Assembly: GCF_009192765.1 (NCBI RefSeq)
Contig: NZ_VOHQ01000004.1
Coordinates: 1 to 64,000, forward strand
Reading direction: 5' to 3'
Source: Agriterribacter humi
GTDB lineage: Bacteria > Bacteroidota > Bacteroidia > Chitinophagales > Chitinophagaceae
DNA: 64,000 nucleotides
Numbering within the stretch: the first letter of the stretch is position 1; the number at the start of each line of letters is the position of its first letter. Under the pieces are notes generated by a model. That model worked only from the letters and a program-made list of their open reading frames with translations, ran no database searches and had not been told where the DNA came from. A program made the position numbers and the translations under genes. Shown piece by piece: positions 1 through 64,000 of this stretch.

Positions 1-111
1 GAACTTTTTAATCCTTCCTTATTTCCAACATAGGGGCTTGGAAAATACTAAACAGCCAAATCTTAACCGCAAAACCGCAACCAGCCGTTTGAAAAAAGAA
101 TTATTCTATTT

Positions 112-318
112 TTACCGGACAGCAATGTCTTCAAGCTCAAAAATTTCGTCTGTTTTGCAATGAAGTACCGTGGCAATTTTAAAGGCTAACATTGTAGAAG
201 GAACAAACCTGCCGGCTTCAATTGCAATGATGGTTTGCCGGGCGACCTTCACTTTTTCGGCTAATTCTGCCTGCGTCATATTATGCCTTGCCCGCTCAAC
301 TTTTATAAGATTCTTCAT
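112..318 (-). CDS. Small XRE-family HTH regulator
   Basis: A 68-residue protein made almost entirely of one Cro/C1-type helix-turn-helix. The pattern MTQAELAEKVKVARQTIIAIE near residues 14-34 gives helices 2 and 3 with the usual Q-T-I-x-x-I-E recognition segment, and the C-terminal half completes the five-helix fold. Proteins of this size are the common stand-alone regulators found beside small membrane proteins in many bacteria. The start codon lies in the 4-bp ATGA overlap with the stop of the upstream membrane-protein gene (315-318), so the two are probably translationally coupled. An inverted repeat ahead of the operon (738-758) is the likely autoregulatory operator. The HTH family is clear; the target is inferred. 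Confidence 0.9.
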   Translation of the reverse strand: MKNLIKVERARHNMTQAELAEKVKVARQTIIAIEAGRFVPSTMLAFKIATVLHCKTDEIFELEDIAVR

Positions 319-725
319 TCAGTTTCATTTAAAGTTGCCTGATGCTTCAAATAATGAAAGCTTATTGTGGCAATAATGAGCGTTAGGGCCAAAAATTGAT
401 AAGCGGAAATAGAAAGGATCATATCATGCTCCCTGTTGAAACGCCAGTTTAGAAAAAGGTAATTGTAAAGATGAGTAATAAAAAATGCTACAATAATAGC
501 CCTTGTCAATGCCTTAAATTTAAGCCCATGTATCATTTCGTCATCTGTTCTTTCTTTGGAAAAAAAGATAAAAACAAGCCCCCAGCTAAGTCCGATGGCC
601 AATTCATTTGTATCGAAAATTCCCTTTTTATGATACTGCTGGAAAAAGCTGATCACTCCTGCGATAATGATCAATAGCCCTAAAATTTTTGTCCAATATG
701 AATAAGGAAAGGAATTATGCTTCAT
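315..725 (-). CDS. Small integral membrane protein, partner of XRE regulator
   Basis: A 136-residue protein with about four hydrophobic segments (roughly residues 9-28, 40-56, 70-92 and 103-123) and a charged loop between segments 2 and 3 (KERTDDEMIHG). I do not recognise a named family, but a short multi-span membrane protein overlapping a 68-residue XRE regulator is a recurrent two-gene cassette. Its start is about 13 bp from the palindrome at 738-758, so the regulator probably controls both genes. No catalytic motif is visible; a role in sensing or in membrane stress would be guesswork. Confidence 0.8.
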   Translation of the reverse strand: MKHNSFPYSYWTKILGLLIIIAGVISFFQQYHKKGIFDTNELAIGLSWGLVFIFFSKERTDDEMIHGLKFKALTRAIIVAFFITHLYNYLFLNWRFNREHDMILSISAYQFLALTLIIATISFHYLKHQATLNETE

Positions 726-737
726 AAAAGTAATTTT

Positions 738-770
738 TACATTACCAAGTGTAATGTATAGTTTACATTA
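738..770. promoter_or_regulatory. Operator-like dyad of the XRE operon
   Basis: A perfect 8-bp inverted repeat, TACATTAC (738-745) and GTAATGTA (751-758), separated by 5 bp, is followed by a further half-site TACATTA at 764-770. It lies directly upstream of the minus-strand membrane-protein/XRE operon and overlaps where its core promoter should be. Symmetric sites of this size are typical targets of XRE dimers. Seen: the repeats. Inferred: binding and repression by the product of 112-318. Confidence 0.55.
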
Positions 771-1030
771 TGAAAAATTTATTTTCCTTTTAAATAAGAA
801 AGGAACATTGAAATTTTACGCAATAGGCTAAGTGTGGGTCGGGATGGACTTAATGTATTTGGCTTTGATTGTTAACTGGTTATGCTTTACATAAGATGTG
901 AAAATGCCGGAAAAGAAAAAGAAGATATGTCTTTGGTTGAAAAGGAGATTACCGATGTGTCAAACACACAAAATAAAAAGTTAAGGAAAAATTAATTTTA
1001 AAGAAAAATTACTGTAGATTTGGCACTGAA

Positions 1031-1064
1031 ATAAAAAAAAGGTCTTCTGTAGAAACAGATGACC
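1031..1064 (-). terminator. Intrinsic terminator of the small RNA
   Basis: Read leftward on the minus strand: stem from 1064 to 1041 with an AGAA-type tetraloop (plus-strand 1051-1054) and a single mismatch, followed immediately by eight U residues (plus-strand A tract 1033-1040). The U tract is on the minus-strand side only, so this does not serve the plus-strand gene at 1332. Confidence 0.6.
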
Positions 1065-1213
1065 TCTAACGATTGCTTGCCATATGAAAATTCTTAATAA
1101 GTCTTGTTCTGTAAATGATTGCAGCGTTTCTGCTTTCATTTAGATGCCTCTAACACTTGCCAGTTTCTTGCTTCACGATTGCTTGCCTTTTTCTCTTTCC
1201 TCATTTGCTGATG
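1031..1213 (-). ncRNA. Candidate structured small RNA (~175 nt)
   Basis: No coding gene occupies this interval. On the minus strand a promoter with TTTG (1242-1245), a 20-bp spacer and TACTTTTA (1214-1221) predicts a start near 1208. An intrinsic terminator follows at 1064-1031: a 10-bp stem with one mismatch (GGTCATCTGT / ACAGAAGACC), a 4-nt loop and a run of eight U. The predicted RNA contains repeated blocks: GATGACCTCTAAC..CTTGCC (plus-strand 1058-1081), GATGCCTCTAAC..CTTGCC (1143-1161) and ACGATTGCTTGCC (1175-1187 and again within 1069-1081). Size and independent transcription would suit a 6S-type RNA of Bacteroidetes, but I cannot confirm a 6S fold; it could equally be a new trans-acting sRNA. 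Confidence 0.5.
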
Positions 1214-1245
1214 TAAAAGTAGTACACGAATTTTTGCCCTGCAAA
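1214..1245 (-). promoter_or_regulatory. Bacteroidetes-type promoter for the small RNA
   Basis: Read on the minus strand: TTTG at 1245-1242, exactly 20 bp, then TACTTTTA at 1221-1214. This fits the Bacteroidetes primary sigma consensus (TTTG, 19-21 bp, TAnnTTTG) except for the last base. It points away from the gene at 1332 and toward the terminator at 1064-1031. Confidence 0.5.
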
Positions 1246-1331
1246 ACAAGTTGTTCGTAATTTTATCATGCCAAAAAGGGGTGCAGTAATGCAAAACCCT
1301 TTGTGGTACTGAGTTTCAGGAAATTTTTATT

Positions 1332-2918
1332 ATGATGCCCAACAGTTTTACAGATGCTTTATTTCAATTGGTCCGTTCCCTTGAAAAGTCGGAAAAAAGA
1401 CATTTTAAACTCTATATAAAGAGAAGCTCCGGTAAAGAAGACCTGAAGATCATTCAATTGTTTGATGCGCTGGAGAAATTGCACGAATACGATGAAAAGC
1501 TGCTGATTTCAAAGCTTAAAGGCGTTACCAAGCCGCAATTGGCTAATTTAAAAACGCACCTGTACAAACAACTTTTATCGAGCCTGCGTCTGCTTAAAAC
1601 CACCGAAAATACTGATCTTCAACTGAGTGAGCACCTCGATCACGCCCGTTTACTGTATAATAAGGGGCTGAAAATTCAAAGTCTCAGGATTTTGGAAAAA
1701 GCCAAAGAATTGGCCAAAACCAACCAGAAATTCAATTTCTTAGCCCAGGTTATTTCTCTTGAAAAAAAAATAGAAACCCTTCATATTACCCGCAGTACGC
1801 TTGAAAGAACAGAAGATCTTGCCACGGAAGCATTGGCCATCAGCGCCCACATTGACAGGGTAACACGATTGTCTAACCTGGCCTTATTGCTTTACCGCTG
1901 GTACGTTAAGTTCGGACATGCGCGTAATGTGGAGGATGAGAAGGACATCAGGGCATTTTTTAAAAGCAATATTCCTGACGACATTCACGCCATAAACGGC
2001 TTTTACGAAAACCTTTATCTCTATCAAAGTTATTGCTGGTACGCCTTTATACGCCAGGATTTCCTGATGTATTACCGTTACAGCGAAAAATGGATCAATT
2101 TATTCGAAGCGAACCCTACCATGATCGCTGTGGAGACAGGCCACTTTATAAAGGGTGTGCACAATTTGCTGAATGCCCATTTTGATCTCCGCAATTACAG
2201 GAAATTCCAGGGCACTCTGCGCAAATTTGAAGCATTCGCAAAAACACCTGTTGCCCGGCATCACGATAATTTTCGCATCCATACTTCTATCTATATCAAC
2301 ATTGCAAAGGTGAACTGGCACCTGATGGTAGGAACTTTTAAAGAAGGGCTGGCACTTGTCCCTGAAATTGAAGCTAACCTTAAGGAATATGCGCTTTATG
2401 TAGACCGGCACCGTATACTGGTTTTTAACTACAAGATCGCCACTTTATATTTTGGCGCTGAACAGTATGAAAACGCCATTGATTACCTGCAAAAAATAAT
2501 TAATGGCCCGCTTGATCTCCGCAATGATTTACAATGTTATGCCCGGCTGATGCACCTGATGGCGCATTATGAACTGGGTAATGACGAAATCATTGAATCG
2601 CTTATAAAATCGGTTTACCGGTTCATGGCCAAAATGAAAAACCTTACTGTTGTTGAGGAAGAGATGTTTCGTTTCCTGCGCAGCTCATTTCGTGTTTCTC
2701 CACGCCAGTTAAAGCCTGAACTGGAAAAATTTCTGTATAAGATAAAGCATCTCGAAAAAAATCGTTTTGAAACCCGGGCTTTTGCCTACTTAGACGTTAT
2801 TTCCTGGGTGGAAAGCAAAGTATACGGCAAACCCCTGGCTGCCATTATTCATGAAAAGCATTTGCAAAGCAACCGCAGTGCAGTTAAAACGCCTAAAGTA
2901 TTGCATAAGGCTTCCTGA
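1332..2918 (+). CDS. Conserved helical-repeat protein of unknown function
   Basis: A 528-residue soluble protein with no signal peptide or membrane span. It is rich in alternating hydrophobic/charged helices with short turns, and several stretches look like TPR-type solenoid units (for example around residues 100-160, where LYNKGLKIQSLRILEKAKEL resembles a TPR helix pair, and again near residues 370-420). It resembles a family of uncharacterised Bacteroidetes proteins of about 500 residues. A scaffold role is plausible but not shown. Two ATGs occur in tandem at the start; the first is used here. It stands alone, separated by about 70 bp from the cbpA-like gene. Confidence 0.8.
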   Translation: MMPNSFTDALFQLVRSLEKSEKRHFKLYIKRSSGKEDLKIIQLFDALEKLHEYDEKLLISKLKGVTKPQLANLKTHLYKQLLSSLRLLKTTENTDLQLSEHLDHARLLYNKGLKIQSLRILEKAKELAKTNQKFNFLAQVISLEKKIETLHITRSTLERTEDLATEALAISAHIDRVTRLSNLALLLYRWYVKFGHARNVEDEKDIRAFFKSNIPDDIHAINGFYENLYLYQSYCWYAFIRQDFLMYYRYSEKWINLFEANPTMIAVETGHFIKGVHNLLNAHFDLRNYRKFQGTLRKFEAFAKTPVARHHDNFRIHTSIYINIAKVNWHLMVGTFKEGLALVPEIEANLKEYALYVDRHRILVFNYKIATLYFGAEQYENAIDYLQKIINGPLDLRNDLQCYARLMHLMAHYELGNDEIIESLIKSVYRFMAKMKNLTVVEEEMFRFLRSSFRVSPRQLKPELEKFLYKIKHLEKNRFETRAFAYLDVISWVESKVYGKPLAAIIHEKHLQSNRSAVKTPKVLHKAS

Positions 2919-2986
2919 ACCTCTTTTTCAAACCTATTCTTTTAGTACATTTATCGCCGGTTTAATAAACTATATACGTTCGTTTT

Positions 2987-3898
2987 ATGGAATTCATTGA
3001 CTATTATAAGATACTTGGACTGGATAAATCCGCCAGCGCCGAAGATATTAAAAAAGCATACCGGAAATTAGCACGCCAATATCACCCCGATCTTAATCCG
3101 AACGATAAGGATGCGAATAAAAAATTTCAACAGGTTAATGAAGCGAATGAAGTATTGAGCGACCCTGAAAAAAGGAAAAAATATGATCAGTACGGCGAGC
3201 ACTGGCAACATGGGGAAGAATACGAAAAGGCAAGGCGTTCGCAACAAAACGCAGGAAGTACGGGCTATAATCCATACGCACAGGAAGGATCTTTTGGCGG
3301 AGATTTTTCTTCGGGAGATTTTTCAGACTTTTTTAATTCCATGTTTAGTGGTGGTTCAGCAGGAGGAAGGAGTAGCCGAAGCCAGGTAAAATTCCGCGGG
3401 CAGGATTATAATGCAGAACTGCAAATAAGTTTAAAAGAAGCGTATACCACGCACCAGCGAGTTTTCACGATCAATAACAAAAATATCCGCATTACCATCC
3501 CTGCCGGCATTACTAATGGGCAAAACATTAAGCTCAAAGGACACGGTGGGCCTGGTGTTAACGGGGGTCCGCCAGGCGATCTGTACATCACGTTCCACAT
3601 TTCGGAAGATCCTGTTTTTAAACGGCTGGGAAATGATTTATATACTACCGTGGAACTCGATCTGTATACCGCATTGCTGGGCGGAGAAAAAACTATAGAT
3701 ACCCTGGATGGCAAAGTAAAATTAAAAGTGAAACCCGAAACACAAAATGGCACCAAAACAAGATTAAAGGGAAAAGGGTTTCCGGTATATAAAAAAGAAG
3801 GCTCGTATGGTGATTTGATTATAACATGGCTTATTAAAATACCGGTTAACCTTACCGAAAAGCAAAAGGCCTTATTCAGGGAATTGTCTCAATCTTAA
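2987..3898 (+). CDS. cbpA: CbpA-type DnaJ-family co-chaperone
   Basis: A 303-residue J-domain protein. Residues 5-70 form the J domain with the catalytic HPD at 33-35, which stimulates DnaK ATPase. A Gly/Ser/Phe-rich linker follows (about 85-130), then the two C-terminal substrate-binding beta domains. The four CxxCxGxG zinc-finger repeats of true DnaJ are absent, and the length matches CbpA (306 residues in E. coli), so this is a class B/CbpA protein. CbpA proteins also bind curved DNA. The next gene, 16 bp downstream, encodes a CbpM-like modulator, the usual partner. Confidence 0.92.
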
Positions 3899-3914
3899 TA
3901 CTAAATCATTTCTT

Positions 3915-4229
3915 ATGTCAAATATTGAAGACCTGGTTACTCCCGAAGAATGTTGCACACATTATAATATTGAGCTAACATTTATACAGTCGCTGAATGA
4001 GTATGGGTTAATTGAAGTAATCTCTGTTGAAGAAAAGCAATTCATACACAACACACGGTTGCAAGACCTGGAAAAGTTCATACGCCTGCATTATGAGTTG
4101 GGTATAAATATGGAGGGAATTGATGCTATTGCGCACCTGTTGCTTAAAGTGAAAAATATGCAGGAAGAAATAACTGAGCTTAAAAATAAATTGCAAATAG
4201 GAAACGCTATGGATTACCATTCGGGATGA
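3915..4229 (+). CDS. cbpM: CbpM-like chaperone modulator
   Basis: A 104-residue protein with an N-terminal region resembling the MerR-like fold of CbpM (residues 7-70, including EECCTHYNIELTFIQSLNEYGLIEV) and a C-terminal coiled coil (about 78-98, rich in K, E, L and M). CbpM binds the J domain of CbpA and inhibits both its co-chaperone and its DNA-binding activity. The 16-bp spacing to cbpA indicates one transcript. Sequence similarity in this family is low, so the assignment leans partly on the neighbour. Confidence 0.8.
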   Translation: MSNIEDLVTPEECCTHYNIELTFIQSLNEYGLIEVISVEEKQFIHNTRLQDLEKFIRLHYELGINMEGIDAIAHLLLKVKNMQEEITELKNKLQIGNAMDYHSG

Positions 4230-4348
4230 GTGGCAGGGTACTTTGCTCTTTTAACGTGTATCAACGTTTCCTGAAAAGTAAACCAGGTGATGTATCTGCA
4301 TTCCGATCCGGCTTTTCGCAATCAATACAATACTATTAATCATCTTCA

Positions 4349-5524
4349 ATGAAAAAGCCGGCATTCATTATCATTTTTTCTTTTCTTGCCCATTTTGTTT
4401 TTCCGCAGTCGCCGGTAGTCGAATCCGGGCTGATCTTTCCCGCCCAGGACAAACATGTTCATGGCAGCACACTGGTAGCATTACCCAATGGTGATTATTT
4501 AGCCGCGTGGTTTTATGGAAGTGGCGAAAGGAGCGCCGATGATGTAAAGATCATGGGAGCCAGGTTGAAACAGGGACAGCAAAAATGGAGCACGCCTTTT
4601 TTATTGGCCGATACACCCGGACTGCCAGATTGCAATCCCGTATTTTTTCTAAACAAAAAAGGCAAATTGTTTTTAGTGTGGATTGCCGTTCAGGCTAACC
4701 GTTGGGAATATTCCATACTGCGGTATAAAACATCTTCTGATTATCTTAAACCGGGAGCCCCCGTATGGAACTGGCAGGATAATATCCTCCTGAAACCCGA
4801 TGACAGGTTTGCCAAAGAGACGGCAGCTCAATTCAAACAAATGCCCCCTCTGCGACATGGCTGGGCCGAGTATGCGCCTGAATACGATGATATGATCATT
4901 GAAGCGAGCAAGGACGTTCGCAAACGCAGCATAGGATGGATGACCCGTATAAAACCATTAATCACCAATAAGGGAAGAATATTACTCCCATTATACTCTG
5001 ATGGATTTAATATGTCGCTGGTAGCCATTTCTGACGACGATGGTGAAACCTGGCGGCCCAGCCTGCCCATCGTAGGCAGAGGGCCTATACAACCTGCGCT
5101 GGCACAAAAAAAAGATGGTACTATTGTAGCGTTTATGCGTGATAGTGGTGATTCGCCCACCAGGGTGCATACCAGCCAGTCGGCGGATGAAGGTGAAAGC
5201 TGGACGGCTTCTGTAAAAACAGCTATACCCAATTCTGCCAGTGTAGAAATTTGTGTATTAAAAGATGGTAAATGGGCCTTCCTGGGCAATGATATTGATG
5301 ACGGAAGATACATACTAAGCCTTTATATATCGGACGATGAGGGAAAAACATGGAAATGGAAAACAAGGATCGAGGATCATCCAAAAGAAAATGGCAGGTA
5401 TTCTTATCCGTCACTTATACAGGCTAAGGACGGGCTATTGCATATGACCTATTCCTGGCATAGCGGAGAAAAAGCAAAATCTATTAAGTATGCAGTAGTA
5501 GACCCTGAAAAAATAACGAAATAA
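4349..5524 (+). CDS. Secreted sialidase-fold (Asp-box) protein
   Basis: A 391-residue protein with a signal peptide (about residues 1-19, ending before QSPVV) and a predicted six-bladed propeller. Three Asp-boxes are plain: SDDDGETW, SADEGESW and SDDEGKTW. The overall sequence fits the predicted-neuraminidase group COG4692 rather than classical GH33; I cannot identify the full Arg triad and Tyr/Glu pair of true sialidases. Members of the group are found in many carbohydrate loci and act on, or are suspected to act on, uronic-acid or sialic-acid-like glycans. The next gene starts 9 bp downstream, so they form an operon with a sugar-acid aldolase. Confidence 0.85.
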   Translation: MKKPAFIIIFSFLAHFVFPQSPVVESGLIFPAQDKHVHGSTLVALPNGDYLAAWFYGSGERSADDVKIMGARLKQGQQKWSTPFLLADTPGLPDCNPVFFLNKKGKLFLVWIAVQANRWEYSILRYKTSSDYLKPGAPVWNWQDNILLKPDDRFAKETAAQFKQMPPLRHGWAEYAPEYDDMIIEASKDVRKRSIGWMTRIKPLITNKGRILLPLYSDGFNMSLVAISDDDGETWRPSLPIVGRGPIQPALAQKKDGTIVAFMRDSGDSPTRVHTSQSADEGESWTASVKTAIPNSASVEICVLKDGKWAFLGNDIDDGRYILSLYISDDEGKTWKWKTRIEDHPKENGRYSYPSLIQAKDGLLHMTYSWHSGEKAKSIKYAVVDPEKITK

Positions 5525-5533
5525 GATACGCAT

Positions 5534-6349
5534 ATGGATATGTTGCAAAAATTAAAAAGTGGCAAAAATGTATACGGCACCTGTTTCACTTCAACAGCGC
5601 CAGGCTGGCCGATAGTTTTAAAAAATGCCGGACTTGATTTCGCGTTTATTGATACAGAGCATACCGCGCTGAACCGGGCCGACATGGCAAAGATATGCCA
5701 GAATGTGCAGGCATACGGTATAACACCCATAGTACGTATTCCCTCCCCTGACCCCTATTTAGCGTGCCAGTGCATTGATGGTGGCGCTAAAGGAGTTATT
5801 GCTCCTTACTTAGAATCGGTGGAGCAGATCAGGGAATTGGTGGGCGCAACAAAATTCCGTCCGCTTAAAGGAGAAGTATTGCAAAAGGTATTGAACGGAG
5901 AGCAGGTGCTGTCTGTGGAAATGAAAGCCTATTTAGATAATTACAACAAGGGCAATATATGCATTGCCAATATTGAAAGCGTTCCGGCCATAAATAAGCT
6001 GAATGCTTTATTAAGTGTTCCGGGATTAGACGCCGTATTTATCGGTCCGCACGATCTGTCCATCAGCCTGGGCATACCCGAACAGTACGACCATCCTGAA
6101 TTTGAAAAAGCGGTTAAACATATCATTCATACCACAAGAAATAAAGGACTGTCTATTGCTATTCATTTTTCTCTTGAGCCCCAACGCCAGGCAAAATGGG
6201 TAAAGGAAGGCGTAAACATTGTAGTGCACAGTACAGACATTGCCTTGTTTAGTCAAAAACTAAATGCCGATATAAACGCTATAAAAAAAGCGATTGGCGA
6301 CACTACAAACGATGATACAGCAATACAGGAAGATGTGCCGGTGGTGTAA
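5534..6349 (+). CDS. HpcH/HpaI-family aldolase
   Basis: A 271-residue TIM-barrel class II aldolase. Visible family features are the IDTEH segment near residue 40, the IANIES metal-ligand Glu segment around residue 153, and FIGPHDLSISLG around residues 178-189. The family cleaves or forms 2-keto-3-deoxy or 4-hydroxy-2-oxo acids using a divalent metal. It sits 9 bp after the Asp-box protein, which suggests it processes a keto-deoxy sugar acid released in the same pathway. The exact substrate cannot be read from sequence. Confidence 0.9.
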   Translation: MDMLQKLKSGKNVYGTCFTSTAPGWPIVLKNAGLDFAFIDTEHTALNRADMAKICQNVQAYGITPIVRIPSPDPYLACQCIDGGAKGVIAPYLESVEQIRELVGATKFRPLKGEVLQKVLNGEQVLSVEMKAYLDNYNKGNICIANIESVPAINKLNALLSVPGLDAVFIGPHDLSISLGIPEQYDHPEFEKAVKHIIHTTRNKGLSIAIHFSLEPQRQAKWVKEGVNIVVHSTDIALFSQKLNADINAIKKAIGDTTNDDTAIQEDVPVV

Positions 6350-6369
6350 AAGAAAGGGATGGCTTATAC

Positions 6370-6391
6370 AGGTTGCAAGTTGCAGGTTAGC
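6370..6391. repeat. Dispersed intergenic repeat, copy 1
   Basis: A 22-bp segment beginning CAGGTTGCAAGTTGCAGGTT between two sugar genes. Its core recurs at 7490-7504 in the next intergenic region. Short GC-richer units of this kind are scattered between genes in Bacteroidetes genomes. Copy number elsewhere is unknown. Confidence 0.6.
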
Positions 6392-6464
6392 GGGCAAACC
6401 CGTACGGTGCTTTCTCTTTTAACTTCTGCTTCTTCACCTTATTTTAAACAACTAACACAAACAT

Positions 6465-7448
6465 ATGCAGGAAATACAATGGGGTATGATAGGTTGCGGT
6501 AATGTAACCGAAAAGAAGAGCGGCGCGCCGGCCATCAATAAAGTACCACATTCAAAATTAGTTGCGGTAATGGCGCGAAAAATGGAAAAGGCAGCGGATT
6601 ACGCTCAAAGACACAATGTACCCAAATGGTATGATAACGTGGATGACCTGATCAACGATCCTGATGTTAATGCCATATATATTGCCACCCCACCCGATGT
6701 GCATCCTGAATATGCAGCTAAAGCTATGCAGGCCGGCAAACCGGTATATGTTGAAAAGCCCATGGCACGCAACTTTGCTGAATGTGAAGCCATGAACCGG
6801 GTAAGCCGGGAAACGGGCATACCGCTTTTCGTTGCCTACTACCGGCGTACCCTACCCTATTTTGTGAAATTGAAAGAATTGATTGACGCGAAAGTGATAG
6901 GGGATATCCGTTGCATTATTATAGCATTGCACTGGCAGCCTTATAGTGAAGAGACAGGTGAAAATCCACAACCCCGCTGGCGTGTATTCCCGGAAATTTC
7001 AGGAGGAGGGCATTTTCATGACCTGGCCTCACACCAGTTCGATTTTTTGGAATATGCTTTCGGTCCCGTAAAATATGCAAAGGGTATATCGCGCAACCAG
7101 GCCGGTTTATACAAAGCCGATGATATTGTAGTAGCCAATTTTGAATTTGAATCGGGCATTATAGGAACAGGAAGCTGGTGTTATACGGTTAACAAAGAGC
7201 AACGTATTGATCAGTCACAACTCATTGGTTCAAAAGGAAAGATCAGCTTTTCGTTTTTTGAAAGCAGTAAAATAGTGGTAGAAACTCCGGAAGGCATAGT
7301 TGAATATGATATTCCTTATCCTCAACACGTGCAGCAACCCCTGCTGGAAACTATTGTAAAACAGCTTCGGGGAGAAGGCAAATGCCCCAGTACCGGCGAA
7401 ACCGGCGCACGAGCCAATTTGATTATGGATTGGATTACTGCTAAATAG
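6465..7448 (+). CDS. Gfo/Idh/MocA-family oxidoreductase
   Basis: A 327-residue NAD(P)-dependent sugar dehydrogenase. The Rossmann motif GMIGCGNV is at residues 7-14. The catalytic-site EKPMARN lies near residue 97, with the conserved Lys of EKP. The C-terminal alpha/beta domain contains a conserved HDLASHQFD helix segment carrying the usual catalytic His region. It probably oxidises or isomerises a sugar or cyclitol at a ring hydroxyl. It follows the aldolase on the same strand after 115 bp that contain a dispersed repeat, so co-transcription is possible but less certain. Confidence 0.9.
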   Translation: MQEIQWGMIGCGNVTEKKSGAPAINKVPHSKLVAVMARKMEKAADYAQRHNVPKWYDNVDDLINDPDVNAIYIATPPDVHPEYAAKAMQAGKPVYVEKPMARNFAECEAMNRVSRETGIPLFVAYYRRTLPYFVKLKELIDAKVIGDIRCIIIALHWQPYSEETGENPQPRWRVFPEISGGGHFHDLASHQFDFLEYAFGPVKYAKGISRNQAGLYKADDIVVANFEFESGIIGTGSWCYTVNKEQRIDQSQLIGSKGKISFSFFESSKIVVETPEGIVEYDIPYPQHVQQPLLETIVKQLRGEGKCPSTGETGARANLIMDWITAK

Positions 7449-7489
7449 TAAAGTGTTGGTGAGAGGTGGAACCTGTACAAGTTACAGGG

Positions 7490-7527
7490 TGCAAGTTGCA
7501 GGTTCCATGCAACCTGCGACCTGCAAC
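7490..7527. repeat. Palindromic repeat between convergent genes
   Basis: Copy 2 of the dispersed repeat, here in palindromic form. GCAGGTT (7498-7504) pairs with AACCTGC (7511-7517) around a 6-nt loop. Alternatively GTTGCAGGT (7495-7503) pairs perfectly with ACCTGCAAC (7519-7527). It lies between the ends of the convergent genes stopping at 7448 and 7565 and may work as a bidirectional terminator, although no strong U tract follows. Confidence 0.55.
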
Positions 7528-7564
7528 CCACTTCACCCCGGTCTGCCTCCGGGCGAATGCCGTA

Positions 7565-9985
7565 TTATTTCTTCATCAGCCAAATTTCTGTTACCTGCGA
7601 TCCTCTTTGCCCTTCGCCACATGTCCAGGTAAAAGTTACCTGTCCGCCTGAAGTGGCTTCTTTTGGAATCTCGAATTCATAAACGGGTTTTTCGCCGGTT
7701 TGTATAAAATCATGTATAACAATATTGTCATTGGCCACCAGCTTTTGTTTTGACCTGAATCTGCCGGTATAAGTTATGCGCATTTTATAAGTGGCTGTTG
7801 TATCTAAGTTATCATACCGGATTTTTAAGGGAGTATCATATAAAGTATTGATCTGACTCATCCACGCGTTTGGCGTGGTTTGTCCCGAAAAACCCTGCGA
7901 TCTTACTTCATGCACCCATTCTTCTCCAATTACACCTACCCCAAAACTTATTCTCGGCGATTGCAGGCTTCCGGGGTCTTCCTGCCAGGTTTTTTCCGAA
8001 ATTAACCTGTGTTTGCTTTGTACTGATCCGAAATGATCATAAAAGCCACCTGGTCCCGGATCGGTACGGTGAAGCATTTCTTTTATCTTACCCACCCTTT
8101 CGTTATCATCCTCAAGTTTTTCAAATGCCGAAAGCTGATCCAGCAGCCATGGCGCATTGTTGAGCGGTAAATCTATATTGTCAATAAAATTACCCCTGCC
8201 AGGCATGGCCCCATGCTTTTCAATGGTAAGCTGCGCCCCAATGCTGCTAAACAATGAATCGGCAAGTACCATGCATTTTTCCTTTAATGCTTGTCCTACC
8301 GGTTCCTCCACGGCCTTTTCCAATATCATCCTTGCCTGCAGTATAGCAACCGATGAAGTTTCACTGGTTGCATTTTCCAGGATATCTTTCGCCTGTGCCT
8401 CCAATGCTTTTTCATGCGTTAAACGGCGCTGTATATAAGCATCATAATATGCTCTTAACAGGCACATCTGGAACCGGAAATTTTTTATTAGTTCGGGAGA
8501 AGCTTCACTTTCTATTTGTTGCCATTGCTGAAGCGTTTGTCCAACTTTTTCATTGGTGAGCAATGCCCCTCGTAAATTTTTCTCAAGACTCATAATGCCC
8601 TGTGCCGCCTCCTCAGCAATATCAGCATTCATAAACAAACGGCTATAATCACGCAATGTTTCCATTGCCGGTGTACCAGGATCCCAGTCCTGGTCGCTCC
8701 ATATAAATTTGTTTACATCATCGTTCGTGCCTTCGGAGTAGCTGATGCTGCCCGATGCATAGGGCGCCAGGATATTGTGAATATGCTTTTCGTCTTCAGG
8801 CCGGGGGTTCACACATTCTCTGCCCAGGGTCATCGCGTAAGCCACATCCCAGTCTGGCACAGGATACTGGCAGCTTAAGCTATGCGTTATATCCGGATAT
8901 CGCCTGATGGGAATTTCCGCTTTTACGAGCTTACGCAATTCCGCCAGCGGTATTTTAACCCACGGACCAAATACCACGCCCCCAAACCACGGGTAGCCGC
9001 TGTTGACATGTTTAAAAAAATCATCAAACCATTTTTGATTGGGGCGAAACACCTGTGGTGAAACCCATATCTTGGCATTGGGGTGGAACTGGTGCAGTGC
9101 TACTGCTATTTTTCCCAGCCAGTCGAAAAGCACATCAGGCTCAAGGTCGCCCGGATCACCACCCGGAACAAAGAGATGATCTAATTTTGGCAAAGCGGCA
9201 AAAACTTCTATCCGCTCCTGCATTTCTTTCTTAAGTGAATCCCTGTTGGTATAATCCGGCCCCATATTCGGGTACCACATCCACACGTCTAAGCCATACG
9301 ATTTGGCAATCTTTGATTGTTCTACCATCATTTTTACAGGCGGGAGTTTCATATGCGCACTGGTATCATCGTCATCTGTACGCGGAGGCATTATTTCAAT
9401 ACTGTTGGCACCGAATAAAGCCAGGTCGCGTATATACTGATCAAATTGCTTTACGGAAAAAGCATCGTATGAATTGGTTTTAGGACGGTAACCCAACTGG
9501 TGCCCCCGTATGGGATATTTGGGAGAGGTTGACAATTTAAGATTATCCGGTATCAACAATTGCCCGGGGCGCATGGCAGCTTTACGCAACAATCGCCCTA
9601 CACCATACAATACACTTCGTGCGTCCTTTGCCGTTATTACTACAGCATTTTGCTCCTTTATCGTCAGCAGCCTGAAGCCTTCATTACCGGGTTCTGCAAC
9701 GGCGTCTAACGCCTCCCGGATAGTTTTAGGCAGTTTAGATTCCCGGCCTGTTGCAAGGACATAAATAACCGTTTGTCCTTCATCGGGCTGTTTTGTAACA
9801 ACGGGAAGCAATAGCTGTGTTCTTTTCTGAATTTCCTCACGCAATACCTGAACCGGCTTTTCCAGTGATATTTGCTTTTCGCTGCTCACCCATATAATGG
9901 CTTTGGAAAGATCTATATGCTGCGCATAAGAAGAAAATACTGTCAGCAGAAAAACAATACAGGCAACCAGCTTTGAACATTTCAT
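7565..9985 (-). CDS. Secreted GH20/GH67-like glycoside hydrolase
   Basis: About 806 residues from the ATG at 9985. I prefer that start because it gives an immediate signal peptide (MKCSKLVACIVFLLTVFSSYAQ); a longer frame reaches 10063. Residues ~25-150 resemble the small alpha/beta domain that precedes GH20 and GH67 catalytic barrels. The centre looks like a TIM barrel (PIRGHQLGYRPKTNSYDAF, then IMPPRTDDDD and VPGGDPGDLEPDV), and the C-terminal part has a beta-rich accessory region. The substrate is not certain; hexosaminide or uronide linkages are typical of the related families. It converges on the sugar genes at 4349-7448 and probably belongs with them functionally. Confidence 0.75.
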   Translation of the reverse strand: MKCSKLVACIVFLLTVFSSYAQHIDLSKAIIWVSSEKQISLEKPVQVLREEIQKRTQLLLPVVTKQPDEGQTVIYVLATGRESKLPKTIREALDAVAEPGNEGFRLLTIKEQNAVVITAKDARSVLYGVGRLLRKAAMRPGQLLIPDNLKLSTSPKYPIRGHQLGYRPKTNSYDAFSVKQFDQYIRDLALFGANSIEIMPPRTDDDDTSAHMKLPPVKMMVEQSKIAKSYGLDVWMWYPNMGPDYTNRDSLKKEMQERIEVFAALPKLDHLFVPGGDPGDLEPDVLFDWLGKIAVALHQFHPNAKIWVSPQVFRPNQKWFDDFFKHVNSGYPWFGGVVFGPWVKIPLAELRKLVKAEIPIRRYPDITHSLSCQYPVPDWDVAYAMTLGRECVNPRPEDEKHIHNILAPYASGSISYSEGTNDDVNKFIWSDQDWDPGTPAMETLRDYSRLFMNADIAEEAAQGIMSLEKNLRGALLTNEKVGQTLQQWQQIESEASPELIKNFRFQMCLLRAYYDAYIQRRLTHEKALEAQAKDILENATSETSSVAILQARMILEKAVEEPVGQALKEKCMVLADSLFSSIGAQLTIEKHGAMPGRGNFIDNIDLPLNNAPWLLDQLSAFEKLEDDNERVGKIKEMLHRTDPGPGGFYDHFGSVQSKHRLISEKTWQEDPGSLQSPRISFGVGVIGEEWVHEVRSQGFSGQTTPNAWMSQINTLYDTPLKIRYDNLDTTATYKMRITYTGRFRSKQKLVANDNIVIHDFIQTGEKPVYEFEIPKEATSGGQVTFTWTCGEGQRGSQVTEIWLMKK

Positions 9986-10203
9986 AACGGCTTTGGGTTT
10001 AAAGAAGAATAATGAATGATATACAAGTATATTTAAAATATTGTCATTATACTTACAGAGCAATGAAAACTTATTCTATACCCTTTTTATTGTTTGCTAT
10101 ATTATCCATTACAGTTCAACCCAACAAAAATCTAAATAGTACGTTAATTGCTCAGTATCAATATCCTTTTTAAATAGATTTGCAGGCATTACAGCGTAAA
10201 AGC

Positions 10204-11631
10204 ATGAAGAACCGTATTTTAATTTTTTTATTCCTTTTAGCAGGTTTATCCGCATTTGCCCAAAACGGCTATCAGATAAAGGTAACGCTCAAACCATTTA
10301 CCAGTGGCTACCTCTACCTCGGGCATCACTTTGGAAGTAAACAGTATATCATTGATTCCGCTGCCATCAACAGCAACAGCGAAGTAACTTTTTCAGGAAA
10401 AGAAAAATTATTCGGCGGCGTGTACATGGTTATCTTCCCCAGAAAGAATGGCTGGTTTGAGATGCTGGTAGACAAGCAGCAGCATTTTTCGGTTGTTGCA
10501 GACACCACCGATCTGCCTGGGAAAACGCAGTTCACAGGCTCTTCCGATAACCAGTTGTTCCAGGTTTACCAAAAGATGGCGCAGGAAAAAGGAAAATCTG
10601 TTTTTTTATTACAAAAGCAGTTAAAGGAAAATCCGGCCAATCCGGATTCCGTTAGGATAAAGTCGGAAATTACCAGGCTGAATGATGAGATGCAGCAATA
10701 CCGGGAACAATTTATAAAAGCGCATCCTACCCATTTGTTGAGTGCGATCTTTCATGTATTGCAGGAAGTAAAAGTACCGGAAGCGTCCAAACACCCCGGA
10801 GGCAAATATGATTCGGCATTTGCCTATCAATATTACAAACAGCACTACTGGGACGGAATTTCGTTTACAGATGAACGTTTGGTGCGCACCCCCGTTTTTG
10901 AACCCAGGCTGCAAAGATATTTCAGCAATGTTCTGATGCAGCATCCCGATACGCTGAGCAAGGCTGCCAATAAAATCTTAGACGCAGCCATCAGCAACAA
11001 GGAAATGTTCAAATTTATTCTTTCATCACTCACGGAAAAATACATCAATCCCACGTATATGGGGCAGGATGCTGTTTTTGTAAATCTTTTTGAAAGATAT
11101 TATGCCCCGGGAAAAGCCGATTACTGGCTTAATGACAAATACAGGAAAGCAGTGTTTGACCGTGCTTACAGCCTAATGGCGAACCTCATAGGTGAAAAAG
11201 CCGCCGACATGAATATGGTGGACAGCTCGGGTAAGCCCGCACCGTTGTATAGCATTAAAGCGCCATATATTGTTATTTGTTTCTGGGATCCTACCTGTGG
11301 CCATTGCCAAACGGAAGTGCCTCAACTGGATTCTCTTTTTCAAAATAAATGGAAAAAGAAGGGGGTTCAAATGTACGGCGTAATGACAGACGGAGGAAAG
11401 AAAGCCTGGTTGAAATTCATCCGTGATCACCAGCTCAAAGGCTGGACCCATGTATACCAGTTGCCGGCGGTAAAAGATGCAGAATACGCCGCAGGCAAAC
11501 CGGGCTATAAACAATTATACGATGTGTATCAAACACCCGTGTTGTACCTGTTGGATAAAGATAAAAACATCATTGCTAAAAAATTAAACCACAATCAACT
11601 GGATGATTTGCTGCAATTGAAGATGAAATAA
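10204..11631 (+). CDS. TlpA-like thioredoxin-fold protein
   Basis: About 475 residues from the ATG at 10204, which begins a clean signal peptide (MKNRILIFLFLLAGLSAFAQ); an upstream in-frame start at 10180 only adds an unlikely leader. The N-terminal ~120 residues resemble the DUF4369 beta-sandwich. A helical DUF5106-like middle follows, and the C-terminal ~150 residues form a thioredoxin fold with redox motif CGHC in FWDPTCGHCQTEVP. Proteins of this architecture are periplasmic thiol-disulfide reductases, abundant in Bacteroidetes. The parvulin gene follows 90 bp downstream, consistent with an envelope-folding pair. Confidence 0.9.
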   Translation: MKNRILIFLFLLAGLSAFAQNGYQIKVTLKPFTSGYLYLGHHFGSKQYIIDSAAINSNSEVTFSGKEKLFGGVYMVIFPRKNGWFEMLVDKQQHFSVVADTTDLPGKTQFTGSSDNQLFQVYQKMAQEKGKSVFLLQKQLKENPANPDSVRIKSEITRLNDEMQQYREQFIKAHPTHLLSAIFHVLQEVKVPEASKHPGGKYDSAFAYQYYKQHYWDGISFTDERLVRTPVFEPRLQRYFSNVLMQHPDTLSKAANKILDAAISNKEMFKFILSSLTEKYINPTYMGQDAVFVNLFERYYAPGKADYWLNDKYRKAVFDRAYSLMANLIGEKAADMNMVDSSGKPAPLYSIKAPYIVICFWDPTCGHCQTEVPQLDSLFQNKWKKKGVQMYGVMTDGGKKAWLKFIRDHQLKGWTHVYQLPAVKDAEYAAGKPGYKQLYDVYQTPVLYLLDKDKNIIAKKLNHNQLDDLLQLKMK

Positions 11632-11721
11632 AGGAATATAAGATCGCAGGGTGGAATATCGGACATCAGCAGGTAATAAACAATAACCAATCACCCTTCA
11701 CCTCATACCTGATATAGTCAT

Positions 11722-13674
11722 ATGAAAAGAACGGTTATTTTTATTTTGCTTATTTTATCCGGAACCTGCCTTTCCGCTCAAACCCTTTTTACTTATGGAA
11801 GGCATAAGGTTGATAAAGAAGAATTTCTCCGGGCTTTCTATAAAAATAACACAGGTGATAAAAGCGGGCAGGCCATGCGCGATTACCTGAATCTTTTTAT
11901 TGCATTTAAGTTAAAGGTACAGGCAGCCAAAGACCTTAAAATGGATACGCTTCCGGGCCAAAAAAATGATCTGCTCAATTTTCGCCGCCAGATAGAAACA
12001 GATTACCTGAACGACGACAGCATTATTCATATACTCGTGAAGGAAGCATTTAACCGCAGCCGGAAAGACATTCGCATAGCACATATATTTATTCCATTTG
12101 AGGAAAGCTACGTGAAAGACCCTTCGGTTACTGCAGGAAACAATGCTGTTGACACCCTGCCTGCCTGGCAAAATATACAAAAAGCCTATGCGGCATTAAA
12201 AAACGGGGCAGACTTTGGCTTAACCGCGGAAAAATATTCACTTGATCCTTCAGTAAAGAATAATAAAGGTGATATTGGTTTTATTACCGTCTTTTCCTTA
12301 CCCTACCCGTTAGAATCCGTCGCCTATACGCTTCAAACCGGTGCATTTTCCATGCCCTGTAAAAGCCAGGCAGGATATCATATCATTAAAAAAATAGCAG
12401 AAAGACCTGCCTTTGGAAAGATGAGGGCAGCGCAGATATTATTGGCTTATACGCCGGCCGCGTCAAATAAAGAACGGCAAAAGAAAAAGACGCTGGCGGA
12501 TTCATTGTACAATGCGTTAGAGCAGGGAAGCGATTTTGAATCCCTTGCAAAGCGGTTCAGTTCGGAAAGAAATGCATCTACCACCGGCGGACTAATGCCC
12601 GATTTTGGCGTGGGTCGCTACGATCCCATTTTTGAAAATGCTGTTCTTTCCTTAAAAAATGACGGAGACATTTCCGCACCTTTTGAAACGGCTTATGGGA
12701 TTCACCTTGTAAAACGAATCAAACATTTGCCTGTAAGCAGCGATAGTTCACAAGCGGAAGCATTGTTTAAGGAAGCCGTTTTGCAGGACAGCCGCGTTTC
12801 TATTGCCGGCGAACAGTTTACAGAACAAATGCTGGAACGTACAGGATATCAAAAAAAATATAAGGATGAGCTGCTATGGTCAATTACCGATAGCTTTTTA
12901 GTGCGTAATCATTTTATTCCTTCAAAAGGAGCCGATGAGCAAACGGTTTTGTTTTCGTTTGACAAAGAAAATACAACAGTAAAAGACTGGTTAAGCTATA
13001 TACAAACAGAAAAGAACAAATACAGCAGATCGTCCCCGCTGCCTTATCCGGCCATTATGAAAACATTTGTTTCACTACAGGCAAAAGATTATTACCGCGC
13101 TCATCTTGAAGACTACAACACGGATTTCCGCAACCAGTTAACCGAATTTTCGGAAGGGAACCAGCTATTTGAAATAATGGAACAACAGGTTTGGAGTAAA
13201 GCTTCGAAAGATAAAAAAGGCCTGCAACAATATTATGAAAAGCACAAAGAAAAATATACCTGGGGCCCCAGCGTTAATGCCATATTTTTTACAACTGATG
13301 ACCGTAAAACAGCGGAAGACATAAGCAGGGATATTAAAAACTACATTAAAAAATGGAGAACACTGGCTGAAAGCTCTGCCGGCAGGATCATTGCTGATTC
13401 GGCCAGGTTTGAACTGGGACAGATTCCCGGTGCTAAGGAAGATATACGACCAGGACAAATTACAGAACTTATAACAGATCCGGCAAATGGTTCAACCAAT
13501 TTCATGTATGTACTTAATGTGTACAATAAACCCGCGCAAAGAAGCTTTGATGAAGCAAGGGGTTTGGTGATCAATGATTACCAGGCAGTGCTTGAAGGAA
13601 AATGGATTAAGGCATTAAAGAAGAAGTATCGCGTAAAGGTGAATGAAAAACTTTTGCAAACGTTAGCGCATTAA
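11722..13674 (+). CDS. Periplasmic parvulin-type peptidyl-prolyl isomerase
   Basis: A 650-residue protein with a signal peptide (to about residue 19) and two consecutive rotamase domains. The first spans about residues 112-230 (RIAHIFIPFEE ... GDIGFITVFSLPYPLE ... GYHIIKKI). The second spans about 235-335 (RAAQILLAYTP ... GGLMPDFGVGRYDPIFENA ... GIHLVKRI). A third, degenerate copy may lie near the C terminus. This is the SurA/PpiC-like organisation that assists outer-membrane protein folding. It is longer than E. coli SurA (428 residues) because of a C-terminal extension. Confidence 0.9.
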   Translation: MKRTVIFILLILSGTCLSAQTLFTYGRHKVDKEEFLRAFYKNNTGDKSGQAMRDYLNLFIAFKLKVQAAKDLKMDTLPGQKNDLLNFRRQIETDYLNDDSIIHILVKEAFNRSRKDIRIAHIFIPFEESYVKDPSVTAGNNAVDTLPAWQNIQKAYAALKNGADFGLTAEKYSLDPSVKNNKGDIGFITVFSLPYPLESVAYTLQTGAFSMPCKSQAGYHIIKKIAERPAFGKMRAAQILLAYTPAASNKERQKKKTLADSLYNALEQGSDFESLAKRFSSERNASTTGGLMPDFGVGRYDPIFENAVLSLKNDGDISAPFETAYGIHLVKRIKHLPVSSDSSQAEALFKEAVLQDSRVSIAGEQFTEQMLERTGYQKKYKDELLWSITDSFLVRNHFIPSKGADEQTVLFSFDKENTTVKDWLSYIQTEKNKYSRSSPLPYPAIMKTFVSLQAKDYYRAHLEDYNTDFRNQLTEFSEGNQLFEIMEQQVWSKASKDKKGLQQYYEKHKEKYTWGPSVNAIFFTTDDRKTAEDISRDIKNYIKKWRTLAESSAGRIIADSARFELGQIPGAKEDIRPGQITELITDPANGSTNFMYVLNVYNKPAQRSFDEARGLVINDYQAVLEGKWIKALKKKYRVKVNEKLLQTLAH

Positions 13675-13728
13675 AGAGGAACGCTTAAAGAAAGAACCAA
13701 AAAATACAAATAACAAGAAACAAACCTG

Positions 13729-13957
13729 TCCGCGTGGCGGATAAAGTTCCTCATAACCTGGGCCCCGTTTAAACAAGAATGTCACCGCTACGCGGTTTTG
13801 TTGATGTAATTTTATTTTCCTATAATTATTCCAGTCCTTCGGACTTAAAAATAACCACGAAGTGGTGTGATTATTATAGAAAGCAACCAAAAGGCAATAT
13901 TAAACCCTGAAAGGGTGACATACACGCACTTTAACCCTTATCCCGAATTCAGGTTAT
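13729..13957. repeat. Array of five 5-3-5 mini-hairpins
   Basis: The 299-bp gap between the parvulin gene and metF holds five 13-nt palindromes, each with a perfect 5-bp stem and 3-nt loop: TCCGC-GTG-GCGGA (13729-13741), ACCGC-TAC-GCGGT (13784-13796), AGTCC-TTC-GGACT (13833-13845), ACCAC-GAA-GTGGT (13854-13866) and ACCCT-GAA-AGGGT (13904-13916). Stem sequences differ but geometry is constant; intervals are 55, 49, 21 and 50 bp with AT-rich spacers. An outer inverted repeat ATAACCTG (13753-13760) / CAGGTTAT (13950-13957) encloses the last four. It looks like a degenerate interspersed repeat of the Bacteroidetes type. The rest of the gap shows nothing else. Confidence 0.75.
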
Positions 13958-13973
13958 AAGCTTTGTTTCCAAT

Positions 13974-14927
13974 CTACATAATTTCCTTTACCACATTCTC
14001 AATTATCCTTGGTTTACCCAGGGTGTAATAGTGCAATACGGGTACTCCGGCTTTTTTGAGTTCAATGGATTGTTGCTTCAGCCATTCTGTACCTACCAGT
14101 TCTACATCAGCATCCGTTTTACATTTCAGTATTTCTGTACTCAGGTCGGTAGGTATATCCACATGAAAAGTACGGGGCAATACACTCAGTTGCTTGATAG
14201 ATGAAATGGGTTTTAAACCAGGTATGATGGGAATTTCAATACCATTATCCCGGCAGTTTTTCACAAACTCAAAGTACTTCTGGTTATCAAAAAACATTTG
14301 CGTTACAATATACTCCGCCCCTGCATCTACCTTGGCTTTAAGATAAAGCATATCGGTAGAAGCATTAGGAGATTCAAAATGTTTTTCGGGGTAGCCTGCC
14401 ACACCAATGCAGAAATTAGTGCGAAAGCCATTGCGGATACTTTCTTCTAAGTAAATGCCATTGTTAAGGTTTACGCTTTGCTTCAGCAGGTCAATGGCAT
14501 ACTTGTGCCCCTCGGGCTCCGGCTCAAAAAAAGTTTCATTCTTTGCCGCATCGCCGCGCAATACCAATACATTATCTATACCCAGAAAATAAAGGTCAAT
14601 CAGGGCGTCTTCTGTTTCACGAACAGTAAACCCGCCACAAATAAGATGCGGAACAGCATCTACCTTATAATGGTTCATAATGGCTGCGCAAATGCCTACG
14701 GTTCCCGGCCTTTTCCGGATCTCCACTTTTTCGAAACTGCTGTCGGCTTTTTTCTTAAAAATGTGTTCGGCCCGGTGGTAGGTTACATTAATAAAAGAAG
14801 GCCTGAACTCCATTAACGGATCAAGGTGGTCATAAATAGAATTAATGGTCTTACCTTTTAAAGGAGGTAATATTTCAAATGATACCAATGTTCCTTTGGC
14901 CTGGCGCAGGTGCTCTGTAACTTTCAT
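13974..14927 (-). CDS. metF: 5,10-methylenetetrahydrofolate reductase
   Basis: A 317-residue FAD-dependent TIM-barrel enzyme when started at the ATG at 14927 (MKVTEHLRQAKG), the usual N terminus in Bacteroidetes; an upstream frame to 14966 adds 13 atypical residues. It reduces methylene-THF to methyl-THF for methionine synthesis. SFEILPPLKG near residue 16 carries the catalytic Glu segment. Also visible are the FAD/folate-site pieces LRGDA (near residue 125) and ITQMFFDNQKYFEFV (near residue 230). It is divergent from lptB. No S-adenosylmethionine riboswitch is obvious in the 220 bp upstream. Confidence 0.95.
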   Translation of the reverse strand: MKVTEHLRQAKGTLVSFEILPPLKGKTINSIYDHLDPLMEFRPSFINVTYHRAEHIFKKKADSSFEKVEIRKRPGTVGICAAIMNHYKVDAVPHLICGGFTVRETEDALIDLYFLGIDNVLVLRGDAAKNETFFEPEPEGHKYAIDLLKQSVNLNNGIYLEESIRNGFRTNFCIGVAGYPEKHFESPNASTDMLYLKAKVDAGAEYIVTQMFFDNQKYFEFVKNCRDNGIEIPIIPGLKPISSIKQLSVLPRTFHVDIPTDLSTEILKCKTDADVELVGTEWLKQQSIELKKAGVPVLHYYTLGKPRIIENVVKEIM

Positions 14928-15121
14928 TGTTCCAACTGTGCTTTTTTCAAAATAATGTGCAAACATAATTCAAACACGCCATACCAGAATACCCTGCTGT
15001 GCCGATAAATGATAATAATAACAATTTTTAGCGCCGTTTACCGTGCCTGTGATGGCAAAATCACTTTCCAATTGCCTGTTAAAGTGTAAAGCATAAATAC
15101 CAGCAATTAGCGGCTATCCTG

Positions 15122-15129
15122 TATTTTTG
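15122..15129 (+). promoter_or_regulatory. Minus-7 element ahead of lptB
   Basis: TATTTTTG matches the TAnnTTTG consensus and ends 16 bp before the TTG start codon of lptB, implying a very short leader. A good TTTG at the minus-33 position is not seen, so this is a weak call. Confidence 0.3.
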
Positions 15130-15145
15130 CCGAAACCCATATAAT

Positions 15146-15943
15146 TTGAGCATCACCATACATACCAGCAATTTAATAAAACAATACGGTAGCCGTACAG
15201 TGGTAAACCAGGTGTCGGTAGAAGTAAAGCAGGGGGAGATTGTAGGGCTGCTTGGACCCAATGGCGCCGGAAAAACCACAACGTTTTACATGGTGGTAGG
15301 ATTGATAAAGCCCGATGAAGGACAGGTTTTTTTGCAGGACAGGAATATTACCAAACTCCCCATGTATAAAAGGGCGCAGATGGGCATTGGCTACCTGCCG
15401 CAGGAAGCGTCTGTATTTCGTAAGCTGAGTGTGGAAGATAACATAGCCGCTGTACTGGAAATAACCAAACTGAGCAAAGCAGAGCAAAAACAAAAACTGG
15501 AGGCCTTGCTGGATGAATTTCACCTGCACCATGTACGCAAAAACAATGGTGATTCCCTGAGCGGCGGAGAAAGGCGCAGAACGGAAATTGCCCGCGCCCT
15601 TGCAGTTGACCCCAAATTTATTTTATTAGACGAGCCTTTTGCCGGGGTGGATCCTATTGCGGTGGAGGATATACAGGCGGTGGTTGCCCGCATGAAGTAT
15701 AAGAATATTGGCATTTTGATTACCGATCACAATGTAAATGAAACCCTTTCTATATGCGACAGGGCCTATTTGCTTATTGATGGAAAAATATTTAAACACG
15801 GTACAGCCGAAGAACTGGCCCAGGATGAACATGTAAAGCGACTTTACCTTGGCCGCAATTTTGAATTAAAGCGGAAAGATTATTTACATGAAGAAGCCAT
15901 CAAAGCGATTGGAGAATACCCTACAGTGGAACCCGGTGAGTGA
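15146..15943 (+). CDS. lptB: LPS export ABC transporter ATPase LptB
   Basis: A 265-residue ABC ATPase that powers extraction of lipopolysaccharide from the inner membrane with LptF/LptG. Walker [10 protein letters not shown] is at 37-45, the Q-loop Gln at 86 in [10 protein letters not shown] (an LptB hallmark), signature LSGGE at 138-142, Walker B ILLDEP at 159-164 and the switch His at 195. The start is TTG at 15146; no ATG is available nearby. The C-terminal tail (after FELKRKDY) is about 18 residues longer than many LptB proteins. The stop codon lies only ~14 bp from the broken end of a helicase remnant on the other strand, so the original 3' flank has been replaced. Confidence 0.95.
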
Positions 15944-16197
15944 TTAAAAAAGAAGAAAGCGCCGATTGCTTTTTCGGGAACGGCGACAATCACTTTTTTA
16001 ATACCCCGATTTTTCAGTTTATCCAGAGCAATAAACATCAATGCCCTCGACTTCCCCGAAGCGGGCGGTGCCTTTATCAAAAGATAATTCGCAGTTCGGG
16101 CAGCGAACGCTTTTTCCTGCATTTCGCGCATTCCCAGTTCATTTGTCTTTTTGCTTTTTCCGGTTTGGCTGTATTCTACTCGTACTAAATCGGGCAT
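15880..16197 (-). pseudogene. Truncated DEAD/DEAH-type helicase (N-terminal remnant)
   Basis: The ATG at 16197 begins a sequence that reads well as a superfamily 2 helicase N terminus for 80 residues: a short lead-in, then ANYLLIKAPPASGKSRALMF with Walker A at about 43-50 and KKVIVAVPEKAIGA, motif Ia-like, at 68-80. After about position 15957 the frame runs into FFFF and then into antisense of lptB, stopping at 15880. Motifs II-VI are missing, whereas helicases in modification/defence operons are normally 800-1000 residues. This is a deletion remnant, not a functional enzyme. It is the third gene of the methyltransferase operon, separated from the AlbA_2 gene by tandem repeats. Confidence 0.75.
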
Positions 16198-16290
16198 AAC
16201 CTGTTTTTTATCTAATGACTGTCTAAACAAAAGTTGTCTTAAACGATGTCGGCATTGGTATTCAAATAGTTATGATATTTTTACTTATAA

Positions 16291-16351
16291 AGTTCATCTA
16301 AAGTTTAACTAAGTTCATCTAAAGTTTAACTAAAGTTCATCTAAGTTTTAG
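16291..16351. repeat. Three tandem copies of a 21-bp repeat
   Basis: Two identical 21-bp units (16291-16311 and 16312-16332), each AGTTCATCTAAAGTTTAACT plus A, are followed by a degenerate third (16333-16351) that runs into the stop codon and last codons of the AlbA_2 gene at 16341. The array fills the junction between this gene and the helicase remnant, so it probably arose by slippage or during rearrangement of the operon. Confidence 0.8.
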
Positions 16352-17990
16352 CTTTTCTAACCCACTTAGGATATCTTATAGTTCCTTGATTTTCAATAAT
16401 ATGCTCTTTTCTTGAGAGGGCATATATCAAATTCCTGACTTTATTCAGCTTCTGTTTTTCATTTAAAACAGCCGGAAGAATATCTAAAAGCAGTTCGTCT
16501 ATGTTTGTTTTGGATGCCCAACCGTATTTGTCAATATATTCCAATATCATCCGCTTATAATGTTCGTCCTTAAATCCCCTCTGCTTAATATAAGTGGCTT
16601 TTTCCCCGGTTACACCGGCCACAGAAGATGAGATATAATAATTGGGCTTTCTGCCTTCGATCAACCTTTTTACTTTCAACCGCTTTGCCTCCTCATCGGT
16701 GATGCTTTTACCTTTAGCTATTTTATCCAGCAACATAATTTCATCAAGCAACAAGTCAGGCATTTGTGCCAGTTTGATGGCGTATTTCAGGTCCAGCACC
16801 CTGCCTACGATAGTTACCTGCACTTTATTTTTGCTCAAATCATAATCGGGCAAAGGAAAAAACTTTTTCCGCTGAATAACAAACATTCTTTTTATACCGC
16901 TGCCTGTTGTATCTATCATATTTAAATTGAGCATGGCATTGGCTAAAAACGGGTTACGGTACCTTGATTCGGGCGCATCCGATTTTATTACATGCTCTAC
17001 CGATTCCGGTATAAATGAACCGGCGTTAATAAATGTAAGCATAGCATCCTCCCGCTCCACAACATTTATTTTTCCGTTCAAAGTATAATCCTGGTGGGCA
17101 ATACAGTTGTTTAAGGACTCACGGATAATGTAGGGGTCAAACTGATCAACCTCATCGGGGAAAAGGCTGTCGTCTTTTATATACCTGTATTTCAGGTTGC
17201 GGATTTTATCTTTCACTTCATTTACCGCCAGTATAAACGGGCATCCGAAATGGGCATAGTCCTTTTCAATATTGTCCTTGTCCCGCAGTATCCATGAAAT
17301 CTTTGCCTGTGCCGGATTGATGAAATGGTCTGATTCCGGTTTACCCAACAATAGAATTGCCGTTCTGGTTACTTTGTTCTGTATGGTTACTTTGGCTTTG
17401 TTAAGGAAAGTAACATCATCCCATTGCAGGATTTCCTGCTCATTCTTTTTGTTTTTCTCAATGTATTGCTTCCGGGCAAAATCAATGGCTTCTTTTGAAA
17501 GGTCGGCAAGGGTAGCTATAGGAATTATTTGTGCCGACCAGTCAAGGGCTTTGTTTTGCACGCGGATAATGTCAAACTCCCTGTCGCTTAATGCACCCAG
17601 GCTTTCCCCGTTCCTGCCATAGTAATGACCTTTCCAGGAAACAGGATGGCCCTGCGGTGCAGCAGGTATTTTACAAAGGATTACCGTTTTGCCGTCTTTT
17701 TCTACCCGCTCTGTTTTATCAAATGATAGCCGTGGACTGGTATGCTGTGCCAGTTCGTTTTTATATTCATTCAGTTGGTTGTCGTTGATGATAGTGCCAA
17801 CAATCGTCCTGTCGTTTTTTACGCCTAATACCAACCAGGCATTTTCTGTGTTTTTTAAGTTGGCTTCGTTGCTTAAAGCAGAAAAATATTGTCCCAATTT
17901 GTCTTTGTCATATTGGGTCTTTGCTTCTTTAAACTCTACCACCTCATTTTCGGCAGATAAGGTCAATAGCTTGTTGAGTATGTCTGTCAT
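16341..17990 (-). CDS. AlbA_2 / HATPase_c_4 ATP-binding protein
   Basis: A 549-residue protein of the COG2865 type (often misnamed RecG-like). Residues ~10-135 form a Schlafen/AlbA_2 domain with the characteristic VVEFKEA at 17-23 and the later GHYYGRNGES. Residues ~285-370 resemble the HATPase_c_4 fold, with N-box RESLNNCIAHQDY at 290-302 and glycine-rich TTGSGIKRMF at 361-370. The C-terminal ~150 residues look like winged-helix DNA-binding segments. AlbA_2 proteins are seen in many defence islands, but their chemistry is unsettled. The start overlaps the methyltransferase stop by 4 bp (17987-17990), indicating coupled translation. Confidence 0.85.
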   Translation of the reverse strand: MTDILNKLLTLSAENEVVEFKEAKTQYDKDKLGQYFSALSNEANLKNTENAWLVLGVKNDRTIVGTIINDNQLNEYKNELAQHTSPRLSFDKTERVEKDGKTVILCKIPAAPQGHPVSWKGHYYGRNGESLGALSDREFDIIRVQNKALDWSAQIIPIATLADLSKEAIDFARKQYIEKNKKNEQEILQWDDVTFLNKAKVTIQNKVTRTAILLLGKPESDHFINPAQAKISWILRDKDNIEKDYAHFGCPFILAVNEVKDKIRNLKYRYIKDDSLFPDEVDQFDPYIIRESLNNCIAHQDYTLNGKINVVEREDAMLTFINAGSFIPESVEHVIKSDAPESRYRNPFLANAMLNLNMIDTTGSGIKRMFVIQRKKFFPLPDYDLSKNKVQVTIVGRVLDLKYAIKLAQMPDLLLDEIMLLDKIAKGKSITDEEAKRLKVKRLIEGRKPNYYISSSVAGVTGEKATYIKQRGFKDEHYKRMILEYIDKYGWASKTNIDELLLDILPAVLNEKQKLNKVRNLIYALSRKEHIIENQGTIRYPKWVRKAKT

Positions 17991-20701
17991 TGCGCCTCTT
18001 TCTTTTTTCTCGGTTTTTTCTGTTTTGCAAACAGCGTATCTTTCTTTGTCATCTCCTCATACATTTTAAACAAATACTCCAACCGCTCCGTATCTGATGC
18101 AAACGGCTGTATGCGGTAACATTGTTCTACGGCTCTATCCAGTTCTTCGTGCGCCTGCCTCAGACCTTTGGGCATTTTGTTGGGATCGTAAAGTTGCGCC
18201 ATTGTTTTTTCGGGATGTTTGGCGCGCTCATCTAAAATAGTAAACACATACAGGTTCAGGTTTTCTTTTTGTTTAAGGGTGATATCGGGAAAAGGGAAAG
18301 TGTTATAACACAGCTTAACTGAATAGCGGTAATCTGTTTTCAGCTTACCACCAACTGCACGTACCCAAACCATGTGCATTTTGGAATGGATTACTCCAAA
18401 AAGCCAGGGTTGGGCATCATAAATGGCCATTGCAGAATCAGCGATAATTGTATCACCGTTATAAAAACCTAATGGTATATATTCTCTGTTCTCAGAAGAA
18501 TGCCTTGGAATTAGTATTGCATCCGAATATTGATGCCTAATTTCTCCGAATTTGTGTGCTGATGCCGCTAATTTTCGTGTAGCTTCCCGACTACTGTTTA
18601 ATCCATATTCCCTGACTGAGTTTACGCTATTAGATATTTCTGGAATCTGTATAGCTTCTTCCTTTTCAGTATCATTTATCCAAAAACAATAACGCTGGTT
18701 TCCCTTAAGAAACTCGGAACTTCCAATAAATGGTTTAACAAGCTTTCTTGATTTCTCATTTTTTAGCCTTGCCATATCGTCTTCTTCTAACAGTAGAAAT
18801 CCTCCGTCATTTGGCATATTTCCAAAACTCATTTCAGCAACCTTAGAAATTGGCTTACTTCTCCCTGTAATAATAATATTGGCATAACCCAGTAAATAAG
18901 AGTTTATGTTTTTAGCTTCCCTTCTGATATTTCCTGTAAACAAATACTTTGCCTCGTTTGAAGCATTACGAAAACTTAGAATAATTACGGTAACACCTGC
19001 ATTGCCTTTTGCATTGTTGGACCATTTGAAAGATTGATAAGCAAAACCAATTTCAATTTTATCGGAAATAAGATGCGGCCAAAGCAAAGCTACTTGCTCA
19101 CCCTGACAAATTGAATTGGTAGTTACAAACGCGACTTTTGCATTAAGCCCTTCTATGTAATCTTTTGCTTTGTAAAACCAACAGGAGATATAGTCCAAAT
19201 TATTGTATCCATTAATCCCGCGGAATACAATAGCCATATCCATTTTTTGTTCTTTATCCTGCAACCTTGCCCCAAAATAAGGCGGGTTTCCAATAATATA
19301 CACTTCATCATCTTTATCAATCGGGCAAACCTCTTTCCAGTCTATACGGGCGGCGTTTCCCTGCACTATTTTACCCGCTTGTTTGAGTGGTAATATAGGT
19401 TTGGATTTTCCATAGCCCTCTAATTGCTCATCAAATACCCGGTTCACCTGGTGCTCGGCTAACCATAGGGAAAGGATAGCCATTTCGTGGGCAAAGTCGT
19501 CTAATTCTATACCATAAAACTGGTTCAGCGAAATGGAAGTGGTGAAAGCGTCTGCAAATAAGGGTATTTTCTCCAGCCCGATTATCTGCTGTATGATTTT
19601 TATCTCCAGCACCCGCAACTCCTTATAAGTGATAATTAAAAAATTACCGCTGCCGCAGGCCGGGTCAAAGAATTTGATATGGGCAATGCGGGCAATCAGT
19701 TTTCTTAATTGTGCCGCATTATTTTGATACTTTTCAAATGCTTCATACAACTCATCCAGAAACAGCGGTTTAATGAGCTTTAAAATATTGGGAACTGAAG
19801 TGTAGTGCATGCCCAGGTCGCTACGGTATTCGGGTATTATCACCGCCTGTATCATGGAGTCGAATATATCGGGGTTGATGTCGCGCCAGTTCAGTTCGCC
19901 TAATTCCACCAGTATTTTCCGCGCTTTACCAGTAAAAACCGGCGAATCAATTTTATCCCTGAACAGGCCGCCGTTTACATAGGGAAATGTAGCCAAATGT
20001 GCAGATAGACCTTTGGTGTTTTCAGTATTCAACCGTTCAAAAAGACGGTTTAAAAACAAGTGTGTGTCACTTCCGTTATCGGCTGTATGCTGGGCCAAGG
20101 TATTGGTGAAAATGCTTTCTTCTTCAAATATTTCCGTATCCTCCGCAAAGAAGCAGAACAATAGCCTTGACAGGAAAATATTCAGGTTGTGAATGCTTTC
20201 TTTGGAATTATAAATATTCTTATTTTCTGTTACCAGCACATCGTACAACCGGGCCATTTTATACGCTGCATTACGGTCGGCTTCATTGTCATTGGTGGAA
20301 TGATATACTTCGCTCCCTGCAAGCGGTAAGAAAAAACTGTAATATTTGGGCAACTCTTCAACAGGAATATCCAGGTTCCTGCCCAGCTTCAGGTCCTTTG
20401 CCACCAAAGTTTTATAATCTGTAACAATGGCGAAACGGGGCTTATGTTTTAATACCCGCTCTTCTTTAGAAATGGCATCAATGGAGCTGAGCAGTTTGTT
20501 GGTTTCCTCTTCTTTGAAGAATATCTTTTTCTTATGCAGTACTTCTCCTTCCCCTTTTGAAAGATTGAAGTCACCATTTTTCAACCTGGTAATGGAAGTT
20601 TTAGAAATGCCGTAAGCCAACAGCAAATCAAAAAGAAAATCTGTTTTTGAAAAATTCTTAAAGATGCGCTTTACGTTATCTTCTATTTCGTGGCTGTTCA
20701 T
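17987..20701 (-). CDS. MmeI-like class I DNA methyltransferase
   Basis: A 904-residue protein with an MmeI-like domain order. The helical spacer contains RLLFCFFAEDTEIF (179-192) and LGMHYTS (296-302). The catalytic domain has SAM motif I DPACGSGNF (346-354) and amino-methyltransferase motif IV NPPYFG (472-477), consistent with N6-adenine methylation. A target-recognition region lies at about 600-800, and the C-terminal PNKMPKGLRQAHEELDRAVE is typical of the family. In the N-terminal domain I do not find a clear PD-(D/E)XK nuclease motif, so this looks like a methylase-only relative of type IIG/IIL enzymes. It is first in an operon with an AlbA_2 gene and a helicase remnant. Confidence 0.88.
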   Translation of the reverse strand: MNSHEIEDNVKRIFKNFSKTDFLFDLLLAYGISKTSITRLKNGDFNLSKGEGEVLHKKKIFFKEEETNKLLSSIDAISKEERVLKHKPRFAIVTDYKTLVAKDLKLGRNLDIPVEELPKYYSFFLPLAGSEVYHSTNDNEADRNAAYKMARLYDVLVTENKNIYNSKESIHNLNIFLSRLLFCFFAEDTEIFEEESIFTNTLAQHTADNGSDTHLFLNRLFERLNTENTKGLSAHLATFPYVNGGLFRDKIDSPVFTGKARKILVELGELNWRDINPDIFDSMIQAVIIPEYRSDLGMHYTSVPNILKLIKPLFLDELYEAFEKYQNNAAQLRKLIARIAHIKFFDPACGSGNFLIITYKELRVLEIKIIQQIIGLEKIPLFADAFTTSISLNQFYGIELDDFAHEMAILSLWLAEHQVNRVFDEQLEGYGKSKPILPLKQAGKIVQGNAARIDWKEVCPIDKDDEVYIIGNPPYFGARLQDKEQKMDMAIVFRGINGYNNLDYISCWFYKAKDYIEGLNAKVAFVTTNSICQGEQVALLWPHLISDKIEIGFAYQSFKWSNNAKGNAGVTVIILSFRNASNEAKYLFTGNIRREAKNINSYLLGYANIIITGRSKPISKVAEMSFGNMPNDGGFLLLEEDDMARLKNEKSRKLVKPFIGSSEFLKGNQRYCFWINDTEKEEAIQIPEISNSVNSVREYGLNSSREATRKLAASAHKFGEIRHQYSDAILIPRHSSENREYIPLGFYNGDTIIADSAMAIYDAQPWLFGVIHSKMHMVWVRAVGGKLKTDYRYSVKLCYNTFPFPDITLKQKENLNLYVFTILDERAKHPEKTMAQLYDPNKMPKGLRQAHEELDRAVEQCYRIQPFASDTERLEYLFKMYEEMTKKDTLFAKQKKPRKKKEAQ

Positions 20702-20724
20702 TTTCTTATAGAGTTGAAATCTGC

Positions 20725-20746
20725 GATAGGCACAATGTAGCCTATC
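20725..20746. promoter_or_regulatory. Inverted repeat in the methyltransferase leader
   Basis: GATAGGC (20725-20731) and GCCTATC (20740-20746) form a perfect 7-bp dyad with an 8-bp spacer, 24 bp upstream of the methyltransferase ATG. Methylase-led operons often carry operators or leader hairpins here. No controller gene is adjacent, so its reader is unknown. Confidence 0.4.
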
Positions 20747-20773
20747 CGCTTTGATATTTTATACTGTTTTGCA

Positions 20774-20803
20774 TAAAGATATAAAAACCACAACCCGGAG
20801 CAA
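20774..20803 (-). promoter_or_regulatory. Candidate promoter of the methyltransferase operon
   Basis: On the minus strand TTG (20803-20801) is followed after 19 bp by TATCTTTA (20781-20774), close to the Bacteroidetes consensus. The dyad at 20725-20746 would fall in the 5' leader of the transcript. Confidence 0.35.
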
Positions 20804-20922
20804 TTACGAAAAGCCATCGGTAATTGCCATAATGAATATTTTAAAGGAAAATGTCGGGAGAATAATCGCTGCAAAGAATTAGTTTCTCATTTCTGGTAAA
20901 TGCTTTATTTTGCTAAAATCCA

Positions 20923-22431
20923 ATGGGAATATTAAGTACAACCATATCGCAATTGGCCCGTATGCGGCTGTGGCGTATTGAAGCCTGGGTACAACATCCC
21001 ATAGCTTCACAGCGGGAGGTATTGCAGGACCTGGTTACCTCGGCCCAGTATACGGAGTTCGGCCGCAAATACAATTTTTCTTCCTTATTTTCTACACGCG
21101 ATTTTAAAAAAGCCGTGCCTATCCATGAGTACGATGACCTTAAGCCTTACATACAACGCATGATGGACGGCGAAGAAAATATTTTATGGAATACGCCCAT
21201 CCGCTGGTTTGCCAAAAGTAGTGGTACCACCAGCGATAAAAGCAAGTTCATTCCCATAAGCGAAGAAAGCTTGGAAGACTGCCACTATAAGGGAGCCAAG
21301 GATACCCTTACCATGTATTATAATTTCAATCCCGATTCAGACCTGCTAACTGGCAAAGGATTGGTAATTGGTGGCAGCCATACCATTAACCAGGTAAATG
21401 AGGAGATCCATTATGGCGACCTGAGCGCTGTACTTTTACAAAATTCTCCCGTGTGGGGGCAATGGATCCGTACGCCTGAACTGTCTATTGCTCTTATGGA
21501 TGAATGGGAAACCAAAATTGAAAAGCTGGCTGAAACCACTATTGCGGAAAACGTTACTTCTATTTCGGGAGTGCCTACCTGGACAATGGTGTTATTCAAA
21601 AGAATACTGCAAATTACCGGTAAAAGCTGCATTGCCGAAGTATGGCCATCCCTTGAATTGTATATTCACGGCGGTGTGTCGTTTACCCCTTACCGGGAGC
21701 AGTTCAGAAAAATAATAGGAAAGGAGATTTACTATATAGACAGCTATAATGCCAGCGAAGGTTTTTTTGCGGCGCAGGACAAACCAGGCGAAGATGGCAT
21801 GTTGCTGTATCTTGATCATGGGGTATTCATGGAGTTCATGCCTTTTGAAGAATACGGAAAAGAAGATCCTCAGACCATCGGACTGAAAGATGTGGAGACA
21901 GGTAAAAATTATGCACCCGTGATCAGTACCAACGGAGGGTTATGGCGCTACTTATTGGGTGATACCATACAGTTTACAACACTGTATCCTTTCCGGATTA
22001 AGGTAAGCGGAAGGTTAAAACATTTTATCAACGCTTTTGGCGAAGAAGTGATTGTAGACAACACCGATAAAGCGGTTTCCATGGCATGCGAAAAAACAGG
22101 CGCCATTGTAAATGATTATACGGCCGCCCCGGTTTACTTCAGCGATAATGGAAATGGCGCACATGAATGGCTGGTGGAGTTTGATAAGGAACCTGCCAGC
22201 CTCGATGATTTTACACTTGAATTAGACAAGGCGCTGCAAAGCATAAATAGCGATTATGAAGCAAAGCGCTATAAAGACATTGCCCTCCATCAACCCTTGC
22301 TTCATATTATGCCCAAAGGGCTTTTTAATGAGTGGTTGAAAAGCAAAGGCAAACTGGGCGGGCAGCATAAAGTTCCAAGGTTGAGTAATGAACGTTCCCT
22401 TATTGAAGAAATTCTCGCGTTCAAATCATAA
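20923..22431 (+). CDS. GH3 auxin-responsive-promoter-family acyl-adenylase
   Basis: A 502-residue member of the ANL adenylating superfamily, GH3 branch. ATP-binding motif SSGTTSDKSK is at 99-108, a YNASEG motif near 279 corresponds to the YxxxE nucleotide motif, and YLLGDTIQF near 346 corresponds to the conserved Asp motif. Plant GH3 proteins join amino acids to jasmonate or auxin via acyl-AMP; bacterial members are widespread in Bacteroidetes with unknown substrates. fabG follows 73 bp downstream on the same strand, which may hint at an acyl substrate, but this is inference. Confidence 0.92.
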   Translation: MGILSTTISQLARMRLWRIEAWVQHPIASQREVLQDLVTSAQYTEFGRKYNFSSLFSTRDFKKAVPIHEYDDLKPYIQRMMDGEENILWNTPIRWFAKSSGTTSDKSKFIPISEESLEDCHYKGAKDTLTMYYNFNPDSDLLTGKGLVIGGSHTINQVNEEIHYGDLSAVLLQNSPVWGQWIRTPELSIALMDEWETKIEKLAETTIAENVTSISGVPTWTMVLFKRILQITGKSCIAEVWPSLELYIHGGVSFTPYREQFRKIIGKEIYYIDSYNASEGFFAAQDKPGEDGMLLYLDHGVFMEFMPFEEYGKEDPQTIGLKDVETGKNYAPVISTNGGLWRYLLGDTIQFTTLYPFRIKVSGRLKHFINAFGEEVIVDNTDKAVSMACEKTGAIVNDYTAAPVYFSDNGNGAHEWLVEFDKEPASLDDFTLELDKALQSINSDYEAKRYKDIALHQPLLHIMPKGLFNEWLKSKGKLGGQHKVPRLSNERSLIEEILAFKS

Positions 22432-22504
22432 TCCGCTGTTATAGAACCATACTTACTTTACATTCTTTCTGTTATCTTGCAATAATAATAATTAAGAAAC
22501 CTTC

Positions 22505-23260
22505 ATGAAATTACTTAGTAACAAAGTAGCTATTGTAACGGGAGGCGCCCGGGGTATCGGGGAAGCCATTGCGCTTAAACTTGCGGAACATGGCGCTCAT
22601 ATTGCCTTTACATATGTTAGTGACAACAGCAGCGAAAAAGCCGCAGCACTGCAGGAAAAATTACAGGCATTGGGTGTAAAAGCAAAAGCATACCAGAGTA
22701 ATGCAGGCGATTTTACACAAAGTGAAACCTTTGTAAATGATGTGATCAAAGAATTTGGCACCATTGATATCTGCGTTAATAATGCAGGCATTTCAAAAGA
22801 TAACTTATTGCTCCGCATGTCGGCCGAACAATGGGACGAAGTAATAAATACCAACCTGAAAAGTGTATTTAATATGACCAAACAGGTTATACGACCCATG
22901 ATGAAAGCCAAAAGTGGCAGCATCATCAATATGAGCTCTATCATTGGCATTACGGGTAATGCCGGACAAAGCAGTTATGCGGCCAGTAAAGCAGGTATTA
23001 TTGGGTTTACCAAAAGCATTGCCAAAGAAATGGGCAGCCGCAATATCCGCTGTAATGCTATAGCGCCCGGGTTTATTGAAACCGATATGACCGGTTATCT
23101 TAAAGAAGGAGATACTGCGGAAAAATACAAAAGCAGCATCCCCCTGGGCCGTTTTGGAACAGGCGAAAATATTGCAGATGTGGTGCTCTTTTTGGCCAGC
23201 GACTGGAGCAGCTATATCACCGGGCAGGCAATCAGCGTTTGTGGTGGCTTGAATACTTAG
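22505..23260 (+). CDS. fabG: 3-oxoacyl-ACP reductase
   Basis: A 251-residue short-chain dehydrogenase of the usual FabG length. Cofactor motif TGGARGIG is at 12-19, NNAG at 92-95, and the catalytic Ser145, Tyr158 and Lys162 are in the segments NMSS and SYAASKAG. The C-terminal GQAISVCGG matches the FabG GQTLxVNGG end. It reduces 3-oxoacyl-ACP with NADPH in fatty-acid elongation, though many SDR paralogues share these motifs. The downstream TolB-like gene begins 17 bp after its stop. Confidence 0.85.
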   Translation: MKLLSNKVAIVTGGARGIGEAIALKLAEHGAHIAFTYVSDNSSEKAAALQEKLQALGVKAKAYQSNAGDFTQSETFVNDVIKEFGTIDICVNNAGISKDNLLLRMSAEQWDEVINTNLKSVFNMTKQVIRPMMKAKSGSIINMSSIIGITGNAGQSSYAASKAGIIGFTKSIAKEMGSRNIRCNAIAPGFIETDMTGYLKEGDTAEKYKSSIPLGRFGTGENIADVVLFLASDWSSYITGQAISVCGGLNT

Positions 23261-23277
23261 CGGATAAACAGGCAAAA

Positions 23278-24423
23278 ATGAAAAAAAAGTATACGATTAT
23301 TTTTCCGGTTGTGATATGGCTGATGTTAACATCCTTCGGAACCGCATATACTGGGCCTGTTCCTGTAAATACGTCAACAGATCTTATTTCCACAACGGCT
23401 CACTTTCAGCCATTACCCGACACTGTACATTACCCGGAAGAAAAGCATTTTAAGAATATACAGCAACTTACATTTGGCGGAGACAACGCCGAAGCATACT
23501 GGAGCTATGATAGCAAATACCTTATTTTTCAGCGAACCAATACAAAAGACGGCTTGAACTGCGACCAGATATTTATAGGTAAGGTGCCGCAACAGAACGG
23601 CGAAAAATTTGAATACAAACTGGTAAGCACAGGCAAAGGAAGAACAACATGTCCCTTCTTTACTAAGGATGGGAAACATATTATTTATGCTTCAACACAC
23701 CGCAGCGCAGACAGTTGCCCGCCTGTGCCCGACAGGAAAAAATATGGCAACAAATACATTTGGCCGCTGTATGATAGCTACGATATTTTTATGTCTGACC
23801 TGGAAGGAAAAATTGTAAAACAACTTACCCATGCCAAAGGATATGATGCGGAAGCTACGCTTTCGCCGGATGGCAGCAAAATGATCTATACGAGCGATAA
23901 GGATGGAGATATAGAACTTTATATTATGGATTTACAATCTGGAAAAGAAAAAAGAATTACACACACATTGGGATACGACGGAGGAGCATGGTTTAGCCCG
24001 GATGGAAAGAAAATAATATGGCGTGCATCAAGACCCAAAACAGAAGCCGAAATAAAAGAATATAAAGAACTGCTTGCTGAAAGTCTGGTAGCGCCAACAA
24101 GCATGGAAGTGTGGGTAGCCAACTCAGATGGCAGCAATGCCCGGCAGGTTACAGCATACGGGCAGGCGAACTGGGCTCCGGCTTTTATGCCCGACAGCAA
24201 ACGGATCATTTTTGCATCCAATCATGAATACAAAAGAGGATTTCCCTTTAATTTATATACCATCAATGAAGACGGAACCAACCTGCAAAAAATTAGCCGC
24301 GACAAGGGATTTGATGCTTTTCCCATGTTCTCTCCCGACGGAAAAAAAATTGTTTTTTGCAGTAACCGCAACAATGGCGGCACAAGAGATACCAATGTTT
24401 TCATAGCCGATTGGGTGGAATAA
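23278..24423 (+). CDS. TolB-like beta-propeller protein
   Basis: About 381 residues from the ATG at 23278 (MKKKYTIIFPV), chosen because it opens a signal peptide and avoids the overlap with fabG produced by the longer frame from 23239. Several PD40/WD40-like repeats are evident (AYWSYDSKYLIFQR, ATLSPDGSKMIYTS, AWFSPDGKKIIWRA, PAFMPDSKRIIFAS, PMFSPDGKKIVFCS), giving a six-bladed propeller as in TolB and the N-terminal part of DPP-IV-like proteins. No peptidase domain follows. It is probably a periplasmic binding or scaffold protein. Confidence 0.88.
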   Translation: MKKKYTIIFPVVIWLMLTSFGTAYTGPVPVNTSTDLISTTAHFQPLPDTVHYPEEKHFKNIQQLTFGGDNAEAYWSYDSKYLIFQRTNTKDGLNCDQIFIGKVPQQNGEKFEYKLVSTGKGRTTCPFFTKDGKHIIYASTHRSADSCPPVPDRKKYGNKYIWPLYDSYDIFMSDLEGKIVKQLTHAKGYDAEATLSPDGSKMIYTSDKDGDIELYIMDLQSGKEKRITHTLGYDGGAWFSPDGKKIIWRASRPKTEAEIKEYKELLAESLVAPTSMEVWVANSDGSNARQVTAYGQANWAPAFMPDSKRIIFASNHEYKRGFPFNLYTINEDGTNLQKISRDKGFDAFPMFSPDGKKIVFCSNRNNGGTRDTNVFIADWVE

Positions 24424-24449
24424 CAATCGGGGTAAAACAATCATCATTC

Positions 24450-25082
24450 CTAAATCGTCCATTGATCGTGCGCTATGCCAACCAAATACATTTTGCTGTT
24501 ATAATTTTTGAATACCAGGCGAAGTGAGCGCCAGTCCATGCCATCATACTTTTGGTCGAAGCCGGGAAAATGATGTTCTGTAAAATCGCTGTCCTTATAA
24601 ATGGCTGTAAGATTGTTAAGGGAATTGCCTTTCCCGATCATTTCATTCAAACTGTTTTTCGGAGCATTTAAAAAGTCGGCATCGTACACGAATTTTTTGA
24701 AGTACTCGTCAATGGTCAGCACAATGGGCTCGCCTGTTCCATCATATTGTCCCCATGTAATTTTAGTTTGTGGTTTTTTTGATACCTCCTCAAGAAATCC
24801 CTGAACGCTGAATAGTATAGCACTTGTCGTATCAACATAACCATAAGGAGAAAATCTAACCCCTTGCGCAGGATGTATAAAACCCGCAAAAGATTCATAG
24901 TCTTTATTTTTTAATGCCGTTAAAACTTGTTTGGACAATCCCGGTATCCGTGCAACCGAATCAATCGTATCAGGTTTTAGTGCAGCGGTATCCGTTAGTG
25001 TTTCATTTTGGGCATCCGTTTGCCTGTTTTGGCAAGCCAACAGCATTAAAAAAGACAGTATAGTGATTAAATGAGTTCTCAT
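24450..25082 (-). CDS. Putative lipoprotein of unknown function
   Basis: A 210-residue protein with a lipoprotein signal (FLMLLACQ, lipidated Cys at 17). The mature part is a mixed alpha/beta domain of about 170 residues, similar in feel to SnoaL/NTF2-like lipoproteins (KNKDYESFAGFIHPAQGVRFSPYGYVDT), but I do not assign a family. Its start codon overlaps the stop of the GH106 gene by one base (TAATG), so it is the last member of the sugar operon. Confidence 0.8.
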   Translation of the reverse strand: MRTHLITILSFLMLLACQNRQTDAQNETLTDTAALKPDTIDSVARIPGLSKQVLTALKNKDYESFAGFIHPAQGVRFSPYGYVDTTSAILFSVQGFLEEVSKKPQTKITWGQYDGTGEPIVLTIDEYFKKFVYDADFLNAPKNSLNEMIGKGNSLNNLTAIYKDSDFTEHHFPGFDQKYDGMDWRSLRLVFKNYNSKMYLVGIAHDQWTI

Positions 25083-28000
25083 TAAAATTCAGTTTGCCGG
25101 ATCGTTACCGGTCCCATAAGGCCCGAACTCAGTAACGGAGCATCTTTGGTATAATGTTTAAATGTAGTAAAGGTATACCTGTCACCTGTTCTGAGTTTAC
25201 CCTGCAATAACCATTCGGGCCATTTGCCATTTTTTATGCCATCATCAGGCAATTGCTCATCTCCAATTAAACGGTTTGGCCATAGGTTGGCTACTTCTAT
25301 TTGCAACTGGTTTCCTTTTTGTTTCACAACCCTTGTAATATCTACCTGCCAGGGGGTAGTCCATAGCACGCCCAAATCCTTTCCGTTAAGTTTTACACGC
25401 GCCAGGTTTTTAACTTCTCCCAAATCAAGAAAAATGCGTTTGTTTTTACTTTTATCATCCACCGCTGAAAGATCAAAGTTATTGCTATAGACCGCTATTC
25501 CCGAATAGTATTTTATTCCTTTTTCCCCACGGCTTGTCCAATCCTGCAGTGTATCAAAAATCACTTTTTGCGGTCCACCCCATTTGGGATCAAAAGATAC
25601 GGTCCATGCATTGTTTAATGTTATCAGGCTTTTGAAGCCAGGGAAATTCTCTTTTCCGTGAACCGTTGTTTTACCCTTTTTGAATACAATAAAAAAACTT
25701 TGATAAGGTTCGAACTGCAGAGGGATACGGGTTTGCCCGTTCTCCTGTATAAATTCCGGCAGCGCCCTCATTTCTCCCGTAACAGGATCCCAAAGTTCCG
25801 GGCTCCCTTTATCAGACCTGAACACACAATCCGTATTTAAAAGCTCACCCGTTTTATTTGCAATAAAATAAATATCCCAATCTTCAGCAGTACGGTGTGT
25901 ATAACGCAAATCGCCCGCCCATTCAAAATCTTCCGGTACACCCATATCGTTTAATAACTTTGCGGCTACAGCATATGCGGGGTAAATACCATCTGATTTT
26001 GTGCTTATACCAGCGCCCCAGATTACTTTTCCTTTGCCATATACACGCTCCGTCTCATTAGCCGGCACATCCAGATCTCCCCATATGGTTTGGGATAACT
26101 GTTTTACCTGTTCATCGCAAGCAGGGTAGCCTGTTAAGCCCGGTGATTTTACAGGCGGAGAGCCAACTACGATAGCTCCTTCATATACCAGTGTTCTGAT
26201 CTTTTCTAATAACCCGGGTGTCATTGTTTTAACATCGGGCATTATCAATATTTTGTAAGCCGCTCCGCCGGGAAATACGATCTGGTTATCTTTAACGCTT
26301 GCAGTAAGCAACTGTGCCGGGGAACATCCATCAAAATTATAACCCCTTCTGTCGCGTACCGGTTCTTCACCGGTAAGTGCGGATAAAGGCGGACGAAAAA
26401 TATGCGGAGCACCTTCCGGAGTCAAATACAAAATATCCGCTACCGTTCTTCCCTGCTGTAAAATAAACTGGCAGCGGGAGATATACCGGTGATAACCGCC
26501 CACCATCGGCCACCAGGTTTGGTTTCTGTCCCAATGCACGCCGTAAGGTCCCATCGTCATACCAGGGCGTAAGCTGTCTGGCAGCACCTGGCTTTGAAAA
26601 GTATGGTATACAAAACGGTTAATACCGGTTGCAAAAGCCCAGTCACCCTGCGCTTTCATTGAGCCGGGGTATTGTTTCCAGCCTTCGTTTTTTTCGGCTG
26701 TAAAGGCCTCTGCCGGAACGAGTGACTGACCATTTACATGCGCAACCGACACCGCTTCAATACAACTGAATGAAGTATTGAAACCGAAATCTTTACTCCA
26801 GAATTCACACATCGGTACATCCGCAATGGCGCCCAGTTCAAGGTCGGCAGTGGGGTTCATATCATAGGGTTCAATAGATAAACCCAGGCCATGGCGGTGA
26901 CTGTATTTTTTAACCTGCCCGGCATGGTATTCTAATATTAACTCCTGTCCTGTTTGCCGAAGATCCCACAAAAATCTTTCGCTGATTTCGGGACTTTCTA
27001 TAATAACGCCATCATACACGGGATAAAAAGGCAATGGATCATACCCTCTTCTTTTCATAAATTCCGCTCTAAAGTTTTTTGTCCAGTTTTGTGCCCCCAT
27101 TTCCCAACTGTCCATGTGCAGGAATTTTAATCCACCTGCAGATTTTTTCCCGGGCTTCCCAATCTTCCTGAAGATCCTGCCTGTATATTCATCAAGATGC
27201 TTATTTAAAGCAACCGTATCAAACTTATCTGATTCAAAACCCAGTCCGGGAAAAGGTGCGGGCCGGGTAACAGCGCCGTTGTTGCGTGCACCAAAACGCA
27301 TGATCGTCCAGTTGCCCTGTGGCGCTTCCCAGTTTAATGTTCCATCTGGCTGCAATTTATCTGTGAGATCCAGAATTTTATTTTTTGAAATGATTGCACC
27401 TGCAGGAACATCATCAGCCTCAAAAAAAGAAGGCAGAAAAGGCTTTACACCCGGAACGGATGAGTACGGCGCACGATAGTACAGCGCTTTTTCATCAATG
27501 TCTTTTATTTTATCAATAACTGTGGGCTGCGGAAATGCCAGCACAGCAACATCTTCATAAAAATCCTGCCATTGCTTTTTTAATTGAGGTGTAAATCCTC
27601 CCTCTCCAAAAAATGGTTTCCTGGGAGGAGGGATTGGAAGCTTTATTTTTTTGTTTTCATTTGCCGATACCGCTACACTTACTGAAACCAGGTGCTGCAT
27701 AGATTGTTCAGGGGTAACCCATGGACCACCACTTCCCGTCCATCCCGGTCCTATACCCAGGGTCATAGCAATATTCAGCCTCCGGCATTCCTTTTCGGCG
27801 TGCTTAAATAATTCAAGCCACCGGTCACTTAAAAAATCTACTTTGCCGCGGGGTACTCCCACATTTACTTCAAGGAATATAAGATTGCCAATGCCTGCTT
27901 TGGCCATGGACTCAAGGTCTTTCGTCATTCCCTCCTCCGATAAATTTCCATCCATAAAATACCAGTATACACCGGGTTTGGCCGCATCAGGCGGCTTTAC

Positions 28001-28171
28001 AAATCCCAACCGCAGCGCTCGTATGCCCGATATATCCGCTTTATCGGAACCGGCTATTTTTTTATTACATCCATAGCACAGGAGTACAATAGCTGAAATA
28101 AAAACAATTCCCAATTTGCTATTCTGAAGTAAAAACATAAGCTTGCGATTAAAAATATTGTTCAAAATCAT
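25082..28171 (-). CDS. GH106-type alpha-L-rhamnosidase lipoprotein
   Basis: About 1030 residues. Candidate starts are 28171 (an AGGA lies just upstream) and 28138; both give a lipobox ending CYGC. The longer frame from 28264 is less likely. The protein matches GH106 in length and order: VYWYFMDGNLSEEGMTKDLE, GIGPGWTGSGGPWVTPEQSMQ, the LHMDSWE segment, and a C-terminal jelly-roll carbohydrate-binding region (LDLGEVKNLARVKLNGKDLG). GH106 enzymes remove alpha-linked L-rhamnose by inversion, for example from rhamnogalacturonan or arabinogalactan. The neighbours (sugar isomerase, GH39-like enzyme) fit a rhamnose-rich glycan pathway. Confidence 0.88.
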   Translation of the reverse strand: MILNNIFNRKLMFLLQNSKLGIVFISAIVLLCYGCNKKIAGSDKADISGIRALRLGFVKPPDAAKPGVYWYFMDGNLSEEGMTKDLESMAKAGIGNLIFLEVNVGVPRGKVDFLSDRWLELFKHAEKECRRLNIAMTLGIGPGWTGSGGPWVTPEQSMQHLVSVSVAVSANENKKIKLPIPPPRKPFFGEGGFTPQLKKQWQDFYEDVAVLAFPQPTVIDKIKDIDEKALYYRAPYSSVPGVKPFLPSFFEADDVPAGAIISKNKILDLTDKLQPDGTLNWEAPQGNWTIMRFGARNNGAVTRPAPFPGLGFESDKFDTVALNKHLDEYTGRIFRKIGKPGKKSAGGLKFLHMDSWEMGAQNWTKNFRAEFMKRRGYDPLPFYPVYDGVIIESPEISERFLWDLRQTGQELILEYHAGQVKKYSHRHGLGLSIEPYDMNPTADLELGAIADVPMCEFWSKDFGFNTSFSCIEAVSVAHVNGQSLVPAEAFTAEKNEGWKQYPGSMKAQGDWAFATGINRFVYHTFQSQVLPDSLRPGMTMGPYGVHWDRNQTWWPMVGGYHRYISRCQFILQQGRTVADILYLTPEGAPHIFRPPLSALTGEEPVRDRRGYNFDGCSPAQLLTASVKDNQIVFPGGAAYKILIMPDVKTMTPGLLEKIRTLVYEGAIVVGSPPVKSPGLTGYPACDEQVKQLSQTIWGDLDVPANETERVYGKGKVIWGAGISTKSDGIYPAYAVAAKLLNDMGVPEDFEWAGDLRYTHRTAEDWDIYFIANKTGELLNTDCVFRSDKGSPELWDPVTGEMRALPEFIQENGQTRIPLQFEPYQSFFIVFKKGKTTVHGKENFPGFKSLITLNNAWTVSFDPKWGGPQKVIFDTLQDWTSRGEKGIKYYSGIAVYSNNFDLSAVDDKSKNKRIFLDLGEVKNLARVKLNGKDLGVLWTTPWQVDITRVVKQKGNQLQIEVANLWPNRLIGDEQLPDDGIKNGKWPEWLLQGKLRTGDRYTFTTFKHYTKDAPLLSSGLMGPVTIRQTEF

Positions 28172-28281
28172 CCCATTCCTAATTTGAAATGCTTGCCGCC
28201 GGTTGATGTTTCCACCCGGAGATATGATTATCGTGAGAAGTGAAAAGATAGAGGTGAAGGGCAATGCCGTTCGGACGGGGC

Positions 28282-28306
28282 AATAGTGAATTCACAATTC
28301 ACTATT
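28282..28306. terminator. Perfect 11-bp hairpin after the isomerase gene
   Basis: AATAGTGAATT (28282-28292) and AATTCACTATT (28296-28306) pair perfectly around a CAC loop. It lies 36 bp beyond the stop of the minus-strand isomerase gene. It is AT-rich and lacks a strong U run, so it may attenuate or stabilise the mRNA between the isomerase and GH106 rather than terminate fully. Confidence 0.4.
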
Positions 28307-28341
28307 CATCTCTCACATTTCTCATCTATGACAACTCTTCT

Positions 28342-29769
28342 TCAGCATACCTGTACGGTAGCAATTCCAAGCAGTTCTCCAAGTTTTTTTATTTTTGATG
28401 CTACATGGCCAATTCCTGCCGCACAATGATGAGCCGGCCCATGCACGTTCCATTGCTCTGCAAATTGTCGTGCACCAATGGAAAACCGGTACCGGCTATT
28501 GGTATTACCAATTTCCAGTATAGGACCCGGCACAGATTCCGCCTCGGCAACCAGGAATAATAATTTACCATCCATGGTTTCTACTACCGATAGTAAGGTT
28601 ACTTTTCCATACCGCACCGACATTTCTACAGAAAGTCCGTTGCCTACCTTGCCATGATACACCTGCAAAGGTTTTACCTTAATCTTCCCCTCTGCAATAG
28701 CCAAATGACCGGGGCCATCATGCCCCATCAGTACCACATCGTCATTAAAATCCATTGCATAATATTCCGTAAAGGAGCCGCCGGCCCCAAAGCTGTCCAT
28801 TATTTTCATGGCCTGGGCGTTTTTGATCTCGTATTCGCCCGCTACCGGAATACCATTGGCGGTAAGCAGCGAATTTCCCAGGATAATGGAGCTCATTGTA
28901 TCTTCATTTTGCGGGTTTCCTGTGCCTTTATGATAATATGCCATTGAGCCCAGCCTGTACTTATTCACCAGTTGATCAAGCGCTGCCGCTGTTCGTGCAG
29001 CCCGCTCCAGTTCAAACTTTGAGCAGTCGGGCTGCACATCAAATATTTCCAGGAATGCTTTTACTTTATCATTTATTTCCGTGTCTGTTACCTGCTGACG
29101 TATAAACGAAAGCTCATCCACTTCGATGATTTCTATATGCCCGCCAAATACTGCACAATGCAGCGTTAAATTGGAATAAATATCAAGCATGCCCCCATAA
29201 TAATTGCCCATAACACCGAGATTATTATGATACATGATATTGGCTACTTTGGCAGCAGCGATCCATTCTTCTATTTCACGCCAGGCAATTGTATCATTAT
29301 GCAGCATACCCGTAACCTGGTAAAAAGGAATGCCGGAACGTTTAAACACACTGGCAATTTCCGGTACAGGGCAAGCCGAACAAAAGGCCAGCCATTCACC
29401 TGTCATACGGGTACGATCTTTTAATGCATTGAACCATTCATAATCTATAGCGGCTTCAGGAGCGAGATTGAGTACGATTACAGGAACTTTTGCTCTTTTT
29501 ACCACAGGAAGTACAGTTGATGACAATGCATAAGTGGTAACATATAAAAATATAAGATCAACATCTCCCGAACGAAAACGATGCCCGGCATCAAACGCCT
29601 TAGCAGGAGTATCTATCAGCCCCAGGTTAATGATCTCCGCGCCAAAATCTTTTAATTTACTTTCTACAACCTGCACATATCCTGAAAGCCTTTCTTCCAA
29701 TCCTTCAAACTGCGGCCAGTATGCTTCAAGGCCAATTCCAAACAATCCGATTTTAAGGGGAGGGGTCAT
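28342..29769 (-). CDS. L-arabinose/L-fucose isomerase-like enzyme
   Basis: A 475-residue cytoplasmic protein with the two-part fold of the AraA/FucI superfamily (COG2160-like). The N-terminal Rossmann-like half carries LIFLYVTTYALSS and LNLAP, and GVMGNYYGGMLDIYSNLT is a family-typical segment. The C-terminal half contributes metal/substrate residues in GHDGPGHLAIAEGK and GPAHHCAAGIGH. It probably interconverts an aldose and a ketose released by the neighbouring glycosidases; whether L-arabinose, L-rhamnose or a methyl-pentose cannot be read. Only 17 bp separate it from the GH39-like gene upstream. Confidence 0.85.
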   Translation of the reverse strand: MTPPLKIGLFGIGLEAYWPQFEGLEERLSGYVQVVESKLKDFGAEIINLGLIDTPAKAFDAGHRFRSGDVDLIFLYVTTYALSSTVLPVVKRAKVPVIVLNLAPEAAIDYEWFNALKDRTRMTGEWLAFCSACPVPEIASVFKRSGIPFYQVTGMLHNDTIAWREIEEWIAAAKVANIMYHNNLGVMGNYYGGMLDIYSNLTLHCAVFGGHIEIIEVDELSFIRQQVTDTEINDKVKAFLEIFDVQPDCSKFELERAARTAAALDQLVNKYRLGSMAYYHKGTGNPQNEDTMSSIILGNSLLTANGIPVAGEYEIKNAQAMKIMDSFGAGGSFTEYYAMDFNDDVVLMGHDGPGHLAIAEGKIKVKPLQVYHGKVGNGLSVEMSVRYGKVTLLSVVETMDGKLLFLVAEAESVPGPILEIGNTNSRYRFSIGARQFAEQWNVHGPAHHCAAGIGHVASKIKKLGELLGIATVQVC

Positions 29770-29786
29770 ATTTTTTGATTTCTGAT

Positions 29787-31274
29787 TTAAAATTTAATTA
29801 CCGCAACAGAAAATGCGTTGAGCCTGACAGCGTCTCCGGACAATTGCTTTTTCGCGGGTTCATTTTCCCCGGTGGTTCCATCTACATAACTCATTTGGGA
29901 ACCATTTGCTCCTGCAGGCAATTGAAGTTGTATCTCCTCCTGCTGCTTATTGATCAGTAAAAGCTTTTTCCCTTCTTTGGTAATAAATGCCTGTGTAACC
30001 AACCCTGGTATGTTTGCATGTGTTTGCACCAATTTATCACCGGGTCCAAAATTATCTTTGAGTAATTTTAGTACCCAAAAGCGTGCATTGGGTTTTCCAT
30101 TTTCCCAGTTCATCATACTTACCGATGGAAACTGGGTAGGATAACCAACCAGTTGAGATTCACCCGCTGCATCAACCCCAATTTTTGCCAGCTCAAGATA
30201 AATATATGCGTACATAGCTCCTGATAAATTCCAGTATGCATCGGGTATAGGCTCGTTAACACCATCTCGCGACAGAATATTACCGATCTCGTTTATAGTG
30301 GTAAAAACGTGAGGGGCCAGTCGTTTGCGTATATTTTCTATATACCGTACCCTGTCTAAGAAACCATTCGCCTGGTTGAAAAATGAATACTGATAGGTGC
30401 CGATCGGTTGCTTATTATTATCCGGTGAGCCATAAAAATGGTATGAAATACCCTCTAACTCAATTCCTGGTTTATGATTTTTAGGGTTAAGAAAATATTC
30501 GAACCATTCCGGATCTTTTTCGAAAGCAAGCGACATACCGATAAACTTTGTTTCGGGAGATATTTTTTTTAAAGCGAGGACAATATTATCATAAATCCTG
30601 GTATACAATTGCGGCGTTATGTGATGTTCAAGATCAGGCTCATTCAACACTTCCCAATAAGGTATTTTATAGTAATGACCTGATTTATGAAACTTCCCCA
30701 ATTCATCGGTAAAACCTCCTTTGGTGTACCAACTAAATAATCGCACATAATAATGGGTTAACTCAGACAAAGAAGAATCCCGCAGTTCAGTTCCCTGATT
30801 ATAATTCCAGGAAGTTTGGTAAGCATTATCCGGATAAGTTACATCCGCATCCGTCTTCCACATCCAGGCGGGAGTAGTACTGAAATTGATCACAACGGAA
30901 TGTCCTTTTGTGGCTTCCATAAAAGCCCCCATCGTGCTATCCAGGTAAGTGAAATCCCAAAAGGTTTCGTTGGCCGTTGGCCGCTTTAATTCTGCTACGG
31001 CCATTTTAGGATAGGGAAACCATGGAACATACCTGACATAATCGGCTCCTAATTCTTTTAATGCCTTAAAAGTGGATTTATGTATAGGCGAACTATTCCT
31101 CACCATTGGATTTTCAACCAACTGTAAGGTTGGCGTTGTTTTGGATACAACAATCGTTTTGCTCCAATCAATTGAAATGCTATTATTTTGTGCCTGAAGA
31201 TTTTTAAAAGACAGAAGCACGATTGTTGCAATGAGAACCATTCGGAGAACAGCAAAAAAAAGATCTTTTTTCAT
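29787..31274 (-). CDS. Secreted GH39-like retaining glycosidase
   Basis: A 495-residue protein with a signal peptide (cleavage near residue 29, LQAQ) and a clan GH-A TIM barrel. The acid/base is WEVLNEPD (Glu212) and the likely nucleophile Glu329 is in TTINEIGN; ISYHFYG (277-283) is the usual strand between them. A small C-terminal beta domain follows (about 420-495). The layout fits GH39 (beta-xylosidase, alpha-L-iduronidase and relatives). It leads the operon with the isomerase and GH106 genes and is divergent from an AraC regulator. Confidence 0.8.
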   Translation of the reverse strand: MKKDLFFAVLRMVLIATIVLLSFKNLQAQNNSISIDWSKTIVVSKTTPTLQLVENPMVRNSSPIHKSTFKALKELGADYVRYVPWFPYPKMAVAELKRPTANETFWDFTYLDSTMGAFMEATKGHSVVINFSTTPAWMWKTDADVTYPDNAYQTSWNYNQGTELRDSSLSELTHYYVRLFSWYTKGGFTDELGKFHKSGHYYKIPYWEVLNEPDLEHHITPQLYTRIYDNIVLALKKISPETKFIGMSLAFEKDPEWFEYFLNPKNHKPGIELEGISYHFYGSPDNNKQPIGTYQYSFFNQANGFLDRVRYIENIRKRLAPHVFTTINEIGNILSRDGVNEPIPDAYWNLSGAMYAYIYLELAKIGVDAAGESQLVGYPTQFPSVSMMNWENGKPNARFWVLKLLKDNFGPGDKLVQTHANIPGLVTQAFITKEGKKLLLINKQQEEIQLQLPAGANGSQMSYVDGTTGENEPAKKQLSGDAVRLNAFSVAVIKF

Positions 31275-31286
31275 ATAGCGTATTGT

Positions 31287-31318
31287 TTAAATTATCTTAA
31301 TACAGGTAATAGCGCAAA
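31287..31318 (-). promoter_or_regulatory. Promoter of the GH39-isomerase-GH106 operon
   Basis: On the minus strand, TTTG (31318-31315), a 20-bp spacer and TAATTTAA (31294-31287) match the Bacteroidetes promoter layout. The implied start lies very close to the ATG at 31274. The divergent AraC gene starts 120 bp away, so its binding site should lie in 31295-31438. Confidence 0.4.
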
Positions 31319-31438
31319 CGGAGTACTGTGAGATATTTTTGTAAGAAACTTTTTACCGGGTATGAATGTATTATAGAATAAAATAAAGCAGATACACAAT
31401 TTGATATTTCAGATACATATCCTGATACTTTTTGCCGC

Positions 31439-32329
31439 ATGATCAATTATTATAAATACCTGCCTACCAGCTCTGAAGATGAAAGCTGGGGATTGCATGT
31501 TTTGAACACGGGTTGTAACCGGATCAATAAAAATGAAACTTATCCTTCCATACAGCATCCTGCCCATCACTATTTTAACTGGAACAAGGGCCGCATACTG
31601 GATGAATACCAGGTTATTTATATTGCAAAAGGTGAAGGACTTTTTGAATCTGCGGGCTGCAAACAGCACATGGTAAAAGAAGGAACGGTTTTGTTGTTAT
31701 TCCCCGGCGAATGGCACCGGTTTAAACCCAGCCAGGAAACAGGCTGGGATGAATATTGGGTAGGCTATAAAGGAGCGATCATGGAAAATCTTGTACAGCA
31801 ACAATTTTTTTCTGCCCAAAAAGCCATTTTACACATCGGGATTAATGAAGTCATTATTGACCTGCTGGAAACAATCATTGAAAAAACAAAAACGGAAAAA
31901 ACAGGTTACCAGCCGCTGGTGTCGGGGATAATAGTACATCTGCTGGGAGAAATTCATTCGCTTACAAAACAGGGTGAATTTGAGCCTGAAGACATTACGG
32001 AATCCATCATCAACAAAGCCAGGGTTATTTTCAGGACTAATATAGATCATGAAATGGCAATAGAAAAGACTGCGGAAGAGCTAAATGTAAGTTATGCATG
32101 GTTTCGCAAAGCTTTTAAAATGTACACCGGTATTGCACCTCACCAGTATTTATTACAACTGAAGATTGAAAAAGCGAAAATGTTGCTGACTGATTATTCA
32201 ACATCAATAAAAGAAATAGCGTTTAATTTGAATTTTAATTCCGCCTACTATTTTTCAAAATTATTTAAAGAAAAAACAGGTGTTTCTCCCGTGCAGTTCA
32301 GAAACAACATGCATGGCAAAAGAAAGTAA
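31439..32329 (+). CDS. AraC-family transcriptional regulator
   Basis: A 296-residue regulator with an N-terminal cupin-like sensor domain (residues ~20-140, with LLFPGEWHRFKP typical of the AraC arm/jelly roll). A C-terminal double helix-turn-helix spans about 195-290: AIEKTAEELNVSYAWFRKAF, then STSIKEIAFNLNFNSAYYFS and the family motif SPVQFR. It is transcribed divergently from the GH39-isomerase-GH106 operon, so it is the probable sugar-responsive activator of that cluster. The effector is unknown. Confidence 0.92.
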   Translation: MINYYKYLPTSSEDESWGLHVLNTGCNRINKNETYPSIQHPAHHYFNWNKGRILDEYQVIYIAKGEGLFESAGCKQHMVKEGTVLLLFPGEWHRFKPSQETGWDEYWVGYKGAIMENLVQQQFFSAQKAILHIGINEVIIDLLETIIEKTKTEKTGYQPLVSGIIVHLLGEIHSLTKQGEFEPEDITESIINKARVIFRTNIDHEMAIEKTAEELNVSYAWFRKAFKMYTGIAPHQYLLQLKIEKAKMLLTDYSTSIKEIAFNLNFNSAYYFSKLFKEKTGVSPVQFRNNMHGKRK

Positions 32330-32407
32330 ATGGACGGGGTTCGGCCTATTGTGCAGGAATGATTACGCGACACTATAGTATAATAAATGACCTGTATCCG
32401 TACGTTT

Positions 32408-33049
32408 TCAGGGAATATCTACTTTTTCGCCAAGAAATTTTGGTTCTGCTCCAAATAAATAATCAATAAATACTTTTACCCTGGCCAGCTTTTCGCGAAC
32501 CTGCACTTTAAAGCCGGCACGTGTTCCCACATCTCTGGCATTAAAGCCAATGGCCGCAATGCCTTCCCTGGAAGCGATGTAAATGGCTCTTTCATTTTGA
32601 AAAGGCTGGGAGATGACCGTTACAGAATCCTGGCTGAAAATGGCTTTTAAACGAACCATCGAATCAAAAGTCCGGAAACCCGCATAATCGGAATAAATAC
32701 AGGATGAATCAATGCCCGCTTTTAATAAATCCGCCCGCATTAAAGCCGGTTCATTATAGTATATGCTGCTGTTATCACCGCTGATGATAATGTAGTTGAT
32801 TTTACCTGCCCTCAGCAAACTAACGGCTGCATCAATGCGGTAGGTATAATAAGGATTAAGATAGCCTGCCACAAGGTATTTGGAAGTGCCGGGCAATAAA
32901 CCCGTTTTATTATACGGTATAGCTTCTATGCTGGAATACAATTTTCCTTTGGCCGCATTTGTAATAACCCGGTCGCTGAAAAAAATGGCCAGAAGCAAGA
33001 TAATCAGCAACACAGAAAGATAAATGAATATGATCCTGACTTTACGCAT
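32408..33049 (-). CDS. SanA/YdcF-like DUF218 membrane protein
   Basis: About 213 residues from the ATG at 33049 (MRKVRIIFIYLSVLL), which opens directly into a transmembrane anchor; the longer frame to 33109 adds an unlikely hydrophilic lead. The rest is a DUF218 domain with the YLVAGY segment (the position of V-x-G in the family), the IIISGDNS strand, and a C-terminal helix bundle (GFKVQVREKLARVKVFIDY) like that of SanA/ElyC. SanA affects envelope permeability to vancomycin in enterobacteria. The enzymatic reaction of the family is unclear. Confidence 0.85.
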   Translation of the reverse strand: MRKVRIIFIYLSVLLIILLLAIFFSDRVITNAAKGKLYSSIEAIPYNKTGLLPGTSKYLVAGYLNPYYTYRIDAAVSLLRAGKINYIIISGDNSSIYYNEPALMRADLLKAGIDSSCIYSDYAGFRTFDSMVRLKAIFSQDSVTVISQPFQNERAIYIASREGIAAIGFNARDVGTRAGFKVQVREKLARVKVFIDYLFGAEPKFLGEKVDIP

Positions 33050-33177
33050 TAGGGTTGAATAACGATGATGTCCGGTTGACCTGTGTGCTGGCAATATACA
33101 AAAAGACACCCAAAAAGTTTTGAATCCGCTGATCTTTATAAAGTAGTTAACAGTATTGCAGCGGCATTCCCGATCCG

Positions 33178-34485
33178 TTATTTAAACCCATACTTTCTCA
33201 TATACCTTTCATATAACTGCGTTTGTTTGCTGGCAAGATTTACCTCCCGTCCCTGTATAAATGCATGAGTGATAATGCTGGTACGCATATCAAGAATGTC
33301 TCCTTCACTTATCACAATATTGGCGTCTTTTCCTGCTTCAATGGAACCTGTTTTGCCGGCAATACCCAAAATTTCAGCGGCATTTAAAGTAATGGCGCTC
33401 AATGCTTCTTCTTTGCTCAACCCATATGCTGCCGCCGTACCCGCATTAAAAGCCAGGTTACGGTAACGGGCATTGCTGGCATCGTCATTCAAGGCAAACA
33501 ATACCCCGGCGTTTTGCAACACAGCCGGCGTTTTAAAAGGCTGATCAAAGTCTTCGTCTTCTGTTGATGGTAAATTATGTTCGGCATTTAATATAACGGC
33601 TATATTGTTTTCTTTCAGCAGCGGAGCAATTTGCCAGCTTTCTTCTCCCCCAACTATAACAACATCAAATTCAAACTCTTTTACAAAATCAATGGCTACC
33701 AGCATTTGTTTTACCTGGCCGGCATGCACAAACAGTTTTTGTGTTTTATCAAAAAGACCTTTTACCGCTTCCAGCTTCAGGTTGGTGGCGGCATGCGTAG
33801 CTTCCTGCAGGTAGGCCCTGGCTTCCCTGAAAAAATTTTTTATCTCTTCAATTTTTTCAAGCGTCTTTTGGGCAATATCCTCCGGTTGAGCAGGCGTTGG
33901 CGGAGCAGCACCAGAACGGCGGGGTGCAGCAAAAGACGGGAGATTAATATGCATACCATTATCGGTTGCGTACGCGGCATCTTCCCAGTTCCATGCATCT
34001 AACTGCACTACAGACGAGGAACCGCTGATCGTTCCACCCTGGGGCACAGTGCCGGCTAATAATATACCATTTGCTTTCAATACATTGATCATGGAAGAAG
34101 CCGCATTATAGGCTACAATAGACCTGATATTCGGGTTAAGATCGCCGAGCTCACGGTAATCATTGGAGCCACGCACACTGCCGGAAATTTCTTTTAATCC
34201 AAGATCAGATTGCGGAAGGATGAGCCCCGGGTACACTTGTTTGCCTTTGGCATCAAACACTTTCACATCGCCCTGCGGCACTGCAATATTTGTTCCCACC
34301 CGAACGATCTTTCCATTGTTTATTTCTATTGTAGCATTGTCTGTTACCTGCCCGTTTCCCACATGCACCGTACCGTTGGTAATAAACAATAATCCTTTAT
34401 ATTCTTTTGCGGGATACACATCGTCCTGCGCCTGTGCAAACAGCGCGAAAGAAAGTATAGCTAACAGGAAATATATTTTTGTCAT
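33178..34485 (-). CDS. Amidohydrolase-family protein lacking the HxH motif
   Basis: A 435-residue protein with a signal peptide (to about residue 19) and the composite beta-sandwich/TIM-barrel of the amidohydrolase superfamily. N-terminal NATIEINNGKIVRVG and C-terminal TGSIEAGKDANIVISEGD are diagnostic. Where active members have DxHxH after the first barrel strand, this one reads VYPGLILPQSDLGLKE, without either His. Other metal-ligand histidines are also hard to place, so it may be a non-catalytic member. It lies 39 bp after the stop of the 1011-residue relative and shares an operon with it. Confidence 0.88.
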   Translation of the reverse strand: MTKIYFLLAILSFALFAQAQDDVYPAKEYKGLLFITNGTVHVGNGQVTDNATIEINNGKIVRVGTNIAVPQGDVKVFDAKGKQVYPGLILPQSDLGLKEISGSVRGSNDYRELGDLNPNIRSIVAYNAASSMINVLKANGILLAGTVPQGGTISGSSSVVQLDAWNWEDAAYATDNGMHINLPSFAAPRRSGAAPPTPAQPEDIAQKTLEKIEEIKNFFREARAYLQEATHAATNLKLEAVKGLFDKTQKLFVHAGQVKQMLVAIDFVKEFEFDVVIVGGEESWQIAPLLKENNIAVILNAEHNLPSTEDEDFDQPFKTPAVLQNAGVLFALNDDASNARYRNLAFNAGTAAAYGLSKEEALSAITLNAAEILGIAGKTGSIEAGKDANIVISEGDILDMRTSIITHAFIQGREVNLASKQTQLYERYMRKYGFK

Positions 34486-34524
34486 ACTTTTTTTTTAAAA
34501 TGGAGCAATGAAAGGGAATGATTG

Positions 34525-37500
34525 CTATTGCATATTATTTTGCTCATCCTCATCACCATGATCATCCCTGCAACTCAATGTTATATAAGTGCTTGGCTTA
34601 AATGCTGCAACGGGTGTTCCCGATTTTTTTTCGGCGGTCATTTTTTGAATAATACGGTTACGTTCTTCAGCAATAGTACGCCGCAATTGCAGGTCATGTT
34701 CAAGATCAAAATACACAGTGCCATCTACAATTGTTTTTTCGGGTTTGGCATAAATGCTCAGCGGGTTGTTGCTCCATAATACCAGGTCGGCATCCTTGCC
34801 GGTTTTAATGCTTCCTGTTCTGTCATCAACATGCAGGGCTTTGGCAGGGTTGATGGTAACCATCTTCCATGCTTCTTCTTCCGTTACGCCGCCATATTTT
34901 ACTGTTTTGGCGGCTTCCTGGTTCAGGCGCCTGGCCATTTCCGCATCATCCGAATTGATACAAACATTCAATCCCATTTTTTGCATTATGGCCGCATTAT
35001 AGGCAATAGCATCAGCCACTTCCATTTTATAACCAAACCAGTCTGCAAAAGTGGATACATTCGCGCCATGCGCTTTCATTTTATCCGCTACTTTATATCC
35101 TTCCAATATATGTGTGAAGGTATTAATGCGGAAACCGAATTTTTCTGCCACCCGCATGGTATAGGTTATTTCGCTTTGTACATAAGAATGACAGGTGATA
35201 AACCTTTTTTTATGCATGATCTCCACCAGCGCATCCAGCTCAAGATCTCTTCTTACCGCAGCAAAAGGATTTGCCGCCTGCTTCTTTTTTCCTGTAGCGA
35301 CGGAAGCCTTTTTCAACGCATTTTCATAATCAACAGCCCTTTGAAAAGCATCGGTGAGCACCTGCTCCACGCCCATTCTTGTATCGGGGAAACGGTTGTT
35401 GGCAGGTGATGTGGTACGCTTTACATTTTCACCCAATGCAAATTTGATGAAAGGATCCGCATTTTTAAATTTCAATCCTTCATCATCTGCACCCCAGCGC
35501 AGTTTTATCAGTTGCGTTTGCCCCCCAATGGTATTGGCAGAGCCATGCAGTATATGCGAAGCTGTAACTCCCCCGGCAAGCTGCCTGTATATGTTGATGT
35601 CATCGGGATTTAAGTTATCGCCTATCCGCACTTCCGAGGTAACGGACTGTGCTCCTTCATTAATGGAAACAGTAGCGATGTGCGAATGTTCATCAATAAT
35701 ACCTGCCGTAAGGTATTTGCCTGTTGCATCTATGATTTTGGCTCCGGAAACATTGGAAATATTTTTACCTATCCGCACAATCTTTCCATCCTTTACGAGC
35801 ACATCCGTATTTTCTAAATTTCCTTCTGCTTCGCTGGTCCAGACCGCAGCGCTCTTAAAAAGCAGCGTTTCCTGTTTGGGTAATTCATCCCAGCCATAAC
35901 TGCCAAAGGGATAAGTAATCTTTGCCATCGGTAAGTCCTGCTGAACCGCGGCGGTATCTGGTTTTATAGTTGTTGTTTTAGAAAAAAGGGCGGTCCATAA
36001 CAGGCTGTTGCCATCCGCATCGGCACCATTGCCTTTCCATGAACTATCATCGTTTACCACGCCGCTCAGCCGTATAACCGATTTTGATTTTTTATTGGGT
36101 TTAAAACCCAGGCTTACCAACTTGCCGTTAAAACTGAATTTAACAGGGAGCGTATCGGTATTGATGATATTGGCAGCACGTGCATTTTTAACGTCAATAG
36201 TATAATTAATATCTCCCTTTCCGGAATGCAATACAAGGGTATATATTCCCTTTATATCATTCCACTCCGCATCCTGTACCGTATATTTTTCACCCTGCAC
36301 CCAATTTTGATAAACAATGGACTGCTCTTTAAATATGGGCCCCGAAGCAATCAAAAAATTGGCCAGTTTGCCTGCTTCAATGCTGCCCACTTTATCATAT
36401 ACACCCAACAGGGTTGCCGGTGTTTTGGTTAATGCTTCCAATGCTTTCTGCTCACTCAGCCCGTTATCAATGGCTTTGCGGATATTGGGCAAAAACTGTT
36501 TGGGGTCGTTTAAATCGGCCGGTGTCAAACAAAAAATAATTCCCGCCTTTTCAAAAGCAGCGGCGTTTACAGGCGCCATCTCCCAATGTTTTAAATCGTT
36601 TAGTGAAACAAGGCGGGCATTATCGGGGTCTTCCACATCCATTGCATGCGGGTAATTAACGGGTAAAATAAATGCAGCTTTGGTAGCCGCTATTTCTTTT
36701 ATGCGCTGGTATTCATTGCCGCCTCCCTTAATGATATACTGCACGCCAAATTCATCCCCGATCCTGTCTGCACGTATATCAGCCCACTTGTCGCCGGCAT
36801 CAAATACCTGCGGCAGTTGCTGGTTATTGTTCCAGGCCTGCAGGCTGAGGTTTACGCCTTCGGCAGTTGGATTGCTCTTATACCAGGCCGCATCAAGGTA
36901 GCTTTGGCGCAATAAAGCAATTGCGCCCATGAGGCTGGTAGGATAGCTTTGAGTAGAGGTCCCTTTGCTGAAAGAATAATGGGCTGATGCTTTTTCTTTT
37001 ACAATAACGAGGTTTTCTTTTTTATCTGCCAGGGTAACCAATGTTCCCGTACCGCGTGCAATACCATCCTTGCGATGCGTTAGCACCGTACCAAAACCAA
37101 TATCCCTGAAGTTTTTTGCTTTATCATTATCCGCCTCAAACAATGCAGCAGCGTCTGCATCCGCCTTAATGGCCTGGTTCCAGCCATAAGCACCTTTTGT
37201 ATTGGAAGTTAACTGTGCAGGAGCGCTGTAACTGAACCCGCCCCCACTGCGCCGGGGCGCGGGTATACCATAATCGCTGTACAGGTCAATAAATGAAGGA
37301 ATAATATATTTTCCCTTACAATCCACCACAATGGCATCTTTGGGAACAGCAATATCATTTCCAACTGCAATGATCTTTCCTTTTTGTATGAGCAGTGATG
37401 CATTTTGCAAAGTGGTTTGCGCATCCTTTACTATAGTAGCATGGGTAAAAATATAGGTCCCGCTCCGCTCATCGGCAACACCGTTTACCGGAAAGGTTTG

Positions 37501-37560
37501 TTGCGCATATACTCCGCTCATTACAGCACAGCAAAACCATGAGAAAATTAATTTTTTCAT
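34525..37560 (-). CDS. Large two-domain amidohydrolase
   Basis: A 1011-residue secreted protein (signal peptide to about residue 19) with two amidohydrolase domains in tandem. The first (about 25-440) has DLYSDYG where the HxH metal pair should be and appears inactive. The second (about 555-990) keeps IIDEHSHIA, the later histidines in FITCHSYVQ and NTFTHILEGY, and the metal Asp region NSDDAE, so it should be a working metal-dependent hydrolase of the imidazolonepropionase/prolidase-like branch. A roughly 90-residue beta-rich insert links the two. Together with the next gene it gives three related domains, of which only one looks catalytic. Confidence 0.88.
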   Translation of the reverse strand: MKKLIFSWFCCAVMSGVYAQQTFPVNGVADERSGTYIFTHATIVKDAQTTLQNASLLIQKGKIIAVGNDIAVPKDAIVVDCKGKYIIPSFIDLYSDYGIPAPRRSGGGFSYSAPAQLTSNTKGAYGWNQAIKADADAAALFEADNDKAKNFRDIGFGTVLTHRKDGIARGTGTLVTLADKKENLVIVKEKASAHYSFSKGTSTQSYPTSLMGAIALLRQSYLDAAWYKSNPTAEGVNLSLQAWNNNQQLPQVFDAGDKWADIRADRIGDEFGVQYIIKGGGNEYQRIKEIAATKAAFILPVNYPHAMDVEDPDNARLVSLNDLKHWEMAPVNAAAFEKAGIIFCLTPADLNDPKQFLPNIRKAIDNGLSEQKALEALTKTPATLLGVYDKVGSIEAGKLANFLIASGPIFKEQSIVYQNWVQGEKYTVQDAEWNDIKGIYTLVLHSGKGDINYTIDVKNARAANIINTDTLPVKFSFNGKLVSLGFKPNKKSKSVIRLSGVVNDDSSWKGNGADADGNSLLWTALFSKTTTIKPDTAAVQQDLPMAKITYPFGSYGWDELPKQETLLFKSAAVWTSEAEGNLENTDVLVKDGKIVRIGKNISNVSGAKIIDATGKYLTAGIIDEHSHIATVSINEGAQSVTSEVRIGDNLNPDDINIYRQLAGGVTASHILHGSANTIGGQTQLIKLRWGADDEGLKFKNADPFIKFALGENVKRTTSPANNRFPDTRMGVEQVLTDAFQRAVDYENALKKASVATGKKKQAANPFAAVRRDLELDALVEIMHKKRFITCHSYVQSEITYTMRVAEKFGFRINTFTHILEGYKVADKMKAHGANVSTFADWFGYKMEVADAIAYNAAIMQKMGLNVCINSDDAEMARRLNQEAAKTVKYGGVTEEEAWKMVTINPAKALHVDDRTGSIKTGKDADLVLWSNNPLSIYAKPEKTIVDGTVYFDLEHDLQLRRTIAEERNRIIQKMTAEKKSGTPVAAFKPSTYITLSCRDDHGDEDEQNNMQ

Positions 37561-37785
37561 CAGCAGATGTTTTAAATAAATATATGAGGTTGAAAGGTAA
37601 GTTAAAATTGTTTTTTAGGGCGTCCGTCTATGCTTTACAAATATTAAATGAGTATCAAAAGCAGCGCCTGATCTCCTATCCCCGTATTCCTGTAACCTTT
37701 TTTTGAAAAATCCCTTGCCAGCCCGGAAATAAACCTTCAGGTCAAAATTTCATGCATAACATTTTTAATATTTACGCATATTTCA

Positions 37786-40008
37786 ATGAGAAAGCAATTA
37801 TTATTTACATTGGTCCTCTTCATTTCCCTTTTTTCATGCTCGGAAAAGAAGATTTCCGATACACGAACTGCATATACCGATCAGCCCTACCAGCAGGATT
37901 ATAGCATTAAATATAATATAACAGACACCGGTACTATATTATATAAAGTTTCCGCTGATCGTAACGGCGTTATCCAAATCCTTTCTTCCCAAGGTTTGCT
38001 CCACCCCTTTTCAGGAGCCATGCTTTATCCCGGAGCGCTTGTGCCCGATGACACTTACCGGCCCATGAAGGATAGAAAGATTGCCGCCATCGGTTTATAC
38101 CAGCATCAACTTGTATACCTCGATGATAAAGCCGTACTCAGCAATGCATGGGCGGGAAATTTATATTCCAAACATGGTTTACCCGATGCCGCTGTTTTTG
38201 CCGGAGGGGATGATTTCGCTTTTTTAATCTCTGACGGAAGTTCGTTGCAATACCTTAAAAATTCACAGGCGCTTTGGCAAAACAAAAGCGGTGAGCAGGT
38301 ACTTGATATTGTATATGACAGCACAAAGCACGCTTTTTTAGTGCTTACCCCCCAACAAATATTTTCTTTTTCGCCTGCAGACAAAAATTATACCACCCTG
38401 TTTAAGGCAGACAGTCTTACGTGCTTTACCATAGCAAATAATGGAAAAGATATTGTGGCAGGTACCCATAATGGTTATATCGTTATTGATGCATCTACAG
38501 GAAAACAAAAGGGAGAAATAAACAGGAAGCTGCCCTGGACAGAACTTACTGCTGTTACGGAAATAGAGGGCAAACTCTGGTTCGGTTCAAAAAGAGGGGC
38601 TTTTATGCTTAAAGAAGATGGTAAGTTCAACTACTATGCTTCCAAACGATGGCTCCCCTCCGATAATGTAAAGCAAATCGTTAAAGGCGGAAAAGACAAC
38701 GTACTCATTTTGACCGATGCAGGATTAGCGAAAATCTTTTTTACAGCAATGACACTGGAAGATAAGGCCGCTTTCTTTGATAAACAGGTAAGACAAAGGC
38801 ATATCCGCAACGGCTTTAATGCTACGCTCGCCGGTATGAAAGACGGGAACCTGGGAACAGGTCATATGGAAGATTCGGATAATGATGGTTTATGGACCTC
38901 TATGTATCTCGGCGCAGAGGCTTTCCGCTATGCGGTTACCAAATCACCGGAAGCTTTACAAAATTGCCGCGAATCGCTGGACGCCATGGAACGCCTTTAT
39001 TCCGTTAATCCTGTAAAGGGTTTCCCTGCACGTTCATATGAAAGGAGAGGGTATAAGCTCCACGACCCCGAAAAATGGATCCCTGCACCCGATCCTGAGT
39101 GGGACTGGAAATCAACCACCAGCAGTGACGAGGCTATTGGTCATATTTTTGTTTTTGCCGTCCTGGCAGAACTGGTAGATGATGAGGATATAAAAAAGAA
39201 GTCGGTAGCGCTGATAGATTCACTGATGCAGCATGTTGTGGATAATGATTTTTACCTGGTAGACTGGGATGGGAAACCCACCCTCTGGGGGAAATGGAAT
39301 CCGCAATATGTAAATGCAAGGCCAAAAAATGTAGGCGATAGAAAAATCAACTCATCCAATATCATTGCCATGCTGCAAACGGCATATCATTTTACCAAAA
39401 AAGAGATCTACAAGGAAAAGGCCTTTGAGTTGATGAACAAGCATGGTTACCTCGAAAACCTGATGCGTCCCATGAAAGAAATTGGCCAAGCACCTGCAGA
39501 TGCAGACGACTGGAGTAAAATGTTGTCGCAGGGGTGGAATCATTCAGACGATGAAATGTATTTCCTGGGATACTGGGGTTTGTACCGTTATGCTTTCAAC
39601 GATACCCTCAAAGAAAAATATAAAGAAGCCATTATTGATCACTGGGAGGTAGAAAGACCCGAGAAAGAAGGCGCCTGGAATATTTTTACCGCGCTTACCG
39701 GTGCAAAAGAATTTGATCTGAAGGAAGCCGTATGGTATTTACAGGAGTATCCCCTGGATATGATCGGCTGGACGGTACAAAATAGTGAAAGAAAAGATAT
39801 AGAGCTGGTAGAACCCAATTTCCGCGGGCAAACAACCAAAGAAGTATTGCCACCGGATGAACTGGATATCAGCAGGCATAATGGCAACAGGTTTGATTTG
39901 AATGGCGGACGCAACGGCAACAGCGAGTATAGCGCCGGTGACATATGGCTGCTCCCTTACTGGATGGGCCGATACCTTGAGGTGATCAATGCGCCGGCCA
40001 ATAAATAA
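37786..40008 (+). CDS. Two-domain lipoprotein (propeller + helical toroid), copy A
   Basis: A 740-residue lipoprotein (LFSCSE, Cys18). Residues ~40-330 are repetitive beta strands with the feel of a Reg_prop/two-component-regulator-like propeller (LLHPFSGAMLYPGALVPDD, ELTAVTEIEGKLWFGSKRGAFML). Residues ~350-740 are helical with (alpha/alpha)-toroid character and conserved blocks DNDGLWTSMYLG, GFPARSYERRG, EWDWKSTTSSDE and WNHSDDEMYFLGYWGLYRY. Acidic and aromatic residues in these blocks suggest a glycan-active or glycan-binding site, but I do not recognise a named family. The next gene is a close paralogue starting 33 bp downstream. Confidence 0.85.
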   Translation: MRKQLLFTLVLFISLFSCSEKKISDTRTAYTDQPYQQDYSIKYNITDTGTILYKVSADRNGVIQILSSQGLLHPFSGAMLYPGALVPDDTYRPMKDRKIAAIGLYQHQLVYLDDKAVLSNAWAGNLYSKHGLPDAAVFAGGDDFAFLISDGSSLQYLKNSQALWQNKSGEQVLDIVYDSTKHAFLVLTPQQIFSFSPADKNYTTLFKADSLTCFTIANNGKDIVAGTHNGYIVIDASTGKQKGEINRKLPWTELTAVTEIEGKLWFGSKRGAFMLKEDGKFNYYASKRWLPSDNVKQIVKGGKDNVLILTDAGLAKIFFTAMTLEDKAAFFDKQVRQRHIRNGFNATLAGMKDGNLGTGHMEDSDNDGLWTSMYLGAEAFRYAVTKSPEALQNCRESLDAMERLYSVNPVKGFPARSYERRGYKLHDPEKWIPAPDPEWDWKSTTSSDEAIGHIFVFAVLAELVDDEDIKKKSVALIDSLMQHVVDNDFYLVDWDGKPTLWGKWNPQYVNARPKNVGDRKINSSNIIAMLQTAYHFTKKEIYKEKAFELMNKHGYLENLMRPMKEIGQAPADADDWSKMLSQGWNHSDDEMYFLGYWGLYRYAFNDTLKEKYKEAIIDHWEVERPEKEGAWNIFTALTGAKEFDLKEAVWYLQEYPLDMIGWTVQNSERKDIELVEPNFRGQTTKEVLPPDELDISRHNGNRFDLNGGRNGNSEYSAGDIWLLPYWMGRYLEVINAPANK

Positions 40009-40041
40009 ACCTCATCATTAAGCTGGTTTAAAATACGGCAA

Positions 40042-42318
40042 ATGAAAAAATGGTTACCGGCATGCATAGCTATCCTGGGATTGGTTTCCTGTTTGCAGGA
40101 AAAGCCGGAACAAGATCAGCATGAACAGGCATATACCGATGTGCCCTACCTGCAGGATTACAGCATTAAATATGATATAGCCGACAGTGGCATTAATCTA
40201 TACAAAGCGTACGCCGACCGCAATGGCGTTATACAGGTCCTTTCTTCCAAAGGTTTGCTGCATCCCTTTTCCGGCGCCATGCTTTATCCCGGAACGCTGG
40301 TGCCCGATGACAGCTACCACCCTATGAAGGATAAGAAGATCAGCGCCATGGGTATATACCGGCATCAACTGGTATACCTTGATGATAAAGCCGTGCTCAG
40401 CAATGCATGGGCTGGCAGGGTGTATATAAAACACGGTCTTGCCAACGCCAGTATTTTTTCCGGCGGCAGTAATTTTGATTTCCTGATATCGGATGGCAGT
40501 GCCCTGCAATATCTTAAAGACGCGCAGGTGCTGTGGGAAGGCAAAAGCACGGAGCGGGTATTGGATATCATATCCGACAGCGTAAAGCATCGCTTTTTGG
40601 TGCTTACCCCTGCGCAAATATTTTCCTTTTCGCCTGCTGATAAAAGCTCTACTTCCTTGTTTGCAGCAGACAGTCTTACCTGCTTTAGCCTGTCCAACGG
40701 CGGGAAGGAGATAGTGGTGGGTACCCGTAACGGTTATATCGTTATAGATGCAGTTACCGGCAAGCAAAAAGGCGGGGTGAACAGAATGCTGCCCTCGACG
40801 GAACTTACCGCTGTTGCTGAAATAGATGGGAGTTTATGGTTTGGTTCCGCCAAAGGCGCTTTCATGCTGAAAGACGATGGCAAATTCAATTACTACACAT
40901 CTAAACGGTGGCTCCCTTCAGATGATGTAAAGCATATTGCTGAAGGTGATGGAAGCAGCGTGCTGGTGCTGACGGGCGCCGGGTTGGGAAAGATCAGCTT
41001 TATGCAGATGACCCTGGAGGAAAAAGCGGCTTTTTACGACAAACAGGTAAGGCTTAGACATATACGATATGGTTTGTATTGTGATGTGGCGAACCTGGAG
41101 GATGGTGATCTTTCCACTGCCACACTAAAACCACGTGACAGTGATAATCTCTGGACTGCCATGTACCTCGGCGGCCAGTTGTTCAGGTACCTGGTTACTC
41201 ATCAAGCGGAAGCGAAGCAAAATTGTATCGAATCCTTTGAAGCAATGGAGAGGCTGTATACAATACATGATATTCCCGGTTTTTTTGCCCGCTCCTTTGA
41301 GCGGCGGGGTATAATGCCTTTCAAAAATGAGTATCGTCCCTACCTGCAGCATTACTGGTACCCCGGTTATCAGAACACCATTAGCTGGAGGCATGCCGCT
41401 GATACGGAGTGGGACTGGAAAGGCGCGCCCAGCAGCGATCAAACCGTTGGACAAATGTTTGCACTTACCTTGCTGGCCCAATATATGGATGATGAAGGGA
41501 TAAAGAAGAGGGCCATACAATTAATGGACGGGCTAATGTCACATATTGTTGACCATCAGCTCCGGCTGGTTGATCATGACGGAAGGGCTACGTTATGGGG
41601 AATCTGGCATCCGGAATATGTGAACCGTTTCCCGGAAATGGTGGGCGACAGAAAATTATATTCTTCCAACATTATCGCTTTTCTGCAAACCGCCTGGCAT
41701 TTTACCGGGAAAGAAAAGTATAGAAAAGTTGCGGAAGATCTTCTGTACCGGCACGGATACCTCAAAAATTTAACGCGTCCTTTTGCAGCCATAGGAAAGG
41801 CACCTCCTGAAGCGGACGCCTGGAGCAGAACCTTGTCGGCAGAATGGAACCATTCGGATGATGAAATGTACTTCCTCGCTTACTGGGGTTTGTATCCTTA
41901 TGCGCTGGACGACTCGCTGAAAGAACAATACCGGAGCGCCATACGGGATCACTACGAAATAAAAAAGCCTGACAAAAACGCCCTTTGGAATTTTTGCTAC
42001 GCCCTTACCGGCGCCGGCGATTTTAATTTGCAGGAAAGCATCTGGCATTTAAAAGAAATGCCATTGGATATGATCGAATGGTCAATGCATAACAGTCATC
42101 GCGCAGACATCAGATATATGGAAGAAAATTTCCGGGGGCAAACCACCACGGAAGTGCTGCCTCCCGATGAACGGCCGGAACAGAAACACAACCGGAATCT
42201 CTTTACATTAGACGTGCAGTATAAAGGGCATAGCGAGCAGGGCGCCGGCGATACTTACTTATTGCCTTACTGGATGGGCCGATACCTTGAAGTGATCAGG
42301 GCGCCGGAGAAGAAATAA
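40042..42318 (+). CDS. Two-domain lipoprotein (propeller + helical toroid), copy B
   Basis: A 758-residue tandem paralogue of the preceding gene (lipobox GLVSC, Cys17). The N-terminal propeller half is very similar throughout. In the helical half, the DNLWTAMYLGG, GFFARSFERRG, EWDWKGAPSSDQ, WNHSDDEMYFLAYWGLYPY and FRGQTTTEVLPPDE blocks are kept. Between the second and third blocks copy B carries an extra ~17-residue aromatic segment (RPYLQHYWYPGYQNTISWRH). The duplication is recent enough for the genes to align at DNA level yet diverged enough to suggest different ligands. Function unknown; probably outer-membrane-anchored. Confidence 0.85.
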   Translation: MKKWLPACIAILGLVSCLQEKPEQDQHEQAYTDVPYLQDYSIKYDIADSGINLYKAYADRNGVIQVLSSKGLLHPFSGAMLYPGTLVPDDSYHPMKDKKISAMGIYRHQLVYLDDKAVLSNAWAGRVYIKHGLANASIFSGGSNFDFLISDGSALQYLKDAQVLWEGKSTERVLDIISDSVKHRFLVLTPAQIFSFSPADKSSTSLFAADSLTCFSLSNGGKEIVVGTRNGYIVIDAVTGKQKGGVNRMLPSTELTAVAEIDGSLWFGSAKGAFMLKDDGKFNYYTSKRWLPSDDVKHIAEGDGSSVLVLTGAGLGKISFMQMTLEEKAAFYDKQVRLRHIRYGLYCDVANLEDGDLSTATLKPRDSDNLWTAMYLGGQLFRYLVTHQAEAKQNCIESFEAMERLYTIHDIPGFFARSFERRGIMPFKNEYRPYLQHYWYPGYQNTISWRHAADTEWDWKGAPSSDQTVGQMFALTLLAQYMDDEGIKKRAIQLMDGLMSHIVDHQLRLVDHDGRATLWGIWHPEYVNRFPEMVGDRKLYSSNIIAFLQTAWHFTGKEKYRKVAEDLLYRHGYLKNLTRPFAAIGKAPPEADAWSRTLSAEWNHSDDEMYFLAYWGLYPYALDDSLKEQYRSAIRDHYEIKKPDKNALWNFCYALTGAGDFNLQESIWHLKEMPLDMIEWSMHNSHRADIRYMEENFRGQTTTEVLPPDERPEQKHNRNLFTLDVQYKGHSEQGAGDTYLLPYWMGRYLEVIRAPEKK

Positions 42319-42442
42319 AGCGGAAAAAGTTTCGAAACATCACCTTTTTGTATTGATTTCACCGGTGCATGCATACAACATAACGTTCACCCATAACCGT
42401 TTTAATAAAACTTTATATATTCTTTTATACCATCGGCACAAT

Positions 42443-42512
42443 TTTCGCGTTTTGCTCACTCCCCGTTCAGTTTATAAATAATTGAATGTTCTCATAAGTA
42501 CCAAACGCGAAA
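42443..42512. promoter_or_regulatory. Separated 10-bp inverted repeat upstream of T9SS gene
   Basis: TTTCGCGTTT (42443-42452) and AAACGCGAAA (42503-42512) are exact reverse complements 50 bp apart, with the second copy 10 bp before the start codon at 42523. CGCG cores are uncommon in these AT-rich spacers. This could be a pair of regulator sites or a long leader stem. Confidence 0.35.
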
Positions 42513-42522
42513 TAATGTCTGT

Positions 42523-43170
42523 ATGAGCCCCCTGGTCCGCAATATATCTTTTTTACTTTTGCCGGGTATCGTTTGCCTGCTCGCTCATTTTACCGGCTTG
42601 TCCCAAACCGGCCCAACTGCTTTACAGTTTAGCTCATTTGAAGCTGAGCTTCTGAATAAAAATGCAGTTCAGTTAAAGTGGGGATTTGTGCAGCAGGGAG
42701 GAGACAATATTCATTTTATTATTGAACGCTCTGCCGATGGCATTGCTTTTCAACCCCTGTACAAAACCGGGTCTTCTTTAGGTGCTAACGAGGCAAATTA
42801 TCAGTATACCGATCATGTCTCTATAAAGGACAGCGTTTTTTACAGGATAGCACGACTGGCAGGAAACGGGAAAAAAACTTTTTCCGCCGTTCAAAAAATT
42901 TATTTGCCCCGACACCCAAAGGCGGAGGTGGTTGTTATGCCCAACCCCGTATTTAACAATGCTTCGCTAATCATCAATGATGAAGGGCTGGGTGAAATTT
43001 CCTGCATTTTGTATGATATGACCGGCAAAAATATACGAAGCTACCAACTCAGAAAAACCACGGCTTATATGCAGCAGATATTAGATATGTACAGCGTGCC
43101 CAAAGGAGAATATATTTTAAGCATCCGTGGCGCCACGATCAACGAGTCCAAAAGAATTCTAAAACAATAG
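42523..43170 (+). CDS. T9SS-sorted secreted protein
   Basis: A 215-residue protein with a signal peptide (about residues 1-30), a central fibronectin-like beta domain (about 35-125; SFEAELLNKNAVQLKWGF ... FIIERSADGIAFQPL) and a C-terminal type IX secretion sorting domain of about 75 residues (VVMPNPVFNNASLII ... LYDMTGKNIRSYQL ... VPKGEYILSI). The last part directs export through the T9SS and surface attachment. It is unusually short for a T9SS cargo, with no enzymatic domain visible. Confidence 0.88.
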   Translation: MSPLVRNISFLLLPGIVCLLAHFTGLSQTGPTALQFSSFEAELLNKNAVQLKWGFVQQGGDNIHFIIERSADGIAFQPLYKTGSSLGANEANYQYTDHVSIKDSVFYRIARLAGNGKKTFSAVQKIYLPRHPKAEVVVMPNPVFNNASLIINDEGLGEISCILYDMTGKNIRSYQLRKTTAYMQQILDMYSVPKGEYILSIRGATINESKRILKQ

Positions 43171-43190
43171 AAGAACTATCTTTGCCGGAT

Positions 43191-43889
43191 ATGATGATCA
43201 AGAAGTCTTTTGTGGCAATTGTATTAGCAGGCCTGCTCCCTTTAACCTGTTATTTTCTCCTGAAACATTTTAGTGCGCAAGCTGTAGTTATGCCAAAGCG
43301 CTTTTTTTACGACAGCGTACAAAACAATACGTCTTACGGCAAAACCACTTCCGACACCATTTGGCATAAAGTAAGGAACTTTAGTCTTACCAACCAGCTC
43401 GGAAAACAGGTTTCCCTCAGCGATTTAGAGGGGAAAATTATAGTGGCTGATTTCTTTTTTACTTCCTGCCCCAGCATTTGCCCAACATTAACCCGCAATA
43501 TGAAACGCCTGCAGGATGCTTTCAACAAAACAGATACCATCGTCAGGTTCCTTTCGTTTAGTGTTGACCCTGTAAGGGATTCGGCTCAAAAGCTAAAAAA
43601 ATATGCGGATAAATATGGTATCAATCACGATACCTGGTGGATGCTTACCGGCGACAAGGAGGAAATATATGATATTGCAAAAAAAGAATTCAAGGCCAAT
43701 ATTGCCGACACTAAAGTAGATACCAACTTTATTCATACTGAATATTTTTTTATCCTGGATAAGGACAGGGTAGTGCGGGGCTGGTATAATGGTATGGACA
43801 GCATTCACCTGAATAAATTAGCCAGCGATGTGGTATTGCTTATGCTGGAAAAGGATAAAAAGAAAAAACGAAGGCTTTTTGGAAATTAA
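43191..43889 (+). CDS. SCO1/SenC-family copper chaperone
   Basis: About 232 residues from the ATG at 43191 (the TTG at 43182 is unlikely). A membrane anchor is followed by a thioredoxin fold with the copper/redox motif TSCPSICPTL (Cys93 and Cys97) and the later copper-ligand His in NFIHTEYFFIL. SCO proteins deliver copper to the CuA centre of cytochrome c oxidase. The following DUF420 gene often occurs in oxidase assembly loci, which supports this role. TATCTTTG at 43177-43184 may be a minus-7 element, implying an almost leaderless mRNA. Confidence 0.9.
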   Translation: MMIKKSFVAIVLAGLLPLTCYFLLKHFSAQAVVMPKRFFYDSVQNNTSYGKTTSDTIWHKVRNFSLTNQLGKQVSLSDLEGKIIVADFFFTSCPSICPTLTRNMKRLQDAFNKTDTIVRFLSFSVDPVRDSAQKLKKYADKYGINHDTWWMLTGDKEEIYDIAKKEFKANIADTKVDTNFIHTEYFFILDKDRVVRGWYNGMDSIHLNKLASDVVLLMLEKDKKKKRRLFGN

Positions 43890-43934
43890 GGCTTTTTAAA
43901 AATTAATAATAATAAAACATCAGGCATAACAGAG

Positions 43935-44531
43935 ATGAGCGCAGAGAACATGCTTCAGCCCCAAATAACAAAGAATGATAAATTAGCCCGTTTGGTGATT
44001 GGTGTTGTTTCCTTTGTAATATTTACAGCAATCGTATTGTTAAGCAAAATAAAAATAGAGGCGAACCTGGGGTTTGATGTGCATGTTTTTGCTTTAATAA
44101 ATGCTTTAATAAACTCCTTTGTATCCATTTTACTCATTGCCGGCCTTATTGCAGTAAAACGCCGCAATTATCTTTTACACAAAAAAATAATGCTGGGCGC
44201 CATTATTCTTTCCGTGCTGTTCCTCGTTTCTTATATCTGCCATCATTTGTTTGCTGGCGAAACCAGGTTTGGCGACCTAAACCATGATGGATTGGTAAGC
44301 GATGCGGAAAAATCGGCAGCCGGTTCGCTAAGGATCTTCTACTATATTATTCTTGGTACGCATATCCCGCTCGCAGGTATTATACTACCCTTTATTTTAT
44401 TTACCGCTTACAGGGGTTTGACAGCAGAATTTCCCCGGCACAAAAAAATTGCACGCATTACCTGGCCGGTTTGGCTGTATGTTTCTGTAACAGGTGTACT
44501 GGTGTATTTATTGATAAGTCCTTACTATTAA
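43935..44531 (+). CDS. DUF420 membrane protein
   Basis: A 198-residue protein with about five transmembrane segments (near residues 18-38, 50-70, 82-105, 130-152 and 172-192). It has the conserved NALINSFVSILLIAGLIAVKRR and SYICHHLFAG segments of DUF420 (YozB-like). The paired His residues could bind haem or metal. The family is repeatedly found next to SCO1 and cytochrome oxidase genes; this one follows the SCO gene by 45 bp on the same strand. Confidence 0.88.
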   Translation: MSAENMLQPQITKNDKLARLVIGVVSFVIFTAIVLLSKIKIEANLGFDVHVFALINALINSFVSILLIAGLIAVKRRNYLLHKKIMLGAIILSVLFLVSYICHHLFAGETRFGDLNHDGLVSDAEKSAAGSLRIFYYIILGTHIPLAGIILPFILFTAYRGLTAEFPRHKKIARITWPVWLYVSVTGVLVYLLISPYY

Positions 44532-44634
44532 TATACTGCCCTCTGGTGATTTCCAATTGCATAAATTGACATAAATCAATTTCAATTTTTCAATAATTTT
44601 AACCTTTAATTCATTCGTTTTTTATAGCGGACTT

Positions 44635-44642
44635 TATCTTTG
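44635..44642 (+). promoter_or_regulatory. Minus-7 element upstream of the efflux region
   Basis: TATCTTTG is an exact TAnnTTTG match in the 202-bp gap before the small secreted protein. It predicts a leader of about 85 nt. The TTTG box at minus-33 is not exact. Confidence 0.4.
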
Positions 44643-44733
44643 CAACAATTGATTTTAACCTGAAATAACCGAGTTATAAATCCTGCGGCAGTATACAGCA
44701 CTGCTGCATTTCAACAAACAATTTCCCTAAGTC

Positions 44734-45180
44734 ATGATTCAACATTTAAGAAAACAAAGGAGAACTGTAGCCTGCTTCCTGCTTCTTGGCTTTTTGAATA
44801 TCATGACCTTTTTACCTGCGAGCCGGGCGGAAGACAATGCCGTTCATCTGAGCTATCCCGTGTTTAAAAGCGGTGACTGGAATGCGGTTTATGAACAGGA
44901 TGACAACACACCTTCCACCATGCTTGAACTGCTCCTGGAAGATATTGCAGGATTGCAGGACAAGCTTCCCGATCATGAAAAGCCCGGCTTCAATGCACAT
45001 TTTTTTAATTCCAAGAACAGGATAAACGCCTGCTTTTTCCAGCATTTCATTGTACCACCCGGTATTCCTGAAGTTCAGCCGGTGCTCATTGCAAAACACG
45101 ACTTTCCTGAAGCTTCCTACGCAGGCAGGCTTCCCCTTCTGCAACGTCATAATTTTATTTTCAGACTTACCCCTTTTTGA
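44734..45180 (+). CDS. Small secreted protein of unknown function
   Basis: A 148-residue protein with a signal peptide (about residues 1-31, ending PASRAE with an AxA-like cleavage). The mature ~115 residues contain a repeated aromatic/His flavour (NAHFFNSKNRINACFFQHFIV, HDFPEASYAGRL) and two Cys in total, one of them in the signal peptide. I do not recognise the family. It lies 112 bp ahead of the RND adaptor on the same strand and may be co-transcribed, but no efflux-related motif is seen. The frame may not be conserved; treat the coding call as probable. Confidence 0.6.
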   Translation: MIQHLRKQRRTVACFLLLGFLNIMTFLPASRAEDNAVHLSYPVFKSGDWNAVYEQDDNTPSTMLELLLEDIAGLQDKLPDHEKPGFNAHFFNSKNRINACFFQHFIVPPGIPEVQPVLIAKHDFPEASYAGRLPLLQRHNFIFRLTPF

Positions 45181-45292
45181 GGTTGTGAATCATTTCATGC
45201 GTTATTGCATGCTGCTTACTGTTCACAATTCATTTTAATTCCCGTCAGCAGATCGGGTTTGTGTTATTCATTTTTAAATACAACTCTAAAGG

Positions 45293-46384
45293 ATGAAAAA
45301 TATATGGTATATACTTGCCGGCATTTTTATGGCAGGATGTTCGGTTAAGGGAAATGTTCAGGATAATAAAGATCTGCCCCAGTTGCCTGTTATAGAAGTA
45401 TCGCTTAAAGACACTTCCTTGCACCATGATTATGTAACGAGCATTGAAGCGGTGAAAAATGTAGAGATCCGCACCAGGGTCCAGGGATTTCTGAATAAGA
45501 TATTTGTAGATGAAGGACAGGTAGTGAAGAAAGGACAATCTCTTTTCCAGTTAGATGACAAGGAATTTGTAATTGCGCTCTCCAAAGCAAAAGCAAATGT
45601 AAACAATGCCGAAGCCGAAGCAAGAACCGCCGAAGTAGAGCTGCTGAGGGTAAAAGGCTTATTAGCGAAAGAAATCGTATCGCCTACCGAAAAGGATATG
45701 GCGGAAGCCAAATATAAGGCTGCACAGGCCAAGGTGGAAGAAGCGATGGCTGCTCAAAAGAAAGCGGAAACCAGCCTTTCCTATACATTTATACATTCTC
45801 CGTTCGATGGCATTATTAACCGCATCCCGTTTAAAGCCGGCAGCGTGCTTGATGCCGGCGCCCTGCTCACCACTATCTCAGACAATCATGAAGTATACGC
45901 TTATTTTAATGTTTCGGAAAATGAATACCTGAACTACCGGAAAACGGCAACAGAAAGCAGGAACAACAATATCAGCCTGCTGCTCGCCGACGGAACAGCA
46001 TATCCTTATTCGGGGAAAATTGAAACCGTGGAAGGTGAATTTGATGAAAGCACGGGCTCTATCGCGTTCAGGGCAAGGTTTCCCAACCCTTCCAGGCTGC
46101 TGAAGCATGGCGCATCGGGTAAAGTAAGACTTACGATCAATGCCGGCGATGCTTTGATCATCCCCCAAAAAGCCGTATTTGAAATACAGGATAAAAGTTA
46201 CGTATTCGTAGTAAACGCCGACAATACGGTGAAAATGACAACCGTGGTGCCACAGGCAAGAATAGCGCAATCTTATATTATCAAGGAGGGCCTGAACAAG
46301 GGAGATAAAATCGTATACGAGGGCGTACAGCGTCTCCGCGAAGGTGCCCGCATACAACCCATTCTTATACACAGACAATCATAA
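45293..46384 (+). CDS. RND efflux periplasmic adaptor (AcrA-like)
   Basis: A 363-residue membrane fusion protein with a lipobox (FMAGCS, Cys16). It has the standard order of lipoyl half-motifs (IRTRVQGFLNKIFVDEGQVVKKGQ and SPFDGIINRIPFKAGSVL), an alpha-helical hairpin (about 85-145, Ala/Glu/Lys rich), and beta-barrel and membrane-proximal domains (GASGKVRLTI ... IIPQKAVFEIQDKSYVFVV). It bridges the inner-membrane pump and the outer-membrane factor encoded downstream. AAAGG just before the ATG is a usable ribosome site. Confidence 0.94.
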   Translation: MKNIWYILAGIFMAGCSVKGNVQDNKDLPQLPVIEVSLKDTSLHHDYVTSIEAVKNVEIRTRVQGFLNKIFVDEGQVVKKGQSLFQLDDKEFVIALSKAKANVNNAEAEARTAEVELLRVKGLLAKEIVSPTEKDMAEAKYKAAQAKVEEAMAAQKKAETSLSYTFIHSPFDGIINRIPFKAGSVLDAGALLTTISDNHEVYAYFNVSENEYLNYRKTATESRNNNISLLLADGTAYPYSGKIETVEGEFDESTGSIAFRARFPNPSRLLKHGASGKVRLTINAGDALIIPQKAVFEIQDKSYVFVVNADNTVKMTTVVPQARIAQSYIIKEGLNKGDKIVYEGVQRLREGARIQPILIHRQS

Positions 46385-46583
46385 CGGCCAAATCTGCATA
46401 GCAACAGAATGATGGATCATACAGACCCTGCTGCGCATCCGACGACCGGATGGAGCAAGCCAGGCTGTTAGGACAAAGCGGGGCTGTAGGATGTTTGCTT
46501 TAAAACAATGAGGTAAAGCCCCTGCTTTTTATTCCTGGATGCCAAAAACCATTTAAAAACCGATCTGTACAACAACCTCTTTT

Positions 46584-49500
46584 ATGATAGAAACTTTTAT
46601 CAGGCGACCCATATTGTCGCTGGTTATTTCATTGATCATTACTCTACTGGGCGTGCTGGCACTGTTTAACTTACCCATTACACAGTTCCCCGATATTGTG
46701 CCACCCTCGGTAACGGTAACAGCAAGATATACAGGCGCCAATGCCCAGGTATGCGCCGATGCGGTTGCCACGCCGCTGGAAAGGGCAATTAACGGGGTGC
46801 CGGGCATGACCTATATGAATACGGTGACCAGCAACAACGGAGTAACCCTCATAACCATTTCTTTTAAAGTGGGCACGGATCCCGACCAGGCAGCGGTAAA
46901 TGTGCAGAACAGGGTAACCACCGTGCTGGATGAACTCCCCGAAGAAGTGATAAAAGCGGGCGTTGTAACGGAAAAAGAGGTGAACAGCATGCTGCTTTAT
47001 CTCAATATCGTGAGTGAAGACACCACGATGGATGAGCAGTTCATTTTTAACTTCACCGACATTAATGTGCTAAAAGAACTAAAGCGCATTGATGGCGTGG
47101 GATTCGTTGAAATAATGGGCGCAAAGGATTATGCCATGCGGGTTTGGCTGAAACCCGACCGCATGCTGGCGTACAATGTGTCGGCAGATGAAGTGATTGC
47201 AGCCCTCCGCAGCCAGAATGTGGAAGCCGCTCCCGGCAAAACCGGTGAGGGCTCGGGCAAGCAATCCAATGTACTGGAGTATGTTTTGCGCTACACCGGT
47301 AAATTTTCGGAGCCGGAGGAATATAAAAATATTGTTTTACGTGCAAATGAAGATGGGTCGATACTCCGGCTACGGGATGTAGCCGGGGTTGAATTCGGTG
47401 CGCTCAGCTACAGCATGGTTTCCAAAACAGATGGTAGGGCCTCGGCATCTATTATGATCAAACAACGGCCGGGGTCTAATGCAAGAGAGGTGATCAGTAA
47501 CATTAAGGCGCGCATGGCGGACCTGAAAGAATCTTCTTTTGTACCCGGTATGGATTACAATTTCGCATATGATGTATCGCGTTTTCTCGACGCTTCCATC
47601 AGCGAGGTATTAAAAACATTACTGGAAGCTTTTGTGCTGGTGTTTATCGTGGTTTTTCTGTTCCTGCAGGATTTCCGTTCCACGCTTATTCCTGCACTGG
47701 CTGTACCTGTAGCACTTATTGGTACCCTTGCCTTTATGCTGGCGCTGGGCTTTTCCATCAACCTGCTTTCACTTTTTGCACTGGTGCTTGCCATTGGCAT
47801 TGTGGTAGACAATGCCATAGTGGTGGTGGAAGCAGTGCATGTAAAAATGACGGAAGATCACATGGGAGCAATGGATGCCACGATTGCCGCCATGAAAGAG
47901 ATAACTGGCGCTATTTTGGCCATTACACTGGTCATGTCGGCCGTTTTTGTACCGGTAGCGTTCCTGTCGGGGCCGGTAGGTGTTTTTTACAGGCAGTTTT
48001 CCTTGACCCTTGCCATTGCTATCGTAATATCGGGCATCAATGCCTTAACGCTTACCCCGGCGCTCTGCGCGCTGATGCTGCGGCATCCTGCACCGGCAAC
48101 GAAAAAAAAGAAAAGCCCCGTACAGCGTTTTTTTTCCGGGTTCAATAAAGCTTACAATAGCACGCAGGGCAATTATCAGCACCTGATAAAATACCTCGCA
48201 GGCAGAAAAGCGGTAACCATGGGCCTGCTGGTCGTTTTCTTTGTGGCTACATGGGGCAGCAGTGCTGTGCTGCCGTCGGGCTTTATTCCTACCGAAGACC
48301 AGGGTATGATCTATGTAAACGTTACTACCCCTGCAGGCTCTACTGTTGAACGCACCGGTAAAGTGCTGGATGAAGTGCAGGAAGCCGCGCAGGACCTGGA
48401 TGCCGTTGATAATATTTCTACCCTTGCGGGTTATAGCCTCGTCACCGAAGTGTCCGGCGCTTCTTACGGTATGGCCATGATCAATATGAAAAGCTGGGAC
48501 GAAAGGTCGGAATCCGTGGACGATCTTATTAAAATCCTGGAGGAAAAGACGAAACATATTACCGATGCCAGTATTGAGTTCCTGCCACCGCCTACCGTTC
48601 CCGGGTTTGGCAATTCAAGCGGATTTGAGTTCCGGCTTCTGGACAAAACCGGCAGCGAAGATCTGCAGCAAACGCAAAAAGTGGCCAATGATGTGATTGC
48701 CGCGGCCGTAAAGTCGGGAGCGGTAAGCAATGCCTTCACGGGCTTCAATCCTAACTTTCCCCAGTATATGGTTCATGTAGACCAGGACATGGCCGCAAAA
48801 AAAGGTGTGACCATTGAAAATGCCATGAACACGCTGCAAACACTGCTGGGAAGCTATTATGCCACCAATTTCATCCGGTTTGGCCAAATGTACAAGGTAA
48901 TGGTGCAGGCTTATCCCCAGTATCGCTCAAGTCCTGAAGACATACTTAAGCTGTACCTGAAAAATAAAGATGGTGAAATGGTGCCGTTTTCCACCTTTAT
49001 CAAAATGGAAAGGGTATATGGGCCGGAGCAGCTGACCCGCTATAATATGTATACTTCTGCACTCATTAATGGCGACGCTGCAGCCGGAAAAAGCAGCGGT
49101 GATGCCATTAAAGCAGTAGAGTCCGCTGCCAAAGAAGTGCTTCCAAGAGGGTTCGATTATGAATGGTCGGGTATGACCCGGGAACAGATCCTTTCGGGTA
49201 ACCAGGCGCTTTATATTTTTATCATCTGCCTAGTGTTTGTGTACCTCATCCTGGCTGCACAATACGAAAGCTTCCTGCTGCCGTTGCCTGTTATCCTTTC
49301 GCTGCCCGCGGGAATCTTCGGATCTTTTCTGTCATTGAAACTAGCAGGGCTGGAAAACAATATTTATGCGCAGGTAGCGCTGGTGATGCTTATCGGTTTA
49401 CTAGGTAAAAATGCTATTCTTATTGTGGAGTTTGCCATCCAGCGAAAAAAGCTGGGATCATCCATACTGGAAGGCGCTATAGCAGGAGCCGCCTCAAGAC

Positions 49501-49763
49501 TAAGACCTATTTTAATGACCTCCTTTGCCTTTATTGCCGGGCTTATTCCTCTTTGTATTGCAACCGGTGCAGGGGCACTGGGCAACCGTTCCATCGGCAT
49601 GGCGGCCGCAGGTGGCATGCTTACGGGAACGCTCTTAGGGATTATCCTGATACCGGGATTGTATGTTGTTTTTGCAGGCATAGAGGAAAAGTTAGGATTG
49701 AAAAAGAAAATGAAACTCAAAGTAGATTCCTTAAAATTTAAGGTAGCGCAGGAAGAAGAATAA
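46584..49763 (+). CDS. RND multidrug efflux pump (HAE1/AcrB type)
   Basis: A 1059-residue inner-membrane transporter of the expected length, with 12 predicted transmembrane helices and two large periplasmic loops. The first residues (MIETFIRRPILSLVISLII) and TQFPDIVPPSVTVTARYTGA are hallmarks. The proton-relay region in TM4 reads GIVVDNAIVVVE, keeping the first Asp but having Asn where AcrB has Asp408, a common variant in HAE1 pumps. GLLGKNAIL supplies the TM10 Lys. It expels amphiphilic drugs, bile-like compounds or dyes by proton motive force. It follows the adaptor after 199 bp containing a small hairpin (46436-46452). Confidence 0.95.
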   Translation: MIETFIRRPILSLVISLIITLLGVLALFNLPITQFPDIVPPSVTVTARYTGANAQVCADAVATPLERAINGVPGMTYMNTVTSNNGVTLITISFKVGTDPDQAAVNVQNRVTTVLDELPEEVIKAGVVTEKEVNSMLLYLNIVSEDTTMDEQFIFNFTDINVLKELKRIDGVGFVEIMGAKDYAMRVWLKPDRMLAYNVSADEVIAALRSQNVEAAPGKTGEGSGKQSNVLEYVLRYTGKFSEPEEYKNIVLRANEDGSILRLRDVAGVEFGALSYSMVSKTDGRASASIMIKQRPGSNAREVISNIKARMADLKESSFVPGMDYNFAYDVSRFLDASISEVLKTLLEAFVLVFIVVFLFLQDFRSTLIPALAVPVALIGTLAFMLALGFSINLLSLFALVLAIGIVVDNAIVVVEAVHVKMTEDHMGAMDATIAAMKEITGAILAITLVMSAVFVPVAFLSGPVGVFYRQFSLTLAIAIVISGINALTLTPALCALMLRHPAPATKKKKSPVQRFFSGFNKAYNSTQGNYQHLIKYLAGRKAVTMGLLVVFFVATWGSSAVLPSGFIPTEDQGMIYVNVTTPAGSTVERTGKVLDEVQEAAQDLDAVDNISTLAGYSLVTEVSGASYGMAMINMKSWDERSESVDDLIKILEEKTKHITDASIEFLPPPTVPGFGNSSGFEFRLLDKTGSEDLQQTQKVANDVIAAAVKSGAVSNAFTGFNPNFPQYMVHVDQDMAAKKGVTIENAMNTLQTLLGSYYATNFIRFGQMYKVMVQAYPQYRSSPEDILKLYLKNKDGEMVPFSTFIKMERVYGPEQLTRYNMYTSALINGDAAAGKSSGDAIKAVESAAKEVLPRGFDYEWSGMTREQILSGNQALYIFIICLVFVYLILAAQYESFLLPLPVILSLPAGIFGSFLSLKLAGLENNIYAQVALVMLIGLLGKNAILIVEFAIQRKKLGSSILEGAIAGAASRLRPILMTSFAFIAGLIPLCIATGAGALGNRSIGMAAAGGMLTGTLLGIILIPGLYVVFAGIEEKLGLKKKMKLKVDSLKFKVAQEEE

Positions 49764-49847
49764 CATACAGCATCTGTGGCACGACCACTGTGATGCCGGG
49801 GCCGCACCCTGTTTTTATCTGTAAAAAAAATTAATTACACATCGTTT

Positions 49848-51302
49848 ATGAAAAAGATCAGTTCCGCACTGTATATCCGGTTTTGCGCTTATGCTTTCCT
49901 GTTGGTATTTATACCGGCCTGTGTAACCCGGCAGCCGGTTGTGCAGGATTCTGCTGCGGCCCTGCCCGGCAGCTACAGCGGCCGAGCCGACAGTTCCAGT
50001 TTAAGCAGCCTCACCCGTGAACAGTTTTTCCGCGACACCGTACTCCTCCGGCTGATTGACACGGCTATAAAGAATAATCTTACGCTCAAGACCACGGTGG
50101 AAAAAATTATGATAGCGAGAGCCCACCTGCTTACGCAAAAAGGATTGAGACTTCCTTCCCTGGATGGCTTTGTGTCGGGAGCAGTGGATAAATACGGTAA
50201 ATATACAATGACGGGCGTAGGCAACTTTGATACCAATCTTTCCCAGAATATTACAGAAGACCAAAAAGTAACCAACCCTGCCCGAGATTTTTTTCTCGGA
50301 TTAAAAAGCTCATGGGAGATTGACCTGTGGGGAAAGCTGAAGGCGAAGAAAAAATCTGCCTATAATGCACTGCTGGCCTCCGAAAAAGGTAGGCACTGGG
50401 TAACCACGCAACTGGTAACCCAGGTAGCTTCCTACTATTATGAACTGCTGGCTTTAGACAACAGGCTGGAGATCATCCGCAGGAATATAAAATTACAGGA
50501 AAGAGCGGTTGAGATCGTACAAGCACAAATGGAAGGCGGACGTGCCAACGCACTGGCTGTGCAGCAATTCAACGCGCATTTGATACATACCCTCATTCTT
50601 GAGCAGGAAACCCGGCTGGCCATTATTGAACTTGAGAACGAAATGAACATGCTGCTCGGCCGTTTTGCACAAACGCCTGTTCCGAGGGGTTTACCCATAC
50701 GGCAACAAAAAATACCGCAGGTGATCACGTCCGGGATACCCGCCGATCTGTTAACAAACCGTCCCGATATACAGCAGGCAGAGTTGGAACTGGCAGCCAG
50801 CAGAGCCAATGTAACAGCCGCCCGGAAAGCCTTCTTGCCCTCTGTTACCCTTACTCCCTACCTTGCAATGAATGCTTTTAAACTACCCCTCTTGTTCAAC
50901 GGAAGCTCTGTAGCCTATGGATTATTGGGGGGAATTACACAACCCGTCTTTAACCGCCACCACCTAAAAGCTGGTTTCGCTGTTGCCAATGCCGAGCAAA
51001 ACATTGCTTTTTATAATTACCGGCAAAGCATTTTACAGGGTTACCGGGAAGTGCTGAACAATTTGAAGGGAATAGAGCATTACATGAAAATCGTTGAACT
51101 GAACCAGTCTGAAGTGCAGGTGCTGACCGATGCGGTAAGCACATCAACCGAATTGTACCTTAACGGATACGCCAGCTATCTGGAAGTGATCACGGCCCAA
51201 AAAGGAGTGCTGGAGACCGAATTAAAACGCACAACCTCACAAAAAGACTTGCTGACCGTTGTACTGGACCTGTACCGATCCCTGGGAGGCGGTTGGGAAT
51301 AG
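49848..51302 (+). CDS. Outer-membrane efflux factor (TolC/NodT family)
   Basis: A 484-residue outer-membrane channel lipoprotein (IPACVT, Cys25) with two structural repeats of the OEP fold. It shows typical WEIDLWGKLKAKKKSA (near residue 160), NRPDIQQAELELAASRANV (near 304) and YLNGYASYLEVITAQ segments. It forms the exit duct for the RND pump encoded 84 bp upstream, completing a three-gene adaptor-pump-channel operon. No local TetR or MarR regulator is seen. Confidence 0.94.
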   Translation: MKKISSALYIRFCAYAFLLVFIPACVTRQPVVQDSAAALPGSYSGRADSSSLSSLTREQFFRDTVLLRLIDTAIKNNLTLKTTVEKIMIARAHLLTQKGLRLPSLDGFVSGAVDKYGKYTMTGVGNFDTNLSQNITEDQKVTNPARDFFLGLKSSWEIDLWGKLKAKKKSAYNALLASEKGRHWVTTQLVTQVASYYYELLALDNRLEIIRRNIKLQERAVEIVQAQMEGGRANALAVQQFNAHLIHTLILEQETRLAIIELENEMNMLLGRFAQTPVPRGLPIRQQKIPQVITSGIPADLLTNRPDIQQAELELAASRANVTAARKAFLPSVTLTPYLAMNAFKLPLLFNGSSVAYGLLGGITQPVFNRHHLKAGFAVANAEQNIAFYNYRQSILQGYREVLNNLKGIEHYMKIVELNQSEVQVLTDAVSTSTELYLNGYASYLEVITAQKGVLETELKRTTSQKDLLTVVLDLYRSLGGGWE

Positions 51303-51517
51303 GTAAGCGACAGGGCTTTTAAATAGGTCTGAAAAATCCTGGCAGCAACCATTCTTTCAAACTGTATGAGTGATTTTCACAAATATCCGTTCATCAGAAG
51401 CCGGTTCTGCTGCTTTCGTCACAAAACCCAAGGCTTCTCTGTTGATGGAAAAACACCAAATAACATTGGCTGGTCATTTTTTTTTAACTTTAAAAAATAA
51501 ACAACACGGTGCTGCAT

Positions 51518-52507
51518 ATGACAGAAAAGATACAAAGATCTCCCAATTATAAAAAAGGCTCCTTTCAGAATCTTTCCGCAACACCGGTAGTGGCAAAAAA
51601 CAGTTCCTGGTATAAGGTAATAAAAGATAGTTTTAACCGGCCAAAAGAAATTCGGCCTTCCCAACCCCTTCCATCAATAAAAACGGATCTTAAAAACCTC
51701 TATTCAGAAAATCCGGTAATCATCTGGTTCGGACATTCCTCTTATCTTATCCATATCAGGGGAAAAAATATTCTTGTAGATCCTGTTTTTAGCGGGCATG
51801 CTTCACCTGTCCGGTGCCTGGTTAAAGCTTTTGCAGGTACAGATATATATACTCCCGATGATTTACCGCCCATAGACCTGATGATTCTCACGCACAATCA
51901 TTATGATCATCTTGATACCCGTACCATTACACGGCTTAACGCTAAAACCAGTGCTTATTGTGTTCCCCTGGGCGCAGGCGCCAGTTTTCAAAAACTTCAT
52001 ATTCACTCTATAACGGAATTAGACTGGTGGGAGACAGAACGTATAACAAATGAAATTGAAATTACTGCAACACCTGCCAGGCATTTTTCGGGGCGTGGGT
52101 TGAAAAGGGGCGGTTCACTCTGGTGTTCTTTTGTTCTTAAGCTCTTCGGCTATACTATTTTTATTGGCGGCGATTCGGGATATGATACACATTTTAAAGA
52201 AATAGGAGAAAAATTCAGCGGATTTGACCTGGCAATCCTTGAATGCGGTCAATACAATACCTCCTGGCCATTTATACACATGATGCCCGAGGAAACCGTA
52301 CAGGCAAGTATAGATCTTAAAGCAAAATGGTTACTTCCCGTACACTGGGGAAAATTTGCCTTAGCCAATCACCCGTGGAATGAGCCTGTGGCAAGAGCAG
52401 TAAAAAAAGCGGCTGAATTAAATGTCAATATCACTACTCCCGTAATTGGGGAACCCGTAATTCTAAATGAAAGTTACCCGGTAAAATCCTGGTGGAATAA
52501 TTATTAG
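51518..52507 (+). CDS. MBL-fold hydrolase (UlaG/NAPE-PLD-like)
   Basis: About 329 residues from the ATG at 51518 (MTEKIQRSPN); a GTG at 51509 is also in frame but less likely. The metallo-beta-lactamase metal motif LTHNHYDHLD is at about 125-134, ATPARHFSGRG gives the third His and FIGGDSGYD the bridging Asp. The last His is in LPVHWGKFAL. The N-terminal WFGHSSYLIHIRGKNILVDPVF matches NAPE-PLD-like/L-ascorbate-6-P lactonase relatives. No signal peptide is present. The substrate is unknown. Confidence 0.92.
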   Translation: MTEKIQRSPNYKKGSFQNLSATPVVAKNSSWYKVIKDSFNRPKEIRPSQPLPSIKTDLKNLYSENPVIIWFGHSSYLIHIRGKNILVDPVFSGHASPVRCLVKAFAGTDIYTPDDLPPIDLMILTHNHYDHLDTRTITRLNAKTSAYCVPLGAGASFQKLHIHSITELDWWETERITNEIEITATPARHFSGRGLKRGGSLWCSFVLKLFGYTIFIGGDSGYDTHFKEIGEKFSGFDLAILECGQYNTSWPFIHMMPEETVQASIDLKAKWLLPVHWGKFALANHPWNEPVARAVKKAAELNVNITTPVIGEPVILNESYPVKSWWNNY

Positions 52508-52605
52508 CACTTAACGGTGGGTTAACAATAAAAGAAGCAGTTGGCAATACTTTTCAAATAATTAAAAACATATTTGTGCATATTAATTCTCCCAACCGTT
52601 TTGGT

Positions 52606-53868
52606 ATGCGTTCCGCCACTTTAAAATGGATAGTGCTTACGGGTGCTGTTGTTATCGGGCTAATCATTGCCATCCAGTTATACTGGTTGAACCATATCTA
52701 CAAATTAGAGCAGAAACAGTTTGATACCAATGCGGTGAAAAGCATTCGCGGGCTTTTTGAGGATATTAATCTTTCAGACAGTCCCGGCAGCCATTTACAG
52801 CAAATGGTTACCATGCGGCCATCCCGCAATACTTTTGTTGTAAGAATCAGTAATCTGCCGCATAAAGACACCCTGGTATTTTATCTGACCCGCGAACTGA
52901 TGGATTTCGACATTTTAACCGAATGCAATGTGGCTTTATATGATAAAACAAAACAGGATTATATTTTTCAGCAAAATATTCCTTCGCCGGCTTCAGACCC
53001 GCCATTGAAGTCTGAAGCCTTAGAGGTATATCCGGCAAATTACCATTATATTCTTCTGCATTTCCCGGACAGGAGCGCGTATATTTTATCGCAAATGAAT
53101 TTATGGATAATGGGCAGCATTGTTTTGGTGCTGGTATTAATTGGTTTGGCTGTGAGTATGTTCTATTTCTATAAACAAAAGTTCCTCATAGAAATACAAA
53201 AAGACTTCGTAAATAACTTTACACATGAATTTAAGACACCCCTCGCCGTAATGAAAATCGCTTCGGAGGTGTTGGCGCAGCCCGGTATAATAAAACAACC
53301 CGACCGGATGGAAAAATACACCAACATTATTTCGCATGAAACAGAACACCTGCAAAACCAGGTAGAACAATTGTTAAAGATGGCGGTGTCGGAACAAAAT
53401 GAACTTCGGGTAAAGATGGAATCTATTCCGGTAAAGGAAATTATTGATCAGGCGATATCCAAGCTGCAGCCCCTGGTAGAAGCGGAAGGTGCAAAGATTG
53501 AAATTAAAATTGAAGACGATGACATCGCTATTAAGGCCGATAAAACACATCTTGAACTCGCCATTGTTAACCTCATCGAAAATGGAATAAAGTATTCCCG
53601 CACTCCTTTAATAATTATAGAAGCGGGAAAAAACGGAACGGAAAGTTATATCTCGGTAAAAGACAATGGCGTAGGTATTGATAAAAAATATTTTAAAAAT
53701 ATCTTTAAGAAATTCTACCGGGTACCCACAGGCGATGTGCATAATGTAAAGGGCTTTGGGTTAGGCCTGAATTTTGTTAAAAAAATAGTAGACGCCCATA
53801 ATGGAAGAATTACCGTAAACAGCGTGCCGGGTATCGGCACAGAATTTAAAATTATTTTACCCGGATAA
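52606..53868 (+). CDS. Sensor histidine kinase
   Basis: About 420 residues from the ATG at 52606 (MRSATLKWIV); a GTG ten codons upstream is possible. Two transmembrane helices (about 8-28 and 168-190) flank a periplasmic sensor domain of about 140 residues without recognised motifs. The H-box FTHEFKTPL carries the phospho-acceptor His. The ATPase domain has N-box VNLIENGIKYS, G1 KDNGVGID and G2 GFGLGLNFVKKI. There is no HAMP domain that I can place. The response regulator follows 11 bp downstream. Confidence 0.94.
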   Translation: MRSATLKWIVLTGAVVIGLIIAIQLYWLNHIYKLEQKQFDTNAVKSIRGLFEDINLSDSPGSHLQQMVTMRPSRNTFVVRISNLPHKDTLVFYLTRELMDFDILTECNVALYDKTKQDYIFQQNIPSPASDPPLKSEALEVYPANYHYILLHFPDRSAYILSQMNLWIMGSIVLVLVLIGLAVSMFYFYKQKFLIEIQKDFVNNFTHEFKTPLAVMKIASEVLAQPGIIKQPDRMEKYTNIISHETEHLQNQVEQLLKMAVSEQNELRVKMESIPVKEIIDQAISKLQPLVEAEGAKIEIKIEDDDIAIKADKTHLELAIVNLIENGIKYSRTPLIIIEAGKNGTESYISVKDNGVGIDKKYFKNIFKKFYRVPTGDVHNVKGFGLGLNFVKKIVDAHNGRITVNSVPGIGTEFKIILPG

Positions 53869-53879
53869 ATACTTTTATC

Positions 53880-54572
53880 ATGCAACCGAAAGCCAGGGTT
53901 TTACTTGCTGAAGATGATCTTTCGCTGGGTTATGTTATTAAAGATAACCTTGAACAGGAAGGCTATAATGTATTGCTGTGTTCAGACGGAGAACAGGCGC
54001 TGCAATACTTTCAAAAGAGCGAATTTGACATTTGCCTTTTAGATGTAATGATGCCTGCCAGGGACGGTTTTAGTGTGGCAAAAAAAATCCGCCAGAAAAG
54101 CGATCTTATCCCTATTTTATTTATTACGGCTAAATCAATGGAGGAAGACAAGCTGAAAGGGTTTACCAGCGGAGCTGATGATTATATTACCAAGCCCTTC
54201 AGCATGAAAGAACTATTGATGCGGATGGAGGTATTCTTACGCAGAACAAAAAAACTTTTCTCCGATCAGGCACAGGAATATAAGCTGGGCAAAATGCATT
54301 TTTCGTATACCGATCTTAAAATTTATAATGGTGAGGAAGTATCCAATTTAACACAGAAAGAAGCCGACCTGCTGAAGTTTTTATGCGAGCATCCGAATCA
54401 TATTTTAAAAAGAGATGAAGTACTACTGAATGTATGGGGAAAAGATGATTATTTCCTGGGCAGAAGTATGGATGTTTTTGTTACCAAGCTCCGTAAGCAT
54501 TTTAAAAACGATGATTCTGTTAATCTTGAAACCATACATGGCGTAGGATTCCGGCTTAATACTCCTGCTTAA
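53880..54572 (+). CDS. OmpR/PhoB-type response regulator
   Basis: A 230-residue two-domain regulator. The receiver domain (1-120) has acidic pair EDD at 11-13, phospho-acceptor Asp55 in LLDVMMPA, and the conserved Lys in TKPFS near 103. The C-terminal winged helix (about 135-230) has NLTQKEADLLKFLCEHPN and DVFVTKLRKHFK. It is the cognate partner of the kinase immediately upstream. Targets are unknown; the nearby efflux and metallo-hydrolase genes are possible but unproven. Confidence 0.95.
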   Translation: MQPKARVLLAEDDLSLGYVIKDNLEQEGYNVLLCSDGEQALQYFQKSEFDICLLDVMMPARDGFSVAKKIRQKSDLIPILFITAKSMEEDKLKGFTSGADDYITKPFSMKELLMRMEVFLRRTKKLFSDQAQEYKLGKMHFSYTDLKIYNGEEVSNLTQKEADLLKFLCEHPNHILKRDEVLLNVWGKDDYFLGRSMDVFVTKLRKHFKNDDSVNLETIHGVGFRLNTPA

Positions 54573-54673
54573 TTTTATTGTTCATTACTGTATTGCATGC
54601 GGTAACATATCCGGGTTTATCTTTCCCTGATTGTTTTTCACTAAGTTTGATAAAGCACACCTAAAAGAAGCGT

Positions 54674-55378
54674 ATGAACAGCACATGCTTTATCACTAAA
54701 AAAGAGTATCCCGATGAGGAACTGCTGACGGGTTCCCAGCTCAGAAAGCCTTTATATGATTTTATAAGGGAGCGACATCCTGATTTTAATGAAAAAAGCA
54801 ATATTTCAGCAGATACTTTGCAGGAACAGCGCAAAATGTATATTGAGGTCCTCCTGCGACAGGAAATTGGCGAATTAACGGATGCTGAAAAAGAAGTGGT
54901 AAGCAGTATAATGGATAACCAGATCCTTTCGGAAAATATTGTCTTGCAATCTGCCGAAAAAAGCCGCCCTGGTGAAAAGCTGGCCGACCGTGTGGCTACA
55001 TTTGGCGGAAGCTGGACCTTTATTTCAATATTCTTTTTTTTATTGCTTATCTGGATGGGCATCAATATGTATCTGTTGCATAACAGGGGGTTTGATCCTT
55101 ATCCGTTTATATTGCTCAATTTGGTACTGTCATGCCTGGCTGCTATACAGGCGCCCATCATTATGATGAGTCAGAACAGGCAGGAAGCCAAAGACCGGGC
55201 AAGGGGAGAACACGATTATAAGATCAATCTTAAAGCAGAGCTGGAAATCCGTCTCCTTCATGAAAAAATTGATCATTTACTTCTTGATCAAAACAGGAAG
55301 CTGCTTGAAATACAACAAACCCAAAACGATATGTTCAGCCGCATAGCTAAAAAATTAGAAACGCAACAAAAGCAGTAG
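54674..55378 (+). CDS. DUF1003 membrane protein
   Basis: A 234-residue protein with a hydrophilic N-terminal half (a possible Cys-containing motif is CFITKKEYPDEELLTG), then the DUF1003 core: DRVATFGGSWTFISIFFF, two transmembrane helices, and the strongly conserved QAPIIMMSQNRQEAKDR. A C-terminal coiled coil follows. No function is established for the family. It is preceded by the two-component pair with a 100-bp gap. Confidence 0.9.
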   Translation: MNSTCFITKKEYPDEELLTGSQLRKPLYDFIRERHPDFNEKSNISADTLQEQRKMYIEVLLRQEIGELTDAEKEVVSSIMDNQILSENIVLQSAEKSRPGEKLADRVATFGGSWTFISIFFFLLLIWMGINMYLLHNRGFDPYPFILLNLVLSCLAAIQAPIIMMSQNRQEAKDRARGEHDYKINLKAELEIRLLHEKIDHLLLDQNRKLLEIQQTQNDMFSRIAKKLETQQKQ

Positions 55379-55505
55379 AGAGAGAACAGAGCATGGACGG
55401 CAGAACAGCAAAGGGATTTGCGCGTAAAAAATAGTTAGAGTTTAATTAAAGCCATCCTTTTAAACCCGGTATTGAACCGCCGACACTTTACACACAATCA
55501 TTTTC

Positions 55506-56285
55506 ATGAAAAGAATATTTCTTACAGTCTTCATAAGCTTACTGACGGTAACAGTGGCGCGATCTCAACAAAAAATGGCTGCGGAGGGAGCGGCAAAATC
55601 TTTCAGGGTACTGGCCCTGTTTGAAAATGGGGGACATCATCTTCAGTTTACCAATGCAGCGCAATTGTGGTTGGATTCACTTGCTGTTCAAAAAAACTTT
55701 ATTATAGATTACATTACTAAAACAGATACGATAAACGAAACTGTACTTAACAGTTACCAGCTTTTTCTTCAACTTGACTATCCACCGTATGGCTGGACTG
55801 AAAAGGCGCAGCATGCATTCATTAAATACATAGAGCAGGGCAGGGGAGGATGGATTGGTTTACATCATGCAAGTTTGCTGGGCAATTTTGACGGGTACAA
55901 TATGTGGCCGTGGTTTTACCATTTCATGGGCGGCATTCAATTTAAGAGCTATATCCCCACATTTGCCGGCGCACAGGTGCATATTGAAGATACTTCACAT
56001 CCCTGTGTAAAAGGAGTTCCAAAAACTTTTAGCATAGAAAAAGAAGAATGGTATACTTACGATAAAAACCCCCGGCCCAATGTGCATGTTATTGCATGGG
56101 TTGATGAAAAAAGTTATGTACCTGATTCGCCTGTAAAAATGGGTGATCATCCTGTAATATGGACAAACGATCATTACCCCGCCAAAAATATTTACATCTT
56201 CATGGGGCATTCTCCCGCTCTCTTCAAAAACGAAGCGTATACTATACTTTTGGAGAATGCCATCTTATGGGCTTCTCATAAATAA
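55506..56285 (+). CDS. Secreted ThuA-like protein
   Basis: A 259-residue protein with a signal peptide (about 1-20, TVARSQQ). The mature part is a ThuA domain with class I glutamine-amidotransferase-like fold: FENGGHHLQFTNAA, YIEQGRGGWIGLHHASLL, EDTSHPCVKGVP and FMGHSPALFKNEAYTILLENAILWA. ThuA proteins are linked to trehalose and other sugar utilisation; periplasmic members in Bacteroidetes are thought to act on glycosides, but the chemistry is not known. Stand-alone gene. Confidence 0.9.
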   Translation: MKRIFLTVFISLLTVTVARSQQKMAAEGAAKSFRVLALFENGGHHLQFTNAAQLWLDSLAVQKNFIIDYITKTDTINETVLNSYQLFLQLDYPPYGWTEKAQHAFIKYIEQGRGGWIGLHHASLLGNFDGYNMWPWFYHFMGGIQFKSYIPTFAGAQVHIEDTSHPCVKGVPKTFSIEKEEWYTYDKNPRPNVHVIAWVDEKSYVPDSPVKMGDHPVIWTNDHYPAKNIYIFMGHSPALFKNEAYTILLENAILWASHK

Positions 56286-56494
56286 CCCGGTATTGTTTTT
56301 TAAACATCATACACAGCATACCTGTATAACTTACAGGCCTCTGTCTTTTTGCAGGATAGCCCCGGCAATTGCCGCACCATAAAAAAATACATACCAAACA
56401 GAACGGCTATACGCAGTTCGGGAATAGCTGTGCAAAATATAATCTCTCATTCTAAAAGAAATGAACTAACTTAATACCATTAAAAGCTCTTTTT

Positions 56495-56896
56495 ATGATA
56501 CACCTAACGATTTCCCGCATAGCCATATGGCTTCTGGCCATTGTTATGATTATCTTCGGTATCCTGCATTTCACTAATCCAACCGGAATGCTCAACTATG
56601 TACCGTTGTATCTGCCAAGAGGAATAGTATGGGTTTATTTGGTTGGCATTGCTTTTATCCTTGCCGCCATAGCCTTTATCAGCAACCGTTATGTATCTCT
56701 TGCAGGTTACCTCCTGGCTGTTTTATTAATTGCGTTTGTAGTACTGATTCACATTCCCAATCACTTAAATTCAGGTACTCCCGAAATGCGGCAGTTAGCG
56801 CTGGTTAATGCATTAAAAGACACTGCCATAGCCGGATTTGCCATGTATATCGCCAGTATTGCAAGGCATCAGCGCTTAACCGAATCTGATAAGTAA
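56495..56896 (+). CDS. DoxX-like four-helix membrane protein
   Basis: A 133-residue protein with four transmembrane helices (about 7-25, 43-62, 67-88 and 105-122) and the DoxX/SURF4-like signatures FGILHFTNP and MLNYVPLYLP. The family includes subunits of quinol oxidases and many proteins without assigned roles. Nothing local clarifies its partner. Confidence 0.85.
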   Translation: MIHLTISRIAIWLLAIVMIIFGILHFTNPTGMLNYVPLYLPRGIVWVYLVGIAFILAAIAFISNRYVSLAGYLLAVLLIAFVVLIHIPNHLNSGTPEMRQLALVNALKDTAIAGFAMYIASIARHQRLTESDK

Positions 56897-56993
56897 ATGC
56901 CCTTATTAACCCCTAACGCCTTTTTCCATATAACAGCTACACTTACACCCCGCCGTAAGTGCAGGCAGGATCGAAATGTCAATTTTTGGGCAG

Positions 56994-57030
56994 CAAAAAA
57001 AAGAGGAAAATGATTACCATTTTCCCTCTT
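56994..57030 (-). terminator. Intrinsic terminator of the metalloprotease gene
   Basis: Read leftward on the minus strand, the stem formed by 57030-57001 (AAGAGG..AAAATG against CATTTT..CCTCTT, with one bulged C) is followed by a run of eight U (plus-strand A tract 56995-57002). It lies ~115 bp after the stop of the minus-strand gene at 57145. Confidence 0.65.
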
Positions 57031-57144
57031 TAGCCTGAATGTTTTTAGTGCTGTGCAAAACGTGAGAAGTGAAATTTCTTTCACCTTTCCCCTCTCACTT
57101 TTCACCATAAAATACAGACATTATTTACTTGATTTAATATTGGT

Positions 57145-59778
57145 TTATTTTACCGACAATGCTTTATCAATAATAAAATTAAGATTGGTGCGATGGGCCC
57201 GGGTTTGCTCATTGGCAGATACGGCAGAGCCAAGCATTGATTTTATTTTTTTAAGTGAAGATAACGCCGCTGCTTTGGAAGCATTATCGTAAGTGTTTGG
57301 CAACGGACTGTCAGCAATTGCCACCAATGCCTTTACATATTCTGTTTGCAGGTTTATCCTGTAGAGATTAACATTGGTTTTCAGATCTTCGGTAAAGAAA
57401 TATTTATTCAGATCCGATGTAAGATTAGCTGTGCTGTAGAAGTTACCGTACAAACCACTGTTATTGATGCGCTGCAAAGTAACCGGGTGCAGCAATTGTG
57501 CCAACACAGATAACTGGATGCTCTGAACGGTTGACTGGGGCTTATAATCCTCCGTAGAACCAAAGAAATTAAACCCCCTGCGTTGAAGTTGCAGATAAGG
57601 ATACAACGATGCATCCGCATTGAATACATTGGGAGAAAAAATATATTTATTCAGCAAAGCAAGCGCTTTCTTTTGTGTTTCCACCGAAACAGCGGTAAAC
57701 GGTTTGCTCGTTGTTTTTTGTCCGGGAAAACTCCTGTCTACATATACCCCTCCTATATAACGGCTAATAGCATTGGCCATTTGTGCCCGCTGGCTCTGCA
57801 GCATCAGGTAACGCTGGCGCAATTGCTGGTAGCTTTGGCCCGGTTTGCTGTATTTTTCTTTTAATTTGGGCAACAATGAATTGACGAGTTTAAAGCGATC
57901 TTCCGCATAGGCAATCATATCATTGCTCATATCGCTGATCATTACCCGTGGGTCTATTCCCCCACCCGGTGAGCGCATATCGTCTGCATCATTGCCAAAA
58001 GCAAGTTGTGGATCCGTGCTGCGGCTGAGTATTTTATTAAGCGCGGATTGCTCTTCACCGGCAGCAAAAGGAGTATAGCCATATTCAATAGCCCATATAT
58101 CATATGGGCCTGCTTTGGTTGTATAATAATTTCCCTGTTTACTGCGGTCGAGGCTTACATTAATGGCGGGATAATCCATTACAGAACCGATCATCCCAAT
58201 TTTATCGGTAATGGTTTTATCATTGATTTGCGCCGGGCTGAGCATCTGGCTGGCCTTCATGTTATGATTCAATCCCAGCGTATGTCCCATTTCATGCATG
58301 ATCAAATAAATAAGAAATTCCCGGTGCATCTCTTTCACCGCTTCGGGTTTATTATCCAGTGCTTCCAATACTGTAAGTCCGGCAACATATTGCGATTGTA
58401 ATTCGCGGGCAATATCACAAAACGGAAGATGGTTTTTATCAAAACTCAGATGCGGGGCAGCATTAGTGGCGGCAGCTTCCCAGGGCAATTGCACTGCAGG
58501 TAGCCCCGTTGCACTGCTGCCATTAAACAGGTCGTCATAATTAACGGTACCCGCACCGCTTCTCCATTCTACAGTGATGTCTGCACCCAGAATTTGGCCC
58601 GTGCGGGGATTAAAAAAGCTGGGGCCTATCGCTCCGTAATTCGGATAAGGGCTGCTTACCCAGCGAATAACATTATAGCGGATATCTGCCGGATCCCAGG
58701 TGGCGGTATCGGGCATGATTTTCATAACAATGGCATTTTTAAACCCGGCTTTCTCAAAAGCCTCATTCCATTTTTCTCCTGCTTCTTTAATGATTTCCCT
58801 GTACTCAACCGGCGTGGTATTTTCAATCCAGTACACAACAGGTTCCACGGGTTCGCTTATTGCTGCAGAAGGGTCTTTTTTTACGAGGTACCAACGGCTG
58901 ATAAAATCTTTATATGGTGTAGCCGATACAGAGGTAAGATCCTGTACCTCTGCTCCAAAATAACCTACACGCGGATCATCACGGCGAGGACGGTAATCAT
59001 TTTGCGGCATAGCAAGAAAAGAATGTTGCATGCGAACGCGGTTATAACGTGCATCTGTTACATCAGCTCCCCCCTGGTTAAAAGGCATGGGATTATCATA
59101 AACAAGATCTACCACTACATCGGTGTTGTCGGGGTATGACCTTATATGGCTGTATTTTGATTTGCCCGCATTAAGCATTCCCAAATTGAATACGGCTGTG
59201 GGTGGCGTACCCGGAGCTACTAAGGGCTTTACAGGATCCATTTTTTCGCTCAGAAACAAACCATCGGCAGCAACTAAGTAGCCCACTGAATCTTCAGCCA
59301 CTATTTTTTCCGAAAAAAAGACAGCAGGGGCAACATCCACATTAGCAGCCTTACTGACAGCATTTAATGAATCGTAATAAAAATTGGTATTTTGCTGGGC
59401 AAATTCCAGCTTATCAAACGCTTTGCCAATGCTAAAGGCAAATGTGGCTCTTATCATATTCTGGTTCAGGTAAAGCCTTGTAGGTCCTCCCATGGAAAAG
59501 CTCTGGTATATATATTCTTTCCCCAACTGATCCTTCTTAATATACAATTGCACACTGCCCGTTGCCGTGTCCTGGTATATGGTAAAAAGCCCTTCTGTTT
59601 TTTTGCTCGACTTTATCTTTTCAGCTACAGTGGCTTTGGGCGGTTTTGGAGGTGTTTTTTTTGTTGTGTCAACGACCGCAGCAGGAGTTGCTTCGGCTTT
59701 TTTTTGTTTTTTTTGAGCCAGCACAGCTATGCTGATAAAACAGCAGCTTATTGCCAGCAAGGCAGCTTTTTTATACAT
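57145..59778 (-). CDS. Secreted zinc metalloprotease (DUF5117/DUF4953 type)
   Basis: An 877-residue protein with a signal peptide (about 1-21) and a Lys/Pro/Ala-rich linker. DUF5118/DUF5117-like N-terminal beta domains run to about residue 320. A zincin catalytic region follows with HEMGHTLGLNH at 495-505, giving three zinc-ligand histidines and the catalytic Glu. The remaining ~350 residues include the DUF4953-like part and helical C terminus. These proteins are probably periplasmic or surface metallopeptidases; substrates are unknown. An intrinsic terminator lies downstream. Confidence 0.93.
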   Translation of the reverse strand: MYKKAALLAISCCFISIAVLAQKKQKKAEATPAAVVDTTKKTPPKPPKATVAEKIKSSKKTEGLFTIYQDTATGSVQLYIKKDQLGKEYIYQSFSMGGPTRLYLNQNMIRATFAFSIGKAFDKLEFAQQNTNFYYDSLNAVSKAANVDVAPAVFFSEKIVAEDSVGYLVAADGLFLSEKMDPVKPLVAPGTPPTAVFNLGMLNAGKSKYSHIRSYPDNTDVVVDLVYDNPMPFNQGGADVTDARYNRVRMQHSFLAMPQNDYRPRRDDPRVGYFGAEVQDLTSVSATPYKDFISRWYLVKKDPSAAISEPVEPVVYWIENTTPVEYREIIKEAGEKWNEAFEKAGFKNAIVMKIMPDTATWDPADIRYNVIRWVSSPYPNYGAIGPSFFNPRTGQILGADITVEWRSGAGTVNYDDLFNGSSATGLPAVQLPWEAAATNAAPHLSFDKNHLPFCDIARELQSQYVAGLTVLEALDNKPEAVKEMHREFLIYLIMHEMGHTLGLNHNMKASQMLSPAQINDKTITDKIGMIGSVMDYPAINVSLDRSKQGNYYTTKAGPYDIWAIEYGYTPFAAGEEQSALNKILSRSTDPQLAFGNDADDMRSPGGGIDPRVMISDMSNDMIAYAEDRFKLVNSLLPKLKEKYSKPGQSYQQLRQRYLMLQSQRAQMANAISRYIGGVYVDRSFPGQKTTSKPFTAVSVETQKKALALLNKYIFSPNVFNADASLYPYLQLQRRGFNFFGSTEDYKPQSTVQSIQLSVLAQLLHPVTLQRINNSGLYGNFYSTANLTSDLNKYFFTEDLKTNVNLYRINLQTEYVKALVAIADSPLPNTYDNASKAAALSSLKKIKSMLGSAVSANEQTRAHRTNLNFIIDKALSVK

Positions 59779-59913
59779 AAACAGTTATTTTTCTCCAAGA
59801 TAGAGCGTTTGCCATTTATAGCAGCAATATTTTTGTGGGAGGCTTATTAACGGGGTTAACAGAATAAAAAGAATTACGAAAGGTAAAAAGAGAGTTAAGT
59901 ATTATATTAGTAT

Positions 59914-60501
59914 ATGATTATTGAAGAACCGGCGCCCAGATATTATACTTCAATGAGCCCTTCGGCGTTCCTGGAGTGGGAACGAAAATCGGATGCTAAA
60001 CATGAGTATGCTTCCGGCATGATTGTTTCCATGGCCGGTGCCTCGCCGGAGCACAATCTTATTCTTTCAAATATCATTGCGATAGCCGGTACATTTTTAA
60101 AAGGGAAATCCTGCAATATTTATCCCAGTGATCTGCTGATATATGTCCCTTCCCGTGAATCTTATTTTTATCCCGATGCCAGCATAATATGCGGAGCATT
60201 GGATTTATCGGATGAAATAAAAGATACCGTAAAAAACCCTTTGGTTACTTTTGAAATACTTTCTCCCTCAACCGAAGACTATGACCTTGGCAGAAAGTTC
60301 TTCTTTTATATGCAGATTGAAACGCTTAAAGAATATATAACAATAGATTCCACCAGCCGTCATGTTCGTATAGGAAGAAAACAGTCAGATGGCGCATGGA
60401 AATTTGAAGAATATTTTAATGCCGATGAGCAAATATGGATTAACCCTATCGGACTTCTTCTTTCTATGGATGATATATATGAAGGTATTACTTTAGGTTA
60501 A
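59914..60501 (+). CDS. Uma2-family (DUF820) PD-(D/E)XK protein
   Basis: A 195-residue protein of the Uma2 family. The nuclease-fold core is recognisable by YPDASIICG (Asp near 89) and VTFEILSPSTEDYDLGRKF (Glu near 112), with EYITIDSTSRHVRI as the closing strand. Such proteins are abundant in cyanobacteria and some Bacteroidetes, often in many copies, and are suspected to be mobile or defence-related nucleases. No transposase is adjacent. It stands alone between divergent and convergent neighbours. Confidence 0.88.
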   Translation: MIIEEPAPRYYTSMSPSAFLEWERKSDAKHEYASGMIVSMAGASPEHNLILSNIIAIAGTFLKGKSCNIYPSDLLIYVPSRESYFYPDASIICGALDLSDEIKDTVKNPLVTFEILSPSTEDYDLGRKFFFYMQIETLKEYITIDSTSRHVRIGRKQSDGAWKFEEYFNADEQIWINPIGLLLSMDDIYEGITLG

Positions 60502-60512
60502 AGCTACCCTGC

Positions 60513-61421
60513 CTATACGCCGGCATTTTTAACTTTTTCATCTTCAATCTTTCTGTTCTCATATTCGTCTTTGATTTCCCATTTCCAGCGGTTATGGCTC
60601 CATAGATATACCTCCGGTTGCTTACGTATCACTTCTTCGAGGTAGCGCACATATTGGAGTGTAAGTTCCCCTTCTTTCATGGCTGCCGGGTGCAGGCTGG
60701 CTAATTTCGTTTCAACAAGGTAGTATCCTCTTTTGGGTTTGGAAAACCGGGCAAATACAACTGGAATATCATTTAAGCGTGCATTTTTTTCAGGGCCCGT
60801 TACAAAAGGCGTCCAGCGGTCAAAAAATTTCACCCAATGCCCCCGTGAAGGATCACCCGGATTTTGGTCGGCTACCAGTGCCAGCAGGTATTGTTTATTG
60901 CGGTAGGGCAACATGGCGTTTTTCATATCCGTTGCAGGCAACATGGTAGTGCCCGTTCTTTCCCGAAAATATTTAAACAGCCTGTCAAGTACTTTATTAC
61001 CAATAGGTATATAAACGGCAAGATATGGATAGAGCAGCTCCTTCGCCACTCTTACATTCACCCATTCCCAGTTAAAATTATGTCCCGCATGCACCTGGCA
61101 ACTTTTACCGGTTCGATACAGCTCATTAAATACCGATGGATCAAATTGTATCCTTTTGCGGAGACTTTTTTCAGATATTGAAAGCAGCTTGATGGCCTCC
61201 AGGAAAGTGTCGGTGAAATTCCTGTAAAACTTTTTGATGAGCGCCATTTTTTCCTTTTCTGTTTTCTCCGGGAAAGCGATAGAAAGGTTTTTCATCAATA
61301 CTTTTCTGCGATACCCTAAAACATAATGCAGTAAAAAACTGATGAAATCGGATATACGGTAGATGATCCACAACGGCAGAAAAGAAAACAGGTACAGTAA
61401 GCCAAGAATAAGATAATACAT
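60513..61421 (-). CDS. LpxL/HtrB-like lipid A acyltransferase
   Basis: A 302-residue membrane-associated acyltransferase. It has an N-terminal hydrophobic anchor and the catalytic His-x4-acid arrangement in HAGHNFNWEW. VADQNPGDPSRGHWVKFFDR follows, and the FARFSKPKRGYYLVETKL and EEVIRKQPEVYLWSHNRWKW segments are typical of the family. It adds a secondary acyl chain to the lipid A precursor using acyl-ACP; some Bacteroidetes members make other lipids. Together with lptB it is the second envelope-lipid gene in the window. Confidence 0.92.
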   Translation of the reverse strand: MYYLILGLLYLFSFLPLWIIYRISDFISFLLHYVLGYRRKVLMKNLSIAFPEKTEKEKMALIKKFYRNFTDTFLEAIKLLSISEKSLRKRIQFDPSVFNELYRTGKSCQVHAGHNFNWEWVNVRVAKELLYPYLAVYIPIGNKVLDRLFKYFRERTGTTMLPATDMKNAMLPYRNKQYLLALVADQNPGDPSRGHWVKFFDRWTPFVTGPEKNARLNDIPVVFARFSKPKRGYYLVETKLASLHPAAMKEGELTLQYVRYLEEVIRKQPEVYLWSHNRWKWEIKDEYENRKIEDEKVKNAGV

Positions 61422-61610
61422 GGATGCAAAGATAAAAAGGATTTGAAATTACCAGCGATCAGCTTTCAGCCGTGAGCTATCGGTGAGTTATTGCTATTTC
61501 TGATTTGTTGGTTTCTGATTTGTTGATTTATCATGTATTCCCTCGGATTTCGAAATTTAATATTCGGATTCTCCTGTCATGCTGAAGAACGAAGCATCTG
61601 TATCTTTTTT

Positions 61611-61640
61611 GGTTCTTGTGATTTGGTTCTTGGTTCTTTG
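61611..61640. repeat. Interspersed intergenic repeat, copy A
   Basis: TTCTTGTGATTTGGTTCTTG and flanks match the block at 63502-63532, on either side of nadB. The surrounding 259-bp gap (61422-61680) also holds other repeat-like text (CCTGTCATGCTGAAGAACGA) and no gene. Confidence 0.6.
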
Positions 61641-61680
61641 TATTCCCTTCGGATTTGGGGTTTTGTATTCAAACTTCGGC

Positions 61681-63300
61681 CTACAATACAATATTCTGCA
61701 CCTGTTCACTCTTATGCGGATAATCGGTATTAAAATGAAGCCCCCGGCTTTCATGCCTGAACTGTGCCGATTTAACGATGAGATATCCTACGGTGATCAT
61801 ATTGCGCAACTGGCAAAGCTGTGGTGATACTTCCGTGGTTTTATACAACTCTTCGGTTTCTTCGTGCATCATATCCAAACGACGCATAGCACGTTCAAGG
61901 CGGGTATTGGTTCTTACAATGCCCACGTAATCGCTCATCAGCAATTGCAGTTCTTTTAAACTCTGCGTAATCAGGATCATTTCTTTTGGAGCCGTGGTGC
62001 CTTCGGTGCGCCAGTCGGGTATAGCATCGCGACGCCAGTTGCCCCACTCCTCACCAGAATTATCCTTCATTTTCTTTACAGCATCTACGTATGCCCTGTG
62101 TGCAAACACCATAGCTTCCAGCAGGGAATTGCTGGCCAAACGGTTGGCGCCGTGTAATCCTGTTGAGGCGCATTCGCCCGCTGCATACAAATGCCGGATG
62201 GAAGTTCTTGCCCACTCATCTGTTTTAATGCCGCCGCAACTGTAATGCGCAGCAGGCGCTACGGGAATCATGCTTTTAGCAACATCAATACCAATGGACA
62301 AACATTTTTCGTGGATATTGGGAAAGTGATGCAGAAACTTTTCCTGGTCCATATCTCGGCAGTCTAACCACACATGCTCCGTACCTGTTCTTTTCATTTC
62401 ATTGTCTATGGCTCTTGCCACAATATCGCGGGGGGCAAGGTCTTTGCGGGCATCATATCTTTCCATGAAAGCTTCTCCATCGCTGTTGCGTAAAATACCG
62501 CCATCGCCCCGTACCGCTTCTGTTATCAAAAAAGCCTGCCCCTTTACACCGGGTTCGTATAATGCAGTAGGATGAAACTGGATGAACTCCATATTTTCAA
62601 TTCTCCCTTTTGCCCTATAGGCCATGGCCACACCATCGCCGGTGGCAATAACAGGATTGGTAGTGGTACGGTATACCTGCCCGTTACCACCTGTGGCCAG
62701 CAGGGTAATACCGGACCTCACCTTTTCTATTTTTTTTGTGCGAAGATTCAATGCATACACTCCAAAACATTCTATATCGGGCGTGGCCTTTGTAACCAAA
62801 TAGCCTAAATGGTGCTGCGTAATAATATCTACCACAAAGCAATGGGTGATAACCTCTATATTGGATTGCGTTTTTATTGCCTCTAAAAGCGCTCTTTCCA
62901 TTTCCCTGCCGGTTACGTCTTTATGGTGCAGTATACGAAATTCGCTATGACCGCCTTCCTTCCCGAGTGCATAATCGCCATCCGGTTCCTTATCAAATTT
63001 TGCTCCCCATTCAATAATTTCTCTTATCCGCTCTACGCCTTCCCTTACTACTATCTCCACAGTTTTTTCGTTACATAAACCATCTCCGGCTATCAATGTA
63101 TCTTCTATGTGTTTTTCAAAACTGTCATTCTCATTATCCCATACGCCGGCTATTCCGCCCTGTGCATATTTGGTATTGGTTTCATCCGATGTGGTTTTAG
63201 TAAAAATGAGTACTTTTTTATCAGGACAATCGCGGGCAACTTTTAGGGCATAGGTAAGTCCTGCAATACCAGAGCCTATAATAAGAAAATCGGTTTGCAT
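61681..63300 (-). CDS. nadB: L-aspartate oxidase
   Basis: A 539-residue FAD enzyme that oxidises L-aspartate to iminoaspartate in NAD synthesis. The dinucleotide motif GSGIAGLTYAL is at 8-18, and TKYAQGGIAGVW (near 43) is typical. The substrate-binding FHPTALYEPG and the succinate-dehydrogenase-like segment LYAAGECASTGLHGANRLAS match NadB. Length matches the E. coli enzyme (540 residues). nadA and nadC are not adjacent. The window shows no operon partner. Confidence 0.95.
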   Translation of the reverse strand: MQTDFLIIGSGIAGLTYALKVARDCPDKKVLIFTKTTSDETNTKYAQGGIAGVWDNENDSFEKHIEDTLIAGDGLCNEKTVEIVVREGVERIREIIEWGAKFDKEPDGDYALGKEGGHSEFRILHHKDVTGREMERALLEAIKTQSNIEVITHCFVVDIITQHHLGYLVTKATPDIECFGVYALNLRTKKIEKVRSGITLLATGGNGQVYRTTTNPVIATGDGVAMAYRAKGRIENMEFIQFHPTALYEPGVKGQAFLITEAVRGDGGILRNSDGEAFMERYDARKDLAPRDIVARAIDNEMKRTGTEHVWLDCRDMDQEKFLHHFPNIHEKCLSIGIDVAKSMIPVAPAAHYSCGGIKTDEWARTSIRHLYAAGECASTGLHGANRLASNSLLEAMVFAHRAYVDAVKKMKDNSGEEWGNWRRDAIPDWRTEGTTAPKEMILITQSLKELQLLMSDYVGIVRTNTRLERAMRRLDMMHEETEELYKTTEVSPQLCQLRNMITVGYLIVKSAQFRHESRGLHFNTDYPHKSEQVQNIVL

Positions 63301-63352
63301 GATTTCAGATCAATATTTGATGCAAGATAAGATGGATAATTTGAAAACCTGT

Positions 63353-63366
63353 CTGCCGCCAGGCAG
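63353..63366. repeat. Small GC-rich palindrome upstream of nadB
   Basis: CTGCC (63353-63357) and GGCAG (63362-63366) with a 4-nt loop, in an otherwise AT-rich 246-bp gap (63301-63546). REP-like palindromes of this type are common in Bacteroidetes spacers. Confidence 0.45.
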
Positions 63367-63501
63367 TTGTGGATAGGAAGTATAGCAGTCCGGTATCAGC
63401 TATCAGGTGAGTTACTGCTAAACGACAGGATGAATACGACTTGTACTGCTTATCGCTCAATGCTGACTATCTCCTTCGAATTTCAGATTTGAAATTTATT
63501 T

Positions 63502-63532
63502 GATTCTTGTGATTTGGTTTCTTGGCGCTTTG
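63502..63532. repeat. Interspersed intergenic repeat, copy B
   Basis: GATTCTTGTGATTTGGTTTC, followed by TTGG and CTTTG, matches the copy at 61611-61640 with one inserted T and a diverged end. Confidence 0.6.
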
Positions 63533-63546
63533 CATATGTCTGGATT

Positions 63547-64000
63547 TCAGATTTTACACCCCATTCTCTTCCTGATACTTGCCCATACCGGTTGCACATC
63601 GGGTGAAAGTTTAAAATAAATAACGCTTCCTCCATACAACAAAACAAATGCTGCACTGCGTAAAAACAATCCCGCAAAGCCATGCATATTCCTGAAAATA
63701 AAATAGCAGATGGCATAACTACAGCCCGCCACCACTATAGTGTAAATGCTGGAAAGCGTAAAGGGTTGCAATCTGAATTTTTTCCATAAAAAAACAATGC
63801 GTACCATGTTATAGATACTGATGGAAATAAGATTGGCTATTGCAGGACCCAATATATCATATTGTTTGGTAAGGATATAAGTAAGGGGCAGCATAAATGC
63901 CAGCAATATGATTCCGCTCACCAGCTCAAAACGCCAGTAGTTGGATGTGGCTATAATCTGTGCATTGAGCCCGGTACCCAAATCAATTACTCTTGTAAGA
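63547..64000 (-). CDS. Polysaccharide flippase, 3' part (truncated by window edge)
   Basis: The frame is open to the right edge; at least 151 C-terminal residues are visible. It reads VIDLGTGLNAQIIATSNYWRFE followed by four hydrophobic segments, which fits the last transmembrane helices of the MATE/Wzx-like oligosaccharide flippase family. The first candidate start inside the window (TTG at 63981) is not the true start. The whole protein should be about 450-500 residues with its N terminus beyond 64000. Confidence 0.8.
   Translation of the reverse strand, partial: LTRVIDLGTGLNAQIIATSNYWRFELVSGIILLAFMLPLTYILTKQYDILGPAIANLISISIYNMVRIVFLWKKFRLQPFTLSSIYTIVVAGCSYAICYFIFRNMHGFAGLFLRSAAFVLLYGGSVIYFKLSPDVQPVWASIRKRMGCKI

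Follow-up and report, generated by a model that had tools for sequence, protein, structure and literature searches.

What kind of system is represented by a methylase gene, an AlbA_2/HATPase gene, and the first part of a helicase gene lying side by side (Table 1) in a 64-kb stretch of the Agriterribacter humi genome (the window, always taken at its full length)? The original prediction saw in them a possible compact three-gene system outside the named types. However, the core set is of a kind already described, namely methylase, helicase, and T5orf172/GIY-YIG nuclease (available portions of PMC7261158 and PMC9973331), and the locus is, in our judgment, very likely a decayed DnmA-YeeB-YeeC-type restriction-modification cluster carrying the AlbA_2 gene as swappable cargo.

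Table 1. Features of the locus and its boundaries, in window coordinates
Feature	Position	Strand	Remarks
Flank, LptB-like ABC ATPase gene	15146..15943	+	Site boundary; named by eye
YeeB-type SF2 helicase stump	15952..16197	-	Residues 1-82 of a ~660-aa protein; decayed
Junction of ~2.98-kb deletion vs G405	15953..15974		GATTGC[T/G]TTTT microhomology
Two separate TTTAGAC-like copies	16221..16242	-	≤1 mismatch; begin 30 and 45 nt 5' of helicase start codon
Direct-repeat array	16288..16348	-	11-bp/21-bp period; spans AlbA_2 stop codon; Tandem Repeats Finder score 108
Cargo gene, SLFN_AlbA_2 - GHKL ATPase (HATPase_c_4) - C-terminal region	16341..17990	-	549 aa; frame intact
MmeI-like (DnmA/YeeA-type) m6A DNA methyltransferase	17987..20701	-	904 aa; frame intact; without nuclease motif
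Flank, GH3-like gene	20923..22431	+	Site boundary; named by eye

Gene content and loss at the insertion site

The methylase matches all five MmeI Pfam domains (MmeI_Mtase, E = 8.4e-105; TRD, E = 9.8e-79) and shares the methylase, spacer, TRD, and C-terminal domains with MmeI (type IIL, PDB 5hr4), whose N-terminal domain holds a nuclease. PADLOC calls it type IIG, no second copy was found in its own genome at E ≤ 0.001, and its dN/dS against the sister species G405 is 0.094. Unlike MmeI, it has lost the catalytic positions: when a 14-sequence profile was aligned to the MmeI structure, no nuclease motif was seen in the polypeptide, and D70, E80, and K82, the nuclease triad of MmeI, correspond to an insertion, K, and E, respectively. 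This bears out the early description of an MmeI-like adenine methyltransferase without a nuclease motif, and restriction would thus fall to partner genes.

The third gene had been read as a helicase N terminus, correctly, and its remaining residues 1 to 82 are 84% identical to an intact homologue. Four genes (methylase, AlbA_2, helicase, and GIY-YIG) are present at the same site in G405, where a single in-frame stop interrupts the helicase, and all of them are intact in G162 (locus L033). Compared with the G405 locus (L156), the segment from about 1222 to 4201 is absent from the window, and with it the helicase from about residue 83 onward and the whole GIY-YIG gene. Elsewhere in the genome, a search for more of the helicase found nothing at E ≤ 1e-20, and the GIY-YIG partner was likewise unmatched at E ≤ 0.001, the latter in a search without a positive control of its own. 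The longest helicase frame has a median of 646 aa in 80 named relatives, and the ~900 residues originally expected of an intact protein were too many. The helicase profile had no match among solved structures at E ≤ 1e-5. PADLOC gave no match at E ≤ 1e-10 for the L033 nuclease gene and a weak one to PDC-S57 (E = 1.2e-5) for that of G405.

The cluster appears to have been inserted between the lptB-like and GH3-like genes, and within the genus, 8 of 12 genomes have an empty site, 3 have an occupied one, and 1 is undetermined. At this site, G403 carries Fic in place of AlbA_2. The restriction arm is broken here in three species (a stump to residue ~82, a stump to residue ~30, and an in-frame stop), apparently by separate events; since the helicase is broken in G405 and G403 too, relatives may often be inactive. 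In G263, the AlbA_2 frame is intact next to remnants of both core genes, which suggests that AlbA_2 may function independently of them.

The B. subtilis cluster, in the order DnmA(YeeA)-YeeB-YeeC, also consists of an MmeI-like m6A methylase without a nuclease motif, an SF2 helicase, and a T5orf172/GIY-YIG protein, and it gave no protection against three phages (PMC9973331, available portion). The MmeI_Mtase profile finds matches in the B. subtilis control genome. The window has the nuclease-less methylase and, downstream, the YeeB-type helicase, a stump here and full length in relatives, but it lacks YeeC and most of YeeB and has the AlbA_2 gene between DnmA and YeeB. Because a YeeC-type gene is absent, we regard the locus as a decayed derivative and not as a full member. 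Judging from domains and published relatives, in the intact form the methylase would put m6A on host DNA, and the YeeB-type helicase and the GIY-YIG (YeeC-type) nuclease would attack unmarked DNA; these, like all biochemical activities at the locus, are activities that we infer. The deletion took the nuclease gene and all but the first part of the helicase; the window copy may therefore have kept methylation but would be expected to have lost restriction.

The slot between methylase and helicase

The two junctions of the cluster are asymmetric. Among the 80 named relatives surveyed, the helicase-nuclease junction was scored in 79 and the methylase-helicase junction in 68; the former gap is ≤100 bp in 77 loci, whereas the latter is ≤100 bp in 34 and 336 to 4873 bp in the other 34. 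The methylase-helicase junction is a cargo slot in which the AlbA_2 gene is an optional, swappable cargo, found in 13 of the 74 loci with a known slot state; other slot families include RhuM, Fic, Abi_C, and SMC-like ATPase genes, among others. On the helicase tree, the AlbA_2 label changes 11 times for 13 rows (shuffled mean, 12.2), and cargo turnover is faster than helicase divergence. The AlbA_2 family of the window also occurs within loci of type I, type III, and BREX systems, and in two loci of this family AlbA_2 sits between PglX-like and PglZ-like genes.

The original prediction had proposed to check whether the trio recurs in homologues, and it does so in part: helicase and GIY-YIG are conserved with the methylase, but AlbA_2 comes and goes. 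Similarly, the idea that restriction had been delegated to AlbA_2 and helicase holds in that partners are needed and the helicase is conserved; it fails in that AlbA_2 is optional and that a GIY-YIG nuclease gene has been deleted. The instinct that the AlbA_2 gene was the odd part was nevertheless a good one. The available portions of the DnmA-YeeB-YeeC papers mention uncharacterized neighbors but not a cargo slot (PMC9973331 and PMC7261158). A comparable embedded RNase gene, acting as a second line of defense, is that of the anticodon nuclease PrrC inside the PrrI type Ic restriction-modification locus, and RhuM-like and Fic/Doc-like genes are also known from such loci (PMC3710099, available portion). 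It should be noted that PrrC is an ABC-ATPase/HEPN protein, whereas the window cargo is AlbA_2/GHKL.

The AlbA_2 protein and the repeats 3' of its gene

Both domains originally read in the AlbA_2/HATPase_c_4 protein were matched (SLFN_AlbA_2, E = 5.7e-18; HATPase_c_4, E = 1.9e-11), and the 4-bp overlap with the methylase gene can be read directly from the sequence. Across 18 sequences, E16 and E19 of the Schlafen-like site are invariant and E14 is nearly so, the third acidic position not being strictly conserved. The AlphaFold model matches DIP2311 and SLFN12 and, more weakly, the tRNase domain of rSAMD9. Most likely, the protein would act as a Schlafen-like RNase under the control of its GHKL ATPase and provide a second line of defense. 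A similar architecture (Schlafen RNase, minimal histidine kinase, and wHTH) characterizes proteins of BREX and BREX-related loci (PMC12839542), and the AlbA_2 domain and GHKL ATPase are both present in the window protein; the latter, in contrast, belongs to an MmeI-like methylase/helicase/GIY-YIG cluster, and the available portion of that paper does not mention repeats 3' of the Schlafen RNase gene. Against G405, dN/dS is 0.163 for the whole AlbA_2 gene, 0.058 for the AlbA_2 part, and 0.36 for the C-terminal part, the fastest diverging of the protein. This C-terminal region is a putative winged helix. Foldseek matches include winged-helix proteins such as MecI and Zalpha, with a probability of 1.00 but weak E values (0.06 to 0.2) and without display of the matched part, and no Pfam HTH was matched in four AlbA_2 proteins at E ≤ 1.

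The array at the AlbA_2 stop codon is the top-scoring tandem repeat of the window (Tandem Repeats Finder). In a self-match test, significant short repeats were found downstream of 11 of 35 AlbA_2-type genes, versus 10 of 120 control genes, and in none of the 35 upstream regions, which are mostly coding DNA; a k-mer test gave 7/35 downstream and 0/35 upstream at ≤2 of 200 shuffles. The repeat lag is 9 to 12 or 21 to 22 in all 11 passing regions, and the units are clade specific among AlbA_2 proteins, e.g., TTTAGAC in one clade and TTTAGTCGCG in another. Within the AlbA clade of the window, three of six pass the self-match test (the window, L033, and L127) and L080, L032, and L120 fail (p of 0.15, 0.03, and 0.13, respectively); in each of the six, however, TTTAGAC-like copies are more numerous than in any of 500 mononucleotide shuffles. 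L048 fails narrowly (0.023); a second AlbA_2 subfamily (L078, L071, L088, L093, and L142), L134, and L063 fail as well. The gene 3' of the arrays is a helicase, HsdR, or PglZ-like gene in most of the loci compared, and in two type III loci it is the methylase (Mod) and not the nuclease. As for RNA hairpins, three AlbA_2-helicase gaps fold no better than shuffles (z of +1.25, +1.73, and +1.48).

The ~11-bp spacing and the clade-specific units suggest that the repeats 3' of AlbA_2-type genes are a candidate operator; a literature search on that point did not find them reported. The modest share of AlbA_2 downstream regions that pass the repeat test, also in the clade of the window, the control regions that pass as well, and the position of Mod in the type III loci weigh against this. 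With less certainty, the C-terminal region may bind the ~11-bp repeats, coupling the state of AlbA_2 to expression of the next gene. A broader proposal, speculative and on balance unlikely, is that proteins of the AlbA_2-GHKL family, along with certain Fic-wHTH proteins, act as portable control-and-kill cassettes with their own operator, a helically spaced ~11-bp array that separates the cassette from the following gene of the host system. The C-terminal domain would recognize its cognate array and keep that gene restrained, lost contact would free the Schlafen-like RNase, and cassette and array would travel together between loci of the DnmA-type, type I, type III, and BREX kinds.

A conceivable, if somewhat unlikely, alternative is that the AlbA_2 protein is a transcriptional controller only (a C-protein-like timer), with no RNase effector and with the arrays as its operators. 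Such a controller is hard to square with a Schlafen-like domain in which E16 and E19 are invariant and E14 is nearly so, and it would be unlikely to share a slot with Fic, Abi_C, and SMC-like ATPase genes, even if the location of the arrays between the AlbA_2 gene and the next gene, their regular lag and absence upstream, and the variation of the units with AlbA clade are what it would predict. The weak winged-helix matches and the fast divergence of the C-terminal part are in its favor, while the failure to match a Pfam HTH and the array preceding Mod in type III loci are not. There is a precedent in RptR, which binds 9-bp direct repeats and represses a type I restriction-modification island (PMC12255303, available portion), but RptR is a small protein at the operon promoter, whereas the arrays here are 3' of the cargo gene, within the operon. 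That the arrays are cassette-edge or recombination sites for cargo swapping and not operators seems quite improbable: they do coincide with the stop codon of the cargo gene, and copies resembling TTTAGAC occur 5' of the L101 helicase, whose slot is without AlbA_2 cargo, but among the gap-containing non-AlbA cargos that were inspected by eye, most show no clear array, AlbA_2 genes in other types of system are followed by arrays too, and helical-turn spacing is unnecessary for recombination.

The methylase-AlbA_2 pair and other named systems

We give little credence to the methylase and AlbA_2 forming a self-sufficient pair, with the methylase for modification and AlbA_2 as effector or regulator, that could do without helicase and nuclease and would leave the window functional as is. 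Both frames are intact, are coupled by their overlap, and show purifying selection in the comparison with G405, and the restriction arm has been broken repeatedly, but a deletion from the lptB side takes the nuclease and helicase first, whatever the selection, and the dead helicase stump also has a low dN/dS (0.039 against G405), so that most of the selection seen may predate the deletion. The replacement of AlbA_2 by Fic in G403 and the intact AlbA_2 of G263, where only a remnant of the methylase persists, also argue against such a pair. A DISARM, BREX, or MADS subtype can practically be discarded: the methylase has weak PADLOC matches to DrmMI, PglX, and mad2, but its top score is 1002 bits with a type IIG model versus 108 for the best DrmMI, and the eight flanking window genes had no match at E ≤ 0.001 except the LptB-like ABC ATPase, which hits mad3 and mad8, a result that an ABC ATPase could give. 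In these PADLOC scans of the trio and the eight flanking genes, BREX was rejected with no PglZ or BrxC and a weak PglX for the methylase, DISARM with no DrmA/B and DrmMI far below type IIG, and MADS on the same scans.

The decayed DnmA-YeeB-YeeC-type cluster thus remains our preferred reading. These clusters, little studied and inactive-looking in B. subtilis, carry an insert in half of the relatives surveyed, often a defense-type gene. Repeated loss of their cutting genes would make them a source of orphan methylases, and the repeats 3' of the AlbA_2 gene may offer a handle on how embedded genes are connected with those of their hosts in several unrelated systems.

Truncation of a known restriction cluster

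The original prediction placed three genes in a compact defence system, i.e., a methyltransferase without a nuclease motif, an AlbA_2/HATPase_c_4 gene overlapping it by a few bases and a helicase N terminus. These descriptions were borne out (see the table).

Features in the window and in a second restriction-like locus (L160, contig C34) of the same genome
Feature	Coordinates	Strand	Length	Remarks
MmeI-like methyltransferase	20701..17987	minus	904 aa	all five MmeI Pfam domains matched
SLFN_AlbA_2/HATPase_c_4 protein	17990..16341	minus	549 aa	4-bp overlap with methyltransferase
Helicase open frame (stump)	16197..15952	minus		only residues 1-82 matched
Tandem repeat	16288-16348			score 108, the highest in the 64-kb window
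Second restriction-like locus	L160:3350-13249
PLD-SNF2 helicase	L160		1097 aa
Eco57I-type methylase	L160		1188 aa
AAA_15/SMC-like ATPase	L160		558 aa
Further SLFN_AlbA_2-HATPase gene	L160		443 aa

The nuclease is missing from the methylase family, the window copy being no exception, because MmeI D70, E80 and K82, which we take to be the nuclease triad, correspond to an insertion, K and E, respectively, in a 14-sequence family profile aligned to MmeI (5hr4). In another genome of the order (G162, locus L033), all three genes are full length, and behind the helicase (661 aa) comes a gene for a 411-aa protein in which MUG113 and T5orf172 (GIY-YIG type) domains were recognized. Among 395 genomes of the phylum, 10 had a match to this helicase (E <= 1e-20), eight of the matches being long and two stumps, one of them the window. 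Contigs of named genomes were also scanned for relatives, and the best 80 of at least 550 were kept. In an alignment of 76 GIY-YIG proteins, each of the GxIY, KIG, R, E and H positions is retained by 73 or more. This methylase, helicase and GIY-YIG set is the DnmA-YeeB-YeeC arrangement. Excerpts of two reports (PMC9973331, PMC7261158) describe the same make-up as in the intact relatives of the window, with DnmA as MmeI-like and lacking a nuclease motif, YeeB as a helicase and YeeC as a T5orf172/GIY-YIG protein, in conserved gene order. According to the same excerpts, three phages were unaffected by the B. subtilis cluster, and Vibrio crassostreae became more sensitive to some phages once its relatives of dnmA and yeeB had been deleted. 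The core of the locus has thus been described before, and the copy in the window is defective. As such, the three-gene system of the original prediction does not exist.

In a plasmid collection of 72,556 records, 261 contain helicase relatives (E <= 1e-30), and 116 of the 261 are predicted to be conjugative; the window AlbA_2 protein matched only five records of this collection. At L063:4635-13080, a helicase and GIY-YIG pair accompanies an AlbA_2-type gene, with SIR2-like and HerA-like genes recognized by eye and no BLAST match to the window-type methylase in the 19 kb fetched.

The insertion site and its decay

Both flanking genes, lptB-like and GH3-like, are present in every one of the 12 genomes available for the genus, that of the window among them, and lie ca. 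90 to 200 bp apart in eight (G395, G396, G397, G398, G399, G400, G401 and G404). The site is occupied in the window genome (G000), its sister species (G405) and G403, the last judged across a contig break, and was not scorable in G402. G401, with its empty site, carries near the start of another contig a partial methylase of the window kind (L158:89-1924; first ca. 600 residues, 84% identical).

The sister species has, at the same site, a methylase (89% identical), AlbA_2 (90%), GIY-YIG and a helicase whose frame is interrupted by a single in-frame stop. Compared with it, ca. 2.98 kb are gone from the window, from helicase codon ca. 83 to just past lptB, and the junction shows a short common GATTGC[T/G]TTTT. 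In G403, only ca. 30 helicase residues are left at the site, adjoined by a Fic protein in place of AlbA_2, and a full methylase-helicase-GIY-YIG set is found elsewhere, with an AbiEii toxin gene directly 5' of it (L157:7391-8194). G263 keeps an intact AlbA_2 frame between remnants of the methylase (residues 865-901) and the helicase (ca. first 23 residues), and in G190 helicase residues 1-61 are fused into GIY-YIG residues 370-402. The restriction arm has thus been lost recurrently.

In a pairwise comparison of the window with the sister species, dN/dS was 0.094 (methylase), 0.163 (AlbA_2) and 0.039 (helicase stump). As the ratio is low even in the dead stump, most of this constraint may predate the deletion, and the values are no proof that the methylase and AlbA_2 are still in use. 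Over 16341-20701, dS against the sister locus (L156) is uneven. It is 1.4-1.5 in lptB, the methylase N-terminus and the helicase stump, but drops to 0.42 in the methylase TRD and to 0.16 in the AlbA_2 domain, a sign that the middle of the operon may have recombined between lineages.

A cargo slot between methylase and helicase

A methylase frame (some partial) lies upstream of the helicase in 68 of the 80 best named loci. In 34 of these the two genes stand no more than 100 bp apart, and in the other 34 they are separated by 336-4873 bp. Helicase and nuclease lie within 100 bp of each other in 77 of 79 loci, with gaps of 130 and 442 bp in the remaining two, and in the eightieth locus the contig stops short of the nuclease (Fisher p 5e-12, kinship ignored). 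Two of the 34 inserts (L082, L135) had no frame of at least 90 aa. By content, 12 carry an AlbA_2-type frame (including L094 and L142, which have RhuM pieces as well), 11 carry RhuM and 11 are classed as other. Among 20 representative cargos, some from loci outside the named set or with the methylase off the contig, Pfam identified RhuM (2), Fic, Abi_C, AAA_13, AAA_15, YhcG nuclease, KAP ATPase, AIPR, M78 peptidase, SecB-like and DUF3800, and seven had no match (E <= 0.001). PrrC, RhuM-like and Fic/Doc-like genes are reported in RM loci in an excerpt of PMC3710099.

A quick tree (LG+G4) of 86 helicases included 74 with known slot state: 35 empty (L081 and L157 being one sequence), 13 AlbA_2, 12 RhuM and 14 other. 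Label changes numbered 11 against a shuffled mean of 12.2 for AlbA_2 (as low in 96 of 500 shuffles), 12 against 11.4 for RhuM and 22 against 24.8 for the empty slot (80 of 500). Jointly, the four labels required 31 changes where shuffling gave a mean of 35.0, a figure as low being reached in 7 of 200 shuffles, and they thus cluster somewhat. Cargo is therefore exchanged at a higher rate than that at which the helicase diverges.

AlbA_2 cassettes and their repeats

In an alignment of 18 AlbA_2 sequences, E16 and E19 are invariant, E14 nearly so, and the third acid of the site lacks strict conservation; the E-x4-E spacing of E14/E19 agrees with that of the SLFN13 active site. An AlphaFold model (12 sequences; mean pLDDT 79, pTM 0.52) matched DIP2311 (E 3e-23), SLFN12 (4e-5) and the rSAMD9 tRNase domain (3e-3); query-normalised TM-scores were below 0.4 in each case. 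Winged-helix proteins, among them Zalpha and MecI, matched an unspecified part of the model at probability 1.00 with E 0.06-0.2, and Pfam detected no HTH in four AlbA_2 proteins (E <= 1). Judging from the fold and the company kept in the slot, the protein is most likely a Schlafen-like RNase effector switched by its GHKL domain.

The family matched, mostly weakly, in 142 of 395 genomes (E <= 0.001), and 20 of the 29 listed loci besides the window's own were fetched (L032-L051). Its members occur in type I loci (L034, L042; L036 adjoins HsdR), in BREX loci, where a PglX-like and a PglZ-like gene flank them (L044 by PADLOC, L046 by BLAST), between Res and Mod, in that order, of type III loci (L048, L050) and beside Mod-like genes (L037, L038, L041; L039 at greater distance). 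L033 is DnmA-type, L032 has DnmA-type remnants only, and seven of the 20 had no clear partner (L035, L040, L043, L045, L047, L049, L051). On a 22-row tree, restricted to one of two subfamilies, five of six DnmA-linked proteins fall with G263 in one supported clade, the sixth (L134) standing apart. Given these several hosts and this clade, the cassettes are mobile, yet partly faithful to one partner type. According to an excerpt of PMC12839542, at least 1017 taxa have Schlafen-kinase-wHTH genes associated with BREX or related loci.

The window repeat straddles the AlbA_2 stop codon, and two further TTTAGAC-like copies precede the helicase start. TTTAGAC/TTAGAT-like units 3' of AlbA_2 exceeded all 500 mononucleotide shuffles in the six clade members examined (window, G405, L032, L033, L120, L127), three of which passed dinucleotide shuffles. 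Other units at this position are TTTAGTCGCG (L046), GATTACGATTG (L050), TTAGAAGAGA (L034), TTAAGAGAAGA (L042) and TTTAGGCGA (L048), and a TGCAGAAT-like unit is found in six of a group of eight, the L044 protein and its close relatives. With dinucleotide shuffles (p <= 0.02), 11 of 35 downstream and 0 of 35 upstream regions passed, all 11 with lags of 9-12 or 21-22, against 10 of 120 gaps that follow other genes and served as controls (lags 7 to 28, three being 11; Fisher p 0.001, kinship ignored). One passing control (L121) has an 11-bp unit at the stop codon of a Fic-wHTH gene preceding the helicase. In seven of 13 loci compared (window, L156, L120, L127, L046, L048, L044), a separate copy stands no more than 50 nt from the start of the next gene. 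Fold energies of three AlbA_2-helicase gaps did not support RNA structure. Helical spacing and position suggest a candidate operator; in type III loci, where Mod comes next, it would act on the methylase rather than on the nuclease. In L101, before position 8001, TTTAGAC-like copies stand directly 5' of the helicase with no AlbA_2 cargo, possibly left by a former one.

A search of open-licence PMC papers gave no report of direct repeats with Schlafen/AlbA and RM genes. There is a precedent in RptR, where, as an excerpt of PMC12255303 has it, direct repeats control an RM island; direct repeats are common to both, and the control function of the AlbA_2 arrays is putative. What is new as a variation, and worth follow-up, is the cargo slot in DnmA-type loci and the AlbA_2-linked repeats, their mechanism being inferred.
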